Part shown: positions 1 to 64,000 of the stretch, piece after piece | How the letters are laid out: every line of letters begins with the position of its first letter | Numbering within the stretch: the stretch's first letter is position 1 | DNA from: Sorex araneus | Taxonomy: Eukaryota > Chordata > Mammalia > Eulipotyphla > Soricidae | Assembly (NCBI RefSeq): GCF_027595985.1 | Contig: NC_073307.1 | Span: 45,362,594 to 45,426,593, forward strand | Length of the DNA stretch: 64,000 bases | Direction of reading: 5' to 3' | Translations under genes and position numbers: made by a program | The notes under the pieces: generated by a model | Told to the model about the DNA's origin: nothing | Database searches by the model: none | The model's input: only the letters and a program-made list of their open reading frames with translations

Positions 1-11
1 AATAAAAACAG

Positions 12-138
12 GTCCAGGGATATGGCTCAAGTGGTAGAGCATATGCTTTGTGTATGTGAGATTCTTGGTTTAATTACTGGCATACACGGCCCCCTGGATC
101 TTAACATCACTGTGTGTGTGGCCCCCAAGATTGCAACA
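12..138 (+). mobile_element. Old tRNA-Ala-like SINE
   Basis: gggatatggctcaagtggta, gagcatatgctttgtgtatg resembles a tRNA-Ala head more closely than SINE-A does. Possibly the ancestor or an older relative. Confidence 0.65.
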
Positions 139-149
139 GCTACAGCAAA

Positions 150-770
150 TATATGGATAATGGCTAAAGAGCTGTGATCAATACCTTTAATGGATATCTG
201 TTATGAATAAAGCAATGCAGTGTATGTAAACTAATCTGTATACATATGATGGAATATTATCCAGTGTTTAAAAAGAAACCTGATATTCATAACAGTATGG
301 AGAAATCTTGAGTAAAAACTGAATTATGCTATGAATTGTCAGGAAAAAATTGCTGCATTATATACTGTATTCTATAAACACTATGCCACCAATGGGATCA
401 AGATGTAGAATCTAATAAAACTCAAACTCATAGAAACAGAGAGCATTTTGATGGTCCCTATAATGGATGGGTAGTGGGAAAAATATAAATGGTAAAAGGT
501 AACAAGCTTTCAGTTATTAAACCATTAAGTACTGTGGATCTAACATATATAATGACCCCTCTGGTTTATAATATTGTATTGTTTCTAAGTTGATGAGAGT
601 ATGTCTCAAAAGTTCTCACTAAAAATGGTAATTATGTGAGGTAATGGACGTGTTAATTAACTTTATTGTGGCAATCATTTCATAATGTATACATGTGTCA
701 AATCATCACATTACAGCCTTTACACTTATGCAATGTTTATACCAATTATATTTCCATGAAGCTGGAAAAA
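150..770 (+). mobile_element. L1M-type 3'UTR
   Basis: ctcatagaaacagagagca, gtaattatgtgaggtaatgg, caatcatttcataatgtata match the well-known placental L1MA/MB 3'UTR in order. Confidence 0.85.
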
Positions 771-1181
771 TGAACTTTGATACAGTTTCTGGAAAATAAG
801 GTAGGTAGTCCGATACCATTATGAAAAGTGATATCTATTTTTTAATATTCAATAGGTGTTCACTCTTTGGTTAGTCACCTGTATTATTAAAGATTCTTTG
901 TGTTGTATGCAGATTTATTCTAAGCAAAAGGAGGAAGACAGGCAAACACACTTGAGATTTATTGAGAATACACTGCAGTTTATTTTCAGAGTCCAAAAGC
1001 TTGTGAGAGGCAGAGCCCAAAAGAGTAACTAAAAAAAACAAAAAACAGAAAACTTTTATTTTTCTTCACAAATTTAGAAAAAAAAAATTGGTTTTATTCT
1101 AAATTAGACCACTGTCTTAATGATACTGGGCTGCAAGAATTGATTCAGGTCTTCTTGCACAGATAAAGTGATTTGGGGAGA

Positions 1182-1362
1182 TTTTTTTTTCTTTTTTTGC
1201 TTTTTGGGTCACCCCCGGTGATACGTAGGAGTTACTTCTGGCTCTGCACTCAGGAATTACCCCTAGGGGTGCTCAGGGGACCATACGGGATGCTGGGAAT
1301 TGAACCTGGGTTAGCCGAGTGCAGGGCAAACGCCCTCCCTGCCGTGCTATCGCTCCAGCCCC
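1182..1362 (-). mobile_element. SINE-A, full length
   Basis: T-run, tttttgggtcacccccggtg, head tgctatcgctccagcccc. Near-repeat ttggggaga / ttgggagaa flanks. Confidence 0.94.
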
Positions 1363-2556
1363 TTGGGAGAATTTTTCAGAGTCACCTGGGTCAAGATTTA
1401 CAGAGGTGTAATCCTCTTTAACCTCACTGGGCAAGCATCATGGTCATGCTGCCGAAGCCTCCCTCTGCTGAAGGAGCGGAGAACAAACGACAGCCACACT
1501 GCATCCCCCTCCCTGACACTCAGGAATTAACTTTGTTACTTTTCTGAAAGGTCTGTTTCTAGTTTGGCGCCCAAGAAATCAGGTTCACATTTCCAAGAAG
1601 GCTGTAGGGCATGTTTTAACTCTGAAACCATTTTATTTTTATGGGTTAGGAACTTGCTTTCAGAGTGAGGCTCAGATCAACTTTCAGTCACTTACTGCTT
1701 GGGACCAAGACTTCAGACTGGCTATTTCATCTGGGTCTTAGTTTCTTTATTTTGAGCTCTTGTGTATTGGCTAACAATACTTTATTTTTTTTTTAGATTT
1801 GTCTTATTTTCTGTAGCAATAGAAATTTTAAACAGGCTCAGGAAAAAGTCCTGCCACTGGCAGAGTCATTCGAGAGAAGTGACTCCCAAAGAAGACACAT
1901 TTATTCTTCTTTCTAGAAACGAAATATCCGAGGCATGGTGTTCAAAAATTAAGCTGTACTTGGGAGATGACAGCGCCTGAATTCTGAGAACTTGTTAGGA
2001 GCTGCTTTGAGGCCTCTGTCCTGGAGGACTCGTAAGCAGGAGAACTGGAAAAGCAGGATTCGGCTGCCTTTGGATTACTCTGGAGCCCTGTAGGTGTGTC
2101 CTTAGAAACACAAGTCAGAGAGAGACAATTACCAGCTAGAGCAGGTTTAAGACAGACAAATACTAAGACCTTTGAGACTAACATCTGCATCCCTCTGCAT
2201 TTAAAAGTGTGAGATGAAAAAGTGTGATGTGATTGCAAAGTCAGCCCTCATAATAATATTTGAGTACACAAGCAACATCAACAAAAAAAAATCTGAGATA
2301 TTTAAGGCAAGACTCAGCAACAGGAATGGAGGGAAAATGCACATAGATTGAGCAGAGGAATTTAATTCAGCAGTTTCCTGGTAAACAGTCAAAGAAATAG
2401 CAGAAGTTTTGATTAGGAACTTAGATTAGGTAAGGGGTCTGATGACAGGAGTGTGGTTGTTTTTGTTTTGTTTTGTTTTTTGATATTGCTCCTCTCTGCT
2501 TATCAACTGAGATTGTGTGCCTAAGAAAGAAAAAAGAATCTTTTTTGGATAATCTA
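1363..2556. other. No gene seen
   Basis: Unique-looking sequence with a weak antisense MIR at about 1670-1760 (tcagtcacttactgcttggg). Open frames are short and lack exon signals. Confidence 0.45.
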
Positions 2557-2559
2557 TTT

Positions 2560-2702
2560 TATTTTCTTGTAGGGCTACACCCAATGGTGCTCAGGGGTTT
2601 CTTCTGAATGGGTGTGCAGGGTAGCATGTGGTGCTAAGGGGATCAGACTTGTCCCTCTCTCGTGTAGAACATGTGAACAACCCATTGGGCCATCTCCCCT
2701 GT
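2560..2702 (-). mobile_element. SINE-A, old
   Basis: gggctacacccaatggtgct, ccattgggccatctcccc. Confidence 0.7.
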
Positions 2703-3696
2703 AAAGTCCTCTAAATTCCCACCCCTTCCTCCACGTGTGCCTTTTCTCTCGATCTTCTCTACACAGTCCTCCATTGTGCTAGATAATAGCTAGAATTTAG
2801 ACCGTCAGTGACTAGACAGTAGTATTCATCTCATAACACTGAGAGAGTATGACACTTAGTGGGCATGGATTAAATAAGCACTCAAGGAGTATATAAGAAA
2901 GAGGCAAATGGAGGCAAAAGGTATAAGAAAAGCAAGACTGGTATAGACATTGATCTCTACCTATCATTCTTAATTTAGGAAATACCTAGAGCACTGACCA
3001 CATTATATAAGTGAAACAGTATTACTATTTAAACATTGCTATTGAACCAATTAATTCTAATATGATGACTCACTGTTGATTATGAGACAATTATACAAAT
3101 ACAACTTTTAAAAGTCCTCATTAAACGCAGAGTCATTAGGGTTTAAAGGGATTCTACTAATCAAACTGTCTGTTCTTAATCTCTCCACAGAAACTTCCTT
3201 TTCTCCAGGCTAACTGAAAGACAAAATTTAGTATTTCTGTTTTTCTGGGGCTCAAACTCAAAGCCTCACATTAGCAGGATGTATATGGCACCACTTAAGC
3301 CATATTTCTAGCTGCTGGTCTATTCTATTTTTAATATTAGAGGATTTTATGTTATTAAAATTATATACATTTTAGGTATAGAATATTATGAATCAACATT
3401 TTTATATCAATTCAACAATAAAAGTCCAATTCTACTATGTTCAACCACATATTCAAAAAATTAAAGTTAAATTTTCAATTTAGGGGTGGAGAGAGAGCCT
3501 CCCAAGAAGTGCTCAGGGGAAACTCCCAGTGATATTTGACCCAGTGTTAGGCCCAGAGGATGTGGTACTATTGAGGCATAGCTGTTCTCGGATTATCACC
3601 CTCCACCCCCCCACAACAGTATTTGGGGCCTTCCAGAGTCACATTCAGATATGTCTGAGGAAACTTATTTTTTTCATATTCCTCCTCCTCCTCCTC

Positions 3697-3940
3697 CTCA
3701 TCATCATCATCCTATTGGTTGTTGAATTTCTCGAGTGGTCTCAGTAATGTCTCCATTCGTCCTACCCCTGAGATATTAGCAGCCTCTCTTTACTCGTCTT
3801 TCCCAATGGTGCCGTATTGGAGGCTCTTTCAGGGTCAGAGGAATGAGACCCAGCATTGTTACTGGTTTTGGCATATGAATACACCGTGGGGAGTTTGCAA
3901 GGCTGTTCCATGTGGGCCGGAAACTATCATATTTCTAGAT
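3697..3940 (-). mobile_element. SINE-C tail part
   Basis: (atc)n tail, tttctcgagtggtctcagta, tctccattcgtcctaccc, ggctctttcagggtcagagg. Confidence 0.8.
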
Positions 3941-4054
3941 AGGTTATTCTTCATTGCTCATTATGGACCATTTGCCCATGAATCCACTAAAAGTTTTTTA
4001 GGTGCAGTGCTAAAGTTTTAGAATTAAGATGTGAAACAAATTCCTCACATTCTT

Positions 4055-4195
4055 AACATTAGTAATCAAGAAAGTGAGACTCCAGGAGGCTAAGTGACCT
4101 CTGTATGGCCATACAAGCAATAAGAGGGCAAATACGGCGTGTATCTTCACTCTGTCTTTACATTTTCTAACTTCATGTTGCATTACCTATTAAAT
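4055..4195 (+). repeat. MIR fragment
   Basis: gtgagactccaggaggctaa, gtgacctctgtatggccata match the MIR core. Confidence 0.7.
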
Positions 4196-4199
4196 GGCT

Positions 4200-6000
4200 C
4201 ATCAATTGAGACTCTGAAGAGGCACTACAGGGACTTGGGAGATGGGTAGCAATAAGCAAAGGTATATGTCAACGTCTTGAATGAAAACAAAGACACTTGC
4301 AACAAGAGGTAGGATATTTTCTGAAGACAGAAATGTAAGAATGCAAACAGGTGTTTTTAGAAGTTTAGTAGTTGACTTTGTGGATGGTAGTCAGGATACC
4401 TGGGATGGGTATATCTAAATCTCAGTGTCAAAGTGTGATTTTGATTTCTTGAAACTCATGGAAAAGAAAGGACTAAGTTTTAGAGCATGTTATAGTAGAT
4501 TCCTGAGGTTATGGTAATCACAGCCAAGTTATGAAACGGAGTCAGTAGTGTAAAGGAGCGTTCCCAGATCAGATATGAAATAGTAGTGCTTGGGAAAGGC
4601 CACGTTTCCTGGAGATGCATGTAAGTTAACTCAATTAACTAAAGGGATAGTGTTTTATTTCTATGGGCACCTGGAGGCATGTCTAAGATCATATCAGTTA
4701 ATCACCATTCTCTGCAGCCTCCTCCCCACTATTCTACTCTGTTCTCTAGCAGCACTGTCGCTTATGGTAGAACAGATTCTGGGATTGGGATATGTTTTAG
4801 TTCAGCCTCTCTCTTCACTTAGGAACTAGGTTATATTAATGAATCCTTCCAGCATTTATTTTCTTAAAAATTATAGAATAATCCCTATATTTTACAAGGA
4901 TGCAAGAATTAAATGATGTAGGTAACACATATATAGCCCTTAGCCTGATTCCTACAGCAAAATAAGTTAAACAGCTCAGGATAACTAGTGGTATAAATAA
5001 TTGCTTTTATGGTCCTAACATTTTTGTTTTATATTTCAGTATCTGTGATTGAGAGAGACAAATAAAGAAGCAGCAGAACTTTTGGTTGTTATTTCTTCAG
5101 TGGCCTCTTCTTTCTTTTTCTTTTTGATTCATAAAGCCACAAATGTATATAAATTTCACTGTGTCAGATTAGAGACACCGATCGTACTTACGCTTGGAAT
5201 TAGGTTTAGCAAATCTCAGACCCCACGTGTAACTAATTGTGTGAGTTTGCATTTCAGTGTGTGTAAGCCCTGCACTTTTTAGATGGGACTTATAGAGATG
5301 AATGCCAATCACATCTCTGGTGGGCCAATTCCTTATAGATTGGTGACAACGATCAGGTTCTTCCCATCCCCAGTGTATACTTGTTTGACATCACAACTAT
5401 ACACCCTCCTCTATGAGAATCTTAAGTCAGTGATTTTGAGATGATATAAATACTTCTATTTAAATCAATTTAAAAAGAGAAAGTACAAACAAAGCTTTTC
5501 TGCATATAGCTAAGCATTGGTGCTCAAGTTCATGATCTGAAATATGAGCTAGGAAAAAGAAATGAGCAAATACAAATTATTTTATAGAAAAATGAAATAC
5601 AAATTAAGACATCATTGTAAAACCATTTTTGTCCTATTACACTTCAAAAATTATGAACACAGTTAACAATGTTTGGTCAGGATATGGAATATGAATTTTT
5701 CAGACTATGCTAGTGACACTGCAAAACTCCATAACCACTTTGAAAAAAGTTTTTTTAACAGATTCACTGTGTGTATGTGCTTATTCATTTCAGAAATCAC
5801 ATCTGAGGAGATTGGCAAGTCTAAAAGGGAGGCCCAGAAAAGATAAATTTGCCCAATATGCTACTTTTCACACAAAAAATTGCAAGTTAAAAATCACCTG
5901 GGGTGGTCATTTTGATGAGCTTTCTCCTGCTTTCTCACCAAATCCCCAAAATCCTCTTGAAAAGAAAAAGAAAAACAATTAAAATTTAGAATAAACAGGA
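4200..6000. other. No gene seen
   Basis: AT-rich unique-looking sequence. Open frames (longest about 91 codons) show no recognisable domain. Confidence 0.45.
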
Positions 6001-6016
6001 ATGTTAGAATGATTTT

Positions 6017-6049
6017 AAAGTGTACCTCATACTATTTGAGGTACACTTT
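6017..6049. repeat. Perfect 13-bp hairpin
   Basis: aaagtgtacctca, loop tactatt, tgaggtacacttt. No flanking repeat recognised. Confidence 0.75.
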
Positions 6050-6299
6050 TCTTCTATGTCAGAAAGATGCTATGAAATATCCACAGCACTTCAGTTAACA
6101 AGTCATTATTGCATCGTTTATTGTACTGAAAATACTTTAATAAGCAGCTATCTATTCATGTGTAAGTTTAGGTAGTTCATCGTTAATCTAAAAGATAGGA
6201 ATATCTTCATTTATTTGTTCAGTAATATATGCCTAGAATAATGCCTGATATATAGTTTGATTTATAAATAACTGCTTAATTGACAAACTAATAAATTGG

Positions 6300-6462
6300 A
6301 GGGTGGACCACACTAGCAGTCCTCCGGGCTTACTGCTGTCTCTGTGCATAAGGATGACTCCTGGCAGTACTCTGTCTGGGAACCATACGAGTGCTGGTGA
6401 TTGAGTCAAGGTTGACCATGTGCAAGGCAAGCACTTACCTGCTGTGCCATCTTTCTGGCCCC
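6300..6462 (-). mobile_element. SINE-A, old
   Basis: ggaccacactagcagtcctc, ctgctgtgccatctttctgg. Confidence 0.8.
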
Positions 6463-7087
6463 AGTAAGTAAACAATTTTTAAATTTATTTTTACATATTA
6501 TGAAATCTCTGAAGCTCAAAGGGAAACTTGTTTAAGTCATAAAGCTGGTAAGGACTGAAGCAAGGAGAGACATAAACAGTTTAATGACATTAATAAAATA
6601 AGCTCAGGAAACTAGTCAATGGACTTGAAGGAAAGGGATGACATAGAAGTATATCTAGTGATAGATTAGTGAGTACATAGATTTGAGGCAATGCAAAGCA
6701 AGAAGATTCAAAGAAGACTGAGGCTTCTGGATTCTAGGGGATGGGAGCTTGGCTAGCATAGATCAGGAACTTGGGAAGGAAAGAAGATTTGTAAAAGAGA
6801 CTTGGGTGTAGGTGAGTTGAGTTAGAAGCATTGTTGGAAAACCTAGGTGAGGTTTTGTAGAGAGCAATTAGTCATTTCAGTATATAATTGATGGAAATAT
6901 GAATTAGGTTGGAGTCTAATCTGTATTTTGCAAGCAGTGGAACAATGGGTGTTACTTTGGTTCACAGTTTCTTCTTTGTACATATCAACAATTAGAAGAA
7001 CCAACAGTTGCAATAACCACAATAAGACAAATAACAATACAGATGGTTTCATACTTAAAAATAAATATTTGTAAGTTTCAACAATTT

Positions 7088-7436
7088 GTCCTTCAGTAGA
7101 GACAAGGGTTAGGAAGACTACTCCATGATTGGAAGCTTGCCTCATGAGGGAATCTCTAAGTCAATGATGGTTGGAGGGATCACTTGGATAATGTGTGCTG
7201 AAAGTTGATAAAGGACTAAGCACGATGACCTCTCAGTATCTGTACTACAAACCATAATACCCCCAAAGTATAGAGAGAGAGTCAAAAGGAAATTATATGC
7301 CATACAGGCAGGGTGAGGGGTAGAAAATGTACACTGGTGGAGGGATGGGTGTTCAATCATTATATGACTGAAACTCAACCATGAAAGCTTTGTAACTCTA
7401 TCTCACAGTGATTCAATAAAAATATTTCTTTAAAAG
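7088..7436 (+). mobile_element. L1 3'UTR end
   Basis: catgattggaagcttgcctc, actggtggagggatgggtgt, gattcaataaaa tail. Confidence 0.88.
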
Positions 7437-8336
7437 TTTGTCCATGAGGACTGTATATCCTGCTCATACAGGTGATAATATATTAATTTTTTATAGAACC
7501 TAGATTATAAATTATTGCATGGTTTATGAAAGGTCTTCTATATAGAAGTGGTTCTTAATCTGTTACTGAGAATAAGAACTATATCTAGAGAAATGCAAAA
7601 AATTCACATCTACACACAAAATGAATATGAAAGTAGACAATCAGATGTAAAAGCCTGCATTTTGTGTAAGTTCTCTAGGGAATTCTGAAGCAGGTGAGAT
7701 ACTAGTCTGTTCAGAGGTCTATGAAGAAGAGAATGGGAGATCAAAGATTTAGAAGGGGTGACGACTAAAGATGGACAACAGGAAACTAAGGAAGAATTTG
7801 ATCCTGGAGTGCTGAAACTGAGATATTAGTGTGGGTAGAATGAAGAAGAGAGGTACAGAGAAGTATAAAGCCAAAGCTTTGTATGTAGGATTTATATGTA
7901 GACCGAAACAAGATGCTTCAGGAATTAGGCACTTGGATTTTGCAAAGGAATGAGAACATTGGGAAGACTGCTCTGTCACGTTCTAACACAATTCCTGGTT
8001 TTCCTAACAAGATCTCTTGCTGTGAGAGTCACAAACACTTCTCTATGGCTTCAATTAACTGTGATCTTTGCTACTTTCCCAACTTTAGCTAGAAAATATA
8101 GACAGGACATATCACACCACTTGCTCGTGAACACTACTATCTACCACCTTCACCAAAGATTTATAGTGTAACTTTCAATGTCATCCAGTAATATATCACC
8201 TGTGTCTAGATCAAACCTGCTTTCTCTCCCCTAGTCCAGTGTTCTTCCTGCTTGATTCTGAGATAAAAGATGTCTTATTGAACCACTTGATTGGCATGTG
8301 TCAAACCCCAGGAAGTTCAGGGGATTCATTCAGAGG

Positions 8337-8415
8337 CATATATATATATGTATATATATATGTGTGCGTGTGTGTATGTCTATATATATGTATGTGTATA
8401 TATTATACATAAATG
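8337..8415 (+). repeat. (TA)n/(TG)n microsatellite
   Basis: Mixed TATATG and TGTG units, 130 bp from C5orf46 exon 2 on its intron 2 side. Confidence 0.92.
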
Positions 8416-8554
8416 TATATTTTAATGAGGGCAACACTTTTCTATCAGAATAATACAGTTATATGTACCACGATTTTGTTTCTTATTCATTTTAATATAA
8501 CGAGGTCATTGCTAACAACAAACTGGACAAAAGCACCATTTGTCTCAGTGCTTA

Positions 8555-12527
<3,973 letters not shown>

Positions 12528-12587
12528 GTTGCAGCACTGAGTACTGCTGTAAGATAAGTTGTGCAGATACACATGAAGCCTTACTCC

Positions 12588-12595
12588 ATTTATAG
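12588..12595 (-). promoter_or_regulatory. TATA box of C5orf46
   Basis: CTATAAAT on the minus strand lies about 60 nt upstream of the ATG. A start site about 30 nt downstream, near 12560, would leave a 5'UTR of roughly 30 nt. A second AT-rich stretch lies just upstream. The spacing fits a tissue-restricted TATA promoter. Confidence 0.7.
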
Positions 12596-12599
12596 GTTT

Positions 12600-13015
12600 T
12601 TATAAGTGACATCATCTCCTTTGGAATTTAGGCTGTTGCACAAGATACAGCTTGCTCTTGAATATCTAATACTGTGCAGTGCTCTGTCTTTCAAACAATA
12701 AAATCATTTTATAGGGAAAGAAAAGCCCTCATGGTTTTTCTAATGTGTGAGTAGCACTGGGATAACTTTTGGAGGCAGTTGCATGGCCAGTGCAGCAGAT
12801 CTGATGGACATTTGACACTGCTCAGTGCCAAAGAAAATAAACATAAATCAGGTGGACGAGGTGGACATATCCACTACCTGCTGTTCTTTGCTTCTTCTAT
12901 TTCCATGCTCTTAGCTAATTCCCAGTCCCATTACAAAGCTCATATATTGGTATTTGCCCACCCCATTCTTCCCCCACCCCCCCACAACTCCTGGGAGATG
13001 TTCTCCATGGTTCCC
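12600..13015. other. No gene seen upstream of C5orf46
   Basis: 5' flank of C5orf46. No recognised repeat in the first 400 bp, so it is the likely place for its proximal regulatory sequence. Confidence 0.5.
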
Positions 13016-13019
13016 ACTT

Positions 13020-13268
13020 ATTTATACTAATTCTACAGAGTCAGATTGAATTACTCCTCCTATGTGAAGCCTTCTTGGCAATCCTGTCTGTTAGAGATAA
13101 ATAGTTTCTCCATTAATTTCTATATACCATTTGCATTTTTTGTTTAGGAACTAAATACTTTTAATATCTGCCTTCTCTGTCTCCTTTTAAAACCTATAGA
13201 TCTCTTTAGGGTAGAATCCGTTTTTCACTTCTGAATCCTCATGAAACCCAAGAGAGTGTGGATATTGG
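13020..13268 (+). repeat. L2 3' end fragment
   Basis: tgtgaagccttcttggcaat and tttagggtagaatccg follow the L2 3' end order. Confidence 0.6.
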
Positions 13269-13673
13269 TCTCAGCTTTGACTTCATTTTCAGAGAAACTT
13301 ATTCTCGTGTTTCTAGGCAGAGTTAGATGATTCACTCCTAATCTTGATTGAGACCCTTTTAAAGGTTTCTCTCAATAGGTTGTAGGCAACCAAGGTCAGC
13401 AATGTTTTCCTGTGCTCCCCTGCACTTCATCCAAGAGCTGAAGACATTTATATCTTAGAAAATTTGTAAATTACTTGTATTCAGTGAAAAGAAAAATTGA
13501 GTATGAGATATTGTTTGTATCTTAGACATAAACTGCTCTTCCTTTTGGATACACTCTAAACTAAATGATACTGGTTATATTACAGAATACTACAAAATCA
13601 ATTAATTGAGATGAGGACTACATGGTTCCTAAACTTATACCAATACCAAACTTATACTAAAATTTAGACCAAT

Positions 13674-14098
13674 CACTGTATCACTGTCATCCCGTTGCTC
13701 ATCGATTTGCTCGAGCGGACACCAGTAACGTATCCATTGTGAGATTTGTTGTTACTGTTTTTGACATATAGAATACACCATGGGGGGGGCGGAGCGATAG
13801 CACAGCGGGTAGGGCGTTTGCCTTGCACGCGGCCGACCCGGGTTCGATCCCCAGCATCCCATATGGTCCCCCAAGCACTGCCAGGAGCAATTCCTGAGTG
13901 CAGAGCCAGCAGTAACCCCTGAGTATCGCTGGGTGTGACCCAAAAAGAAAAAAAAAAGAATACACCATGGGGAGCTTGCCAGGCTTACTGAGAATATCTA
14001 CAAATATTCTCGGTAGCTTGCTGGGCTTCTCAGAGAGGGACAGAGGAATTGAACCCAGGTTGGCCACGTGCAAGGCAAACGCCCTACCCACTGTGTTA
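13674..14098 (-). mobile_element. SINE-B split by a SINE-A
   Basis: Tail atcactgtatcactgtcatc, body interrupted at 13783-13956, resuming to head gccctacccactgtg. Confidence 0.92.
13769..13970 (+). mobile_element. SINE-A nested in SINE-B, with TSD
   Basis: Near-consensus body. TSD agaatacaccatgg at 13769-13782 and again after the A-tail. Proves SINE-A jumped after this SINE-B. Confidence 0.94.
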
Positions 14099-14347
14099 TT
14101 TAGAATTGATAAGTTGGAACTTGTTCAAAAAAGATATTTGTCATTCTCAGTACTATACCCTGCCTGCAATAATTTTGTCATAAAATTATGAATAAAAGGT
14201 AATATGGGCATACATGTGTTCATATGATAGTTTTATACGGGAACCTTTCAGCTACACTCCTCTCCAGAATCTTAGACCAATTTTGACCAATATTTATACA
14301 AAAATATAACCAACAAAATATATATTGAATAAAGTCATAATTTTGAT

Positions 14348-14515
14348 GAGGCTAGAGTGTAAAGCAAGTGTAAAAAGTAAAGCCAGTGAGGTGCTTGCTT
14401 TACATTCTGTCAACCCAAGGTTGATCGCCAGCATTCCCTGACCACTGCCAAGAGTGATTCTTGAGTGTAGAGGCAGGAATAAGCCCTGGGTATCACCAGG
14501 TGTGACCCCCAAAAA
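14348..14515 (+). mobile_element. SINE-A, old
   Basis: gaggtgcttgctttacattc, gaccactgccaagagtgatt, poly(A). Confidence 0.82.
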
Positions 14516-15029
14516 ATAATTTTGAAAGAAAAGGATTTGGGTAGCAGTTCTGTCAGTTATTGTCTGTGACTTTCTGATAACTGAATGATAGCGTGTTTAT
14601 ACACACCTCAGTTAATTCATTTGAAATATTGAGCCATATTATTATTTACTGATTATTAAGAAATAGAAAGGATAAAACATCTGATGAACTGTAAAGAATA
14701 CTTTATGTATTCTATGTTAATAGCTGTTCAGAAACTAACTTATCCTCTATTGATACAAGCTAGTAAATTTGACTGCAGGTAAAGAAGACATTGAATTTAT
14801 ACAAGACGGATTTTCCTAAGCTGGGAAGAGGAAGATGAGGGTCTTTGAGAATGACATTTTAGTTTGGTAAGAAGACAGCAAATGAAAGGAATATAGTGTG
14901 CTTGAATTCCCACAGATATTTCCATGATAGTTATCAGATTTCTTTCTCAGGGTAGGATAGCATTGACGTTTTGCTTGGTAATATTATACAAATTTTTTTT
15001 TGTGTGTATTATTGCCAGAAACATGTGCT

Positions 15030-15260
15030 TTGGGATCTAACTGGACCAAATACAACTCAGCTAGAGTTTCAAATTTTCCATTTTCTAAGATGTGTGACCT
15101 TCCAACTTTAGAAGCATTTCTATTTTTTCCTGTGCTTTGAATCCAATGTCTACAAAATATGTATAATAATATTCATTTGGGCTATTATGAGGATTGAATG
15201 ACAAACTAAATGTAAGCAGTATAAACCAAGTGAAAAATGAGCTATAGGCTTGCTTTTCTA
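15030..15260 (-). repeat. MIR-like fragment
   Basis: ctaagatgtgtgaccttcca and gggctattatgaggattgaa match antisense MIR order. Confidence 0.6.
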
Positions 15261-15356
15261 GCTCAGTGTAATCTAGTCTAGTTTGACCTATCCAATCTTT
15301 AGCTGTTGCAGAGAAGGGAGTGACAGTTAGCTATGCAAGAAACATTGGAACCAACA

Positions 15357-15428
15357 TGATAATAATGATAATGATGATGATGATAGTAATGATGATCGTG
15401 ATGATATGATAATAATAATAATGGTGAT
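15357..15428 (+). repeat. (GAT/AAT)n microsatellite
   Basis: Imperfect gat/aat trinucleotide run. Confidence 0.93.
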
Positions 15429-15439
15429 AAACGGATGCT

Positions 15440-15640
15440 GCACAGACGTTAAACTAGATGCATAGCAACAAAGTTGCTGGGAGGCTGCCATTGTTATCCT
15501 CATTTATTTTTTATAAGGAAATTCAAGGCTGGAGAAATAGTGTGTTTTCCCCAGGGTTACAAGTCTTCCAAGATGCAGAGCAAGGAATTGAACTCAGTAA
15601 CATGTGGCTTAAAAGTTAATGCTCTAAATTACTAATATAT
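15440..15640 (+). repeat. MIR, long copy
   Basis: ttgttatcctcatttatttt, gggttacaagtcttccaaga, gcaaggaattgaactcagta. Confidence 0.75.
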
Positions 15641-16159
15641 AATGCTGCACTGGTATGTGCCACTGGCTTGAAGTCTGGGTCCATAAGGGAACACCATAGT
15701 CACAATCTCTTTGTCCTAAGATTTTATTAATCCCTACTCAGTTTTTCCTATTAGAGAATAAGAATAAAGTATAAGACTCCAGTTTAGATGAATATCAGCT
15801 ATTTTAATCTAAGTATTTCATAAATATTTCACAAAGTATACTTATTCAAAAGATCTTTTTGAGTTGGCTGAAGTTTAATTGTAACTAGAAATCCTGCATT
15901 TTTATATACTGTGCTTGACAGTCCTACCTGGAGAGAACATTATGAATGTTTGCTTGCATCAACCCTCATATGAGAGATCAAAGAACAAGATGAGGGGGTC
16001 AGAGCATTACTAAGCATAGTGTGACATGGTAAAATCATGGATAGAGAATGGAAGTTGGCTTAGGACCCAGCTTCTTTTATATTACATCTGGAGTTTATTT
16101 TCTCCCTGTATGTCTCATAAGGAACCTAGAAATCCCTTTCTTATTTTTTAAATTAAATC

Positions 16160-17060
16160 TTCTTTTTTAAGTTGTTTACAATAATTTATTGCATTCTATA
16201 TTTCAACACCAATCCCATCACTATTACACCTTCCTAAAACCATTATTTTTAATTGTCACAATCACCACCAGCCTGCCCAAATAGCAGGTCCTAAATAATT
16301 TATTTTGTATTGCTTGTTATGAATAATTAGTTAAAAATGATCCAAAAAGATTTCCTTAGAGGAAAGTGTATGAAAGTTGTTGTGTCTCATCCTGGAGCAA
16401 TTAAGCCCTTGTATAAGAGATTAATAATTAATAACATGTTGTTGCAGGTTAAGCCTTGGGTGCTAATATTTTCTTAATTGAGATTGGTTGCCTTCTACTT
16501 TATATCCCATCCAATATGGTGTGCTACTTCTGCTCTATCAGTGGTGTAGAGTATGAGATCTTTCTTCAGGAATTCTAAAATTTTGAATGGGGTGGTACAG
16601 CTGGAGTTAAATTTTTAACAGGATGGTGACTTTGAGTTTCAGAAGCATTTCTGCAGCTTGTTGATCTCTTCCAAGATTTATCTTTTAGTCTCTGGATCAT
16701 GGCTGATTAATGAGATTATATAGTACCAGAAGCAGTTCATGGGCATGACTGCAAGGCTCCCAGAAGATCAGAGGGATGGGGGAAGGTCTCCTAACCCTGA
16801 CTCCATGAGAAGCTGAAGATTTTGGTCACAAAACTCACATTCCTAAGTTTTTTAACAGATTCGTTTCTGTAAGAGGCTCATCCCAAGTCTGTGGAGTCTG
16901 ACCATGAGTGTGGCGGTGATTGTGTTCTGGAGGTTTTTGACCACAGGGGCTCTGTTTGGGCGGGTGGTGAGTAGCCCCTTTCTTGACCGTGGATCTCTCC
17001 AGCCAATGTTCAGACCAACCCTGGAAGATGTATGCAGCTGTAGGCAGGGCTTCCATTCCA
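16160..17060 (-). repeat. Composite repeat R, copy 1
   Basis: Antisense L1-like 3' end (gtttacaataatttattgca), then the module shared with copies 2 and 3, ending at gtgtggcggtgattgtgttc. Confidence 0.75.
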
Positions 17061-17544
17061 TATAGGAAGAGAATCCATATGCAGAGTAGTCATGCACTTT
17101 GTCAACCTAATCACCTTTCTATAGCTTATAGTCAACTCTTATGCCACAGATCAATTAATTTATTATTCAATGGACATTCACAGAGCTTGCACCAATAGTC
17201 TGCACTGAAAACAAAAGAATATACAGGACATCTGTTTTGACATTACCTTTACCCAAGAGATGTATACATAATTTATTACCATAATTTAATTGTTAGAAGT
17301 ACTATTGGAGTTATTATGAACAGACTTTAACAGAAGAATATCAGGCAGTGGTTGACGTTGTCCAGGGAGGTGATCATGAGGTATTGTTGATTTAAGACTT
17401 TGAGAAGAGGGTTTTACTATGCGAGTAAGATATGAAGAAGACTGTAGATGGGAGGAGTCATCTTCAAAGGCACTGAGGTCTAGAAGAACATAGAACATTT
17501 CTAGGAATAAAAACTCAAAATATTTATTTTTTATGTATTTTAAC

Positions 17545-17705
17545 ATTTGGACCACACCCAGCAATGCTCAGTGCCTACTCCTGGCTCTGTGCTGAGCGAT
17601 AACTCCTAGTGGTGCTCAGGGGACCATACGGAGTGCTGAGGGTTGAATCCAGGCTGGCTACATTCAGAGCAAATGCTCTATCTGCAGTCCTATCACACTG
17701 GCTCC
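17545..17705 (-). mobile_element. SINE-A, moderately old
   Basis: ggaccacacccagcaatgct, cctatcacactggctcc. Confidence 0.85.
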
Positions 17706-17859
17706 ATGAAATCTAAAATCTTGAGTATGATATTTAGAACTAAAAACTGACTTAATTGAACCCTGAGGTTTCTTTAACTAATGAAAATGCTAAGAAGAAA
17801 TAATGAAAAATATAGGGGTAGGAAATAGCATTGAGGAGGATCAGAAAATTATAAATCCT

Positions 17860-18010
17860 GGGCTGAAGAGTAGTACTAAAGTCAAGGTACTCTCATTGCA
17901 CGTGACAGATGCCAGTTTGACTTCCAGACTAACCTGCCAGGAGTGGTCCTTGAGCCCAGAGCCAGGATTAAGACTTGAGCACTGCTAAATATGATCCAAA
18001 ACAACAACAA
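17860..18010 (+). mobile_element. SINE-A, old
   Basis: gggctgaagagtagtactaa, gccaggattaagacttgagc, (aac)n tail. Confidence 0.7.
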
Positions 18011-18172
18011 AAAAGAAATTGCAAATCCATAAATATCAAAACTCTAAACTACTTTATCATTTGTTCTTGTGTTTCAATTATTATCTCATATTTTCTATTA
18101 AAATTATCTATTACTATCTCTTTTGTCCATTACTTGAATAAGGACTGTAATTTTCCTTTGATTCTTTTCTCA

Positions 18173-18368
18173 CTACAGAAATCATTTGCGGGGCTGGAGC
18201 GATAGCACAGCGGGCACGTGGCGAACCTGGGTTTGATTCCCAGCATCCCATATGGTTCTCTGAGCAATGCAAGGAGTAATTCCTAAGTGTAGAGCCAGGA
18301 GTAACCTCTGTGCATTGCTGGATGTGACCCAAAAAGAAAAAAAAAGAAAGAACAGAAACCATTTGCTT
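18173..18368 (+). mobile_element. SINE-A with internal head deletion and TSD
   Basis: Body 18188-18345 lacks about 20 nt between A and B boxes (agcgggcacgtggcg). TSD acagaaatcatttgc / acagaaaccatttgc. Confidence 0.92.
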
Positions 18369-18619
18369 ATAAGGAGTATCAAAATCCCTCAAATACTCTT
18401 GAAATAAATTCAATTTTCTTTATTTCTGCAGTGATGCCATGTTTTGCAATGCTTCTTGTACTAACAACTACCTCTCCCAGTGTGACAACATTACAGAGAC
18501 TTTAACTTTTCTAACCATACATGTTTTATTCTCTTTCAATAATTTTATAGCTCCTAACTACATATGGATAAATCCCTTGGTGGTTTATTCTCAACCAGTA
18601 GTCCCATCCTCATCTTAGT

Positions 18620-18905
18620 TGTCAAAGAGAATAACTCTTAGAGTGCCAGGTCATTTGTAGTAAGATGGCCTGGATTCCATTTGACTTCATCAGGTGTAGT
18701 AGTCCCCTGGTATGAACTGGTTCACACTGGTTATTTATATCCAGTCTGCAATGAAGGATTGGTATCTGCACCCTAATTACTATATAATACGTCTCGTCTT
18801 TGTTCTACTCTTAACTTCAGCTCACCATCTTCAGTATGGAGATAACAAGTGTCATCCTTACACAATTTGTATGAGTATGGATGAGATTATGCTATAAAGA
18901 GTTTA
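18620..18905 (-). repeat. MIR-like fragment
   Basis: gatggcctggattccatttg, atggagataacaagtgtcat. Confidence 0.6.
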
Positions 18906-18914
18906 GCACAATGT

Positions 18915-19020
18915 AGGCCAAGATGGCTCAATGGACTGGAGTGCATGCTTTGCATGTATGCAGGAGCCTAAGGTTTGATCCTTAGCACTACCTTATTCTC
19001 TCAGTATAATTAGGTGTTCC
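18915..19020 (+). mobile_element. Old tRNA-Ala-like SINE
   Basis: aagatggctcaatggactgg, gcatgctttgcatgtatgca, ggtttgatccttagcac; same type as 12-138. Confidence 0.7.
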
Positions 19021-19199
19021 CTCCCCCACTGAAAGAGCAGCAAAACATATGTCTAAGACATGCTGCTATATTAATTCCCACCACTTTAAAACATTTAACT
19101 TCCTCTCATTTAACTAAGATGCCTCCACAATTTTACTTATTTATTGCCATTCTCAAAATTAAACAATACAAAAATAATTCAACTTAAAAGGAAGGTCTA

Positions 19200-20220
19200 A
19201 AGATTCAAACAGATATTTTGTGAAAATTTTTGTTGATAATAAATACATATAAAATATAATTTACATCACTTGTAATGAGATAAATACAATTGAAAGCCCC
19301 CTTGTTGTATTGCTATCTCTCAGTCGGAATGCCTAAAATAAAAAATCCCCAAATGAACGTATTAAGGAATAGATTATATAAGAGAAACTTGAACTCTCAT
19401 AGATTGCTGTAAAAGATGTAAAATGGTAGAACAGTTTAAACAGTTTCTTATAAAGTTAGATGCATACTTGTTTTGATTTTCAAAACTTTTTTGGGGGGCC
19501 ACACCTGGAGGTGCTAAGAGCCTACTCCTAGCTACATACTCATTGATCACTCCTGGTGGGGCTTGGGTACCATATTGGGTACTGTGAATTTAACCAGTTA
19601 ACCAAGTACAAGGTAAGTGTTCTACTCTCTGTACTATATCTCTGGCCCCAACTAAATATGTACTTAGTCATGTGACTCAGAAATTCCATTCTTAGGTAGA
19701 TCTGAAGACATAAAGAACTGTGTTTGCATAAAAATATTAAGAACATTTTAACGGTTTGCCTGAAGATAATCATAAACTGGAGGTGATTCAAGTTCTTTAA
19801 TTGGTGAATAGCCAATTATGGTGCCTCCACATAAAAGAATATTACTAAGAATCAGTAGGATAACATATTGATGCAAGCAAATGTGAAATTTCATATGTAT
19901 TTCTAAATGAAAAGAGCCTGTGTAAGTACTGCATGCTGTATATTCTTTCTAATTTCATTTATATGAGACTAAAAAAAACACTGTAGCACTGTCGTCCTGT
20001 AAACAAAACTATAATATTAGAAAAACAAATATGTGACTAGCAAGCATTGAAGGCTTATGATATGTGCATGCACATTAATGAACTTTCCAAGGTGATAAGC
20101 ACTGTATAATGGTGACCACAGTCATAATTACAAATTTTTCTTTGCAAGACTGACAGAACTTTGTATTTTAAAGGGAAATTTAGCATTTACTTAAATTATA
20201 CCTTAATATCAGACTCTTTA
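19200..20220 (+). mobile_element. L1M-type 3' part, split by a SINE-A
   Basis: aaatttcatatgtatttcta, tttctaatttcatttatatg and agccaattatggtgcctcca fit old L1 ORF2 end and 3'UTR. Confidence 0.65.
19490..19650 (-). mobile_element. SINE-A, old
   Basis: ggggggccacacctggaggt, actatatctctggcccc. Confidence 0.82.
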
Positions 20221-20803
20221 AATTAGCCCGTGGAAAAGAAAAAAAACACAGTGTCAGTGATACTGTGGTTGTTGGTCATGGTCAGAGGTTGGCTGCACTT
20301 GTGTTCCTTTGTCCACTAACTTGCTGAGTCATCTTGGTCATTCCCCCCCCCCTTCTTAGGGTAACTTTCTTATTTTTCCATGGAATATTGAATGGAATAA
20401 TGTAAGAGAACTTTCTCATCTTGACATTTCTGGTATTGGCGACATCACTGGTTGTTTTCATATTTCCTCAGTCTTTTGGTGTAGGTGTGTGACTGAGGCT
20501 TGGGTTGGGCCCATACTCTGAAGCATTACCATATATGATAGATCAGTGTATATTGCGGACATCAAGGGTCAGAATTAATATGGCCACCACCCTTTGTCCT
20601 TCATATGTTTTCTTTACCAATTGTGACCACAGCTACTAACAACCTCATTAACAAATACATGGAGAGAACACAAACAAAGCATCTGTATTGAATGCTTTCA
20701 GGCATTTTGCTTTATTTCTCCCTTCATTGGATAGCTTAATATAGTTTATTAAGAGTAGTTCTCATTCCTCAGATCCTCATCCATGTAAGACCTCCTGCAG
20801 CAG

Positions 20804-21677
20804 CTCACAATGACCTTGCTTGAAATGTAGGTCAGTATGGATAAAATTATTCTTATTTTATAAATCACTATCACTATCATCCCATTGATCCTTGATTTGC
20901 TCAAGCGGGCCCCGTAACATCTCCATTCATCCTAGCCCTGAGATTTTAGCAGCTTCTCTTTACTCGCCCTTCCCAATGGTGCTGCATTAGAGGCTCTTTC
21001 AGGGTCAGGACAATGAGACCATCATTGTTACTGTATTTGGCGTACAAATACACCACTGGGAGCTTGCCAGGTTCTCCCATGTGGGCAGGAAAACTCTTGG
21101 TAGCTTGCCAGGTTTTCTGAGAGGGAGAAGTAGGTTATAAGATGTAGTGCAGCCTCAAAGCAGCCGGGAGCATGCTTTCGGGAGCTTGCTTTTATAGTCT
21201 CTGGATGTTGCCGTTGATGGGATTACATGGGGTCAGGGGCAGTTTCTGGGTGTGACTGCCTAGTTATTAGATATTGGGAGATCTGAGTGGAAGAGGCCCA
21301 GTCCTGATCTGAGCAGGCTTGGAGATCTCAGCTCCAGGTCCCACGCATCTGGGTTCCTCTGCCGATTCCTCATGCTTGAGGCTCGTCTGAACGTGTGGAG
21401 AGGGGCCTTGAGCATGGCTGTGGCTGGGTTCTGGAAGTCTTCGGCTGCCGGGGCTCTGCTCGGGGCAGGGAGGGAAACTCAACCCACACCCTCTGAGAGG
21501 CCCCGGTGAAGACAGCCAGGGGTGGTGGCAAGAGATTCTGCATCGCTCACTTTTGGAAGCTTGGTTCTATAGTCTCTGGATGTTGGCCATTAACTCACAA
21601 TGATCTTGCTTGAAATGGGTAAAGTATGGGTAAAATGGGTCAGTATGGGTAAAATTATTCTTGTTTTATGAATAATT
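20804..21677 (-). mobile_element. SINE-C, long copy, flanked by about 64-bp direct duplications
   Basis: The element body 20868-21593 starts with the RTE-like tail (cactatcatcccattgatcc, gtaacatctccattcatcct), then a middle with gagcatggctgtggctgggt. Both flanks carry the same stretch: ctcacaatgaccttgcttga... through ttattctta at 20804-20867, repeated at 21594-21677 with about 20 nt extra. Duplications this long are atypical of L1-driven insertion. Confidence 0.75.
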
Positions 21678-21679
21678 AT

Positions 21680-22387
21680 AGAAAATGAAAAATGAAATAG
21701 CAGTGATAACAAAATAATATAAACTAGTCTAGAGGGTTTGGATTTGTTAGTATATAACATCAATCTACTGGTAAGGAGGCAAAGCTTATACTTTAACTGT
21801 GCTCTCTTATCACTGATTTTAAAGCCAGCGATAACACTTAACTTAGCTTTAATCTGACATACAGAAAACTGACTACTTCTTACATACATATCCATCTTTG
21901 TACCCACTCTTTTATCCACGAGTACTTTATGATCTAAATAGTGACAAGAACTAGATGCTGCTAGAGATATGAATTAAATAATGCCGCTTACCCCACCACT
22001 GCGCAACTACAATCCAGCAGACAAATTTATCAGGGAATTAGACTTTCATCATAGTTGCTATGATAGAATACTTTACATAGATTAAGAAATTACGAGGAAA
22101 GATTTTCACAGGACATGTTGTCTGGGCTGAAACATAAGTAGGTGCTATGCAAAGATTTGTGGACAGGAAAGACTGTGACTACAAATGAGAAACTCAGTCA
22201 GCTCTATAGGACTGAGTTTGCAGTCAAGTGAAAGTGGTTTCCAAGTATACTGACAAAGATCAACTGGAAATAGGAGTACGTCTTTTCCAGTATACTGTTA
22301 GCTATTCTAACTTGTGACTTTCTCTAAATCAGTACATAAAGATATTAAGTAGAGGTGAAATATGATCAGATTTCATTTTATTAGCAT
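21680..22387. other. No gene seen
   Basis: AT-rich unique-looking sequence without recognisable repeats. Confidence 0.45.
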
Positions 22388-22570
22388 TTTGGGTTTTTTT
22401 GGGGGGTCACACCCGGTGATGCACAGGGATTACTCCTGGCTCATGCACTCAGGAATCACTCCTGGTGGTGCTCGGGGGACCATATGGGATGCTGGGAATC
22501 GAACCCGGGTTGACCGCATGCAAGGCAAACCCGCTGTGCTATCGCTCCGGCCCATTATCAGCATTTTGAA
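22388..22570 (-). mobile_element. SINE-A, full length
   Basis: ggggggtcacacccggtgat, head gctatcgctccggccc. Flanks attagcattttg / atcagcattttg. Confidence 0.93.
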
Positions 22571-23504
22571 TTCATAGTAGAAAATGAATTAGAGTGAAAT
22601 AAGATTAAGATTGAAGGGAAAAGGACCTCTCAGGAAATGGTAATGATGATCCATGCAAGGTAGAGAGCCAATGACAGTAAAACAGCTGCACCTGAGTGGA
22701 TGCTTTAAATCTTAATGCTGCATTGTATATAAAATATTTTGTAATTTTAGATAATTACAAAACATATAAAATATTTTGTAATATTTCTACTAAAATAATA
22801 GATGCCATCCCCCAAAACACAATTTCAAGAACTTCTGAAATTTCTCTAGCTGTAATAAAAATAAAATTTTAAGGAAATAACTCAAAATAACATATCAATA
22901 TCAATGTTATTATACTATACAAATATACTCCCCAAACTGCAATAGGCTCTTATTGGTAATTGTAATCAGTAGAAGAATAAAACATCATTAACTGGCCTTG
23001 GTAATGGTTGGATTTTATTTTTAAAAGACAGATCAGATATCATCTTAATGTTTCTGTCTTGGATAACTGATTATTATCCTAGGGATATTGTTATAAAACA
23101 GTATCCTGCTTTGTGATTTTTAATCCGCAAGATTTTTAATTTGGTAAAGAGAAAGAGTATGCATATAATATTGGATCCTTTGAATTTAAGATGATTTATA
23201 GATTTTTAAATTAGACATGATTAATTATTAGATATTTTGTATGACAGTATGCATCCAACTCTCAAAAAGGAGGGTTTTACTTGAGAGTGGGAGTCATCAT
23301 TGAAAAATAAATATATGGGAGTATATTAGTCTATTCAAGGGCAATGGTAGAAATAGAAAAGGAGTTATAGCATGAGTTTGAGAAACAACATAATTAAAGA
23401 TTACATAATTTCAGTAGACCATGTAAAATAAATTTAGAAAAACTAGAAGGATGAAAAAATAGAAAATATAAATGCTATGGAAACTAAGGAAAGAGAGGCT
23501 TTGT

Positions 23505-23695
23505 GGAACAAGTGTTATTCATTAGTTTTGTGATCGATTTCATCACAGACTAAGGAGGACAGAGTCAAGGCATTCTATGACCCTAGCAATGAAGCGTGTT
23601 TGGTCACTTGCAGGACGTTTCAGGTGGTGTCTCATGAAGTCAGCATCTCTCTCAGGGTTGATTTCCCTGCTATGAAAGGAAGACACCGATTGTCC
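23505..23695 (-). other. Exon-like open segment of unknown origin
   Basis: On the minus strand, gatggatacag is followed by about 50 open codons reading SREINPERDADFMRHHLKRP and RFIARVIECLDSVL, ending in TGA. No repeat family recognised. It could be an exon, a retrocopy fragment or chance. No family assigned. Confidence 0.3.
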
Positions 23696-23939
23696 CTGTA
23701 TCCATCAGAAAATATGAAATATGAAAAACTTTAATATAAGGCAGAATATGAGATTGTTACAGTCAATAAAAAGACTTGTAGACCTGCACAAAAATGTATA
23801 ATCCATTTTGTAACAGTTTATAATGAAATATTCTCTGCTATATGACAAACGTTTCTATTTCTTTAAACTGTTCTCAAGGACATGCTTGAAAAGATTATCA
23901 CCTCCATCATTTTTACCTCCTCTCTTCCCTTTGTTGCTG

Positions 23940-24255
23940 ATGTCATCATCGCAGTTTCTGAAGCTCACACACATACCTGGTAGTGGTGCTTGCACGCTTG
24001 GCTGTCATGTTTGTTAGGGATCAGATGCAGTTTTATTGTGGTACTTGAATGTGTGCTCACCAGGAGTCGTAACTGTGGTGCTTATGCACATTCTAGTAGT
24101 AGTGAATTGCTCCACATGTACTTTCCAAAGATTGCATTTCTCCCTACAGTGCCCACACATACCTCATTGTATGCCAGAGACCAACCACACACTCTATTGT
24201 AACTTTATCTCACAGTGTGCTTCACTAATAAAAATTTTTTAAAAATAAAAAAAAG
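23940..24255 (+). repeat. Retrocopy-like segment with an L1-like 3' tail
   Basis: Ends in gtaactttatctcacagtgt, cttcactaataaaa and an A-rich run, echoing the last 40 bp of the local L1 3'UTR. Upstream part unrecognised. Confidence 0.45.
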
Positions 24256-24394
24256 GGGGTAGGTTCTAAGATGTAATATTGCCTTTGCCAATGAAGACAC
24301 ATCATTAAAAACACCTTTAAGTTCTAAATCTTGGAGTGTTCTCTTTATATTTCTACCTATATGCTTTATATGCATATAGGTTCCAAAGACCACT

Positions 24395-24840
24395 GGAACC
24401 TAGCTACAGCCATGCTCGAGGCCCCTCTCCACACTTTCGGACAGGCCTCACGCATGAAGGTACTGGCAGAGGAACCCAGGTGTGTGTAATTCCATCAACG
24501 GCCAACATCCAGAGAGAGACTTAAAAGCGAGCTCCCAGAAGCTACAAGATATCTTGTAGCCTACTTCTCCCTCTGCGAGAAACTGGCAAGCTTCTGAGAG
24601 CTTCCTGCCCACATGGGACAGCCTTGCAAGCTTCCCATGGCGTATTCATATGCTAAATCCAGTAACAAGCTGGATCTCATTCCCCTGACCCTGAAAGAGC
24701 CCCCAGTGCGACATCGTTGGGAGGGCCAAGTTGAGATAGACTTCTAAGATCTCAGGGAAAGGATGAAATGAGAGGTTACTGAGTCCACTCGAGAAATCGA
24801 TGAATAACGGGATTTCGTGATTGTCATCGTGATGCTTTAT
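24395..24840 (+). mobile_element. SINE-C, plus orientation
   Basis: cagccatgctcgaggcccct, ctgaccctgaaagagccccc, ctcgagaaatcgatgaataa. Confidence 0.82.
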
Positions 24841-25550
24841 ATGCATTGTTGATATTATTATATGATTTTTAATCTTTTTTGTATTGTATTATTTTTTGTA
24901 TTACATAATTCTATTAAATAATATTTTGTTGAAGACTCTTTTTTGTCTACATTAATCAGGGGTTTAGGTCTAGAGTTTTCTTTCTCTGCCATGTCTCTGT
25001 ACGCATCTTTATCCAGGTAATGCTTCTGTCATAGAAATTGTTTGAGAGGATTCCTTTTTATTTGACTTTCTGGAAGAGTCTGGGAGGATTGGAATAACTC
25101 ACTAGACACCCATCTCAGCCCAGGCTTTATTTTGGGGGAGGCTTTTGACTATTATTTTTATTTACTTGGTTGTAATTTTGGCTCCAAGACCTCTAATCAT
25201 TTGCTTAGCTGCATAAAACTGCGTGGGTGATGGTGTGACAGCGCCAGCTATCCTCAGGGAAACTTTGGAGGGAAAGCTACTAGATGGTTCGATTAGTAAC
25301 TGCATTAGTAAATATTACCTAGACACACAAAGAAAAAAAAGAGATAACTAATAAACTGAATTGAAAATTAAAAGGGAGAAATTACAACAAATACCACAGA
25401 AATACAAAAGATCGGCAGGAATTATTAAAATCTTTATGCCGTGACCATGAAGAATGTAGAAAACAAGGATGTATTTTTCGAACTTTATAACCTACCAAGA
25501 CTATACCAAGAGGATAAAATAACATCTGGATAGACTAATTACCACCAATG
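24841..25550. other. No gene seen
   Basis: AT-rich; possibly antisense L1 at 24890-25130 (ttttgtctacattaatcagg). No exon-like frame. Confidence 0.4.
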
Positions 25551-25551
25551 T

Positions 25552-25800
25552 AGCACTGTAGTACTGTTGTCCTGTTGTTCATCAATTTGCTCGAGCGGGC
25601 ACCAGTAACATCTTTATTGTTACTTGTTGTTACTGTTTTTGGCATATTGAATACACCCCAGGGAGCTTGCCAGGCTCTTCAGTGCAGGCAAGATACTACC
25701 GGTAGCTTGCCAGGCTCTCTGAGAGGGACAGAGGAATCGAGTCCTGGTTGGCCACGTGCAAGGCAAACGCCCTACCCACTGTGCTATTGCTTCAGCCCCA
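25552..25800 (-). mobile_element. SINE-B, full length
   Basis: tgtagcactgtagtactgtt tail, ttgctcgagcgggcaccagt, head gctattgcttcagcccc. Confidence 0.93.
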
Positions 25801-26402
25801 ATCTTGTTTATTTAGAAAAAACAACCCTTGGCTTCATTGATATTTTGATTTTTTTTCAGTTTCCATTTTATTAATTTCTGCTCTAAGTTTTATAATTTCT
25901 TCCTATTCTGATTATTTTTTAAATTTTCTTTCTTGGTATTTTCCCCCTAGTAACTTAAACTGTATTGGTAGGTTATTTATTTAGGCCCTTATTTTCTGTT
26001 GCATATTTGCATTGCTGATGAATGTGTGCGACAACTTCTTAATCCAAACATTTGTAGCTGGGCATTGGGTTTTTTAGGGACAATATATGGTGTCTGGGGT
26101 TGAAACAGGGTCTGATACATATAAGACAAGGACCTTACCCCCTTCGTTATTCCTCTGATCCAGGATCTTTCTAGAGAAAGAAACTCCCCAGCAGAGTGTG
26201 ACATTGAGTGGTCATGCCTGTTGTGTCAAGCCTTTGTATACCAGGACATTGACATTTTGCAAGAATATAGGCTCGTTATTTTGTTGAATATCCCTTAATT
26301 TGGGTTTGCTCACTTTCCAAACTAACTGAATCAGACAACATTTCCACCAACAGTGATTGAGGGTTCTTTTCTTCACCACCTCCCAGAAAACACTTTTCAG
26401 GG

Positions 26403-26426
26403 TTTTGTTTGTTTGTTTGTTTGTTT
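26403..26426 (+). repeat. (GTTT)n microsatellite
   Basis: About six gttt units at the A-tail end of the adjacent minus-strand SINE-A. Confidence 0.8.
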
Positions 26427-26427
26427 C

Positions 26428-26576
26428 GTACACACCCAGCTGTGCTTAGAGCTTACTCCTGGCTCTGTACTCAGGGATAACTCATTATGGGACTTAGGAA
26501 CCATATGTGCTGCTGGAACCCAGGGTTGGCTGCATCCAAGTCAAACCCCCACCTGCTGTACTGTTGCTCAGGCACC
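26428..26576 (-). mobile_element. SINE-A, divergent
   Basis: Reverse-strand match over body and tRNA-like head (acacccagctgtgctta... ctgctgtactgttgctcagg), many substitutions. Confidence 0.75.
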
Positions 26577-26862
26577 ATTGTTTCCAATATTTTTGATCCA
26601 TGCCATTCACATTGGTGTGAGATGATATTTCATTGTTTTGGTAAGAGTTTCCCTGCTAACCAGTGACACTGAACGTTTTTTTCATATACCCACTGGGCAG
26701 TCTTATGTTTTCTTGGGAAAAAGTGTTTGATCATCTCTTCTAATTTTTTGATGGTGTTATTTGTTTTTGTTGCTGGGGGTTTTGAGTGCTTTGTGTATTT
26801 TTTTATATTATTCCTTTATCTCTTATGTTGTGTGTGAATATTTTCTTCCATCTAGTAAAGTG

Positions 26863-26899
<37 letters not shown>

Positions 26900-27221
26900 A
26901 ATATTTTATTGAACCACCGTGAAAACAAAAAAAAACAAAGCTTTCAGGTTTAAGTCACAGTCAAATACTGATTAAACCACCATCCCTTCACCAGTGCACC
27001 CGTTCCACCAACAAAAAACCCCAATACACCCCCCTCCCACCCCACCCCCCATCTAAGTAGCTGATGATATTCCCATTATTCTCTCTATATATTGAGTACA
27101 TTTCATATTTCCATACAGAACTCACTATTGTTGATTAGAAATTTTCCCCAACAATCAGGCCTGCTGAATAAGCATCATCTAATAATTTCTCTTCCTTGGT
27201 AAAGGTGAAGATTTTGAGTCT

Positions 27222-27245
27222 GCGCGGCCGCGATAGCGGCCGCGC
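27222..27245. repeat. Perfect GC palindrome in the L1 3'UTR
   Basis: The 10-nt arm gcgcggccgc, loop gata, then the exact inverse gcggccgcgc, in an otherwise AT-rich setting. Decayed forms occur at the matching place in other L1 3' ends here (ggccacagtagtgacc near 59592; cacggccgctattgcac near 62932; ctactgtggccacacg near 31095), so it is part of the L1 3'UTR, not a cloning scar. Confidence 0.8.
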
Positions 27246-27261
27246 GGTTTTGGGTTTCTAA

Positions 27262-28717
27262 TATTTTAGCTCAGTTCACAGTCAAAATGGATGGCTCCAA
27301 GAATCTGCTCTGGTGCCAAAATGGGTTAGGAGACCTCAGGATCACAGTCAGTAGGCGGGAGGCTCTGCTTCTCGTGCCGCGGCTCTTGGTTCATCTCTGG
27401 GCGGAAGGCGCGCCGGGAACACCTCCCCTCCCAGGATCACCTACAGGCTACGTCACTAAAGGAAGTCCTACCTCCTGGTGTAGGGGTCTTAGAGGGTGGC
27501 TCTCACCGCGTGGTTGCTGCCGCTGCCGCCATTTTCGCTCAGAAAAATGGGGTGGAGAGGGAAAAAAAATCCCTCCCCGGGCTGCACGAGGTTGTAGTTC
27601 AGTTCGCAGTCGAAATGCATGGCTCCAAGAATCTGCTCTGGTGCCAAAATGGGTTAGGAGACCTCAGGATCACAGTCAGTAGGCGGGAGGCTCTGCTTCT
27701 CGTGCCGCGGCTCTTGGTTCATCTCTGGGCGGAAGGCGCGCCGGGAACACCTCCCCTCCCAGGATCACCTACAGGCTACGTCACTAAAGAAAGTCCTACC
27801 TCCTGGTGTAGGGGTCTTAGAGGGTGGCTCTCACCGCGTGGTTGCTGCCGCTGCCGCCATTTTCGCTCAGAAAAATGGGGTGGAGAGGGAAAAAAAATCC
27901 CTCCCCGGGCTGCACGAGGTTGTAGTTCAGTTCGCAGTCGAAATGCATGGCTCCAAGAATCTGCTCTGGTGCCAAAATGGGTTAGGAGACCTCAGGATCA
28001 CAGTCAGTAGGCGGGAGGCTCTGCTTCTCGTGCCGCGGCTCTTGGTTCATCTCTGGGCGGAAGGCGCGCCGGGAACACCTCCCCTCCCAGGATCACCTAC
28101 AGGCTACGTCACTAAAGAAAGTCCTACCTCCTGGTGTAGGGGTCTTAGAGGGTGGCTCTCACCGCGTGGTTGCTGCCGCTGCCGCCATTTTCGCTCAGAA
28201 AAATGGGGTGGAGAGGGAAAAAAAATCCCTCCCCGGGCTGCACGAGGTTGTAGTTCAGTTCGCAGTCGAAATGCATGGCTCCAAGGATCTGCTCTGGTGC
28301 CAAAATGGGTTAGGAGACCTCAGGATCACAGTCAGTAGGCGGGAGGCTCTGCTTCTCGTGCCGCGGCTCTTGGTTCATCTCTGGGCGGAAGGCGCGCCGG
28401 GAACACCTCCCCTCCCAGGATCACCTACAGGCTACGTCACTAAAGAAAGTCCTACCTCCTGGTGTAGGGGTCTTAGAGGGTGGCTCTCACCGCGTGGTTG
28501 CTGCCGCTGCCGCCATTTTCGCTCAGAAAAATGGGGTGGAGAGGGAAAAAAAAATCCCTCCCCGGGCTGCACGAGGTTGTAGTTCAGTTCGCAGTCGAAA
28601 TGCATGGCTCCAAGAATCTGCTCTGGTGCCAAAATGGGTTAGGAGACCTCAGGATCACAGTCAGTAGGCGGGAGGCTCTGCTTCTCGTGCCGCGGCTCTT
28701 GGTTCATCTCTGGGCGG
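27262..28717 (-). repeat. Tandem array of 328-bp CpG-rich monomers (about 4.4 copies)
   Basis: The marker ggctcc recurs at 27293, 27621, 27949, 28277 and 28606: spacings 328, 328, 328 and 329. Units differ at only a few positions (cactaaagg/cactaaaga near 27458; ccaagg/ccaaga near 28283; one extra A near 28551), so the array is young. Each unit carries gccgccatttt (YY1-type core), tacgtcac (CRE-like) and many CpGs. YY1 sites and CpG-rich tandem monomers are features of L1 5'UTR promoters in rodents, which is why I read this as an L1 promoter array in minus orientation. Plus-strand ORFs of 130-166 codons here shift frame every unit and are not genes. Confidence 0.85.
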
Positions 28718-29140
28718 CAAAAGTGTCTTTTTTTTGCTCATATACCTTTTGCCATGCAAACACTTTTTAATTTGATATTGTTCCATTTACTATTTTTTTG
28801 GTCTTTCCCTCTGATGTCAAAACATTAAAGACAATTATGTGATCCATAGCCTGGAGAGTTTTGCAAAGTTTTTCTAGATTTTTTTAATGAATTTTGCATT
28901 TTCTAAAAGGTCTTCATGACTGTCGATTTCCTTATGCTATTTGTTGGAGGCTTTCTTGTTTCAACTTATGCAAGCTCCTTTATCAAAGATTAACTGTCCA
29001 TAGGTTAAGGGTTTACCTCTGGGCTCTCAATTCTGTTCCATTGATCTGAGAACTGAGGTTCATCCGCACAGTTTTGATTACTATAGCTTTGTAGTATAAT
29101 TTGAAATCAGGAAATAAAAGAAAATCTCATTTTTCTCTTT

Positions 29141-29784
<644 letters not shown>

Positions 29785-30493
29785 TTTGGAAAACTTTATC
29801 ATTCCAAACAAATTTTAGTAGAATTTGTTCTGAGTCCTTAAAGAATGTCAACAGTATTTTGATCGGGATTGCACTGGATTTGCATAATGATTTGGGAAGG
29901 ATAGTCATTTGGACAATGTTAATTATTCCAATCCATGAACATATAATATTTTTAATTTTTTAGTGTCCATTTCTAGTTATTTCAACAATGAGTCATATTT
30001 TCAGTATGTAAGTCTCTCAATCATTAGTTAAATTGATTCCTAGATATTTGGTTTTAGGTACATTATATTAAGTGGAGTTGTCTATAATTTTTTCTTTTAT
30101 AGTTAAATATTTTCATACAGAAATGAAAGATTTCTGTGTTTATTTGTAATATTTAACTTTACTCTATTATTTCTAGAAGTTTTTTAGATAGATTTTATAA
30201 TTCTCTATGTATATTATCATGTCATGTGTAAATATAGACAGTTTAACTTCTTTTGCAATTTGGTTGCCTTTGATTTCCTTTTCTTGCTAGATTTCTGTGG
30301 CAAGGACTTCAGAACTATATTGAATAATAGTTCTGAGAAAGTGAATATCTTTGCTTTGTACTTGATCTCAGTGGAAAGATTTCAGTTTGTTTACTACTGA
30401 GTATAATATCAGCTCTGGGTTTGCCTAAATGGCTGTTACTATTGCTGTAATGGCTGTATATCCTTCTTATTTCTATTTTTAAAAATTTTTTTA

Positions 30494-31478
30494 AAAAATC
30501 ATGAATGGAGAATTTCATGGGTATCCTTATAGGGATCTCATTGAATCTGTTTGGGGCGTGGTTGTGGGGAGAAAGGAACCCTCCTACACTGCTGGTGGGA
30601 ATGCCGAATGATTCAGCCCTTTTGGAAAACAATATGGTCTCTTCTCAAAAAATTAGAAATCAAGCTCTCTTTTGACCCAGCAATACCACTCCTGGGAATA
30701 TACCCAGAGAAGCAAAAAAGTATAGTCAAAATGACATCTGCACGTGTATGTTCATCGCAGCACAGTTTACAATAGCCAGAATCTGGAAAAAAACTGAATG
30801 CCTGAGAACAGATGACTGGCTAAAAAAACTTTGGTACATCTACACAATGGAATACTATGCAGCTGTTAGAAAGCATGAAGTCATGAAATTTGAATATAAG
30901 TGGATCAGCATGGAAAGTATCATGTTGAGTGAAATGAGTCAAAAAGAAAGAGAGAGACACAGAAAGATTGCTCTCATATGTGGAATATAAAGTAGCAGAG
31001 AGGTGCGAGCTAGCAATGATGCAACCTCTGGCAGAAAGCCCTCTGGACTTAGTCACTAAAATACTAAAATACAGAAATCTAGAACCTCAAGGCTGCTACT
31101 GTGGCCACACGACCTCATATCTCTTCATTCTCAGCAATGGAAAACAAATTATCTAATGCTTCCTTTCCAGCAGGTCCGACTCTGCGGGGGGGAAACTCCA
31201 AACAATAATAGTGAGTTTTTGTGTTTGTATGTAATCAAAGTAAAGAGAAAGTAAAGTGAAATTTATCAATTACACAGACGGGGTGGAGAGCTGGGGGCGG
31301 GGGGGGGCAAGAGGGGGAGGTTTAACGTGGTTTTTGGTGGTGGAATGGTGGTGGAATTCATGCAATGGTGAAGGGATGGGTGTTCGAGCATTATGTAACT
31401 GAGACTTAAGCCTGAAAGCTTTGTAACTTTCCACATGGTGATTCAATTAAAAAAAAAATTTTAAAAATCATGAATGGA
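30494..31478 (+). mobile_element. L1 3' end with ORF2 C-terminus, short 5' inversion and TSD
   Basis: Direct repeats aaaaatcatgaatgga at 30494-30509 and 31463-31478 bound the insertion. From about 30556 the plus strand encodes the ORF2 C-terminal region: GRGCGEKGTLLHCWWEC, then DPAIPLLGIYPE, then (new frame) TIARIWKKTE, YTMEYYAAVRKHEV and a final LICGI. The first 42 nt (30510-30551) are instead in inverse orientation and read FNEIPIRIPMKF on the minus strand, a block that lies further upstream in ORF2. That arrangement is the signature of twin priming. The 3'UTR includes G-rich tracts near 31290. Confidence 0.87.
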
Positions 31479-31924
31479 TGTTGGATATAATCAAAAACTT
31501 TCCCTGCAATAATTAACATGATCATAAGATTTTTATCTATTCTTTTGTTGATAAGATGAATTACATTGATTATATATACTGAATCATCCTGTATCATCCT
31601 GTATGCTTGGGAAGAAAGCCACCTGGTTATGACATGTAATCCTTCTGCTATATTGCTGGATTTTGTTTGTTAAGACTTTGTGGAGGATCTTTGCATCATT
31701 GTTCACCAGAGACAATGGTCTGTAATTTTCTTTTCTATGATATTCCTGTTTACTTTTGGTATTAGTGTAATGTTGGATTTTTAGAAGCTGTTAGGAAGGG
31801 TTTCTGTTTCTTTGTTAGTTTAGGATTTATGAATATGGGCACTAAATTATCTTTGATATTCTGACAGAATTCACTAATGAATCTATCTGGACCAGGATTT
31901 TTATTCTTGCAGTTTTAATTTTGT

Positions 31925-32100
31925 TATTCAGAGAGCCCAGCAAGCTACTGAGAGTATCCCGCCTGCACAGCAGAGCCTGGCAAGCTACCCGTGGCATATT
32001 CAATATGCCAAAAACAGTAACAAGTCTCACAATGGAGACATTACTGGTGCCTGCTCAAGCAAATTGATGAACAACAGGATGACAATGTTACAGTGCTACT
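31925..32100 (+). mobile_element. SINE-B, head missing
   Basis: Body and RTE-like tail present: agagcccagcaagctactga, catattcaatatgcc, ggagacattactggtgcc, then gatgacaatgttacagtgct. Confidence 0.9.
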
Positions 32101-32234
32101 TGTAATTGGTTATTTCAGCCTTTCTGTTTCCTCCTGATTCAATCTTGGGAGGTTATACAACTCTAATAATCCATCTATTAAATTTAGGTTATCTAGCTTA
32201 GTGCCATAGATTTGTTATATCACTTGTAATCACT

Positions 32235-32760
32235 TGTCATCTTGTTATTCATTGATTTGCTCGAGCAGGGGCCAGTAACGTCTCTATTCATCCCTGTCAC
32301 GTGCTAGTGTAGCGCCATGGCGTCTGCTCGCTCCAGGGACATGAAGAGCACCAAACTGCTCATTCAGGGTCTTAATGAAGAAATCTGACCATCTCGTAGG
32401 TGGGCGACCAGGTGTTCTTTTGACATCCAGTGGAATCCAGTAGGTAATGGTTCTAGTTCAGCAGTCGTCTCTAAATCGTATAACATGTCCAGCCTTGGCA
32501 AATGAGACAGTTTCTGATCCTCGATCGTTGCCGGAGGTCAGAACTCTGGATTCCTTCTCTCACTAGAGGCGTGATACTCAAGCACAGCTTTTTTGACTCC
32601 TCTTTGGGTGACCCAAATAGCATTCTCATCCTGTTATTGTAGGGCCCAGATCTCTGAGGTGTATATTAGTGCAGGAAGAACGGTGGAGTCAAGAAGATGT
32701 ACCCGGAGCCGGACACATCATAAAACACTTCCTACCCATTTTCCATAATTACCAAACCAT
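32235..32760 (-). mobile_element. RTE-clade LINE 3' end (reverse transcriptase ORF C-terminus)
   Basis: On the minus strand, 32500 to 32270 reads AKAGHVIRFRDDC, then [40 protein letters not shown] and ATLARDRDE, with a few stops (the W of DEWRRYW is TAG). AGHV...[10 protein letters not shown]...ARDRxEW is the typical C-terminal tail of RTE-type LINE polyproteins, and the GRPPTRW form is closer to C. elegans RTE-1 than to the BovB I remember. The last 60 bp (gagacgttactgg, gctcgagcaaat) are the same tail as SINE-B. Sequence beyond 32640 is less certain. Confidence 0.8.
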
Positions 32761-32799
32761 ATTTGATGGGGTTCAAATATGGTTATGAGTTATATGGTT

Positions 32800-33120
32800 C
32801 ACAGCCTCATCGTGGCGGGGGGTGGGTGGCAACAGTGCTGACCTGCGAAGAGTGAACCAACAGGTGCTACAGTTCGTTACAACATGCCAGTCAACCAAAA
32901 GCTTGCATTCGGTAGACTGGGTGCACCTGTAAGGGTGATTAGAGGCCGCCCTAAAAGCCTCTGTCTCTCTCAAAGAGCCTGGCAAGCTACTGAGAGTATC
33001 CTGCCTGCCCGGCAGAGTCTGCCAAGCTACCCATGGCATATTCCATATGCCAAAACCAGCAACAATAATGAGCCTCATTCCCCTGACCCTGAAAGAGCCC
33101 CCAATATGGCAGCATTAAGA
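32800..33120 (+). mobile_element. SINE-C fragment, plus orientation, 5' and middle parts
   Basis: The block at 32960-33110 matches the SINE-C copies elsewhere (agagcctggcaagctactga, cctgaccctgaaagagcccc). The part before it (32800-32960) is unique in this window and may be the family's 5' region. Confidence 0.65.
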
Positions 33121-33240
33121 AGAATATTTATTATATACATATATAAATGCATATATATTCACACACATAGATAATATAAAAATATTATATAGTTATATGA
33201 TACAGTTAACTATATATAATATATAGTTATACCATATAGC
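33121..33240. repeat. AT-rich simple sequence
   Basis: Imperfect tata/atataatatatag repeats inside the old L1. Confidence 0.7.
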
Positions 33241-34905
33241 AATATCTCATGATTCTTTGTATTTCTAACATGTTTGTTGTAGTATTTTACCTTTCATCTC
33301 TGATTTGATTAATTTTAGGTTTCTTTCTTGTTTTATTCATGAGTGTATATAAGGTTTGGAAATTTGTTAACTCTGAAAATATCAGCTGTTGGTTCCATTG
33401 ATCTTTTGTATTATTTTCTTGTTTTCAGTGTCATTTATCTATGCTCTTATTTTTGTAGTTTCCTGACTCAAACTTACACTAATGTTCATTTGTTGTTTAT
33501 TTCTAGTTTTTTGAGATGTGAAGATTAGGTTGTTGATTTGAGTTTTGCCTTCTTTCCTGATGTGAGACTGTATTGCAATGAACATCTTCCTTAATGCTGT
33601 TCTTACTGTGTCCCATAGCTTCTGTCTTCATTTTAATTTGTTTCATGAAATCTTTTGTTCTTTGATTTCCTCTTTGATCAATTTATCATCTAACAGTATG
33701 AGTCTCCAAATGTTTGAGCTTTACCTAAATTTATTATTAATTTCTACCTTCTCAGCACTGTGATTTGAAAAGATGCTTGATATGATTTCTCTTTTTGTAG
33801 CTTTATGTGTACTTGTATTATGTTTCAACATGTGATCTATCCTGGGAGATGTTTCAAGTGCACTGGAGAATAGTGTGTTTTACCAAATTGGAGGTCCTTG
33901 TACATGTCTATTAGTCACAGTTTTTTTGATTCTTCTTTTAGTGCTCTTGTTGTTTTTTATGAATGTTCTGCCTGATTGATCTGTGAAATGGTGAAAGTGG
34001 AGTACTAAACTCTCTCACTACTATTTTGTTGCCATCAGTGTATCTCCAATGCTTTATAAACTTTTCAGTCCTTTCATTCAGAGTATGTATGTTGGTGAAT
34101 ATTAAGTTCTCTTGCTCTGTTTATAACAAGTATGGAAAATTCATTCATACCGATGATTATTTTCTTTGGCTTGGACGCTATTTGGTCTGATAAAAGTATA
34201 GTTTGCCATACTGTTTGTTCTTTAAATTAGACTATGTGAATTTTTTTTCATCATATGATTTTGAGTTTGTGCTTATTGTGACAGATTCCTGAAGAATAAA
34301 GAGTTAGATTCTACTTTCTGATCCATCTTGCTACTCTGTTCTTTTTTATATGAGAGTTCAATTCATTGACATTGAAAGAAATGATTAATGTGTGAGAATT
34401 TGTTGCCATGATTCTATGAAGAGTTTAGTTGCTTGTGTTGTTTGATATTTATTTTTTATGTAAGTTCATTTAATATCTTCAGCAGAGCTCATTTTGATGT
34501 TATAAGTTTCATCAGCTGCCATTTGTCTGAGAATGTTTTGATCTCTTCAACTCTAAATGATAACATGCTGGGCAGAGGATTCTTGATTGGAGGCTCTTTA
34601 ATTCAATACTTCGAATGTGTCATTCATTCTCTTCTTGCCTGTCATTTTGTTTAAGAAATATGAAGTCAATTTAATGTTTTTTTCCTTATTTTGTGAGTTT
34701 TTTCTTTTTTCTACTTTAAGGATTCTATCTCTGTTCTTGCCATTTTGATTTATTACAATGTCTATTGGTGTTGTTTTGTTTGGGTTTATTCTGATAGTAT
34801 TCTTTTGGTATTTTGGATCAGTGATCCTATCTCCCTCTTCAGGTTAGGGAAGTTATCACTTATTATTTTTCACCTAGTCATTGCTTTTCTTTTTTCTTCT
34901 TCTAT

Positions 34906-35632
34906 AATTCCTGTCATTCTCATGAGTCAGAAGGAAAGGGATGGGCATAGAATGACTACACTCATTTGTGGAATAAAATAACATAGTATGAGACTAACGC
35001 CCAAGAACAGTGGAGACAAGGGCCGGAGGATTGGTCCATGATTGGAAGCTTGCCTAAAATGCTGGGGGAGAAGGCAGTTAGGATAGACAAAGGACCACTA
35101 AGTCAATGATGGTTGGAGGGATCTCTCGGGATGGGAGATGTGTGCTAAAAGTAGACAAAGGACCAAACATGAAGGCCTCTCAATATCTGTGTTGCAAATC
35201 ATAATGCCCCAAAGTAGAGAGAGTAAGAAGGAAAATGCCTGTAATAGAGGCAGAGGGTGGGGCAGGGTAGGAGTGGCAGGAGGGATACTGGAGACATTTT
35301 TTGGTGGTGGGAAATGTACACTGGTGAAATATGGGTGTCAGAACATTGTATGACTGAAAATCATAAAAGCTTTGTAACTGTATCTTACAGTGATTCAATA
35401 AAAAATCAAAAATAAAATCTTAACATTAAAAAATTCCTATCAGGGGGCCGGAGTGATAGCACAGCGGGTAGGGCGTTTGCCTTGCACTCGGCTGACCCGG
35501 GTTCGATCCCCGGCATCCCATATGGTCCCCCAATCACCGCCAGGAGTCATTCCTGAGTGCAAAGCCAGGAGTAACCCCTGAGCATCGCTGGGTGTGACCC
35601 AAAAAGCAAAAAAAAAAATTCCTATCATTCTG
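34906..35632 (+). mobile_element. L1 3'UTR insertion whose right TSD was split by a SINE-A
   Basis: L1 3' sequence runs from about 34921 (aaggaaagggatgggcatag) to the A-rich tail at about 35427. The left TSD is aattcctgtcattct at 34906-34920. The right copy, aattcctatcattct, is found only after the SINE at 35618-35632, because the SINE landed inside it. Confidence 0.82.
35428..35626 (+). mobile_element. SINE-A, full length with TSD
   Basis: Body 35443-35612: gccggagtgatagcacagcg, B box gggttcgatccc, poly(A). TSD aaaaattcctatca on both sides. Near consensus, so young. Confidence 0.93.
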
Positions 35633-35727
35633 AAGTCTTTTACCTGGTATTACTGATGTATCTTATGTTCTCTTTTTATTTTTCTCATTCTCTCATCTTA
35701 TTTTCATCTTCAATTTCAGCATTGGGC

Positions 35728-35850
35728 TAGAGAGACAGTACAGTGGTTTAGGCACTTGTCGTGCATGTGGTTGACCCTGGTTGAGTCCCCAACACTACAT
35801 AAAGTCCCCTGAGTTTTAATGCAAGTGGCCAAAAAAAAATTAAAAAAGCA
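35728..35850 (+). mobile_element. SINE-A, old and truncated
   Basis: gggctagagagacagtacag, then gttgaccctggttgagtccc and an A-rich end. Confidence 0.75.
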
Positions 35851-37079
35851 ATTTTCAGTTTCAGTTTCATCTATTTTGCTGCTAACTCTTGCTCCTTTGT
35901 TTCTATTTAAATGCATTGTTCACCGTTGGTGTCAGGCTCTCTTCAAATTCTCTGACTTCAAATTCTCAAATGTCTTCTTCAGATCTTTAAACATTGGTCT
36001 GGTTGTTGTTCTGAAGTTTTCTTTAGCACATTAGATAGATCTGATGCTATTGTGGAGAAACTTTCTGGAACTTTTCCCATCTTGTTGACACAGTTAAGTA
36101 CTATCATATTTATTATTTTGGTGCTCTTTGTCTGAAGGGTGTGCTTTCTGCTGCTGGTTCCTCCTAATCGTCTCTCATCAAAGGTGTGGCTTGACTTGTT
36201 CCCTTGGATCTCCACACAGGAGGTAACCATTCTGGAGGGCGTTCACTGCCCTAACCTTCATGATCTGTGGGGAATCTGTCTGGGTCTCTCAGGGCTCAGA
36301 GATGGGTGTGCCGAGGTTGGGTTCACTCACTCACTGAGCTCCTTCTCCATCCTGGATCTGTGGCAGTGCAATTTAAAAAAAATTTGTTTTTAGTAGCAGC
36401 TCTTCCTGTTCATAATCATCTAAATAAAACTGAAAGGAAACATTTGTTTGAGGATTGAAAGTACTTGGTGAACACACTCATATTGCCTAAGAAGAAATCC
36501 ACTGATGTTGGCGGAAGGGGTTGGAATACAAGAAACACCCAAGAGACTGCACCAGCCTCAGTCTGGGTGTAGCTCCAAATATTATATTTGTAAGCACTTA
36601 AAAAAATAAACAATCCTTACTAAACAGGCAAAACTAAGTGTTTTCAAACTTCAAGGCACTGAGGTAGTGATAAAAATAATCAATTTGCCATTCAGAAGGA
36701 AAATACTACCTTTTTACATTGTAACAATTTTATTTTCCTTATTTTGAAAATAAGCATGAATATCATGATGAACTCTACCAAATTAAGCCTGTGTAATATC
36801 AGTCATGTTTTAGCTGATGGCTAATAGTGACTAAGAAGAATAATATAATAAGGAGGTGGGGCCAAAATGACCAAATCAGAGAACCTGTTTTCCTCCTCTA
36901 GTAATCACAGAAAATCTATACCAAAATTTTCTTTATACAGAAATTGACCTCAAAACTGAAAGAACAGAGTTTCTCCAAGACAGAAATATAGAATCCAGGT
37001 AAAAGATAGATAGGAAACATCCTCTCCACAAAAAAAGTCCCAACACAGAACTACATTGTAGCTGCAATCAGGAATCGGT

Positions 37080-37326
37080 ACACTGTAGCACTGTCATCCT
37101 GTTGTTCATCAATTTGCTGGAGTGGGGAACCAGTAACGTCTCCATTGTGAGACTTGTTACTGTTTTTGGCATATCGAATACGCCACAAGTAGCTTGCCAG
37201 GCTCTGCTGTGCGGGCGGGATACTCTCCATAGCTTGCTGGGCTCTCTGAGAGGGACGGAGAAATTGAACCCGGGTCACTCGTGTGCAAGGCAAATGCTCT
37301 ACCTGCTGTGCTATCGCTTTAGCGAG
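37080..37326 (-). mobile_element. SINE-B, full length
   Basis: Tail cactgtagcactgtcatcct, then gtaacgtctccattgtgag, body, and head tgctatcgctttagc. Confidence 0.92.
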
Positions 37327-37810
37327 GAACAGGTACAGGACTTTATTCTGGGGGGCAAAAGGGGTCTGTTGTGCTAACCACCTGGTAGCCTAATGATATA
37401 ATCTCATATTTATAGCACTGGAATGGGACATGAGAAATGACAAAACTTAAGGTTTGAAAGAGTTGCCAGCAGGCACTATTTTGGTGGCCTCTCAACCTCG
37501 TGGAGAGCAGTATTGGTGGGTGCCATTTTGGAGCAGTCTCCAAACATTAACAGACCCACAGGGCAAATACCTGAGGAGAGTTCCACCCACTTCTAACAAA
37601 TAGCTGAAATAGCTGAGGGTGGGGAGAAAACTATTAAGTGTTCTTATTACTGCTGCAAAAATTGCCTGCCTGCTACCAGTCCCTGTTTGACTGCTAGCAA
37701 ACTCCTCACCCTAAGAGGTGTCAATGTCTTGAAATATAATACCTTACAAGTGTCCCCCACTGCCTCTGCTGCCCTTCTTAGCCCACTTCTTAGCCCACTG
37801 TTAAGACTCC

Positions 37811-37812
<2 letters not shown>

Positions 37813-37862
<50 letters not shown>
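37813..37862 (+). repeat. (GT)n microsatellite
   Basis: About 22 GT units, then gcgcgc. An alternating purine-pyrimidine tract. Confidence 0.97.
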
Positions 37863-38192
37863 TAGCCCCTGTGTGCTGTGTCATCAGCCGTAACTGAAAC
37901 TTTTCAGGCCCCAAATCCTCCTTTCTAGCTGCATAGTTATAACTCATTAAAACACAGAATAATGAAAAAATTCAAGCCTCTTCTACCCATCTACAGGCTT
38001 GGACTGCCCTGCCCCCAACTATTCCAGCTCAGTAGAAGCTGCCAGTGAGTATTCAAACCCTCAGCCTCTTCTTTAGCTCCATAGTTATCACCCACATAAC
38101 ACAGAAAAAAAATTTTTTTTTACAAAGTAACAGTTTCTGAGGCACAAGATGACAGAAGTCCAGGGGTGTCCTAAAGTCCATCAAAAACACCA

Positions 38193-38362
38193 TAGGGGCC
38201 TGAGAGATAGTAAAGTGGGTAACACATCTTGCCTTGAAAGCACCCAAACCAGGTTTGATCCCCAACATCTCATATAGTCCCCTGAGTCAGCCAGGAGTGA
38301 TTCCTCAGTGCAGAGTCAAGAGTAACCCAGGAGCATCACAGGGTGTGCTCCACTCAAAAAAA
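38193..38362 (+). mobile_element. SINE-A, moderately divergent
   Basis: ggggcctgagagatagtaaa head, ggtttgatcccc B box, aaaaaaag tail. Confidence 0.88.
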
Positions 38363-39420
38363 GAGCTTTGACATCAGAGAGAAGGGTCGCAGAGCAATAA
38401 TCTTTATGGTGACAGAGGAAATGAAGGAAGAACTGGAAGAGAAATTCAATCAATTCAAGAAAAATGGATTTAAAATATTAAAGAATATATTTAAATGGAA
38501 TTAAGAGATAAAGAACACAGTAAAAGTCACAGCAACAGAATTCGGAATGTCATAGAATGCATCTTGAAGACAAAATACAATCTAATATCACATAAGAAGA
38601 CACAATAAAAAAAGCCTTTAAAAATGGAAGTGAATGTAAAGTATTTATAGCTAGAGAGAGATAAAAACATCTGTATCATAGGAACACCTAAAGGAGAGAA
38701 AAATTACAAAGGGTAAGAAAGGCTAGTAGAAATGATAGCTAAAAATCCACTAGTCATTGGTTAGAGATCGGAAACTCGAGTATTATGAATTTTAGTATAT
38801 AGAAAACATATCAAGAATCTTATTATATCATAATGCCATGAGTATTGAAGTTAACTATAAAAAGAAGTTGGGGAAAATTTCAATCCCTGGAAGCTGAGCA
38901 AAACACTAGTAGATAACAACTGGATAAAAGAAGAAATAAAAATGAAACAAAAATATTCTTTGAAACTCATGAGAATGAAGAAGCATACTATCAGAAACTA
39001 TGAGACACAGTAAAAGCTGTACTAAGGTGGATATTCATAGCAAGATAGGCCTACAGTTAAAAAGAATAAAACGCTCAATAAACAACCCAAACACATCTGT
39101 TGAATACTGAAAGAGGAACAACAAATGAATACCCATGCCAGTAGAAGGAAGAAAATTATAAGAACTAAAGTAGAAATCAAAAAAGCAATACAAAGAAAGA
39201 GTCAATGAATCCAGGTACATTCTTGAAAAGTATGAACAAGATAGAAAAACCTTTGGCTAGCAAAATTCATGAGGAAAAAAGAAAAAATGCCAAAATAAAT
39301 GAAAGCAGAAATGAAAGAGAAGAAACTGCCATGACCCCTCAGATATTCAAGATATAAGCAGTTACCATGAACAACTTTATGCTCTTAAACTGGAGAAGCT
39401 GTAAGAAGTGGACAGATTCT

Positions 39421-39545
39421 TTTTTTTTAATTTTTAAAATTTTATTGAATCACTGTGAGATAGTTACAAGCTTTCATCTTTGGGTTACAATCTCAAAATT
39501 ATCAAACACCCATCCCTCCACCAGTGCACATTCCCCACCACCAAG
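39421..39545 (-). mobile_element. L1 3'UTR end, 5'-truncated
   Basis: Antisense A-tail then ttattgaatcactgtgagat, acacccatccctccaccagt. Near-matching flanks aagtggacagattctt and aagtggacatattctt look like a TSD. Confidence 0.88.
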
Positions 39546-40210
39546 TGGACATATTCTTAAAGTTACATATTTCCCAGAGCTGAGAGAGGAGGATATAGAA
39601 AACCAAAACAGGCAAGCAAGAAAATAAGCATGTTAGTGAGTAACATTACAGCAATCATAATGTGAAGGTAGACATCTTTGGGCATCATAATGGCAAATCA
39701 TAAAATAAAGTACAATTTTTCAAATGCAGTCTGTTTTGGTCACTTGATTATTTCATAGTAGTAGCAAATAGCAAATAGACTAAGACAAGAAAATCTACTA
39801 CATTTGGTTCTAAATGAAGTCGTAGGCTATAGCTCTTTTACAAAGTGAAAGAGAGTTTAAAAGATAAGTCATCTATTTTGGAAAGAAAATAAGACAATGT
39901 AGTTAGAAATAAACACTCATATTTTGGTTTAAACATATATTTTACAAAACAAAGGAGCAGCTGTGGTTTCCATAAGAGAATCATTGAGATTGCATTAAAT
40001 GGAATATTTAAAGCTGTAAAGTTGAAGTGGGAATTTAGACCAATTATCATTGCCTTTAATAATTTTGCTAGTATTTCCTAGCAAGCAGGAAAATCTCTAA
40101 AGTATATGATTGTGTTTATATTTATGTTTAGATTTGAAAAAAAAAGAAAATAAGCAATAAAATTAAAATAGTATTAAGAATTTCTTCAGGAACAAAAGCC
40201 CTTGATCAAA

Positions 40211-40388
40211 TGTTTTTTTTTTTGGGGGGAGTGGGTCACACCCAGCGATGCTCAGGGGTTACTCCTGGCTTTGCACTCAGGAATTACTCCTGGCGGTGCT
40301 CGGGGGACCATATGGGATGCTGGGAATCGAGCCCTGGTTGGCTGCGTGCAAGGCAAATGCCTTACCCTCTGTGCTATTGCTCCAGCCC
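40211..40388 (-). mobile_element. SINE-A, full length
   Basis: T-run, gggtcacacccagcgatgct, head ctattgctccagccc. tcaaatg repeats on both sides. Confidence 0.92.
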
Positions 40389-40631
40389 TCAAATGGGTTT
40401 TAATCTTCAAAGAAGACTCACTACCTTTACTTTATAAGTTCTTTCAGACTATTGAGGAAATAGGAATACATCCTAACAGCTTTTATGATGCCAACACCAC
40501 ACTAATATCCAAAGAATATAGAGATACTACTAAAAGGGAAATTTCATGCCAGGTTTCCTAATGAGCACCAATGCGAAAATCTTTAATAAAGTCTTAGCAA
40601 AGAGAATCCAACAACATATCAAAAAGATCAT

Positions 40632-40822
40632 TTGAAGCCAGAGCATAAGTACAGCAGACAGGGTATTTGCCTTGCACACAGCTGACCTGTGTTTGATTCC
40701 CTGTACTCCATATGTTTCCTTGACCTGGATTCAATTCCCAGTAACCCATATGTACAAAGCCAGGAGTAAACCCTGAGCACTTCTAGGTGTGGCCCCTCAG
40801 CAAAAAAAAAAAAAAAAAACCA
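40632..40822 (+). mobile_element. SINE-A variant with an internal duplication
   Basis: Head agcataagtacagcagacag, two B-box/body-like parts (gtttgattccctgtactcca and ggattcaattcccagtaacc), poly(A). Confidence 0.75.
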
Positions 40823-41458
40823 AAGAGACAAAAAGGTCATTCGCCATGATCAAGTGCAATTTATTTCATTTGGGAATGGTTCAATATAGGTGAATAAATT
40901 ATGTAATACAAAACACCAATGAAAGGAAAGATAAAAACATTATCATATCAACTGATTCAGAGAAAACTTATGACAAAATCCAAAATCTATTCATGATAAA
41001 ACTTTCAATATAATAGAGTTGAAGGAAACTATCCTCGGTAGAGCAATAACCTTCTATAACAAACCCACGGCCAATATTGTTCTTCATGTTGAAAAACTGA
41101 AAGTATTCTCTCTGAGATCAAGCACAAAACAAAGATGTTCCCTATCTGGACTTTTATTCAGATGATATTAGAAGTCCAGCAATAGCAATCAGGCAAGAAA
41201 AAGAAATAAAATATTTCAAACTGAAAAAAAAAAGAAGTCACATTATCACTACTTGCAAATAATTTGACAATATAATAGAAGATACCAAAGAGTCCACTAA
41301 AAAACTCCTAGAAGCAAACCAATGCAGCATAATAAGTCTTTTCATTCCTATAAGTAAATAATGAACTGGAAGAGAAAGAGATAAAAGAATCCACTTCATT
41401 AAAAATAATGTCGCAAAACATTAAGTACCTAGGAATCAACAAAAGATGTAAGATACTT

Positions 41459-41465
41459 GTGCTCA

Positions 41466-41515
<50 letters not shown>

Positions 41516-41565
41516 GGCCCCTGCGCAAGGATGACACGCAAATTCGTGAAGCGTTCCATATTTTT
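41459..41565 (+). ncRNA. RNU6 (pseudogene): U6 spliceosomal RNA sequence (retrocopy part)
   Basis: Full-length, 107 nt, from GTGCTC to the terminal T-run, with the ACAGAG box intact and the central and 3' regions apparently unchanged. Compared with the vertebrate U6 I know, I see one change near position 7 (GTGCTCA for GTGCTCG). No proximal sequence element or TATA is seen upstream because the flank is L1 ORF2. The copy is therefore a retro-derived pseudogene despite near-perfect sequence. Confidence 0.92.
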
Positions 41566-41566
41566 T

Positions 41567-42291
41567 CACCGCAGCACTGTTTACAATAGCCAGAATCTGG
41601 AAAAAACCCGAGTGCCCTAGAACAGATGACTGGTTGAAGAAACTCTGGTACATATATACAATGGAATACTATGCAGCTGTTAGAAAAAATGAGGTCATGA
41701 CGTTTGCATATAAGTGGATCTACATGGAAAGTATCATGCTAAGTGAAATGAGTCAGAAAGAGAGAGACAGACATAGAAAGATTGCACTCATCTGTGGAAT
41801 ATAGAATAATAGACTATAAGACGAACACCCAAGAATAGTAGAAATAAGTACCAGGAGGTTGTCACCATGGCTTGGAGGCTGTTCTCTCACTCTGGGCAAC
41901 TCAGAGAAGGGAACAGCAAGTAAAATGTGGTTGTTGGTCATGTGGGGGAAAGATGATGCGGGCCAAATATAGACTAGAGACTGAACGCAATGGCCACTCA
42001 ACACCTTTATTGCAAACCACAACACCTAACCAGAGAGAGAGAACAAAAGGGAATTCCCTGCCATAGTGGCAGGGTGGGGTGGGGGGAGACGGGACTGGGA
42101 AGAGGGGGTGGGATGTTGGGTTTACTGGTGGTGGAGAATGGGCACTGGTGAAGGGATGGGTTATCAAACTCTGTAAGGGAGAAACATGAGCACAAAAATG
42201 TATAAATCTGTAACTGTACCCTCACGTTGACTCACTAATTAAAAATAAACTATAAAAATAAAATAAAATAAAAAAAAATATGTTAAAAAAA
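41567..42291 (+). mobile_element. L1 3' end (ORF2 C-terminus and 3'UTR) of the U6-L1 chimera
   Basis: Begins within the ORF2 C-terminal coding region (reading AALFTIARIW, then YTMEYYAAVRKNEVM and LSEMSQKE) and runs through a 3'UTR with G-rich tracts (gggtggggtggggggagacg near 42072) to an A-rich tail. The ORF2 part is only lightly damaged, so the donor L1 was young. Confidence 0.88.
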
Positions 42292-42708
42292 AAAAGATGT
42301 AAGATACTTATACAGTGAAAACTATAAATCATTTATATATGAGATAGAAGAAGGCCTTAGGAAATGGAAAAATATTTTATGTTCATGGGTTGGAGTAACT
42401 AATATTGTCAAAAAATTGTTACAGAGATTTAATTCGATTTGCCCAAAATTTTATGACATGTTTTCAAAGACTTAGAACAGCCAATTATTAAGTAATAGAA
42501 TCATATTATGGAATCATAAAGCAACCCCACTAACCAAGTCATACTGAGAAATGAGAAATTTGGAGGTATCTAATTATGTAGCTTGAAAATATACTATAGA
42601 TACATAGAAATAAAAACATCATGGCACTGGAATAAAGATAGACTCTAAGACCAATGGGTTACAATTAAATACCCAAAAATACATCTCCATATTTATAGCA
42701 GACTGATT

Positions 42709-42912
42709 TTTGGTTTTTTTTTTTTTTTTTTTTTTGCTTTTTGGGTCACACCTGGCGATGCACAGGGGTTACTCCTGGCTCTGCACTCAAGAATTACCCC
42801 TGGCCGTGCTCAGGGGACCATATGGGATGCTGGGATTTGAACCCGGGTCGGCCGCGTGCAAGGCAAACGCCCTACCCGCTGTGCTATCTCTCCAGCCCCT
42901 AGCAGACTGATT
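42709..42912 (-). mobile_element. SINE-A, full length with TSD
   Basis: T-run 42714-42735, body, head ctatctctccagcccc. TSD agcagactgattttt at both ends. Confidence 0.95.
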
Positions 42913-43531
42913 TTTAACAAAGGACTTGAGTACATAAAATGGAATAAATAGCATCTTCAATAAATGTTGGTGGGAAAACTGGATAATTACAACTAAAAAA
43001 AAGTTGGATGCATGTCTCATACCTTATACAGAATTCAATTCAAAATGGATCAAATATCTTGAGAATATATAAAATACACTAAGAAAAATACAGGCAGAAT
43101 ACTATAATATTTGGACTTTAGAAGTGTTTCAATGATACTATTCCACCAGCAAGGCATAAAAATAAAAAATAAACAAATGGGACTACATCAAAGTAAAGAG
43201 TTTCTTCATACTGAAAGAAAAACAAGCTAAAAATAAAAGGTACATAAGTGAATGCTTGAAAACACTTGCACTCAACCAATCAGAAAAGCATTAATGTACA
43301 AGATATAAAACAAAAACCAAAAAATAACAACAATAGCAAAAAATAGTAACAAAAGAGTCATAAAACCCTATAAATAAAACAAAATGAGGAAATAAACAGA
43401 CACATCTCTGAAGAAAACAGACAAATGGGGAAGGCACATGAAAAAAGACTCATTATTACTTATTAGAGAAACCCAAATCAAGAGATAATTAGCAATGACA
43501 TCTTATCTCAGACCAGTAAGACTAACACTCT

Positions 43532-43573
43532 CGTGTGCGCGTGCGTGCTCTCGCGCATGCGCGCGCGCGCACG

Positions 43574-43608
<35 letters not shown>
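43532..43608 (+). repeat. (CG)n(CA)n alternating purine-pyrimidine tract
   Basis: 43532-43548 and 43552-43608 are strictly alternating, with CG-rich then CA-rich parts. Strong Z-DNA potential by sequence. Confidence 0.93.
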
Positions 43609-43712
43609 TTATCCTGGAAACTATGTTTGTGGGAATGTGATGAAAACAGAACCTATCCACTGCTGATGTCAGTGTTGTCTGGTTCAGCCTCTACAGAAAC
43701 AGAAAATTTCTG

Positions 43713-43845
43713 CTGGTGGTATGCCTGAAGTACTCAGGGGTTATTCCTGTCTCTGTGCTCAGAAGTGAACTCTCACAGTGCCAGCACTAAGGCCTCATTC
43801 ATCCACATCCTCTGCCCTCCATGCTCCTGGCTCACCTCATGGAGA
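43713..43845 (+). repeat. Unnamed repeat, inverted relative to 45478-45602
   Basis: tggtatgcctgaagtactca through gcctcattcatccacatcct is, allowing about 20% mismatch, the reverse complement of 45478-45602. Its first half resembles antisense SINE-A. L1 sequence flanks it, so it is an insertion. Confidence 0.7.
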
Positions 43846-44401
43846 TTTCTTTTTAAAAATAGTAATAGAGTTGTCATAAGACTCAGTAACTCCACTTTTT
43901 GGTATCTACCCCAAGACAGGAAAGCATTCATTGAAAAGAAAATATGCACACAATTATTTATTGCAGCACTTAGCACAATAGCACGGATATGGATTCAACT
44001 CAGGTGAGTGGATAATGAAGGTGTGGTATATATACACAATGGAATACTATGCAACTGCAAGGAATGATGAAATCATGAAATTTTCAGCAACGTGGTTGGA
44101 ACTAGAGGTATCATGTTAAGTGGGGTAAATCAGTGGGTGAAGGAAAAATACCAGAAGATCTCACTTACCTGTAGGATACAGAATAGCAGGACAATGGAGT
44201 GCAAAGTACCAAAGTGGGGTGGAGGGGGTGGAGCTGGAAAGACTTAGATTATCCTAGATTATAAAAATGAGGACAGGGAAGGAAATAAATCGAGGGGGAA
44301 GTAAGAAGAAACAACTGGGAGGTGATGGGCAGGGATCAGGGCCCTGGAGCACACAGTGATATAGAGGAGGCATTGGTATATATCTAAATGATAGAATCGA
44401 G

Positions 44402-44665
44402 GGCTGGAGCGATAGCACAGCGGCTAAGGCGTTTGCCTTGCACGCGGCTGACCCGGGTTCAATTCCTCCGCCCCTTTCGGACAGCCTGGCAAGCTACCGA
44501 GAGTATCTCGCTCGCGCAGCAGAGCCTGGCAAGCTACTCATGTAGTATTTGATATGCCAAAAACAGTAACAGCAAGTCTCACAATGGAGACAATGTTACT
44601 AGTGCCTGCTCGAGCAAATGATGAACAACGGGATGACAGTGATACAGTGACAGTGATAGAATCGA
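44402..44665 (+). mobile_element. SINE-B, full length
   Basis: Head gctggagcgatagcacagcg, cctccgcccctttcgg, body, gatgacagtgatacagtgac tail. Confidence 0.94.
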
Positions 44666-45109
44666 ATGCACTGTAGCAGCAGAACCAAACTACAATAACT
44701 AAAGTTAAAATGCCTCTTAAGGAAGGCTGGTGGTTGGGAGGGAACTTGAGCACATTAGCAGAGGGAATGTTACACTCCTGGTGGGATTGGTATAGAAATA
44801 TTTTATTCCTGATTTATTCAGAAATTCATAAATTAGTTCTGATTTATTTGTAAATCATAGTGCCAACAAATCTTATACACATATAGATATTTACAATTTC
44901 AGTTATCTTCTGGTAAGTTCATTAGAAAATGTGAGGCACACATCAGTCATCTTTTTTTTTTGAGCCAGAACATGTTTCCATATCCTTGAACGGGGTATTC
45001 CCTTTCTTTGCAAGCTTTAATGTAAGTGTCAATGAGGAGACTGGATAGAAACAGCATGCAAGTTCTTGGCTAAACCCCTCCACCGGGTTCTCCTCTACTC
45101 TGCCTCACT

Positions 45110-45602
45110 GCTTGAGAAAAAAAACAAGAACTTGCCAGAGGAAGGACCCCTATGGGACTCGAGCCCGGCCCAGTGCGGGCTCACCGTGGACAGACCCACA
45201 TCCTAGGCCTTCTGCAAGGAATGCCTCAGCCTTGTACCTGTGCCAGATATCGTGGTTCTCATTGGGGAAGACGAGGGCCACGGGCTATCTTCCCCAGAGT
45301 CCCTCCTTCTCCTTTGATCCAGGGCCAGTCATCTCCTGTGTTTCGCTCTCCCAGATCCTGCTTGGTCCCCAGTGCTCAGCTCACGGGTACAGCTGAGGAC
45401 CAGCCAGGGCCGTGTTCTCCTTGGCCACTGAGCCACTTCGGTGTAGACATCTGCAGTTGAGGTGGGTGGCTGTTGTCCTTCCACTGGGTGAGCCGGGAGC
45501 GCAGAGGGCAGGGGATGCGGATGAACGAGGCCACGGTGCTGGCACTGTGAGGGTTCACTTTTGAGCACAGAGCCAGGAATGACTCCTGAGTACTTCAGGC
45601 GT
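45110..45602. other. CpG- and GC-rich segment of unknown origin
   Basis: About 490 bp much richer in GC than its flanks. Open frames exist on both strands (about 94-102 codons) but none resembles a protein I know. 45478-45602 is a repeat also present inverted at 43713-43845. The rest (45110-45470) could be an old retrocopy, an LTR fragment or a small CpG island. Confidence 0.4.
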
Positions 45603-46235
45603 ACCACCCCCCTCCCCAAGATAGAAATGAAAATTTTAAAAAACGAGAAAATGCAACAAATTCATGTCACTAAATTGGATAACCTAGGCCAATGCTTCTC
45701 AAATTGAGTCTAGGGCACAAGTGGAAATCCTGTAAATGGGGACCGCGGTAGGAGCCCAACTGTTAGGATAGAAGGGGAGAAGGGCAGAAGGACACAAAAA
45801 TCAGAAGGGGGCCATGGCTGGAAGAAGGTTGAAAGCACTAACCTATGGAATATAAGCAAATTCAAAGAGTAATATAACTTCCCAAGGCTTAATCAGGAGA
45901 AAATAAAATATCTGAACAGATCAACTACATGCAAAGACATTGAAATATTAATAAAAATAATCTCTGCCTCAAACAGTGATGGTTCCACTAGAGTTCACTA
46001 ATACCTTAAAATGTTGCTTATTGCCTTTCTCTATATCTTTTTTTAAAAAAGGTCAAAGAATGGGGATTCTTCCAGATGTTTGTAATGAAGTTAATAGGCC
46101 CCTAAAATCAAAAAGAGACAGACCTCTCTCTCTCAATTCTTCCTTCCCTTTCTCTTTCTCTCACACAAACATGATATCAAAACAAAATAAAAATATAGCT
46201 GATTATCCCTTATTAAGATGAAAAGATTCTCTATG

Positions 46236-46500
46236 TATCTTCACTATCACTATCACTATCACTGTCATCCCGTTGCTCATCGATTTGCTCGAGCGGACAC
46301 CAGTAATGTCTCCACTGTGAGATTTGTTGCTACTGTGTTTGGCATATCGGATATACCATGGTGGCTAGCCAGGATCTGCTGTGTGGGCGAGATACTCTTG
46401 GTACCTTGCCGGGCTCTTCAAAAGGGGCAGAGGAATCGAACCCGGGTTGGCTGCATGCAAGACAAATGCCCCACCGCTGTGCTATTGCTCCAGCCCCTCT
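46236..46500 (-). mobile_element. SINE-B, full length
   Basis: Tail (cactat)n, catcccgttgctcatcgatt, body, head ctattgctccagcccc. Short flanking tctnt-gtatctt repeats. Confidence 0.93.
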
Positions 46501-47034
46501 GTATCTTAATACATAAAATTTGACTCTATGATACAAGAATTAAAAAATAATTAACAAAATCCTGAGCAAAAATTAACTCTACTATACAAGAATTTAAAAA
46601 TTAAAATAAAATAAACTTTTTATGAACTGAATTTAGCAATACATTTTAAAATCTCTTACATCATGTCAGGAACTATTTATCTGAAAGATGCAGAGATTGT
46701 TCACATATATAAATCAAAGTAAGTGATACAACACTTCCACAAAAAGATAAAATCATATAATCATATCAATAAACATATCAAAACTTTTGTTAATATTTAA
46801 AATTTGTCTTAAAAAGTGAGATGGGGATAGAAGGAACATATTACAGCTTGGTAAAGGCCATAGCTAACATCATAATTATATACATATAAAAGATTTTTTT
46901 CTTCAATATTGTTCATAACACAAGTATATCCACCTTAACATTTAGTATTCAGTATGATGTTAGAAATCCTAGACACAAAGATTTGGCACAAATTTGTAAT
47001 AATAGACATTTAAATAGGAAAAATATTTTTAATT

Positions 47035-48180
47035 TTATTTTTTAAATTCTATTTTAGTTTTATAAAGCTGTTCACAATAATTTATTACATTCAATATTCA
47101 ACATCAATCCCACCACCATTACACCTTCCCACCACCATTATTTCAAGTTTTCCCAACCAACATCAAAGCCTGCCCCAGCAGTAAGCCCTAAATAATTTAT
47201 TTTGTATTGCTCGTTACGAATAAGTTGCTAAAAATGATCAAAAATCTTTTCCTTAGAATAAAGTGTGTGAAGACTGTTTATCTCACCCTGGCACCACTTA
47301 AACCCCTGTATAAAATATTAATAATATGGGCAGAGCGATAGCACAGTGGATAGGACATTTGCTTTGCACTTGGCCAACCTGGGTTCGATTCCTCCGTTCC
47401 TCTCAGAGAGCCCAGCAAGCTACCGAGAGTATCCTGCAGAGCCTGGCAAGCTCCGAGTGGCAAATTCAATATGCCAAAAATAGTAACAACAAGTCTCATA
47501 ATGGAGACGTTACAATTTGCTTGAGCAAATTTATGAACAAAGGGACAACAGGGCTGACAGTTGTTACAGATTGAGCCTTGTGTAACTATTTTTTAATTGA
47601 GATTGGTTGCCTTCTACTTTACATCTCATCTAATGTGGTGTGCTGCTATTCCTGGTACATCAGTGGTATAGAGCATAAGATGTTGCCCCAAGAATTCTAA
47701 AATTTTAAATAAGTGATAGAGCTGGAGCTAAATTTTTAATTGGATGGTGACTTTGGGGTCTGCAGGCATCTCTACAATTTGTTGATCTCTTCCCAGATTG
47801 TTTGTGAGTCTCTTGGTCATGGACAATTAATGAGGTCATGTGGCACCAAAGGCAGTTTATGGGCATGACTGCCAGGCTCCTAAAAGAACAGGAAGATAGG
47901 GGAAATCACTCATCCCAGACTCCATGAGAACCTGGAAGTTTCTGTTACAAAACCTAAGTTTTTCAGCAGATTCATTTATGGATGAAGCTTGGCGAGCCTG
48001 TGGGGGCCTGCCATGAGCATGGCGGCAATTAGGTTCTGGAGGAATTTGTTGTGGGGGCTCTGGGTAAGTGGAGGACTCACTTGTCCTCCCCCCCAGGGTG
48101 CCTGGATATGAGACTCAGCCTGGCACAGAATCTGAAGGCATCTCTGCAGCTTGTTGATAACTTCTGAGATTTATTTGTGA
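47035..48180 (-). repeat. Composite repeat R, copy 2 (old L1 3' end plus shared module)
   Basis: Starts with antisense L1-like 3' sequence (acaataatttattacattca, ccaccaccattacaccttcc) and continues with blocks also found at 16160-17060 and 61150-61930 (attgagattggttgccttct; gatggtgactttggggtct). Its far part (gagcatggcggcaattaggt) is shared with SINE-C. Split by a SINE-B at 47325-47575. Confidence 0.75.
47325..47575 (+). mobile_element. SINE-B inside repeat R
   Basis: gcagagcgatagcacagtgg head to the gttacaatttgcttgagcaa tail. Confidence 0.9.
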
Positions 48181-48387
48181 GCTGGAACAATATTAAAACT
48201 AACACTAGTTGCAGATGATATGATAAGAGTATAAAATTCTCACATTACTTGCAAAATGTTAGAAACAATAAACCAATAATAGTAAAGCAACAAGCTATCA
48301 AATAGATATACAGAATTTGTTTCCATATTCAAGAAACAAAATATAAGAGACAGAAAATATTTTTAAAATCTCATTTACAAGGAGAGA

Positions 48388-48530
48388 GCTGCTTGCCTTG
48401 CACATGAGCAACCTGAATTCAATCCCTAGCATCCCCTAGGGTGACCTGAGAGCTGTCAGGAGTAATTCTTGAGAGCAGAGCCAGGAGTAACTCCCAAGCA
48501 TTTCCAGGTTTTGCCTAAAACAAACAAACA
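48388..48530 (+). mobile_element. SINE-A, old
   Basis: gcttgccttgcacatgagca, aattcaatccctagcatccc, (aaac)n tail. Confidence 0.8.
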
Positions 48531-48559
48531 AACAAATAAACAAACAAATTTTATTTAGA

Positions 48560-50400
48560 ATTGAATAGACAAGATTGAAACACGCAGGAATAAACTTAAA
48601 GGGGATGAAAGATGTGTATATTAGAGACTGTGTCTATGTTGACCCAAAGAAATATCTAGTATAGGGCTAAGATGCTTTGCATTTCATTCCACCCAATTCC
48701 TGTTAGAATACCTGTCATGACATAGGGCCACTTAATTACTGCTAAGGGTCAGTCTTGAGGACAGAGCCAGGAATTACCCCTGAGCAATGCTAGGCATGGC
48801 CCCCAACTCTACTCCCCCATCACACACACAAATTATATCAATTCTAAAAGAATACAAGGGGATGGAAATGGAAAGATACTCTATGTTCATGGATTGGAGA
48901 AATTAGCACTGATACAACGATCATTTTCCCCAAACATTATATAGGTCCAATGCAAAGCACATCAAAATTTCAAGGACACTTATCAAGAATGTAGAACCAA
49001 TATTACTGAAATTCTCACAGAACCACAAAAGACCCTAAATAGCCCTAGGCATCAAGAGGCAAAAGAAAAATGAAAGCATTCAGCTGCCAATTTCAAGTGA
49101 CACTCCAAAGCATAGTAATGAAAACATTATGGTATTATAATCAAAATAGACACACAGATCAATGGAATAGCCCAGAATCAAATCCTCACACTTATGGACA
49201 ACTTATAACAATGGAGTCAAAGCATAAAATGAAGAAACATAAGTCCATTCAAAAAAGGTCTTTGAGAAAACTAAACCATGTATAGAAAAAGAAAAGCAGA
49301 TGACTATCTCTCACCATGTGCAAAAGTAAATCAAAATGCACTTTGGCATTAGGCCCAAACCATAAAATACACTGAGAAAAGAACAGGCATAATATTCTGT
49401 GATCAGGGCTTCTGTGGTTTATTGAGGGATTTCATTCCAGTGGCCAGGTTCAGAAAAGAAAAATAAACATAGGACATACATCAAACTAAGATATTTCTGA
49501 ACAGATAAAGACTGATTAAAATGAAAAGATCCTCGTGTGTAGATGGAAATATTCACACAATACACATATTATTAAGGGTTAATGTCTCAGAAGCTCACAA
49601 AATCCCATAAGAAACAAACAACTTTATCAAAACATAGAGGAAAAGCTAATCAGACACCTCACCAAATAATACGTACAGATGCTCAAAAGGCACATGGAAA
49701 AAAAAGCTTGTTATCATTTATAATCAAGGGCATGCAAATCAAAATGAAATAAGATGTTCCCTCACACCTGTAAGATGACCTACATCAAAAGTTCAAAAAG
49801 AACAAGTATTGGCAAGAGTATGGAGAAAAAAAAACATTTATATACTGTTGTTGAGAATATAAATCTGTCCAGTCTCTGTGGAAAAAAATTAAAAGCAAAC
49901 TTCTCAAAATTTTGCAAATAGATCTATCCTATGACCCAGTAATTCAACTGCATCTATCCAAGGAACACAAAAACATGAATCCAAAGATATTTATTCGCTC
50001 CCCTGTTTATTGAGGCACTATTTACAATAGTTAAGATAAAATAATTCAAGTACCTAATGTTAGATAAGTGAATAAAAGAAATGTGGTATATATAAATGAT
50101 GGAATATTAGTCACCTACAAGAAATGATGAAATTATTTCTTCCATGACAACTTGCATGGAACTGGTGGGAGTCATGTAAGTAAAATTAGTAGGAAAGATA
50201 AGGAAAAATATTGGGTGATTTTACTTATATGGAGAATATAATGAAACAGAGCAAGGGGATGACAAAATAAAATGAAAAAAAACCATAGAATTGCAGTTAT
50301 CAGAGGTGGGAGGGAAGCAGAGAACTTAAGAGAGATATGGAAAAACATTGCTACTTTGATGGAGGGTTCAAAAACACACACACACACACACAAATACACA
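48560..50400 (+). mobile_element. L1 fragment (ORF2 C-terminal half and 3' end)
   Basis: Plus-strand decayed ORF2: tactctatgttcatggattg, NRHTDQWN coding near 49150, gtatggagaaaa near 49818, ggaatattagtcacctacaa near 50102. Ends with a (CA)n run at 50375-50392. A SINE-A remnant sits at 48700-48812. Confidence 0.78.
48700..48812 (+). mobile_element. SINE-A remnant
   Basis: 3' half only: ggacagagccaggaattacc, gagcaatgctaggcatggcc. Confidence 0.7.
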
Positions 50401-52060
50401 CATACTAATTTATGCCACCAGCTCTAGCCTTCTGTCAAAGAAAGTATGATATACTCAGAACTGTAATCTGTGAATATTAATCTGATATTGCATAAATTGG
50501 ACAGAGATAAAAGATAAGTAATAATTAGGAAATTATTTATTCTTCTAGAAAAGGCAAAGAGAGAATTTAAGCAATAATCATCTTAGACTTTGTTTGACTT
50601 GGCTTTGAGCTGGTTAATAGGGAAGTGATGGGGATATTATCATGAAAAGGAAGAAAAGACAGAAAATCAGGGAAAAGATGTAAAACTCCATTGAATACTA
50701 AATGAGATTGAAGGAATTATAGATGGTGTTTTCACATTGATTATTGGTAAATAGGTTTAGAGAAATGGATTTTATTGTAAGCCCTAAAGTTAGAATGAAA
50801 ATCTGAAAGAGATAGAGCACTTAGATTATCAAACTAAAACAAATAATTCTATTTAAGAAGAGATACTTAGAAATAAAACAGAAATAATAGTGTGTCAAAA
50901 TAAATAAAGGAGTATAGATTTTTCCTTCTGAAATCACACACCCTTTATTAAGGCTTCAAATGAAAGACCTATTTACCATTGTATAATACATTACTTCTAC
51001 ACTTAATTGACAAATATTTCTTCTTTCTCTTATTCCCTCTTTCCCTTCTGTCTTGCCCCATTATCCCCTTCAATTTTTTCCTTTCTTTCTATTGCAGTAA
51101 TTTTGGGACATGTTAGAACAACTCTGAATCATTACTATAGATGATGGTATGAACATCGAAATTTCAGGAGAGAGAAAAATTTGCTAAGAGCAATCCTTTC
51201 TAGTTTTGGTCAAGAAGACTCCCAGTGGTGATCGTGTTTGCCAAAGTTTCAATGAAAGGAACATAGTGTTCAGATATTCTTTGGCATTAAGTTTCTAGTC
51301 CTCAGCTTTTGTGACTGCAAGAAGATGTAGGATTAGGCAGGTGACTCTGTTCAAACCCATAATACTAGGTTATGTATGAGCTGAATTAGGACAAATCCCT
51401 GCTTGCATTAGTTGAAAAATGCCTACTAGGCTGGGAGTAAGGGAGAGGGCCATGGAGCCCTGGTGCCAATAACATTCAGCAGGGAAATCTAATACCCCAC
51501 TCTGGTTTGGGAATGTTTTCTTAGATGAAAACTGGGCCTCCTCTTCAAGTGGAAGGATTGAAGAGTGCTTCATTTATCTTAGAGCGAGTTAAGTGACTCA
51601 GATTAAGTGCCCAAACCTGTATCACTTGCTTAGAAAGTGGGTTTCAGAAATAATGGCTACAATCCAGAACAAAGTCCAGAGCTTGTCTTAACAGGTATTT
51701 GAGGTTATCTCTCTCCTACTGAAAGTTCCCAGGCATCTAAATTGAAGGAAACATTTCTTACAGCTGAGTAGTATTCCATTACGCTTATATTGTACATTGA
51801 TACTTATTGTAGTTTTATCAGAGTTAAGGTAACATGGTTACAACAGTGTTATTATTTATGGATTTTTGTTGTGAAAAGTTGCTGTACTTCCACCACCACC
51901 AAAGTGTTCAAGATCTACCACTGCCTGCATATCATGTTTCTTCCCTTGACACCTCTTCCTTTACTACTTACTCCCTAAAACTTATGCAAGTGCTGTGCTA
52001 TCACAGTAACAAAAAGTAAATTAAAAAAAACAAGAAAAGATTCATTAATTTATTTAGGGA
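50401..52060. other. No gene seen
   Basis: Mostly unique-looking AT-rich sequence. 51765-52020 has weak antisense L1 similarity (ctgagtagtattccatt). No exon-like reading frame stood out. Confidence 0.5.
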
Positions 52061-52064
52061 TTTA

Positions 52065-52235
52065 AATTTTGTGGCCACACACAGTGGTTACCAGGGGGCT
52101 ACATGTGCCACTCTGCTCGGAAGTTGCTTCTGGTGGTGCTTCAGGGGCCATGTCAGGCTGGGGATCAAAGCTGATTCTCTAATACACGAAGCACATGCTC
52201 CAGCCCTTTGAGACATCACTCCACCTGACAGTCCA
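52065..52235 (-). mobile_element. SINE-A, old
   Basis: ggccacacacagtggttacc, ggtggtgcttcaggggccat, cacatgctccagccc. Confidence 0.8.
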
Positions 52236-52424
52236 ATATTTTAATTTATATGAGATGTTTAGAGGAATATCTGAACCTGTTGATGGTAATCATCTTATAA
52301 TTTATATAAATCAGATCATTATAATTTATACCTAAACTTATATGGTGATATATCAGCTATTCTTAAACAAAATTGAAAAATTAATCCTATTATGAATGTA
52401 TAAAAAACAGAAGAATAATTGTTT

Positions 52425-52525
52425 TTGACAGGAACAAAAATTGAGACAAAGAAAATCAGTAACTTGTCCAAGATGATGCAGTTAAAAAGAAATAAAGTCA
52501 AGTTTCAAATGGCTTCTCCCAAACT
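52425..52525 (+). repeat. MIR-like fragment
   Basis: gtaacttgtccaagatgatg matches the MIR core (aacttgcccaaggtcac-type). Confidence 0.5.
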
Positions 52526-52814
52526 AGTGTTTTGCAAAGTGAGTGATGGAGTTTCTGGAATGGTCCAGTAGGGTATAGTAATCTCTGATGTAATTGTGGA
52601 GGGCACTTTCCCCTTAAAGAAGAGGGATATTCACTGAGGGTATTTTGCATAATTTTTTTCTGGAAATGGAAGTTAGCCAGATAAATCTGTGAAGCTTTAA
52701 AGTATGTGAAAAATTTATATCATCATATGTATTAAAGTTTAATATTAAAATTAAAAATGTGTGAAAAGTGAATAACATAGTGTACAAGCAAGCTTGGTGA
52801 TAGAAAAATCAATG

Positions 52815-53125
52815 AAAAACTTTTTTTAAAATTTTTTATTAAATCACCATGTGGAAAGTTACAAAGTTCTCAGGTTTATGTCTCAGTTATACAATATTCA
52901 AACACCCATCCCTTCACCAGTGCCCATATCCCACCACCAAAAACCCCAGTATACCCCCCCACCCCCTACTGTATAACTAATGAATTTCACTTCATTTTCT
53001 CTTTACCTTGATTACATTCTATATTTCAACACAAAACTCACTATTGTTGTTGGAGTTTCCACCCAAGAAAGACAGCCCTACTACCAAGAAAGCATTTGAT
53101 AATTAGTTTTCCAGCAATGAAAAAC
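52815..53125 (-). mobile_element. L1 3'UTR end
   Basis: Antisense tail, aatcaccatgtggaaagtta, acacccatcccttcaccagt, C-rich tract (complement of a G-rich tract) near 52955. Flanks share caatgaaaaac. Confidence 0.9.
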
Positions 53126-53529
53126 ATTTAAGGAAATGCCACAAAGAGAAAGAAAGAGGTATGAAAATTTATAGTTTCTTTTTATACCATTCCATTACAT
53201 ATCAAATATATAATGAACATAATACCTTAGAGAATATAGCTCTTGCATTGACTCACATATTTTGATAATTAAAAAAATGACTTTGAAGTTATATAAGATG
53301 AGAAGAAAAAAAACTCTTTGATATGTGTGCCTAAATCCTGAAATAGCTACTTATGAGTTTAAAGGTTATTTCCACCTCTCTGAAACCTTGAAAGTAGAGA
53401 TAAATCTATGTTATTACTTGTGCCTGCCATATAAAACATTCAGTAATAATAGTCATTATTATTACAGATGTAGAACACTGGAGTATTAGAATAAATACTG
53501 ATGAAGATGTTCATAAACATGGTTTTGTC

Positions 53530-53650
53530 TCATACTGTGTGAACCTGTGCAAGCTCATGAAAGTTTTATGAACCTCTTTCCTCAACTTGTAAAATGGTGC
53601 TAATGACCCATGCTTGCTTTCCAAGAATGCTATGAAGTTAAATTGAGATG
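53530..53650 (-). repeat. MIR fragment
   Basis: tgtgtgaacctgtgcaagct... cctcaacttgtaaaatggtg is the antisense MIR core. Confidence 0.7.
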
Positions 53651-53737
53651 AAAGAAATTTGAAATTGGAAAGAGAATATAAAGGCAGTTATAAATACATA
53701 TATAATGTTTGTATATTTTATATATATGCATACACAC

Positions 53738-53766
<29 letters not shown>
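53738..53766 (+). repeat. (CA)n microsatellite
   Basis: About 14 CA units next to a SINE-B; TA-rich on the left. Confidence 0.95.
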
Positions 53767-53768
<2 letters not shown>

Positions 53769-54022
53769 GCCTGGAGTGATTGCACAGTGGGTAGGGCGTT
53801 TGTTTGCCTTGCATGCACTTGACCTGGGTTCAATTCCTCTGTCCCTCTCGGAGAGCCTGGCAAGCTACCGAGAGTATCTTGCCTGCATGGCAGAGCCTGG
53901 CAAGTTCCCCATGGTGTATTAGATATGCCAAAAACAGTAACAACAAGTCTCACAATGGAGACTTTACTGGTGCCCGCTTGAGAAAATCAATGAACAACAG
54001 GATGACAGTGATACAGTGATAT
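53769..54022 (+). mobile_element. SINE-B, full length
   Basis: cctggagtgattgcacagtg head, gagagtatcttgcctgcatg, tail ggatgacagtgatacagtga, then (TA)n to 54060. Confidence 0.93.
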
Positions 54023-54060
54023 ATACATATATATATATATACACAAATATATATATATTT
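54022..54060 (+). repeat. (TA)n microsatellite
   Basis: atatatacatatatatatat-type run directly after the SINE-B tail. Confidence 0.9.
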
Positions 54061-54149
54061 AGCTCCTATTTTGTAAAGTTTGAATTACATCACTGAGACG
54101 TACAGTAGTATTTTTTTTCTTTTGCTGAACTTTTAAGAGGGTTTTCTTT

Positions 54150-54338
54150 TTTTCTTTTCTTTCTTTTTTTTTCTTTTTGGGTCACACCTGGCAATACACA
54201 GGGGTTACTCTTGGCTCTGCACTCAGGAATCACGCCAGGCGGTGCTCAGAGGACCATATGGGATGCTGGGAATCAAACCCGGGTTGGCACGTGCAGAGCA
54301 AAAACGCCCTACCTGCTGTGCTATTGCTCCAGCCCCAA
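54150..54338 (-). mobile_element. SINE-A, full length
   Basis: T/C-rich tail, ctttttgggtcacacctggc, head ctattgctccagcccc. Flanks agggtttt on both sides. Confidence 0.92.
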
Positions 54339-54473
54339 AGGGTTTTATTTTCTGACAAAGGGCAAAAGTGAAAATCTTGTTCAGTGTTAATTTGAAAGGC
54401 AATATTGCTTCTTGGGCAGTCAGAGGCCCCCACCAAATTCTTACTGCACACAATGATGTGTCTAGCGTATGTC

Positions 54474-54716
54474 ACTGTCACTGTCACCCCGTTGCTCACC
54501 GATTTGCTCAAGCGGCCACCAGTAACATCTCCACTGTGAGACTTGTTGTTACTGTTTTTGGCATACTGAATGCCCCACGGGGAGCTTGCCAGGCTCTGCC
54601 GTTTGGGCAAGATATTCTCGGTAGCTTTCCGGGCTCTCCGAGAGGGGCAGAGGAATCAAACCCAGGTCAGCCTCGTGCAAGGCAAACGCCCTACCCGCTG
54701 GGCTATCGCTCCAGCC
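54474..54716 (-). mobile_element. SINE-B, full length
   Basis: cactgtcaccccgttgctca tail, gtaacatctccactgtgaga, head gctatcgctccagcc. Confidence 0.93.
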
Positions 54717-54835
54717 CTGGCACATGATTTCTACTTTAATTGAGTTTATGTGTTATTTGATATGATCTTCAAGGAGCGATTTTTTTTGTGTTGGGGGTGT
54801 TGGAGAACAAAAAAAAATTTTGACTATATAGATTA

Positions 54836-55117
54836 ATGCTCGTCACTGATGCTGCTTTAGCTGTCCCAGTTTGGCTTTTGAAAGGCCTTATTAGAAGTAC
54901 TCTCTTTCAGAGAGCAGGGTACCTGTGCATACTGGAAGTGGCAAGGGATCATAATTTACTTCGTGTTCATTTATCAGCATTTTGCAATGATTTATTCTAC
55001 AGGCCTGATTTCGGGACAAATGAAATAAAACAGTTGATGCATGAGTGGGTGCCACAGACAGGTGTTGCCATAACTAGTTTCAGTCTGAGAACTCCAGCTG
55101 GCTGGAGTTCACTGTGA
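54836..55117 (+). other. Unexplained 93-codon open frame
   Basis: An open frame (starts MLVTDAALAVPVWLLKGLIR) in sequence without an obvious repeat match. Includes FCNDLFYRPDFGTNEIKQLM. I recognise no family. With no splice signals or conservation data, chance openness is as likely as a relic coding segment, for example of a transposase. Confidence 0.25.
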
Positions 55118-55339
55118 ATTTCTTGTCAGACTTTGATACCCAAAATGAATTAAAAGTGATTCAGATAACTTTGAATTAAAAGTGACGTTCTTTATTATCT
55201 TGGCACACATATCACCGGGGATATAATTCAGATTAAATTCTTTTCAACATTATTCTGATTCTTCCTAATATTCATATCTTTCACCTTCCATAATAATCCA
55301 CAAAATTTGTCTTTGGGAAAAAAACCCTTAATCTATAGG

Positions 55340-55590
55340 GACTTTGCACGTGTTTTTCAACACTGGTATTGGTCTGTGAAAATTTTCTGGTGGTCCAGTC
55401 ATACAGCAGCTGTGTGATTTGAGCTCTGAATTGACTTAATTTAATGTTAACATTGACTTAAATAAAATAGTCCCTACATTAGTTTCTGTTTCTGTCTTAG
55501 CGATAAGCTGGTCTTCAAAACATTTCCCGATATTCCCTTAGTCCACACGTGTAAAAAGGTTGAAAAATGTTGCTCTTGGTTAAGTACATA
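55340..55590. repeat. Possible hAT-type DNA transposon remnant
   Basis: tttttcaacactggtattgg at the left and gtaaaaaggttgaaaaatgt at the right form imperfect inverted ends around about 200 bp containing tggtggtccagtcatacagc. The pattern resembles mammalian hAT relics, but the family is not assigned. Confidence 0.35.
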
Positions 55591-56084
55591 TTTGACTTTC
55601 TGATAAAAAAAAATTCCTGTCTTTATTTCTCTATTCATGTACATATCTTCTCATTTGTCAATTCTGTGTTTAAAATAAAATGGTCCAGAAGTATCTGAAA
55701 ATTCTGAATATTCATCTCTTGAAATTGTTATGGAAAGACAGATAAGAAAAAACTAGATTAATAAAGAATTATCTTTAAGACATTGGGAAAAAGCTTTTTC
55801 CTCATACTTAAGAACCCTAAGTGCCTCTTATGCCTTTAATTTTTTATCACTGACCACATAACAAGCACATTTTCCTCACATGCTATTGCTGCATTTTAAG
55901 AGGACTGACAGCACAGTGGGGTTTTATTTTAGATTGCTTAACCATTTGAAACGGTTTGGCTGGAGAAGTCACTCTCTATTGTTGAGCACCCCCTAGTGGA
56001 TATATAAAGAATTCTAATAGTGTAGTTGACAGAATGCAACATTGGGACAGAATTTTTTTGTATTAAAATTATTTTTTCCATCTG

Positions 56085-56190
56085 CAGCCTAATAGCTGTG
56101 TGACCACTGGCAAATTAATTAATCTATCTCTGTCTCAGTTTCCTCTGTAAGTGGGGGATAATATAAGAATTCCATAGTTCCAGGTGTTAG
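56085..56190 (-). repeat. MIR fragment
   Basis: tagctgtgtgaccactggca... ctcagtttcctctgtaagtg is the antisense MIR core. Confidence 0.85.
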
Positions 56191-56199
56191 TAAGTAAAT

Positions 56200-56385
56200 G
56201 TAGCACTGTAGCACTGTCGTCCTGTTGTTCATCGATTTGCTCGAGCAGGCACCAGTAATGTCTCCATTGTGAGATTTGTTGTTACTGTTTTTGGCATATT
56301 GAATACTCCTTGGGTAGCTTGCCAGGTTCTGCCATGCAGGCGGGATACTCTCAGTAGGTTGCTGGGGTCTCTGAGAGTAAGTAAA
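56200..56385 (-). mobile_element. SINE-B, head missing
   Basis: tgtagcactgtagcactgtc tail, ttgctcgagcaggcaccagt, ends in ggtctctgagag. Confidence 0.9.
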
Positions 56386-56529
56386 TAGCTACTAAAATAA
56401 TGTCTTTAGGTATACAGAGAGTACAGTAAAACACTTATCTTGCAAATTTTAAATGATGTCTTTTCAAAATTCGAGGGTATTCTGAAACTTTTAAAAATCA
56501 TAACAAAAGTTAGTATTATAAGACCATAA

Positions 56530-56800
56530 TAATGGGTAGAGTGCCTACATGCGGAAGACGGTCTGTTGACTTCCTTAATCAATTCATTTCATCTTAACAA
56601 CCCTTTGGATTAAAAAAGCTTACTTTTCTTTTGACGTGTTAGAAAATGAACCAGGGCCTCATTCGTGCACACATTTAACCCCCAAACTTCATCCCCAGCC
56701 CTGAAATGAACAATCTTACACTTTGTTCACCAGTGAGGGAACTGAGACTCTGAAGGATCTGATTTTCTACAAAGTGTATCAAAAGACAGAGCTAAAATCT
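56530..56800 (+). repeat. MIR-like fragment interrupted by SINE-like sequence
   Basis: catcttaacaaccctttgga and gtgagggaactgagactctg resemble the two halves of the MIR core. The insert 56645-56705 resembles the old SINE head, antisense. Confidence 0.55.
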
Positions 56801-57173
56801 TATCAAGGTCTGATGTTACTATGCTCAACTGTTCTAAGATGCTCATGAAAGTACTGGGCAAGGAAACAATACAGTTTTTAGGAAGAAGACCATGCATGCA
56901 CATGCACTTGTGTGTGTGTGTGAGAGACAGTATTTGTGTGTTACACACAAGGAAAAGGAGACTATTAGAAGCAATACTATTGGTTCCAAACTAGTAAAAT
57001 CTCAAAGTCACTAACTCTTCTGGGTTTGGTATCTTAGGAATGGGAAAGTCCTATTATGTACATGGAAGATAATGTGAATATCAAACATTTATGCCTATGA
57101 AAGTTAGCTCATGAGGGAATTTACTGACCCGCTAATGCCCACCAGTCTACCTCTTTTAAAATTAGACTCTTGG

Positions 57174-57350
57174 GGCTGGAGCAATAGCACATCGGATAGG
57201 GTGTTTGCCTTGCACGGGCCGACCCCGGATTCGATTCCCAGCATCCCATATGATCCCCCAAGCACTGCCAGGAGTAATTCCTGAGTGCATGACCCAGGAG
57301 TAACCCTGTGCATTGCCAGGTGTGACCCACAAAAAAACAAAAAAAAAGTA
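57174..57350 (+). mobile_element. SINE-A, full length
   Basis: ggggctggagcaatagcaca head, gattcgattcccagcatccc, poly(A) with gtaaaattggactct against a left flank of aaaattagactct (TSD-like). Confidence 0.94.
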
Positions 57351-57703
57351 AAATTGGACTCTCAGGTTCTTTTTTTATACAATCTTGTTTCTTGTGGCCA
57401 ATTTGGCCAGCTGACTCTCTAGGACTGGAGCGACTTGTCTTCCAGTCTGCTGAGTTGTTGCTAATAAAGCCCTCATGACCTGTTAACTGATTGGTCTCCT
57501 GGAGCTTCAGTGGAATGGAACCTTCACTTTTATGGGGGGGGGAAGGAAAGGGAGGGGCATCATTGTTTCAAATAGCTAAATTGTTATTAGTGGAAAAAGT
57601 ACCATGTTTCACCCCAAGTAATTCCAGAGTTTATAATACTTTATATAATATAATGCTTTATAAATATAGTATATATCCCATCATATATTACAGTGTACAA
57701 TAT

Positions 57704-57945
57704 AATATAACGTAATAATGGGCTGGAGCAATAGCTCAACTGGTAGGGCGTTTGCCTTGCACATGGCCGACCCGGGGTTCAATTCCTCCGCCCCTCTCGG
57801 AGAGCCTGGCAAGCTACCTGTGGCGTATTCGATATGCCAAAAAAAGTAACAAGTCTCATGATGGAGACGTTACTGGTGCCCTCTCAAGCAAATCAATGAA
57901 CAATGGGATGACAGTGACAGTGATAATGTAATAATAATAGAGTAT
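57704..57945 (+). mobile_element. SINE-B, full length with short TSD
   Basis: gggctggagcaatagctcaa head, cctccgcccctctcgg, tail gggatgacagtgacagtgat. taacgtaataat and taatgtaataat flank it. Confidence 0.93.
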
Positions 57946-57961
57946 ATATCTGCCCATTTAC

Positions 57962-59146
57962 ACAGAAAACATGTTTTGTGTTTGGTGTTTATTTCCCCTG
58001 CTGGTGAGACAGCTCAGCATCACAATACGGGCACTGACTCCCTGGTAGAGCAGCATACCAGCCTCTGAGAGGACCACAGGGTGGTCCTTAGTCTTTGACC
58101 TCATGATGTGAGATGGAAGAAAAGGATGATTTCTCTCTCCTGTCTTCACTGAAGATTAAACACCTCTTTTGTTGCTAGAGCAGATCCCTTTCACTGTTCA
58201 ACCCAGGAGATGCCACGTTGGGTAAACATTTAGTTCCAACAACTATGGGAAGTAAAGAAAGGGTTGGCTTAGTCCCAACTAGCCCAGGGTGATTCGGCCA
58301 CAGAGAGGGCAGGTAGACACCGTTAGGAGAAAGTGCAGGAGCAGAGGGGAGCAGGGTTATTGTGCTCCTGAACATCTTAGTTTTGACTTACCCCAACGAT
58401 AGGGAGATGGGTGGGGTTCATTGTTTGGACTGATGATGTTTTCTACTTGAGGCTGAAGGGAAGCACCATCTACAAGGAAACCCTCCACATCACACTGGCT
58501 TGCAGTTCCTTGTAGTTTGTAGTCCCAATCATGAGCACAAATGGTGTGGGTTCTTTGAGCTCTGCATCAGAGATGTTGAATTTAAACCACCTCCAGAACT
58601 TTTTATGTATTTCCTGGGTTTGTTAAGGTGTTTCAGTCTGGCTGGTACCAATGGTCCACATGGGCTCATAGACCAGACGAATCTTGTTCTAATTTTTCAC
58701 ATTATCTGCTCAAAAATGACCTTCCCCATGGTGCCAGATTCCCTCTGATTTTACCTTTCCCCAGTGGAGACAATCACTCCAAATCCCCCAGACAGGCATA
58801 GGTCATCTTCTTCCTGATTGATGCATCAGACTCCCCTAAGATCTGCCTTATCTCCAAGTGCTCCAGGATTATTACCCATGTAGTTCCATAGTCTTTTATC
58901 ATACCAGGGTTTATTTCCCCAGGAAATATTTATTCCTTATTTCTCCATTGGTCACTTTGTAGCAGTTCTGTGCAGCCACAACACTCTTGGGATGGATTCA
59001 CCTGGTAAATTCAGTTAGGCAGCAGGGCATGCCCAGTCCCTGTCAGTGTCCCTTAGCTTAGTGCTGATGAGTCATCCAGATAATTCTTTCTTCCATTCAT
59101 CCTCTAGAAAACCCCCGTTGAACTTCCTGGGGGGCACCACCATGCT
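57962..59146 (-). pseudogene. TPI1P: TPI1 (triosephosphate isomerase) processed pseudogene
   Basis: Read on the minus strand, 59143 to 58418 is a degraded, intronless copy of the TPI1 coding sequence (726 nt against the usual 750). Recognisable blocks in order are RKF near the start, KVTNG, PGMIKDYGTTWV, YEPMWTIGT, KELQAS, GASLQP and a terminal stop at 58420-58418. Frameshifts and internal stops break the frame many times (for example after KVTNGE). Downstream sequence also matches the TPI1 3'UTR (TTGGGACTAAGCC, GTTGTTGGAACTAAA) and ends in an aataaa-type signal near 57985. Absence of introns and retention of the 3'UTR show an L1-mediated retrocopy. Divergence suggests it is old. The left end abuts a SINE-B copy and the right end an L1 3' end. 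It is not expected to make enzyme. Confidence 0.9.
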
Positions 59147-59186
59147 GGTGTCCTCGTACTGAAAGTCAGAATCAACACAACCAGAA

Positions 59187-59765
59187 CAATTTTTTATTAT
59201 TATTATTGAATCACCGTGAGAACAATTACAAAGCTTTCAGGTTTAAGTCTCAGTCATACAATGATCAAACACCCATCGCTTCACCAATGCACATGTTGCA
59301 CCACCAAGAACCTCAGTATATTCCCCGCCCCACTGCCATCCCACCCCAGACCCTACCTCTTTACTTTGATTACATTCAATTTTCAACAGAAAACCCACAG
59401 CTGATCTTGACTAGATCTCCAACTCTTCTCAGAGTTGGATTACGGTACTTTCTTTACTTTGATTACATTCAATTTTCAACAGAAAACCCACTATTATTAT
59501 TTGGAATTTTCCCCCAACAATCAAACCTGCCGAAAAGGCATCATTAGATAATTTGTTTTATTGGTAATGAAGAGCATATGATGTTGCATGGCCACAGTAG
59601 TGACCGTGCAGTTTTGAAATTCTGGTATTTTAGTAATTAAGTCCAGAGGTATTTCTGCCAGAAGCTACTGTGTTCTGAGATTGGCTTGTGTTCCTCTGGG
59701 ATTATGGCCATTCAGGAGCAGAGGAGTCGCTCATGGCGGCAACTCAGAACAATTTTTAATAACCA
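59187..59765 (-). mobile_element. L1 3'UTR end with internal 40-bp duplication
   Basis: Antisense tail and 3'UTR. The decayed GC palindrome lies near 59592. A 40-bp block (tttgattacattcaattttc...) occurs twice, at about 59360 and 59453. cagaacaattttt flanks both ends as a TSD. Confidence 0.88.
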
Positions 59766-60189
59766 AAGTTGCCCAAACATGGAATGATTTTTTCTTAAAA
59801 ATAAATAAGAAATTACTTTATATTTCTTATATAAGATAATAAGGTCTTCACTTTAGAATTTTTCAGCAGAGTTTTCTTAGAGTTGAAATAAATAGTATAG
59901 GAATTGTATTTCATCTAGAGGACTCATGAAGGCATTTTCTAAACTTGAGTCTAATAAATTTCAAAATTCAATAAATTCCCTAGATCTGTGCATTAGATAG
60001 TGCACTTTTGATTATAAGCTATAGAATAGAACTAAAGGAAATATTTAATTATAAACATTAATAGGCATCTCAATAAATTCACATGCAGGAGGAAAGGTAA
60101 CTGAAGTCAGGTCTGAAATTTTCCCGCCACCTTGAATTCATGCTCTTACCTAGAATTTATATTTCTTTATGTCATCTTTTTTTAATTGT

Positions 60190-60345
60190 TTTTGAGTCAC
60201 ACCTGGTAGTACTCAGGACTTACTTTGACTCTGCATTCAGGGTTTGCTCTTAGGGACTTGGAAAATCATATGGTGTGCTGGAATCAAACCAAGGTAATAG
60301 GCACACAAGGTAAATGCCCACCTGCTGTACTGTTGATTTGGCCCC
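60190..60345 (-). mobile_element. SINE-A, old
   Basis: gagtcacacctggtagtact, ctgctgtactgttgatttgg. Confidence 0.78.
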
Positions 60346-60389
60346 ATCTATCCTCTTATATTTGGTGGAGGTACAAGGATTTTGAAATA

Positions 60390-60500
60390 CACTTTGCAAT
60401 GCTCAGGGACTACTCCCAGCTTTGTGCTCAGAGATTACTCCCATCAGTGCTTTGAGAGGAGTTGGAGATCTAGACAAGATCAGCTGTAATGCAAGGTATG
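60390..60500 (-). mobile_element. SINE-A remnant
   Basis: aatgctcagggactactccc, tttgtgctcagagattactc. Confidence 0.65.
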
Positions 60501-60794
60501 TGCCTAATTCCGATTTCAGACCTGAGATTATATTTCTTCTCTGCTCATCAGAATAGCTTTGACCTCTATCCTCTGTCCATTGATTGCTTCTAAGTTGTTG
60601 CATTCATTTGACTGTTTCTAAACTGACATCTAGATGCTATAATCCGAAGAGAGAAATCTTCCTTTGATTCCAATTCCAATTTCCAATAATGCATTTCTTT
60701 TATAGAGGTAGGATTAAATAGTATAACATTCACCTATTTAGGTTGCACTATTCAGTGACACTTGCACTTTGACAAAGCTATAAAACTATCATCT

Positions 60795-61020
60795 TTATTT
60801 GAACACCGAGATTTACAAAGTTGTTCATGATAGTTATTTCAGGCATTCAGTGTTCTAACACCAATCGGCCCCGAGTATACCTTCCCTGAACCAATGTCTC
60901 CAGCTTATCCTGAAGTCTGTCCCCTTAGCATCCACAAATAAATATAATTCATATTGCTTATTACCACAAAGGAGCAAATGAAATCATAAAAAGTAGATCA
61001 ATAAAAGTCAGCGCCCATCA
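60795..61020 (-). repeat. Fragment related to repeat R (L1-like 3' end)
   Basis: acaaagttgttcatgatagt, caggcattcagtgttctaac. The C-rich middle is degraded. Confidence 0.55.
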
Positions 61021-61149
61021 ATGTGAAGTTGTACTTGGGATTGAACCCATGACCTCATTCGTGCAGTTCACATCCTTAGGTCCTATTGATACAGGAACTG
61101 GGACAGGGGGTCTCTCTGTTGGTCCATAGTTCCCGCTTTCTTCAATATT

Positions 61150-61930
61150 TTCAGTTTTAATTTAAATTTTATTTTCCTCTTACACTGCATATAAACACTG
61201 TGGTTCATGGAGTTGTTCATGATGATTTGTTACAGACATTCAATGTTCCAATCCCAGTCCCACCAGCACTGTGCCTTCCCACCACCATTATTTCCAATTT
61301 TCCCAACCACCCCATAATCCTGCCTCCATATTAGGCACTCAATAATTTATTTTATATTTCTTATTATAAATAATTTGCTAAATGAACGATAAAAATGTTT
61401 TCATAGGAGAAAACTAGTGAAGATTGTTATATCTCACTATGGAGCCATTAAGCCTTGTCTAAGAGATTGCTAAAATGTTATCACAGGTTAAGCCTTCTGT
61501 GTTTATATTTTGTTGAGATTGGTTGCCTTCTACATTACAACCCATCGAATCTGGTGTGCTACTCCTGGTTTATCAGTGTGTAGAGTTTGAGATGTCATTG
61601 CTGTGCCTCACGAAGCCCAAAATTTTTAATGGAGTGATATAGCTGGAGTTAAATGTTTAACTTGGTGGCAGCTTTGGGGTGTGTGAGTGACTGACAGGGC
61701 TCCCAGAAGTATAGGGAGATGAGGGGAAGTTGCCCACCCACACTCTGTGAAAGCCTGGAGATTTTGGTCAGAAACCCCACATACCTGAGTTTTTCAACAG
61801 ATTAATTTCTAAAGGAGGCTTATCGGGAGCAGTGGAGCCTGGCAGTCTAGCAGCTACCATGGAATGTGGAGGTTTTGGGGTGCTGGAGCTCACCCTCCCC
61901 GCTCTGGATTGCCCCAGATGACTCAGCTTT
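61150..61930 (-). repeat. Composite repeat R, copy 3
   Basis: Matches 47035-48180 and 16160-17060 block by block: ccttcccaccaccattattt, attggttgccttctacatta, agtttttcaacagattaatt. Confidence 0.75.
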
Positions 61931-62577
61931 GTGTGGGTCTGGAAGAACCTCTATTTTCATTCTTGAAAATATTGATGAGTAAATATGCTCAGGCTCAGAG
62001 TTGGAAAGTAGAAAAGCTTATTGGAAAGTAGAAGAGAAAGGAATAGGAACTCCCAATGTGGGAAGGAACTTAGTATAGGACTAAGTTAGCTATGGTTCAT
62101 TTTTGCTTTTTTTTTTTAATAGAAAAACTGGGTCTTTGTGTTACAGAGAAGGCAGGAGGCTAATTTTCCATGTCTTAGTCTCCCTGTGAGCCTAAGCCAT
62201 GGGGCAGAATTTTATGCACAACTATTTACTCCCTGTTTATCAGAAAGGGCCCAGGATTTTTTAGGAAGTCAAAAATGTAAGATGGGGCTCTTAACAATGG
62301 GACTGCTTACAGCAGCTGGTGGAGGAAACTAAGGTTTCCGCTTTCACTATTGATTGACATTTAGCTCTATTTTGTCCTTTGGCCATTGTGACTAGTGTTG
62401 CAGGTTTTGATTAGATACCTACTTTAAAATTATTTTTAGCATGTTCAAAAAGTGGACTTACAGAGTTAAATGACAATTCTATGTTCAATTTTATTTTAAT
62501 TTGGGGAGATCTATAAAACTGTTTTCTACATTGTCTGCACCATTTTGCAATCATATTCACATTACACAAGAATTCAT
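61931..62577. other. No gene seen
   Basis: AT-rich unique-looking sequence with short open frames only. Confidence 0.5.
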
Positions 62578-63170
62578 ATTTTGCCACATTCTTTTTTTTT
62601 ACAATTTTTTGTAATTGAATCACCATGTGGAAAGTTACAAAGCTTTCAGGCTTAAGTCTCAGTTATACAATGCTCAAACACCCATACCTTCACCAGTGCA
62701 CATATTACACCACCAGGACCCCGTATACCTCTCCCCCACCCTGCCCACCCCCTGGCCTGTGTAGCTGATAAATTTCACTTTATTTCTCTTTACTTTGATT
62801 ACATTCAATATTTCAACAAAAAACTCACTATTATTGTTTGGAGTTTACCCCCCCCCCAAAGTCAGATCTGTTGAAAAGGAAGCATTTGATAATTTGTTTT
62901 ACATTGCTGACAATGAAGAGATTTGAGGTTGCACGGCCGCTATTGCACTATTGTTTTGGATTTTTGTGTTTTAGTAACTAAGTCCAGGGAAATTTCTGCC
63001 AGAAATTGCATCACTACAAGCTCGTACCTCCCTTTTGTGGTCATCATAAAATGGTGGCCAAGGCTCAGTTCAGAATAGTGACATTCCTGCAAAAAGCTGC
63101 TGGTGCCCAAAGTAGTTTAGCTGGCTTCCGGGCCATGGTCATGCATCAGCAGAGAGTTTGCCACATTCTT
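62578..63170 (-). mobile_element. L1 3' end with TSD
   Basis: tttgccacattctt at 62578-62591 and 63157-63170 bounds it. Contains the tail, C-rich tract, decayed palindrome near 62932 and about 200 bp of upstream 3'UTR. A good reference for the full 3'UTR of this L1 group. Confidence 0.92.
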
Positions 63171-63214
63171 GTCCAAATGTTCTTATTCTTTTTTTTTCTA
63201 AAAAAAACAGCTAT

Positions 63215-63372
63215 TTTAGCACAGCAGGTAGGGCATTTGCCTTGCATGCAGCCAACCCGGGTTTGATTCCCAGCATCCCATACGGTCCCCTGAGCACTGC
63301 CAGGAGTAAGTCCTGAGTGCAGAGCCAGGAGTAACCCCTATGCATTGTCAGGTGTGAACCAAAAAGAAAAAA
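63215..63372 (+). mobile_element. SINE-A, head slightly truncated
   Basis: ttttagcacagcaggtaggg, cccgggtttgattcccagca, poly(A). Confidence 0.93.
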
Positions 63373-63464
63373 AATTCAGGTATTTTAGTAAATGCAAAAT
63401 GGTATTTTACTGCGTTTTTATTTTTATTTCTCTAATGACTGATATATTGAACACGTTTAAGGTT

Positions 63465-63555
63465 GAACAACTTCTCCTTCTCCTACTCCTCCTCCTCCTT
63501 CTCCTCCTCTTCCTCTTTCTCCTCTTCCTTTTTCTGTTTTTCTTTTTCTTCTGGG
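63465..63555 (+). repeat. Polypyrimidine (CTC/CTT)n tract
   Basis: About 90 nt of C and T, almost unbroken. The complement is purine-only; triplex-prone. Confidence 0.93.
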
Positions 63556-63564
63556 GTTGGGGGT

Positions 63565-63825
63565 TGGGGGACGATGTGTTGATTGAACCCAGGCCAACCA
63601 TAATCAAAGCAAATTCCTTACCCATGGTACAATCTCTCTGGCCCTGGCCTTGTTGGCTTTGGGGTAGGGGTTGGTGAGGGAGAAGTGGGCAAACACAACT
63701 CATGCTCATGGCTTATTTCTGGATCTGTGCTCAGGGAAAACTTCTGATGGAGCTTAGGAGGTGGAACCCAGGGAGTCTGTGTACAATGCAAGTGCCCTGC
63801 TTGCTGTATTGTTTTTCTGGCCTCT
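63565..63825 (-). mobile_element. Two old SINE-A remnants in tandem
   Basis: 63565-63640 (ttgaacccaggccaaccata) and 63685-63825 (ggatctgtgctcagggaaaa) both match the reverse strand of SINE-A. Confidence 0.65.
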
Positions 63826-64000
63826 GCTTTTATATATTCTAAGTTCAGTGTTTCAGAAAAGGAATCATTGTAGTGAATTAAAAATAAACTCAAAGTGTCA
63901 TTTACTTTCAAAGACCAACTTGATAGAAATGGGTGGCAATTATATAAAGAAAAGAAAGGATGTTCTTTTCTTTGGAAGGGATTCTTGTTTATAGAACAGT

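Follow-up and report, generated by a model that had tools for sequence, protein, structure and literature searches.

An ORF-less, probably L1-mobilised family with putative tandem promoter monomers in the Sorex araneus genome

Structure of the inserted element

The window, that is, the whole stretch of 64,000 nucleotides of Sorex araneus DNA analysed here, carries on its minus strand at 26857-28735 an insertion composed of 4.4 tandem 328-bp units, an L1-type 3'UTR and an A-tail, all inside one 16-bp target-site duplication (TSD). This structure had been described in a sequence-only reading of the window, and it is confirmed by repeat finding (Tandem Repeats Finder: array 27267-28717, period 328, 4.4 copies, 99% matches) and by the TSD AAAGTGTCTTTTTTTT, which is found exactly at both 26857-26872 and 28720-28735. 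The parts of this element, hereafter called the mini-L1, are as follows.

26857-26872, no strand: TSD on the 3' side of the element (16 bp), exact match to 28720-28735
28720-28735, no strand: TSD on the 5' side of the element (16 bp), exact match to 26857-26872
26865-26894, minus: A-tail (T30 on the plus strand, overlapping the TSD), from repeat finder and sequence
26905-26910, minus: AATAAA polyadenylation-type signal just before the A-tail, unique in the element and located 38 bases before its 3' end
26895-27266, minus: L1-type 3'UTR segment, aligning with the old L1 piece 30860-31460; boundary to the monomer within a few bases
27222-27245, minus: hairpin within the 3'UTR segment, its GC stem perfect over 10 bp and its loop of 4 bases (RNA fold energy -24.7 kcal/mol, z -5.8)
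27264-27591, minus: 3'-most putative promoter monomer, slightly diverged, joined to the 3'UTR; this junction occurs at 2,637 places genome-wide
27592-27919, minus: putative promoter monomer (328 bp), from repeat finder and unit identity
27920-28247, minus: putative promoter monomer (328 bp), from repeat finder and unit identity
28248-28576, minus: putative promoter monomer (329 bp), from repeat finder and unit identity
28577-28719, minus: partial 5' monomer, whose match begins at unit position 188, within the cluster of copy starts
27853-27863, minus: presumed YY1-type motif AAAATGGCGGC, unit position 57, one per full unit
27777-27784, minus: presumed CRE-like motif GTGACGTA, unit position 136, about 60 bp before the putative start, one per full unit
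27723, minus: putative transcription start, unit position 197, from copy 5' ends (equivalents at about 27395, 28051 and 28379)

Compared with unit 27592-27919, the full units show 98-100% identity, the most divergent being the one that adjoins the 3'UTR, and the 5' end of the copy lies near 28719. The CpG observed/expected ratio of the array is 0.65, as against 0.14 and 0.19 for the two flanks and 0.26 for the whole window. Both gccgccatttt and tacgtcac are present in every full unit; on the sense strand the unit has AAAATGGCGGC at position 57, GTGACGTA at 136 and CCGCCC at 188, which we take to be YY1-type, CRE-like and GC-box-like motifs, respectively. The longest sense ORF beginning with ATG is 57 aa in the window copy and 43 aa in a standard-length form, and the window copy does not have the ORF1 and ORF2 of an autonomous L1.

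Copies in the genome

We searched the window's own assembly, which comprises 2.41 Gb in 65 contigs. A 28-base pattern across the monomer/3'UTR junction, with up to two mismatches allowed, was found at 2,637 places genome-wide, and because the reversed control gave 0, a chance origin of the junction is excluded. When 27262-28735 served as DNA query, 39 of 1,019 candidates were scored and yielded 84 matches, and in a search with 26895-27330 the junction was spanned in all 40 scored copies (2,551 candidates); one of these is the window copy and the others are 98-99% identical to it, which agrees with the recent insertion proposed earlier. The monomer is directly joined to the 3'UTR in the first eight loci of eight, the window copy counted, and in all 20 sampled places, which were chosen for carrying the junction and seven of which have just part of a monomer. 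This sample takes about every fifth of the 100 exact junction matches listed, with one step shifted by one for a locus already in the set. A 24-base pattern from the start of the 3'UTR alone was found at 3,155 places (reversed control, 4) versus 2,637 for the 28-base junction; the surplus may reflect looser matching, truncated copies or copies with another neighbour, and by-eye comparison placed 97 of the 100 listed exact 3'UTR-start places among the listed junction places as well.

The number of full units was counted in 48 copies: 0 in 7, 1 in 27, 2 in 7, 3 in 2, 4 in 2, 6 in 2 and 7 in 1. A copy at C3:104.5 Mb has about 25 units, and at C1:130635659-130642860 at least 23 exact monomer-to-monomer joints stand in a row with 326-bp spacing, far above typical copies; such long arrays could have grown after insertion. 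Four loci at which the match ended early (L091-L094) were ruled out as ORF-bearing copies, for the monomer continues into the 3'UTR in all four. They have differing deletions or changes at or across the hairpin 27222-27245, a pattern that suggests a reverse transcriptase skipping the stem.

Integration hallmarks were examined in 52 distinct loci, obtained by the two similarity searches and the 20-place sample, 45 of which the fetched stretch contained in full. Among these 45, a TSD of at least 10 bp is present in 38, all 38 being different (6.9% in the null with shuffled 3' flank), and the other seven have none of that length. The target-site consensus is TT/AAAA, and A-tails and differing flanks are seen across the sampled copies, so the family has the TSD, A-tail and target site of L1-type integration. 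The apparent TSD of the copy with about 25 units is weaker than the others because it was read by eye (L090 against L003) and lies within an AAACATT-repeat flank. The array is not limited to this locus, and two expectations of the sequence-only reading, recurrence of the exact junction at other loci and different TSDs there, are borne out by the 2,637 places and the 38 distinct TSDs.

Copy 5' ends and the putative promoter

The 5' ends of copies were examined in 55 distinct loci (the above 52 and L092-L094), and an end was visible in 48. As many as 32 of the 48 copies start at unit positions 181-200, where 2.9 are expected, and 14 start exactly at 197; the remaining 16 start outside 181-200. 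In 13 of the 14 copies starting at 197 the preceding base is G, where the monomer has A, and one lacks this G. The extra G lies just outside the TSD in nine of the 13 copies and inside it in one (L038), and three have no TSD that decides the matter. For a human L1 insertion, an untemplated 5' G has been interpreted as pointing to a capped template, as passages of PMC6425141 describe.

Outside CpG, 0 of 117 sites are changed in the YY1-type motif (0 of 143 overall; 13 sample copies that reach the site) and 0 of 84 in the CRE-like motif (1 of 112 overall; 14 sample copies), the background being 3.2% in the last monomer and 4.8% in the 3'UTR; this comparison needs caution, as it is based on 13-14 related copies and one reference. 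The YY1-type motif lies about 130 bp upstream of the putative start at unit position 197; in human L1, the YY1 site is at about +12. A SINE would have a pol III promoter (A/B boxes) that derives from a small RNA gene; the start cluster with the extra G, together with AATAAA, points to a pol II type of transcription, and the mini-L1 has the tandem units and the clustered copy starts that mark a monomeric promoter of the mouse type. From the clustered starts, the TSDs and the recurrence, it appears that this is a non-autonomous family with an internal pol II-type promoter, as had been suspected before the genome was searched.

Relation to resident L1s

ORF1-bearing L1s are abundant in this genome: the search for ORF1 gave 150 scored matches of 13,300 candidates, many with 351-aa open frames. 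We fetched 30 ORF1-bearing loci together with 1.5 kb of flank on either side; being the best-scoring ORF1 copies, these 30 cover old L1s poorly. The 328-bp monomer is present in 0 of the 30 loci, even at E up to 1. Nineteen of them align to L057 from its position 724 or earlier, the remainder being shorter or divergent there, and since the L1 5' end of L057 is at about 608 and its ORF1 at about 1040, these 19 include most of the L1 5'UTR. The five loci whose sequence was inspected have a 5'UTR different from the monomer, and five of the 30 have a tandem unit of their own, of 142-152 bp. In L067 (352-569), L042 (342-716) and L054 (494-730), all in ORF1 sense, the 5'UTR contains a C-rich tandem unit of about 143 bp, after which comes a GGGCGTGG-containing sequence; L056 has ORF1 and the start of ORF2 in one continuous frame, of 672 aa from the first ATG.

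We also examined what follows the monomer. Allowing mismatches, monomer ends were found at 3,784 places, those leading into a monomer at 1,968 and those leading into the 3'UTR at 1,929; the latter two add up to 3,897 and do not close with 3,784 because the mismatches are allowed over different letters, and therefore a few per cent of monomer ends might have another neighbour. Among the first 100 monomer ends listed, 42 are followed exactly by a monomer, 46 by the 3'UTR and 8 by a monomer as judged from spacing, and four (C1:8453643, 42641410, 49708548 and 65683724) have no assigned neighbour. These counts appear to leave little room for ORF1 beyond a possible minority of a few per cent. Autonomous L1s starting with the 328-bp monomer are thus rejected for the L1s examined, with 0 of 30 and a different 5'UTR. 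The earlier proposal that shrew L1s use the 328-bp monomer as their promoter, and that its units would be found at the start of ORF1-bearing L1s, is not supported, given the 0 of 30 loci, the unit of 142-152 bp in five of them and the other neighbours of 96 of the 100 listed monomer ends. From the 30 loci and the neighbour counts it follows that the element is not simply a present L1 minus its ORFs.

Concerning the 3' end, one young L1 was traced to its own 3' end, and its 3'UTR shares about 60% identity with the element across the final 190 bp or so, with a further piece of about 70 bp at 71%. The 3' part of the element aligns at 65% with the old L1 piece 30860-31460, in which the ORF2 end is retained, and it is by this alignment that the segment is assigned to an L1 3'UTR. 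As to ends shared with a putative autonomous partner, the 5' end occurs in 0 of the 30 ORF1 loci, a set that covers old L1s poorly, and the 3' end is at about 60% to the one young L1 and 65% to the old piece. No autonomous partner with the same 3'UTR was found in these comparisons, and for that reason mobilisation by L1 is what we infer.

Age and older relatives

Outside CpG, 32 young copies differ by 0-0.6% from their own majority sequence, and the 20 sampled copies by 0.9-9.3% from the young majority sequence. The first locus set is biased to young copies because it was picked by similarity to the window copy; the sampled set was chosen by the exact 28-base junction. An unrooted tree of the copies is ladder-like in our reading. 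Three older features of the window were compared with the mini-L1.

62594-63156, minus: older complete ORF-less element with TSD AAGAATGTGGCAAA (by eye), belonging to a large older family and homologous in its 5' part to the monomer end
59195-59744, minus: another older complete ORF-less element with TSD AAAAATTGTTCTG (by eye), of a large older family, from genome search
30860-31460, plus: older L1 3' end with the ORF2 C-terminus and a related 3'UTR (for comparison), from alignment and genome search

With 62594-63156 as query, the alignment covers at least positions 15-540 of its 563 at all 40 places scored (6,398 candidates); one is the copy in the window and the others are at 86-89%, and four of the 40 have a second 5' copy about 232-235 bp further upstream (spacing by hand). 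With 59195-59744 (7,271 candidates), the 5' part (86-89%) and the 3' part of the query are found at 38 of 40 scored places, which lack its private internal insert; C8:51668182 aligns through at 74%, and one further place is the copy in the window. In eight of these 40, a second 5' module lies some 307-313 bp upstream of the first, again with spacing by hand. The 5' end of 62594-63156 has clear homology with the monomer end (score 43 versus 20.4 +/- 2.9, reached in 0 of 500 shuffles of two-base blocks), and that of 59195-59744 is weakly similar to the monomer (score 27, with 11 of 500 such shuffles as good); BLASTN missed both similarities. When the old L1 piece 30860-31460 was used as query, all 40 scored places spanned the ORF2 end and the 3'UTR, one being the piece in the window and the others 90-92% identical.

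The two older families of the window indicate that elements combining a 5' module with an L1-type 3'UTR and lacking ORFs were present in earlier periods, some already with repeated 5' modules. Since both older elements stand for large older families, the lineage appears long-lived, and this suggests that mini-L1s have persisted long in this mammal.

Interpretation and origin

We consider it highly probable that the insertion belongs to a young non-autonomous family mobilised by L1, in which tandem promoter monomers, an L1-type 3'UTR and an A-tail follow one another without any ORF and an internal pol II-type promoter is copied along. According to this explanation, a pol II transcript would start near position 197 of one monomer, as the copy 5' ends and the extra cap-like G suggest, would pass through the remaining monomers and the 3'UTR, and would be polyadenylated after AATAAA. 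The RNA would be copied in trans by L1 proteins at TT/AAAA sites, to which the TSDs, A-tails and target sites point. Were the start in an upstream monomer, the daughter would retain one whole promoter unit or more, and the promoter would thus be inherited, as in mouse L1. Judging from the comparisons made here, the lineage is apparently old, its promoter differing from those of the examined ORF1-bearing L1s and its 3'UTR from that of the single young L1 traced to the 3' end. We lean, with some reserve, towards the wider view that this protein-less L1 derivative is a lineage of its own, in at least three age classes, which combines a self-renewing tandem pol II promoter with a 3'UTR absent from the young L1s examined and parasitises whichever L1 is active; it would then be a mammalian counterpart of RIME/ingi with an independently evolving promoter.

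Two origins, each compatible with the explanation favoured above, deserve consideration. There is, in our judgement, not quite an even chance that monomer and 3'UTR represent the two ends of an L1 lineage in which the ORF-bearing form has died out or become very rare in this genome, the mini-L1 being a RIME-like deletion product that has outlived its parent. The L1-like 3' part of the element, the older L1 family with its related 3'UTR at all 40 scored places, and the precedent of RIME and ingi, for which we refer to passages of PMC2323293, are in accord with this origin, but neither a monomer-like nor an older-module-like 5'UTR is seen in the 30 ORF1 loci, which as best-scoring copies cover old L1s poorly. 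We would advance more tentatively, though still as a plausible origin, that the monomer is a host or other promoter captured and fused to an L1 3' end, in the manner of a composite such as SVA or LAVA. The unit is CpG-rich, has CRE-like, GC-box-like and YY1-type motifs and resembles none of the ORF1 loci in their 5' parts, in accord with such a fusion; yet the older element 62594-63156 already has a 5' end that matches the monomer end, and any promoter capture must for this reason be old.

It is improbable that the copies are dead-end by-products, each formed anew when an L1 with a 328-bp monomeric 5'UTR was spliced, or jumped template, to its 3'UTR, as in SpIREs. Such products exist in human (PMC5860796), and in two older copies the L1-type part starts, by eye, in or near the 3'UTR; against this, 0 of 30 ORF1 loci have the monomer, a monomer or the 3'UTR follows 96 of the 100 listed monomer ends, the single young L1 compared has a 3'UTR of only about 60% identity, and one junction is common to copies over 0-9% divergence, with the unrooted tree read as ladder-like. 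With the 5' end absent from the 30 ORF1 loci and one junction at 2,637 places over a range of divergences, what was found does not correspond to a resident L1 5'UTR spliced downstream in one-off dead ends. A satellite, a segmental duplication or an assembly artefact, to which the long arrays at C3:104.5 Mb (about 25 units) and C1:130.6 Mb (at least 23 joints) might point, we regard as extremely unlikely and reject for the family as a whole by its 38 distinct TSDs, alongside A-tails, different flanks and one full unit only in 27 of 48 copies, growth of single long arrays being possible.

Comparison with known systems

None of the titles and abstract openings listed by the literature searches concerns this family, and a library entry may exist in Dfam or Repbase; by word look-up, the portions of PMC2894050, PMC12026660 and PMC11602158 covered have no mention of shrew L1. 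The L1-mobilised ORF-less family favoured here may be placed beside several known systems. In form, the closest appears to be RIME with ingi. Passages of PMC2323293 describe RIME (partner of ingi) and NARTc (partner of L1Tc) of trypanosomes as short non-autonomous non-LTR derivatives formed by deletion of the coding part, which are probably mobilised by the partner's protein and some copies of which are nearly identical. The mini-L1 likewise is ORF-less, has many copies, includes near-identical recent ones and carries the LINE hallmarks. It differs in its mammalian host, in a putative promoter that is a tandem array, and in its ends: RIME, in the same passages, retains both ends of ingi, whereas the 5' end of the mini-L1 is not that of the examined ORF1-bearing L1s.

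Among mammals, the closest way of life seems to be that of SVA and LAVA of hominoids, presented in parts of PMC4432496 and PMC7353768 as non-autonomous elements that use L1 proteins in trans and vary in tandem-repeat number. In the mini-L1, the repeat carries the putative start and the 3' end is an L1-type 3'UTR. SVA is built from an Alu-like region, a VNTR and SINE-R, with an L1 piece in the case of LAVA; of such features, the mini-L1 is seen to have tandem repeats. For the putative promoter, the mouse L1 monomer would be the closest counterpart. The relevant sections of PMC9022269 report for the A, Tf and Gf monomers a variable unit number and copies that tend to start at certain unit positions, with a YY1-type motif in Tf; there, however, monomers precede a tether and ORF1, and Tf starts overlap the YY1 motif, whereas mini-L1 monomers precede the 3'UTR and mini-L1 copies start about 130 bp after the YY1-type motif. 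Human SpIREs are internally deleted L1 derivatives and, according to PMC5860796, generally dead ends, unlike the mini-L1, which is spread over a range of divergences and whose 5' end is not that of the L1s examined.

HAL1 (half-L1), a non-autonomous mammalian relative of L1, keeps ORF1, whereas the mini-L1 is without any ORF. The ORF-less copies number in the thousands and their divergence runs from almost nil to about 9%, which suggests that an ORF-less L1 derivative may persist if its promoter is copied with the RNA. Natural variation in monomer number, start position and 3'UTR offers a test system for what an RNA needs for trans uptake by L1 in the face of cis preference. With a working promoter, the family would also spread numerous CpG-rich promoters bearing CRE-like and YY1-type sites through the genome.

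Other observations in the window

Overlapping antisense open frames of 226 aa run over the array on the plus strand (27330-28010 and 27658-28338); they are probably a by-product of GC-rich repeats and could mislead gene callers. An (AGAA)n microsatellite of 59 copies at 29537-29769 begins at the 3' end of an older L1-type fragment and has apparently grown from its A-tail.
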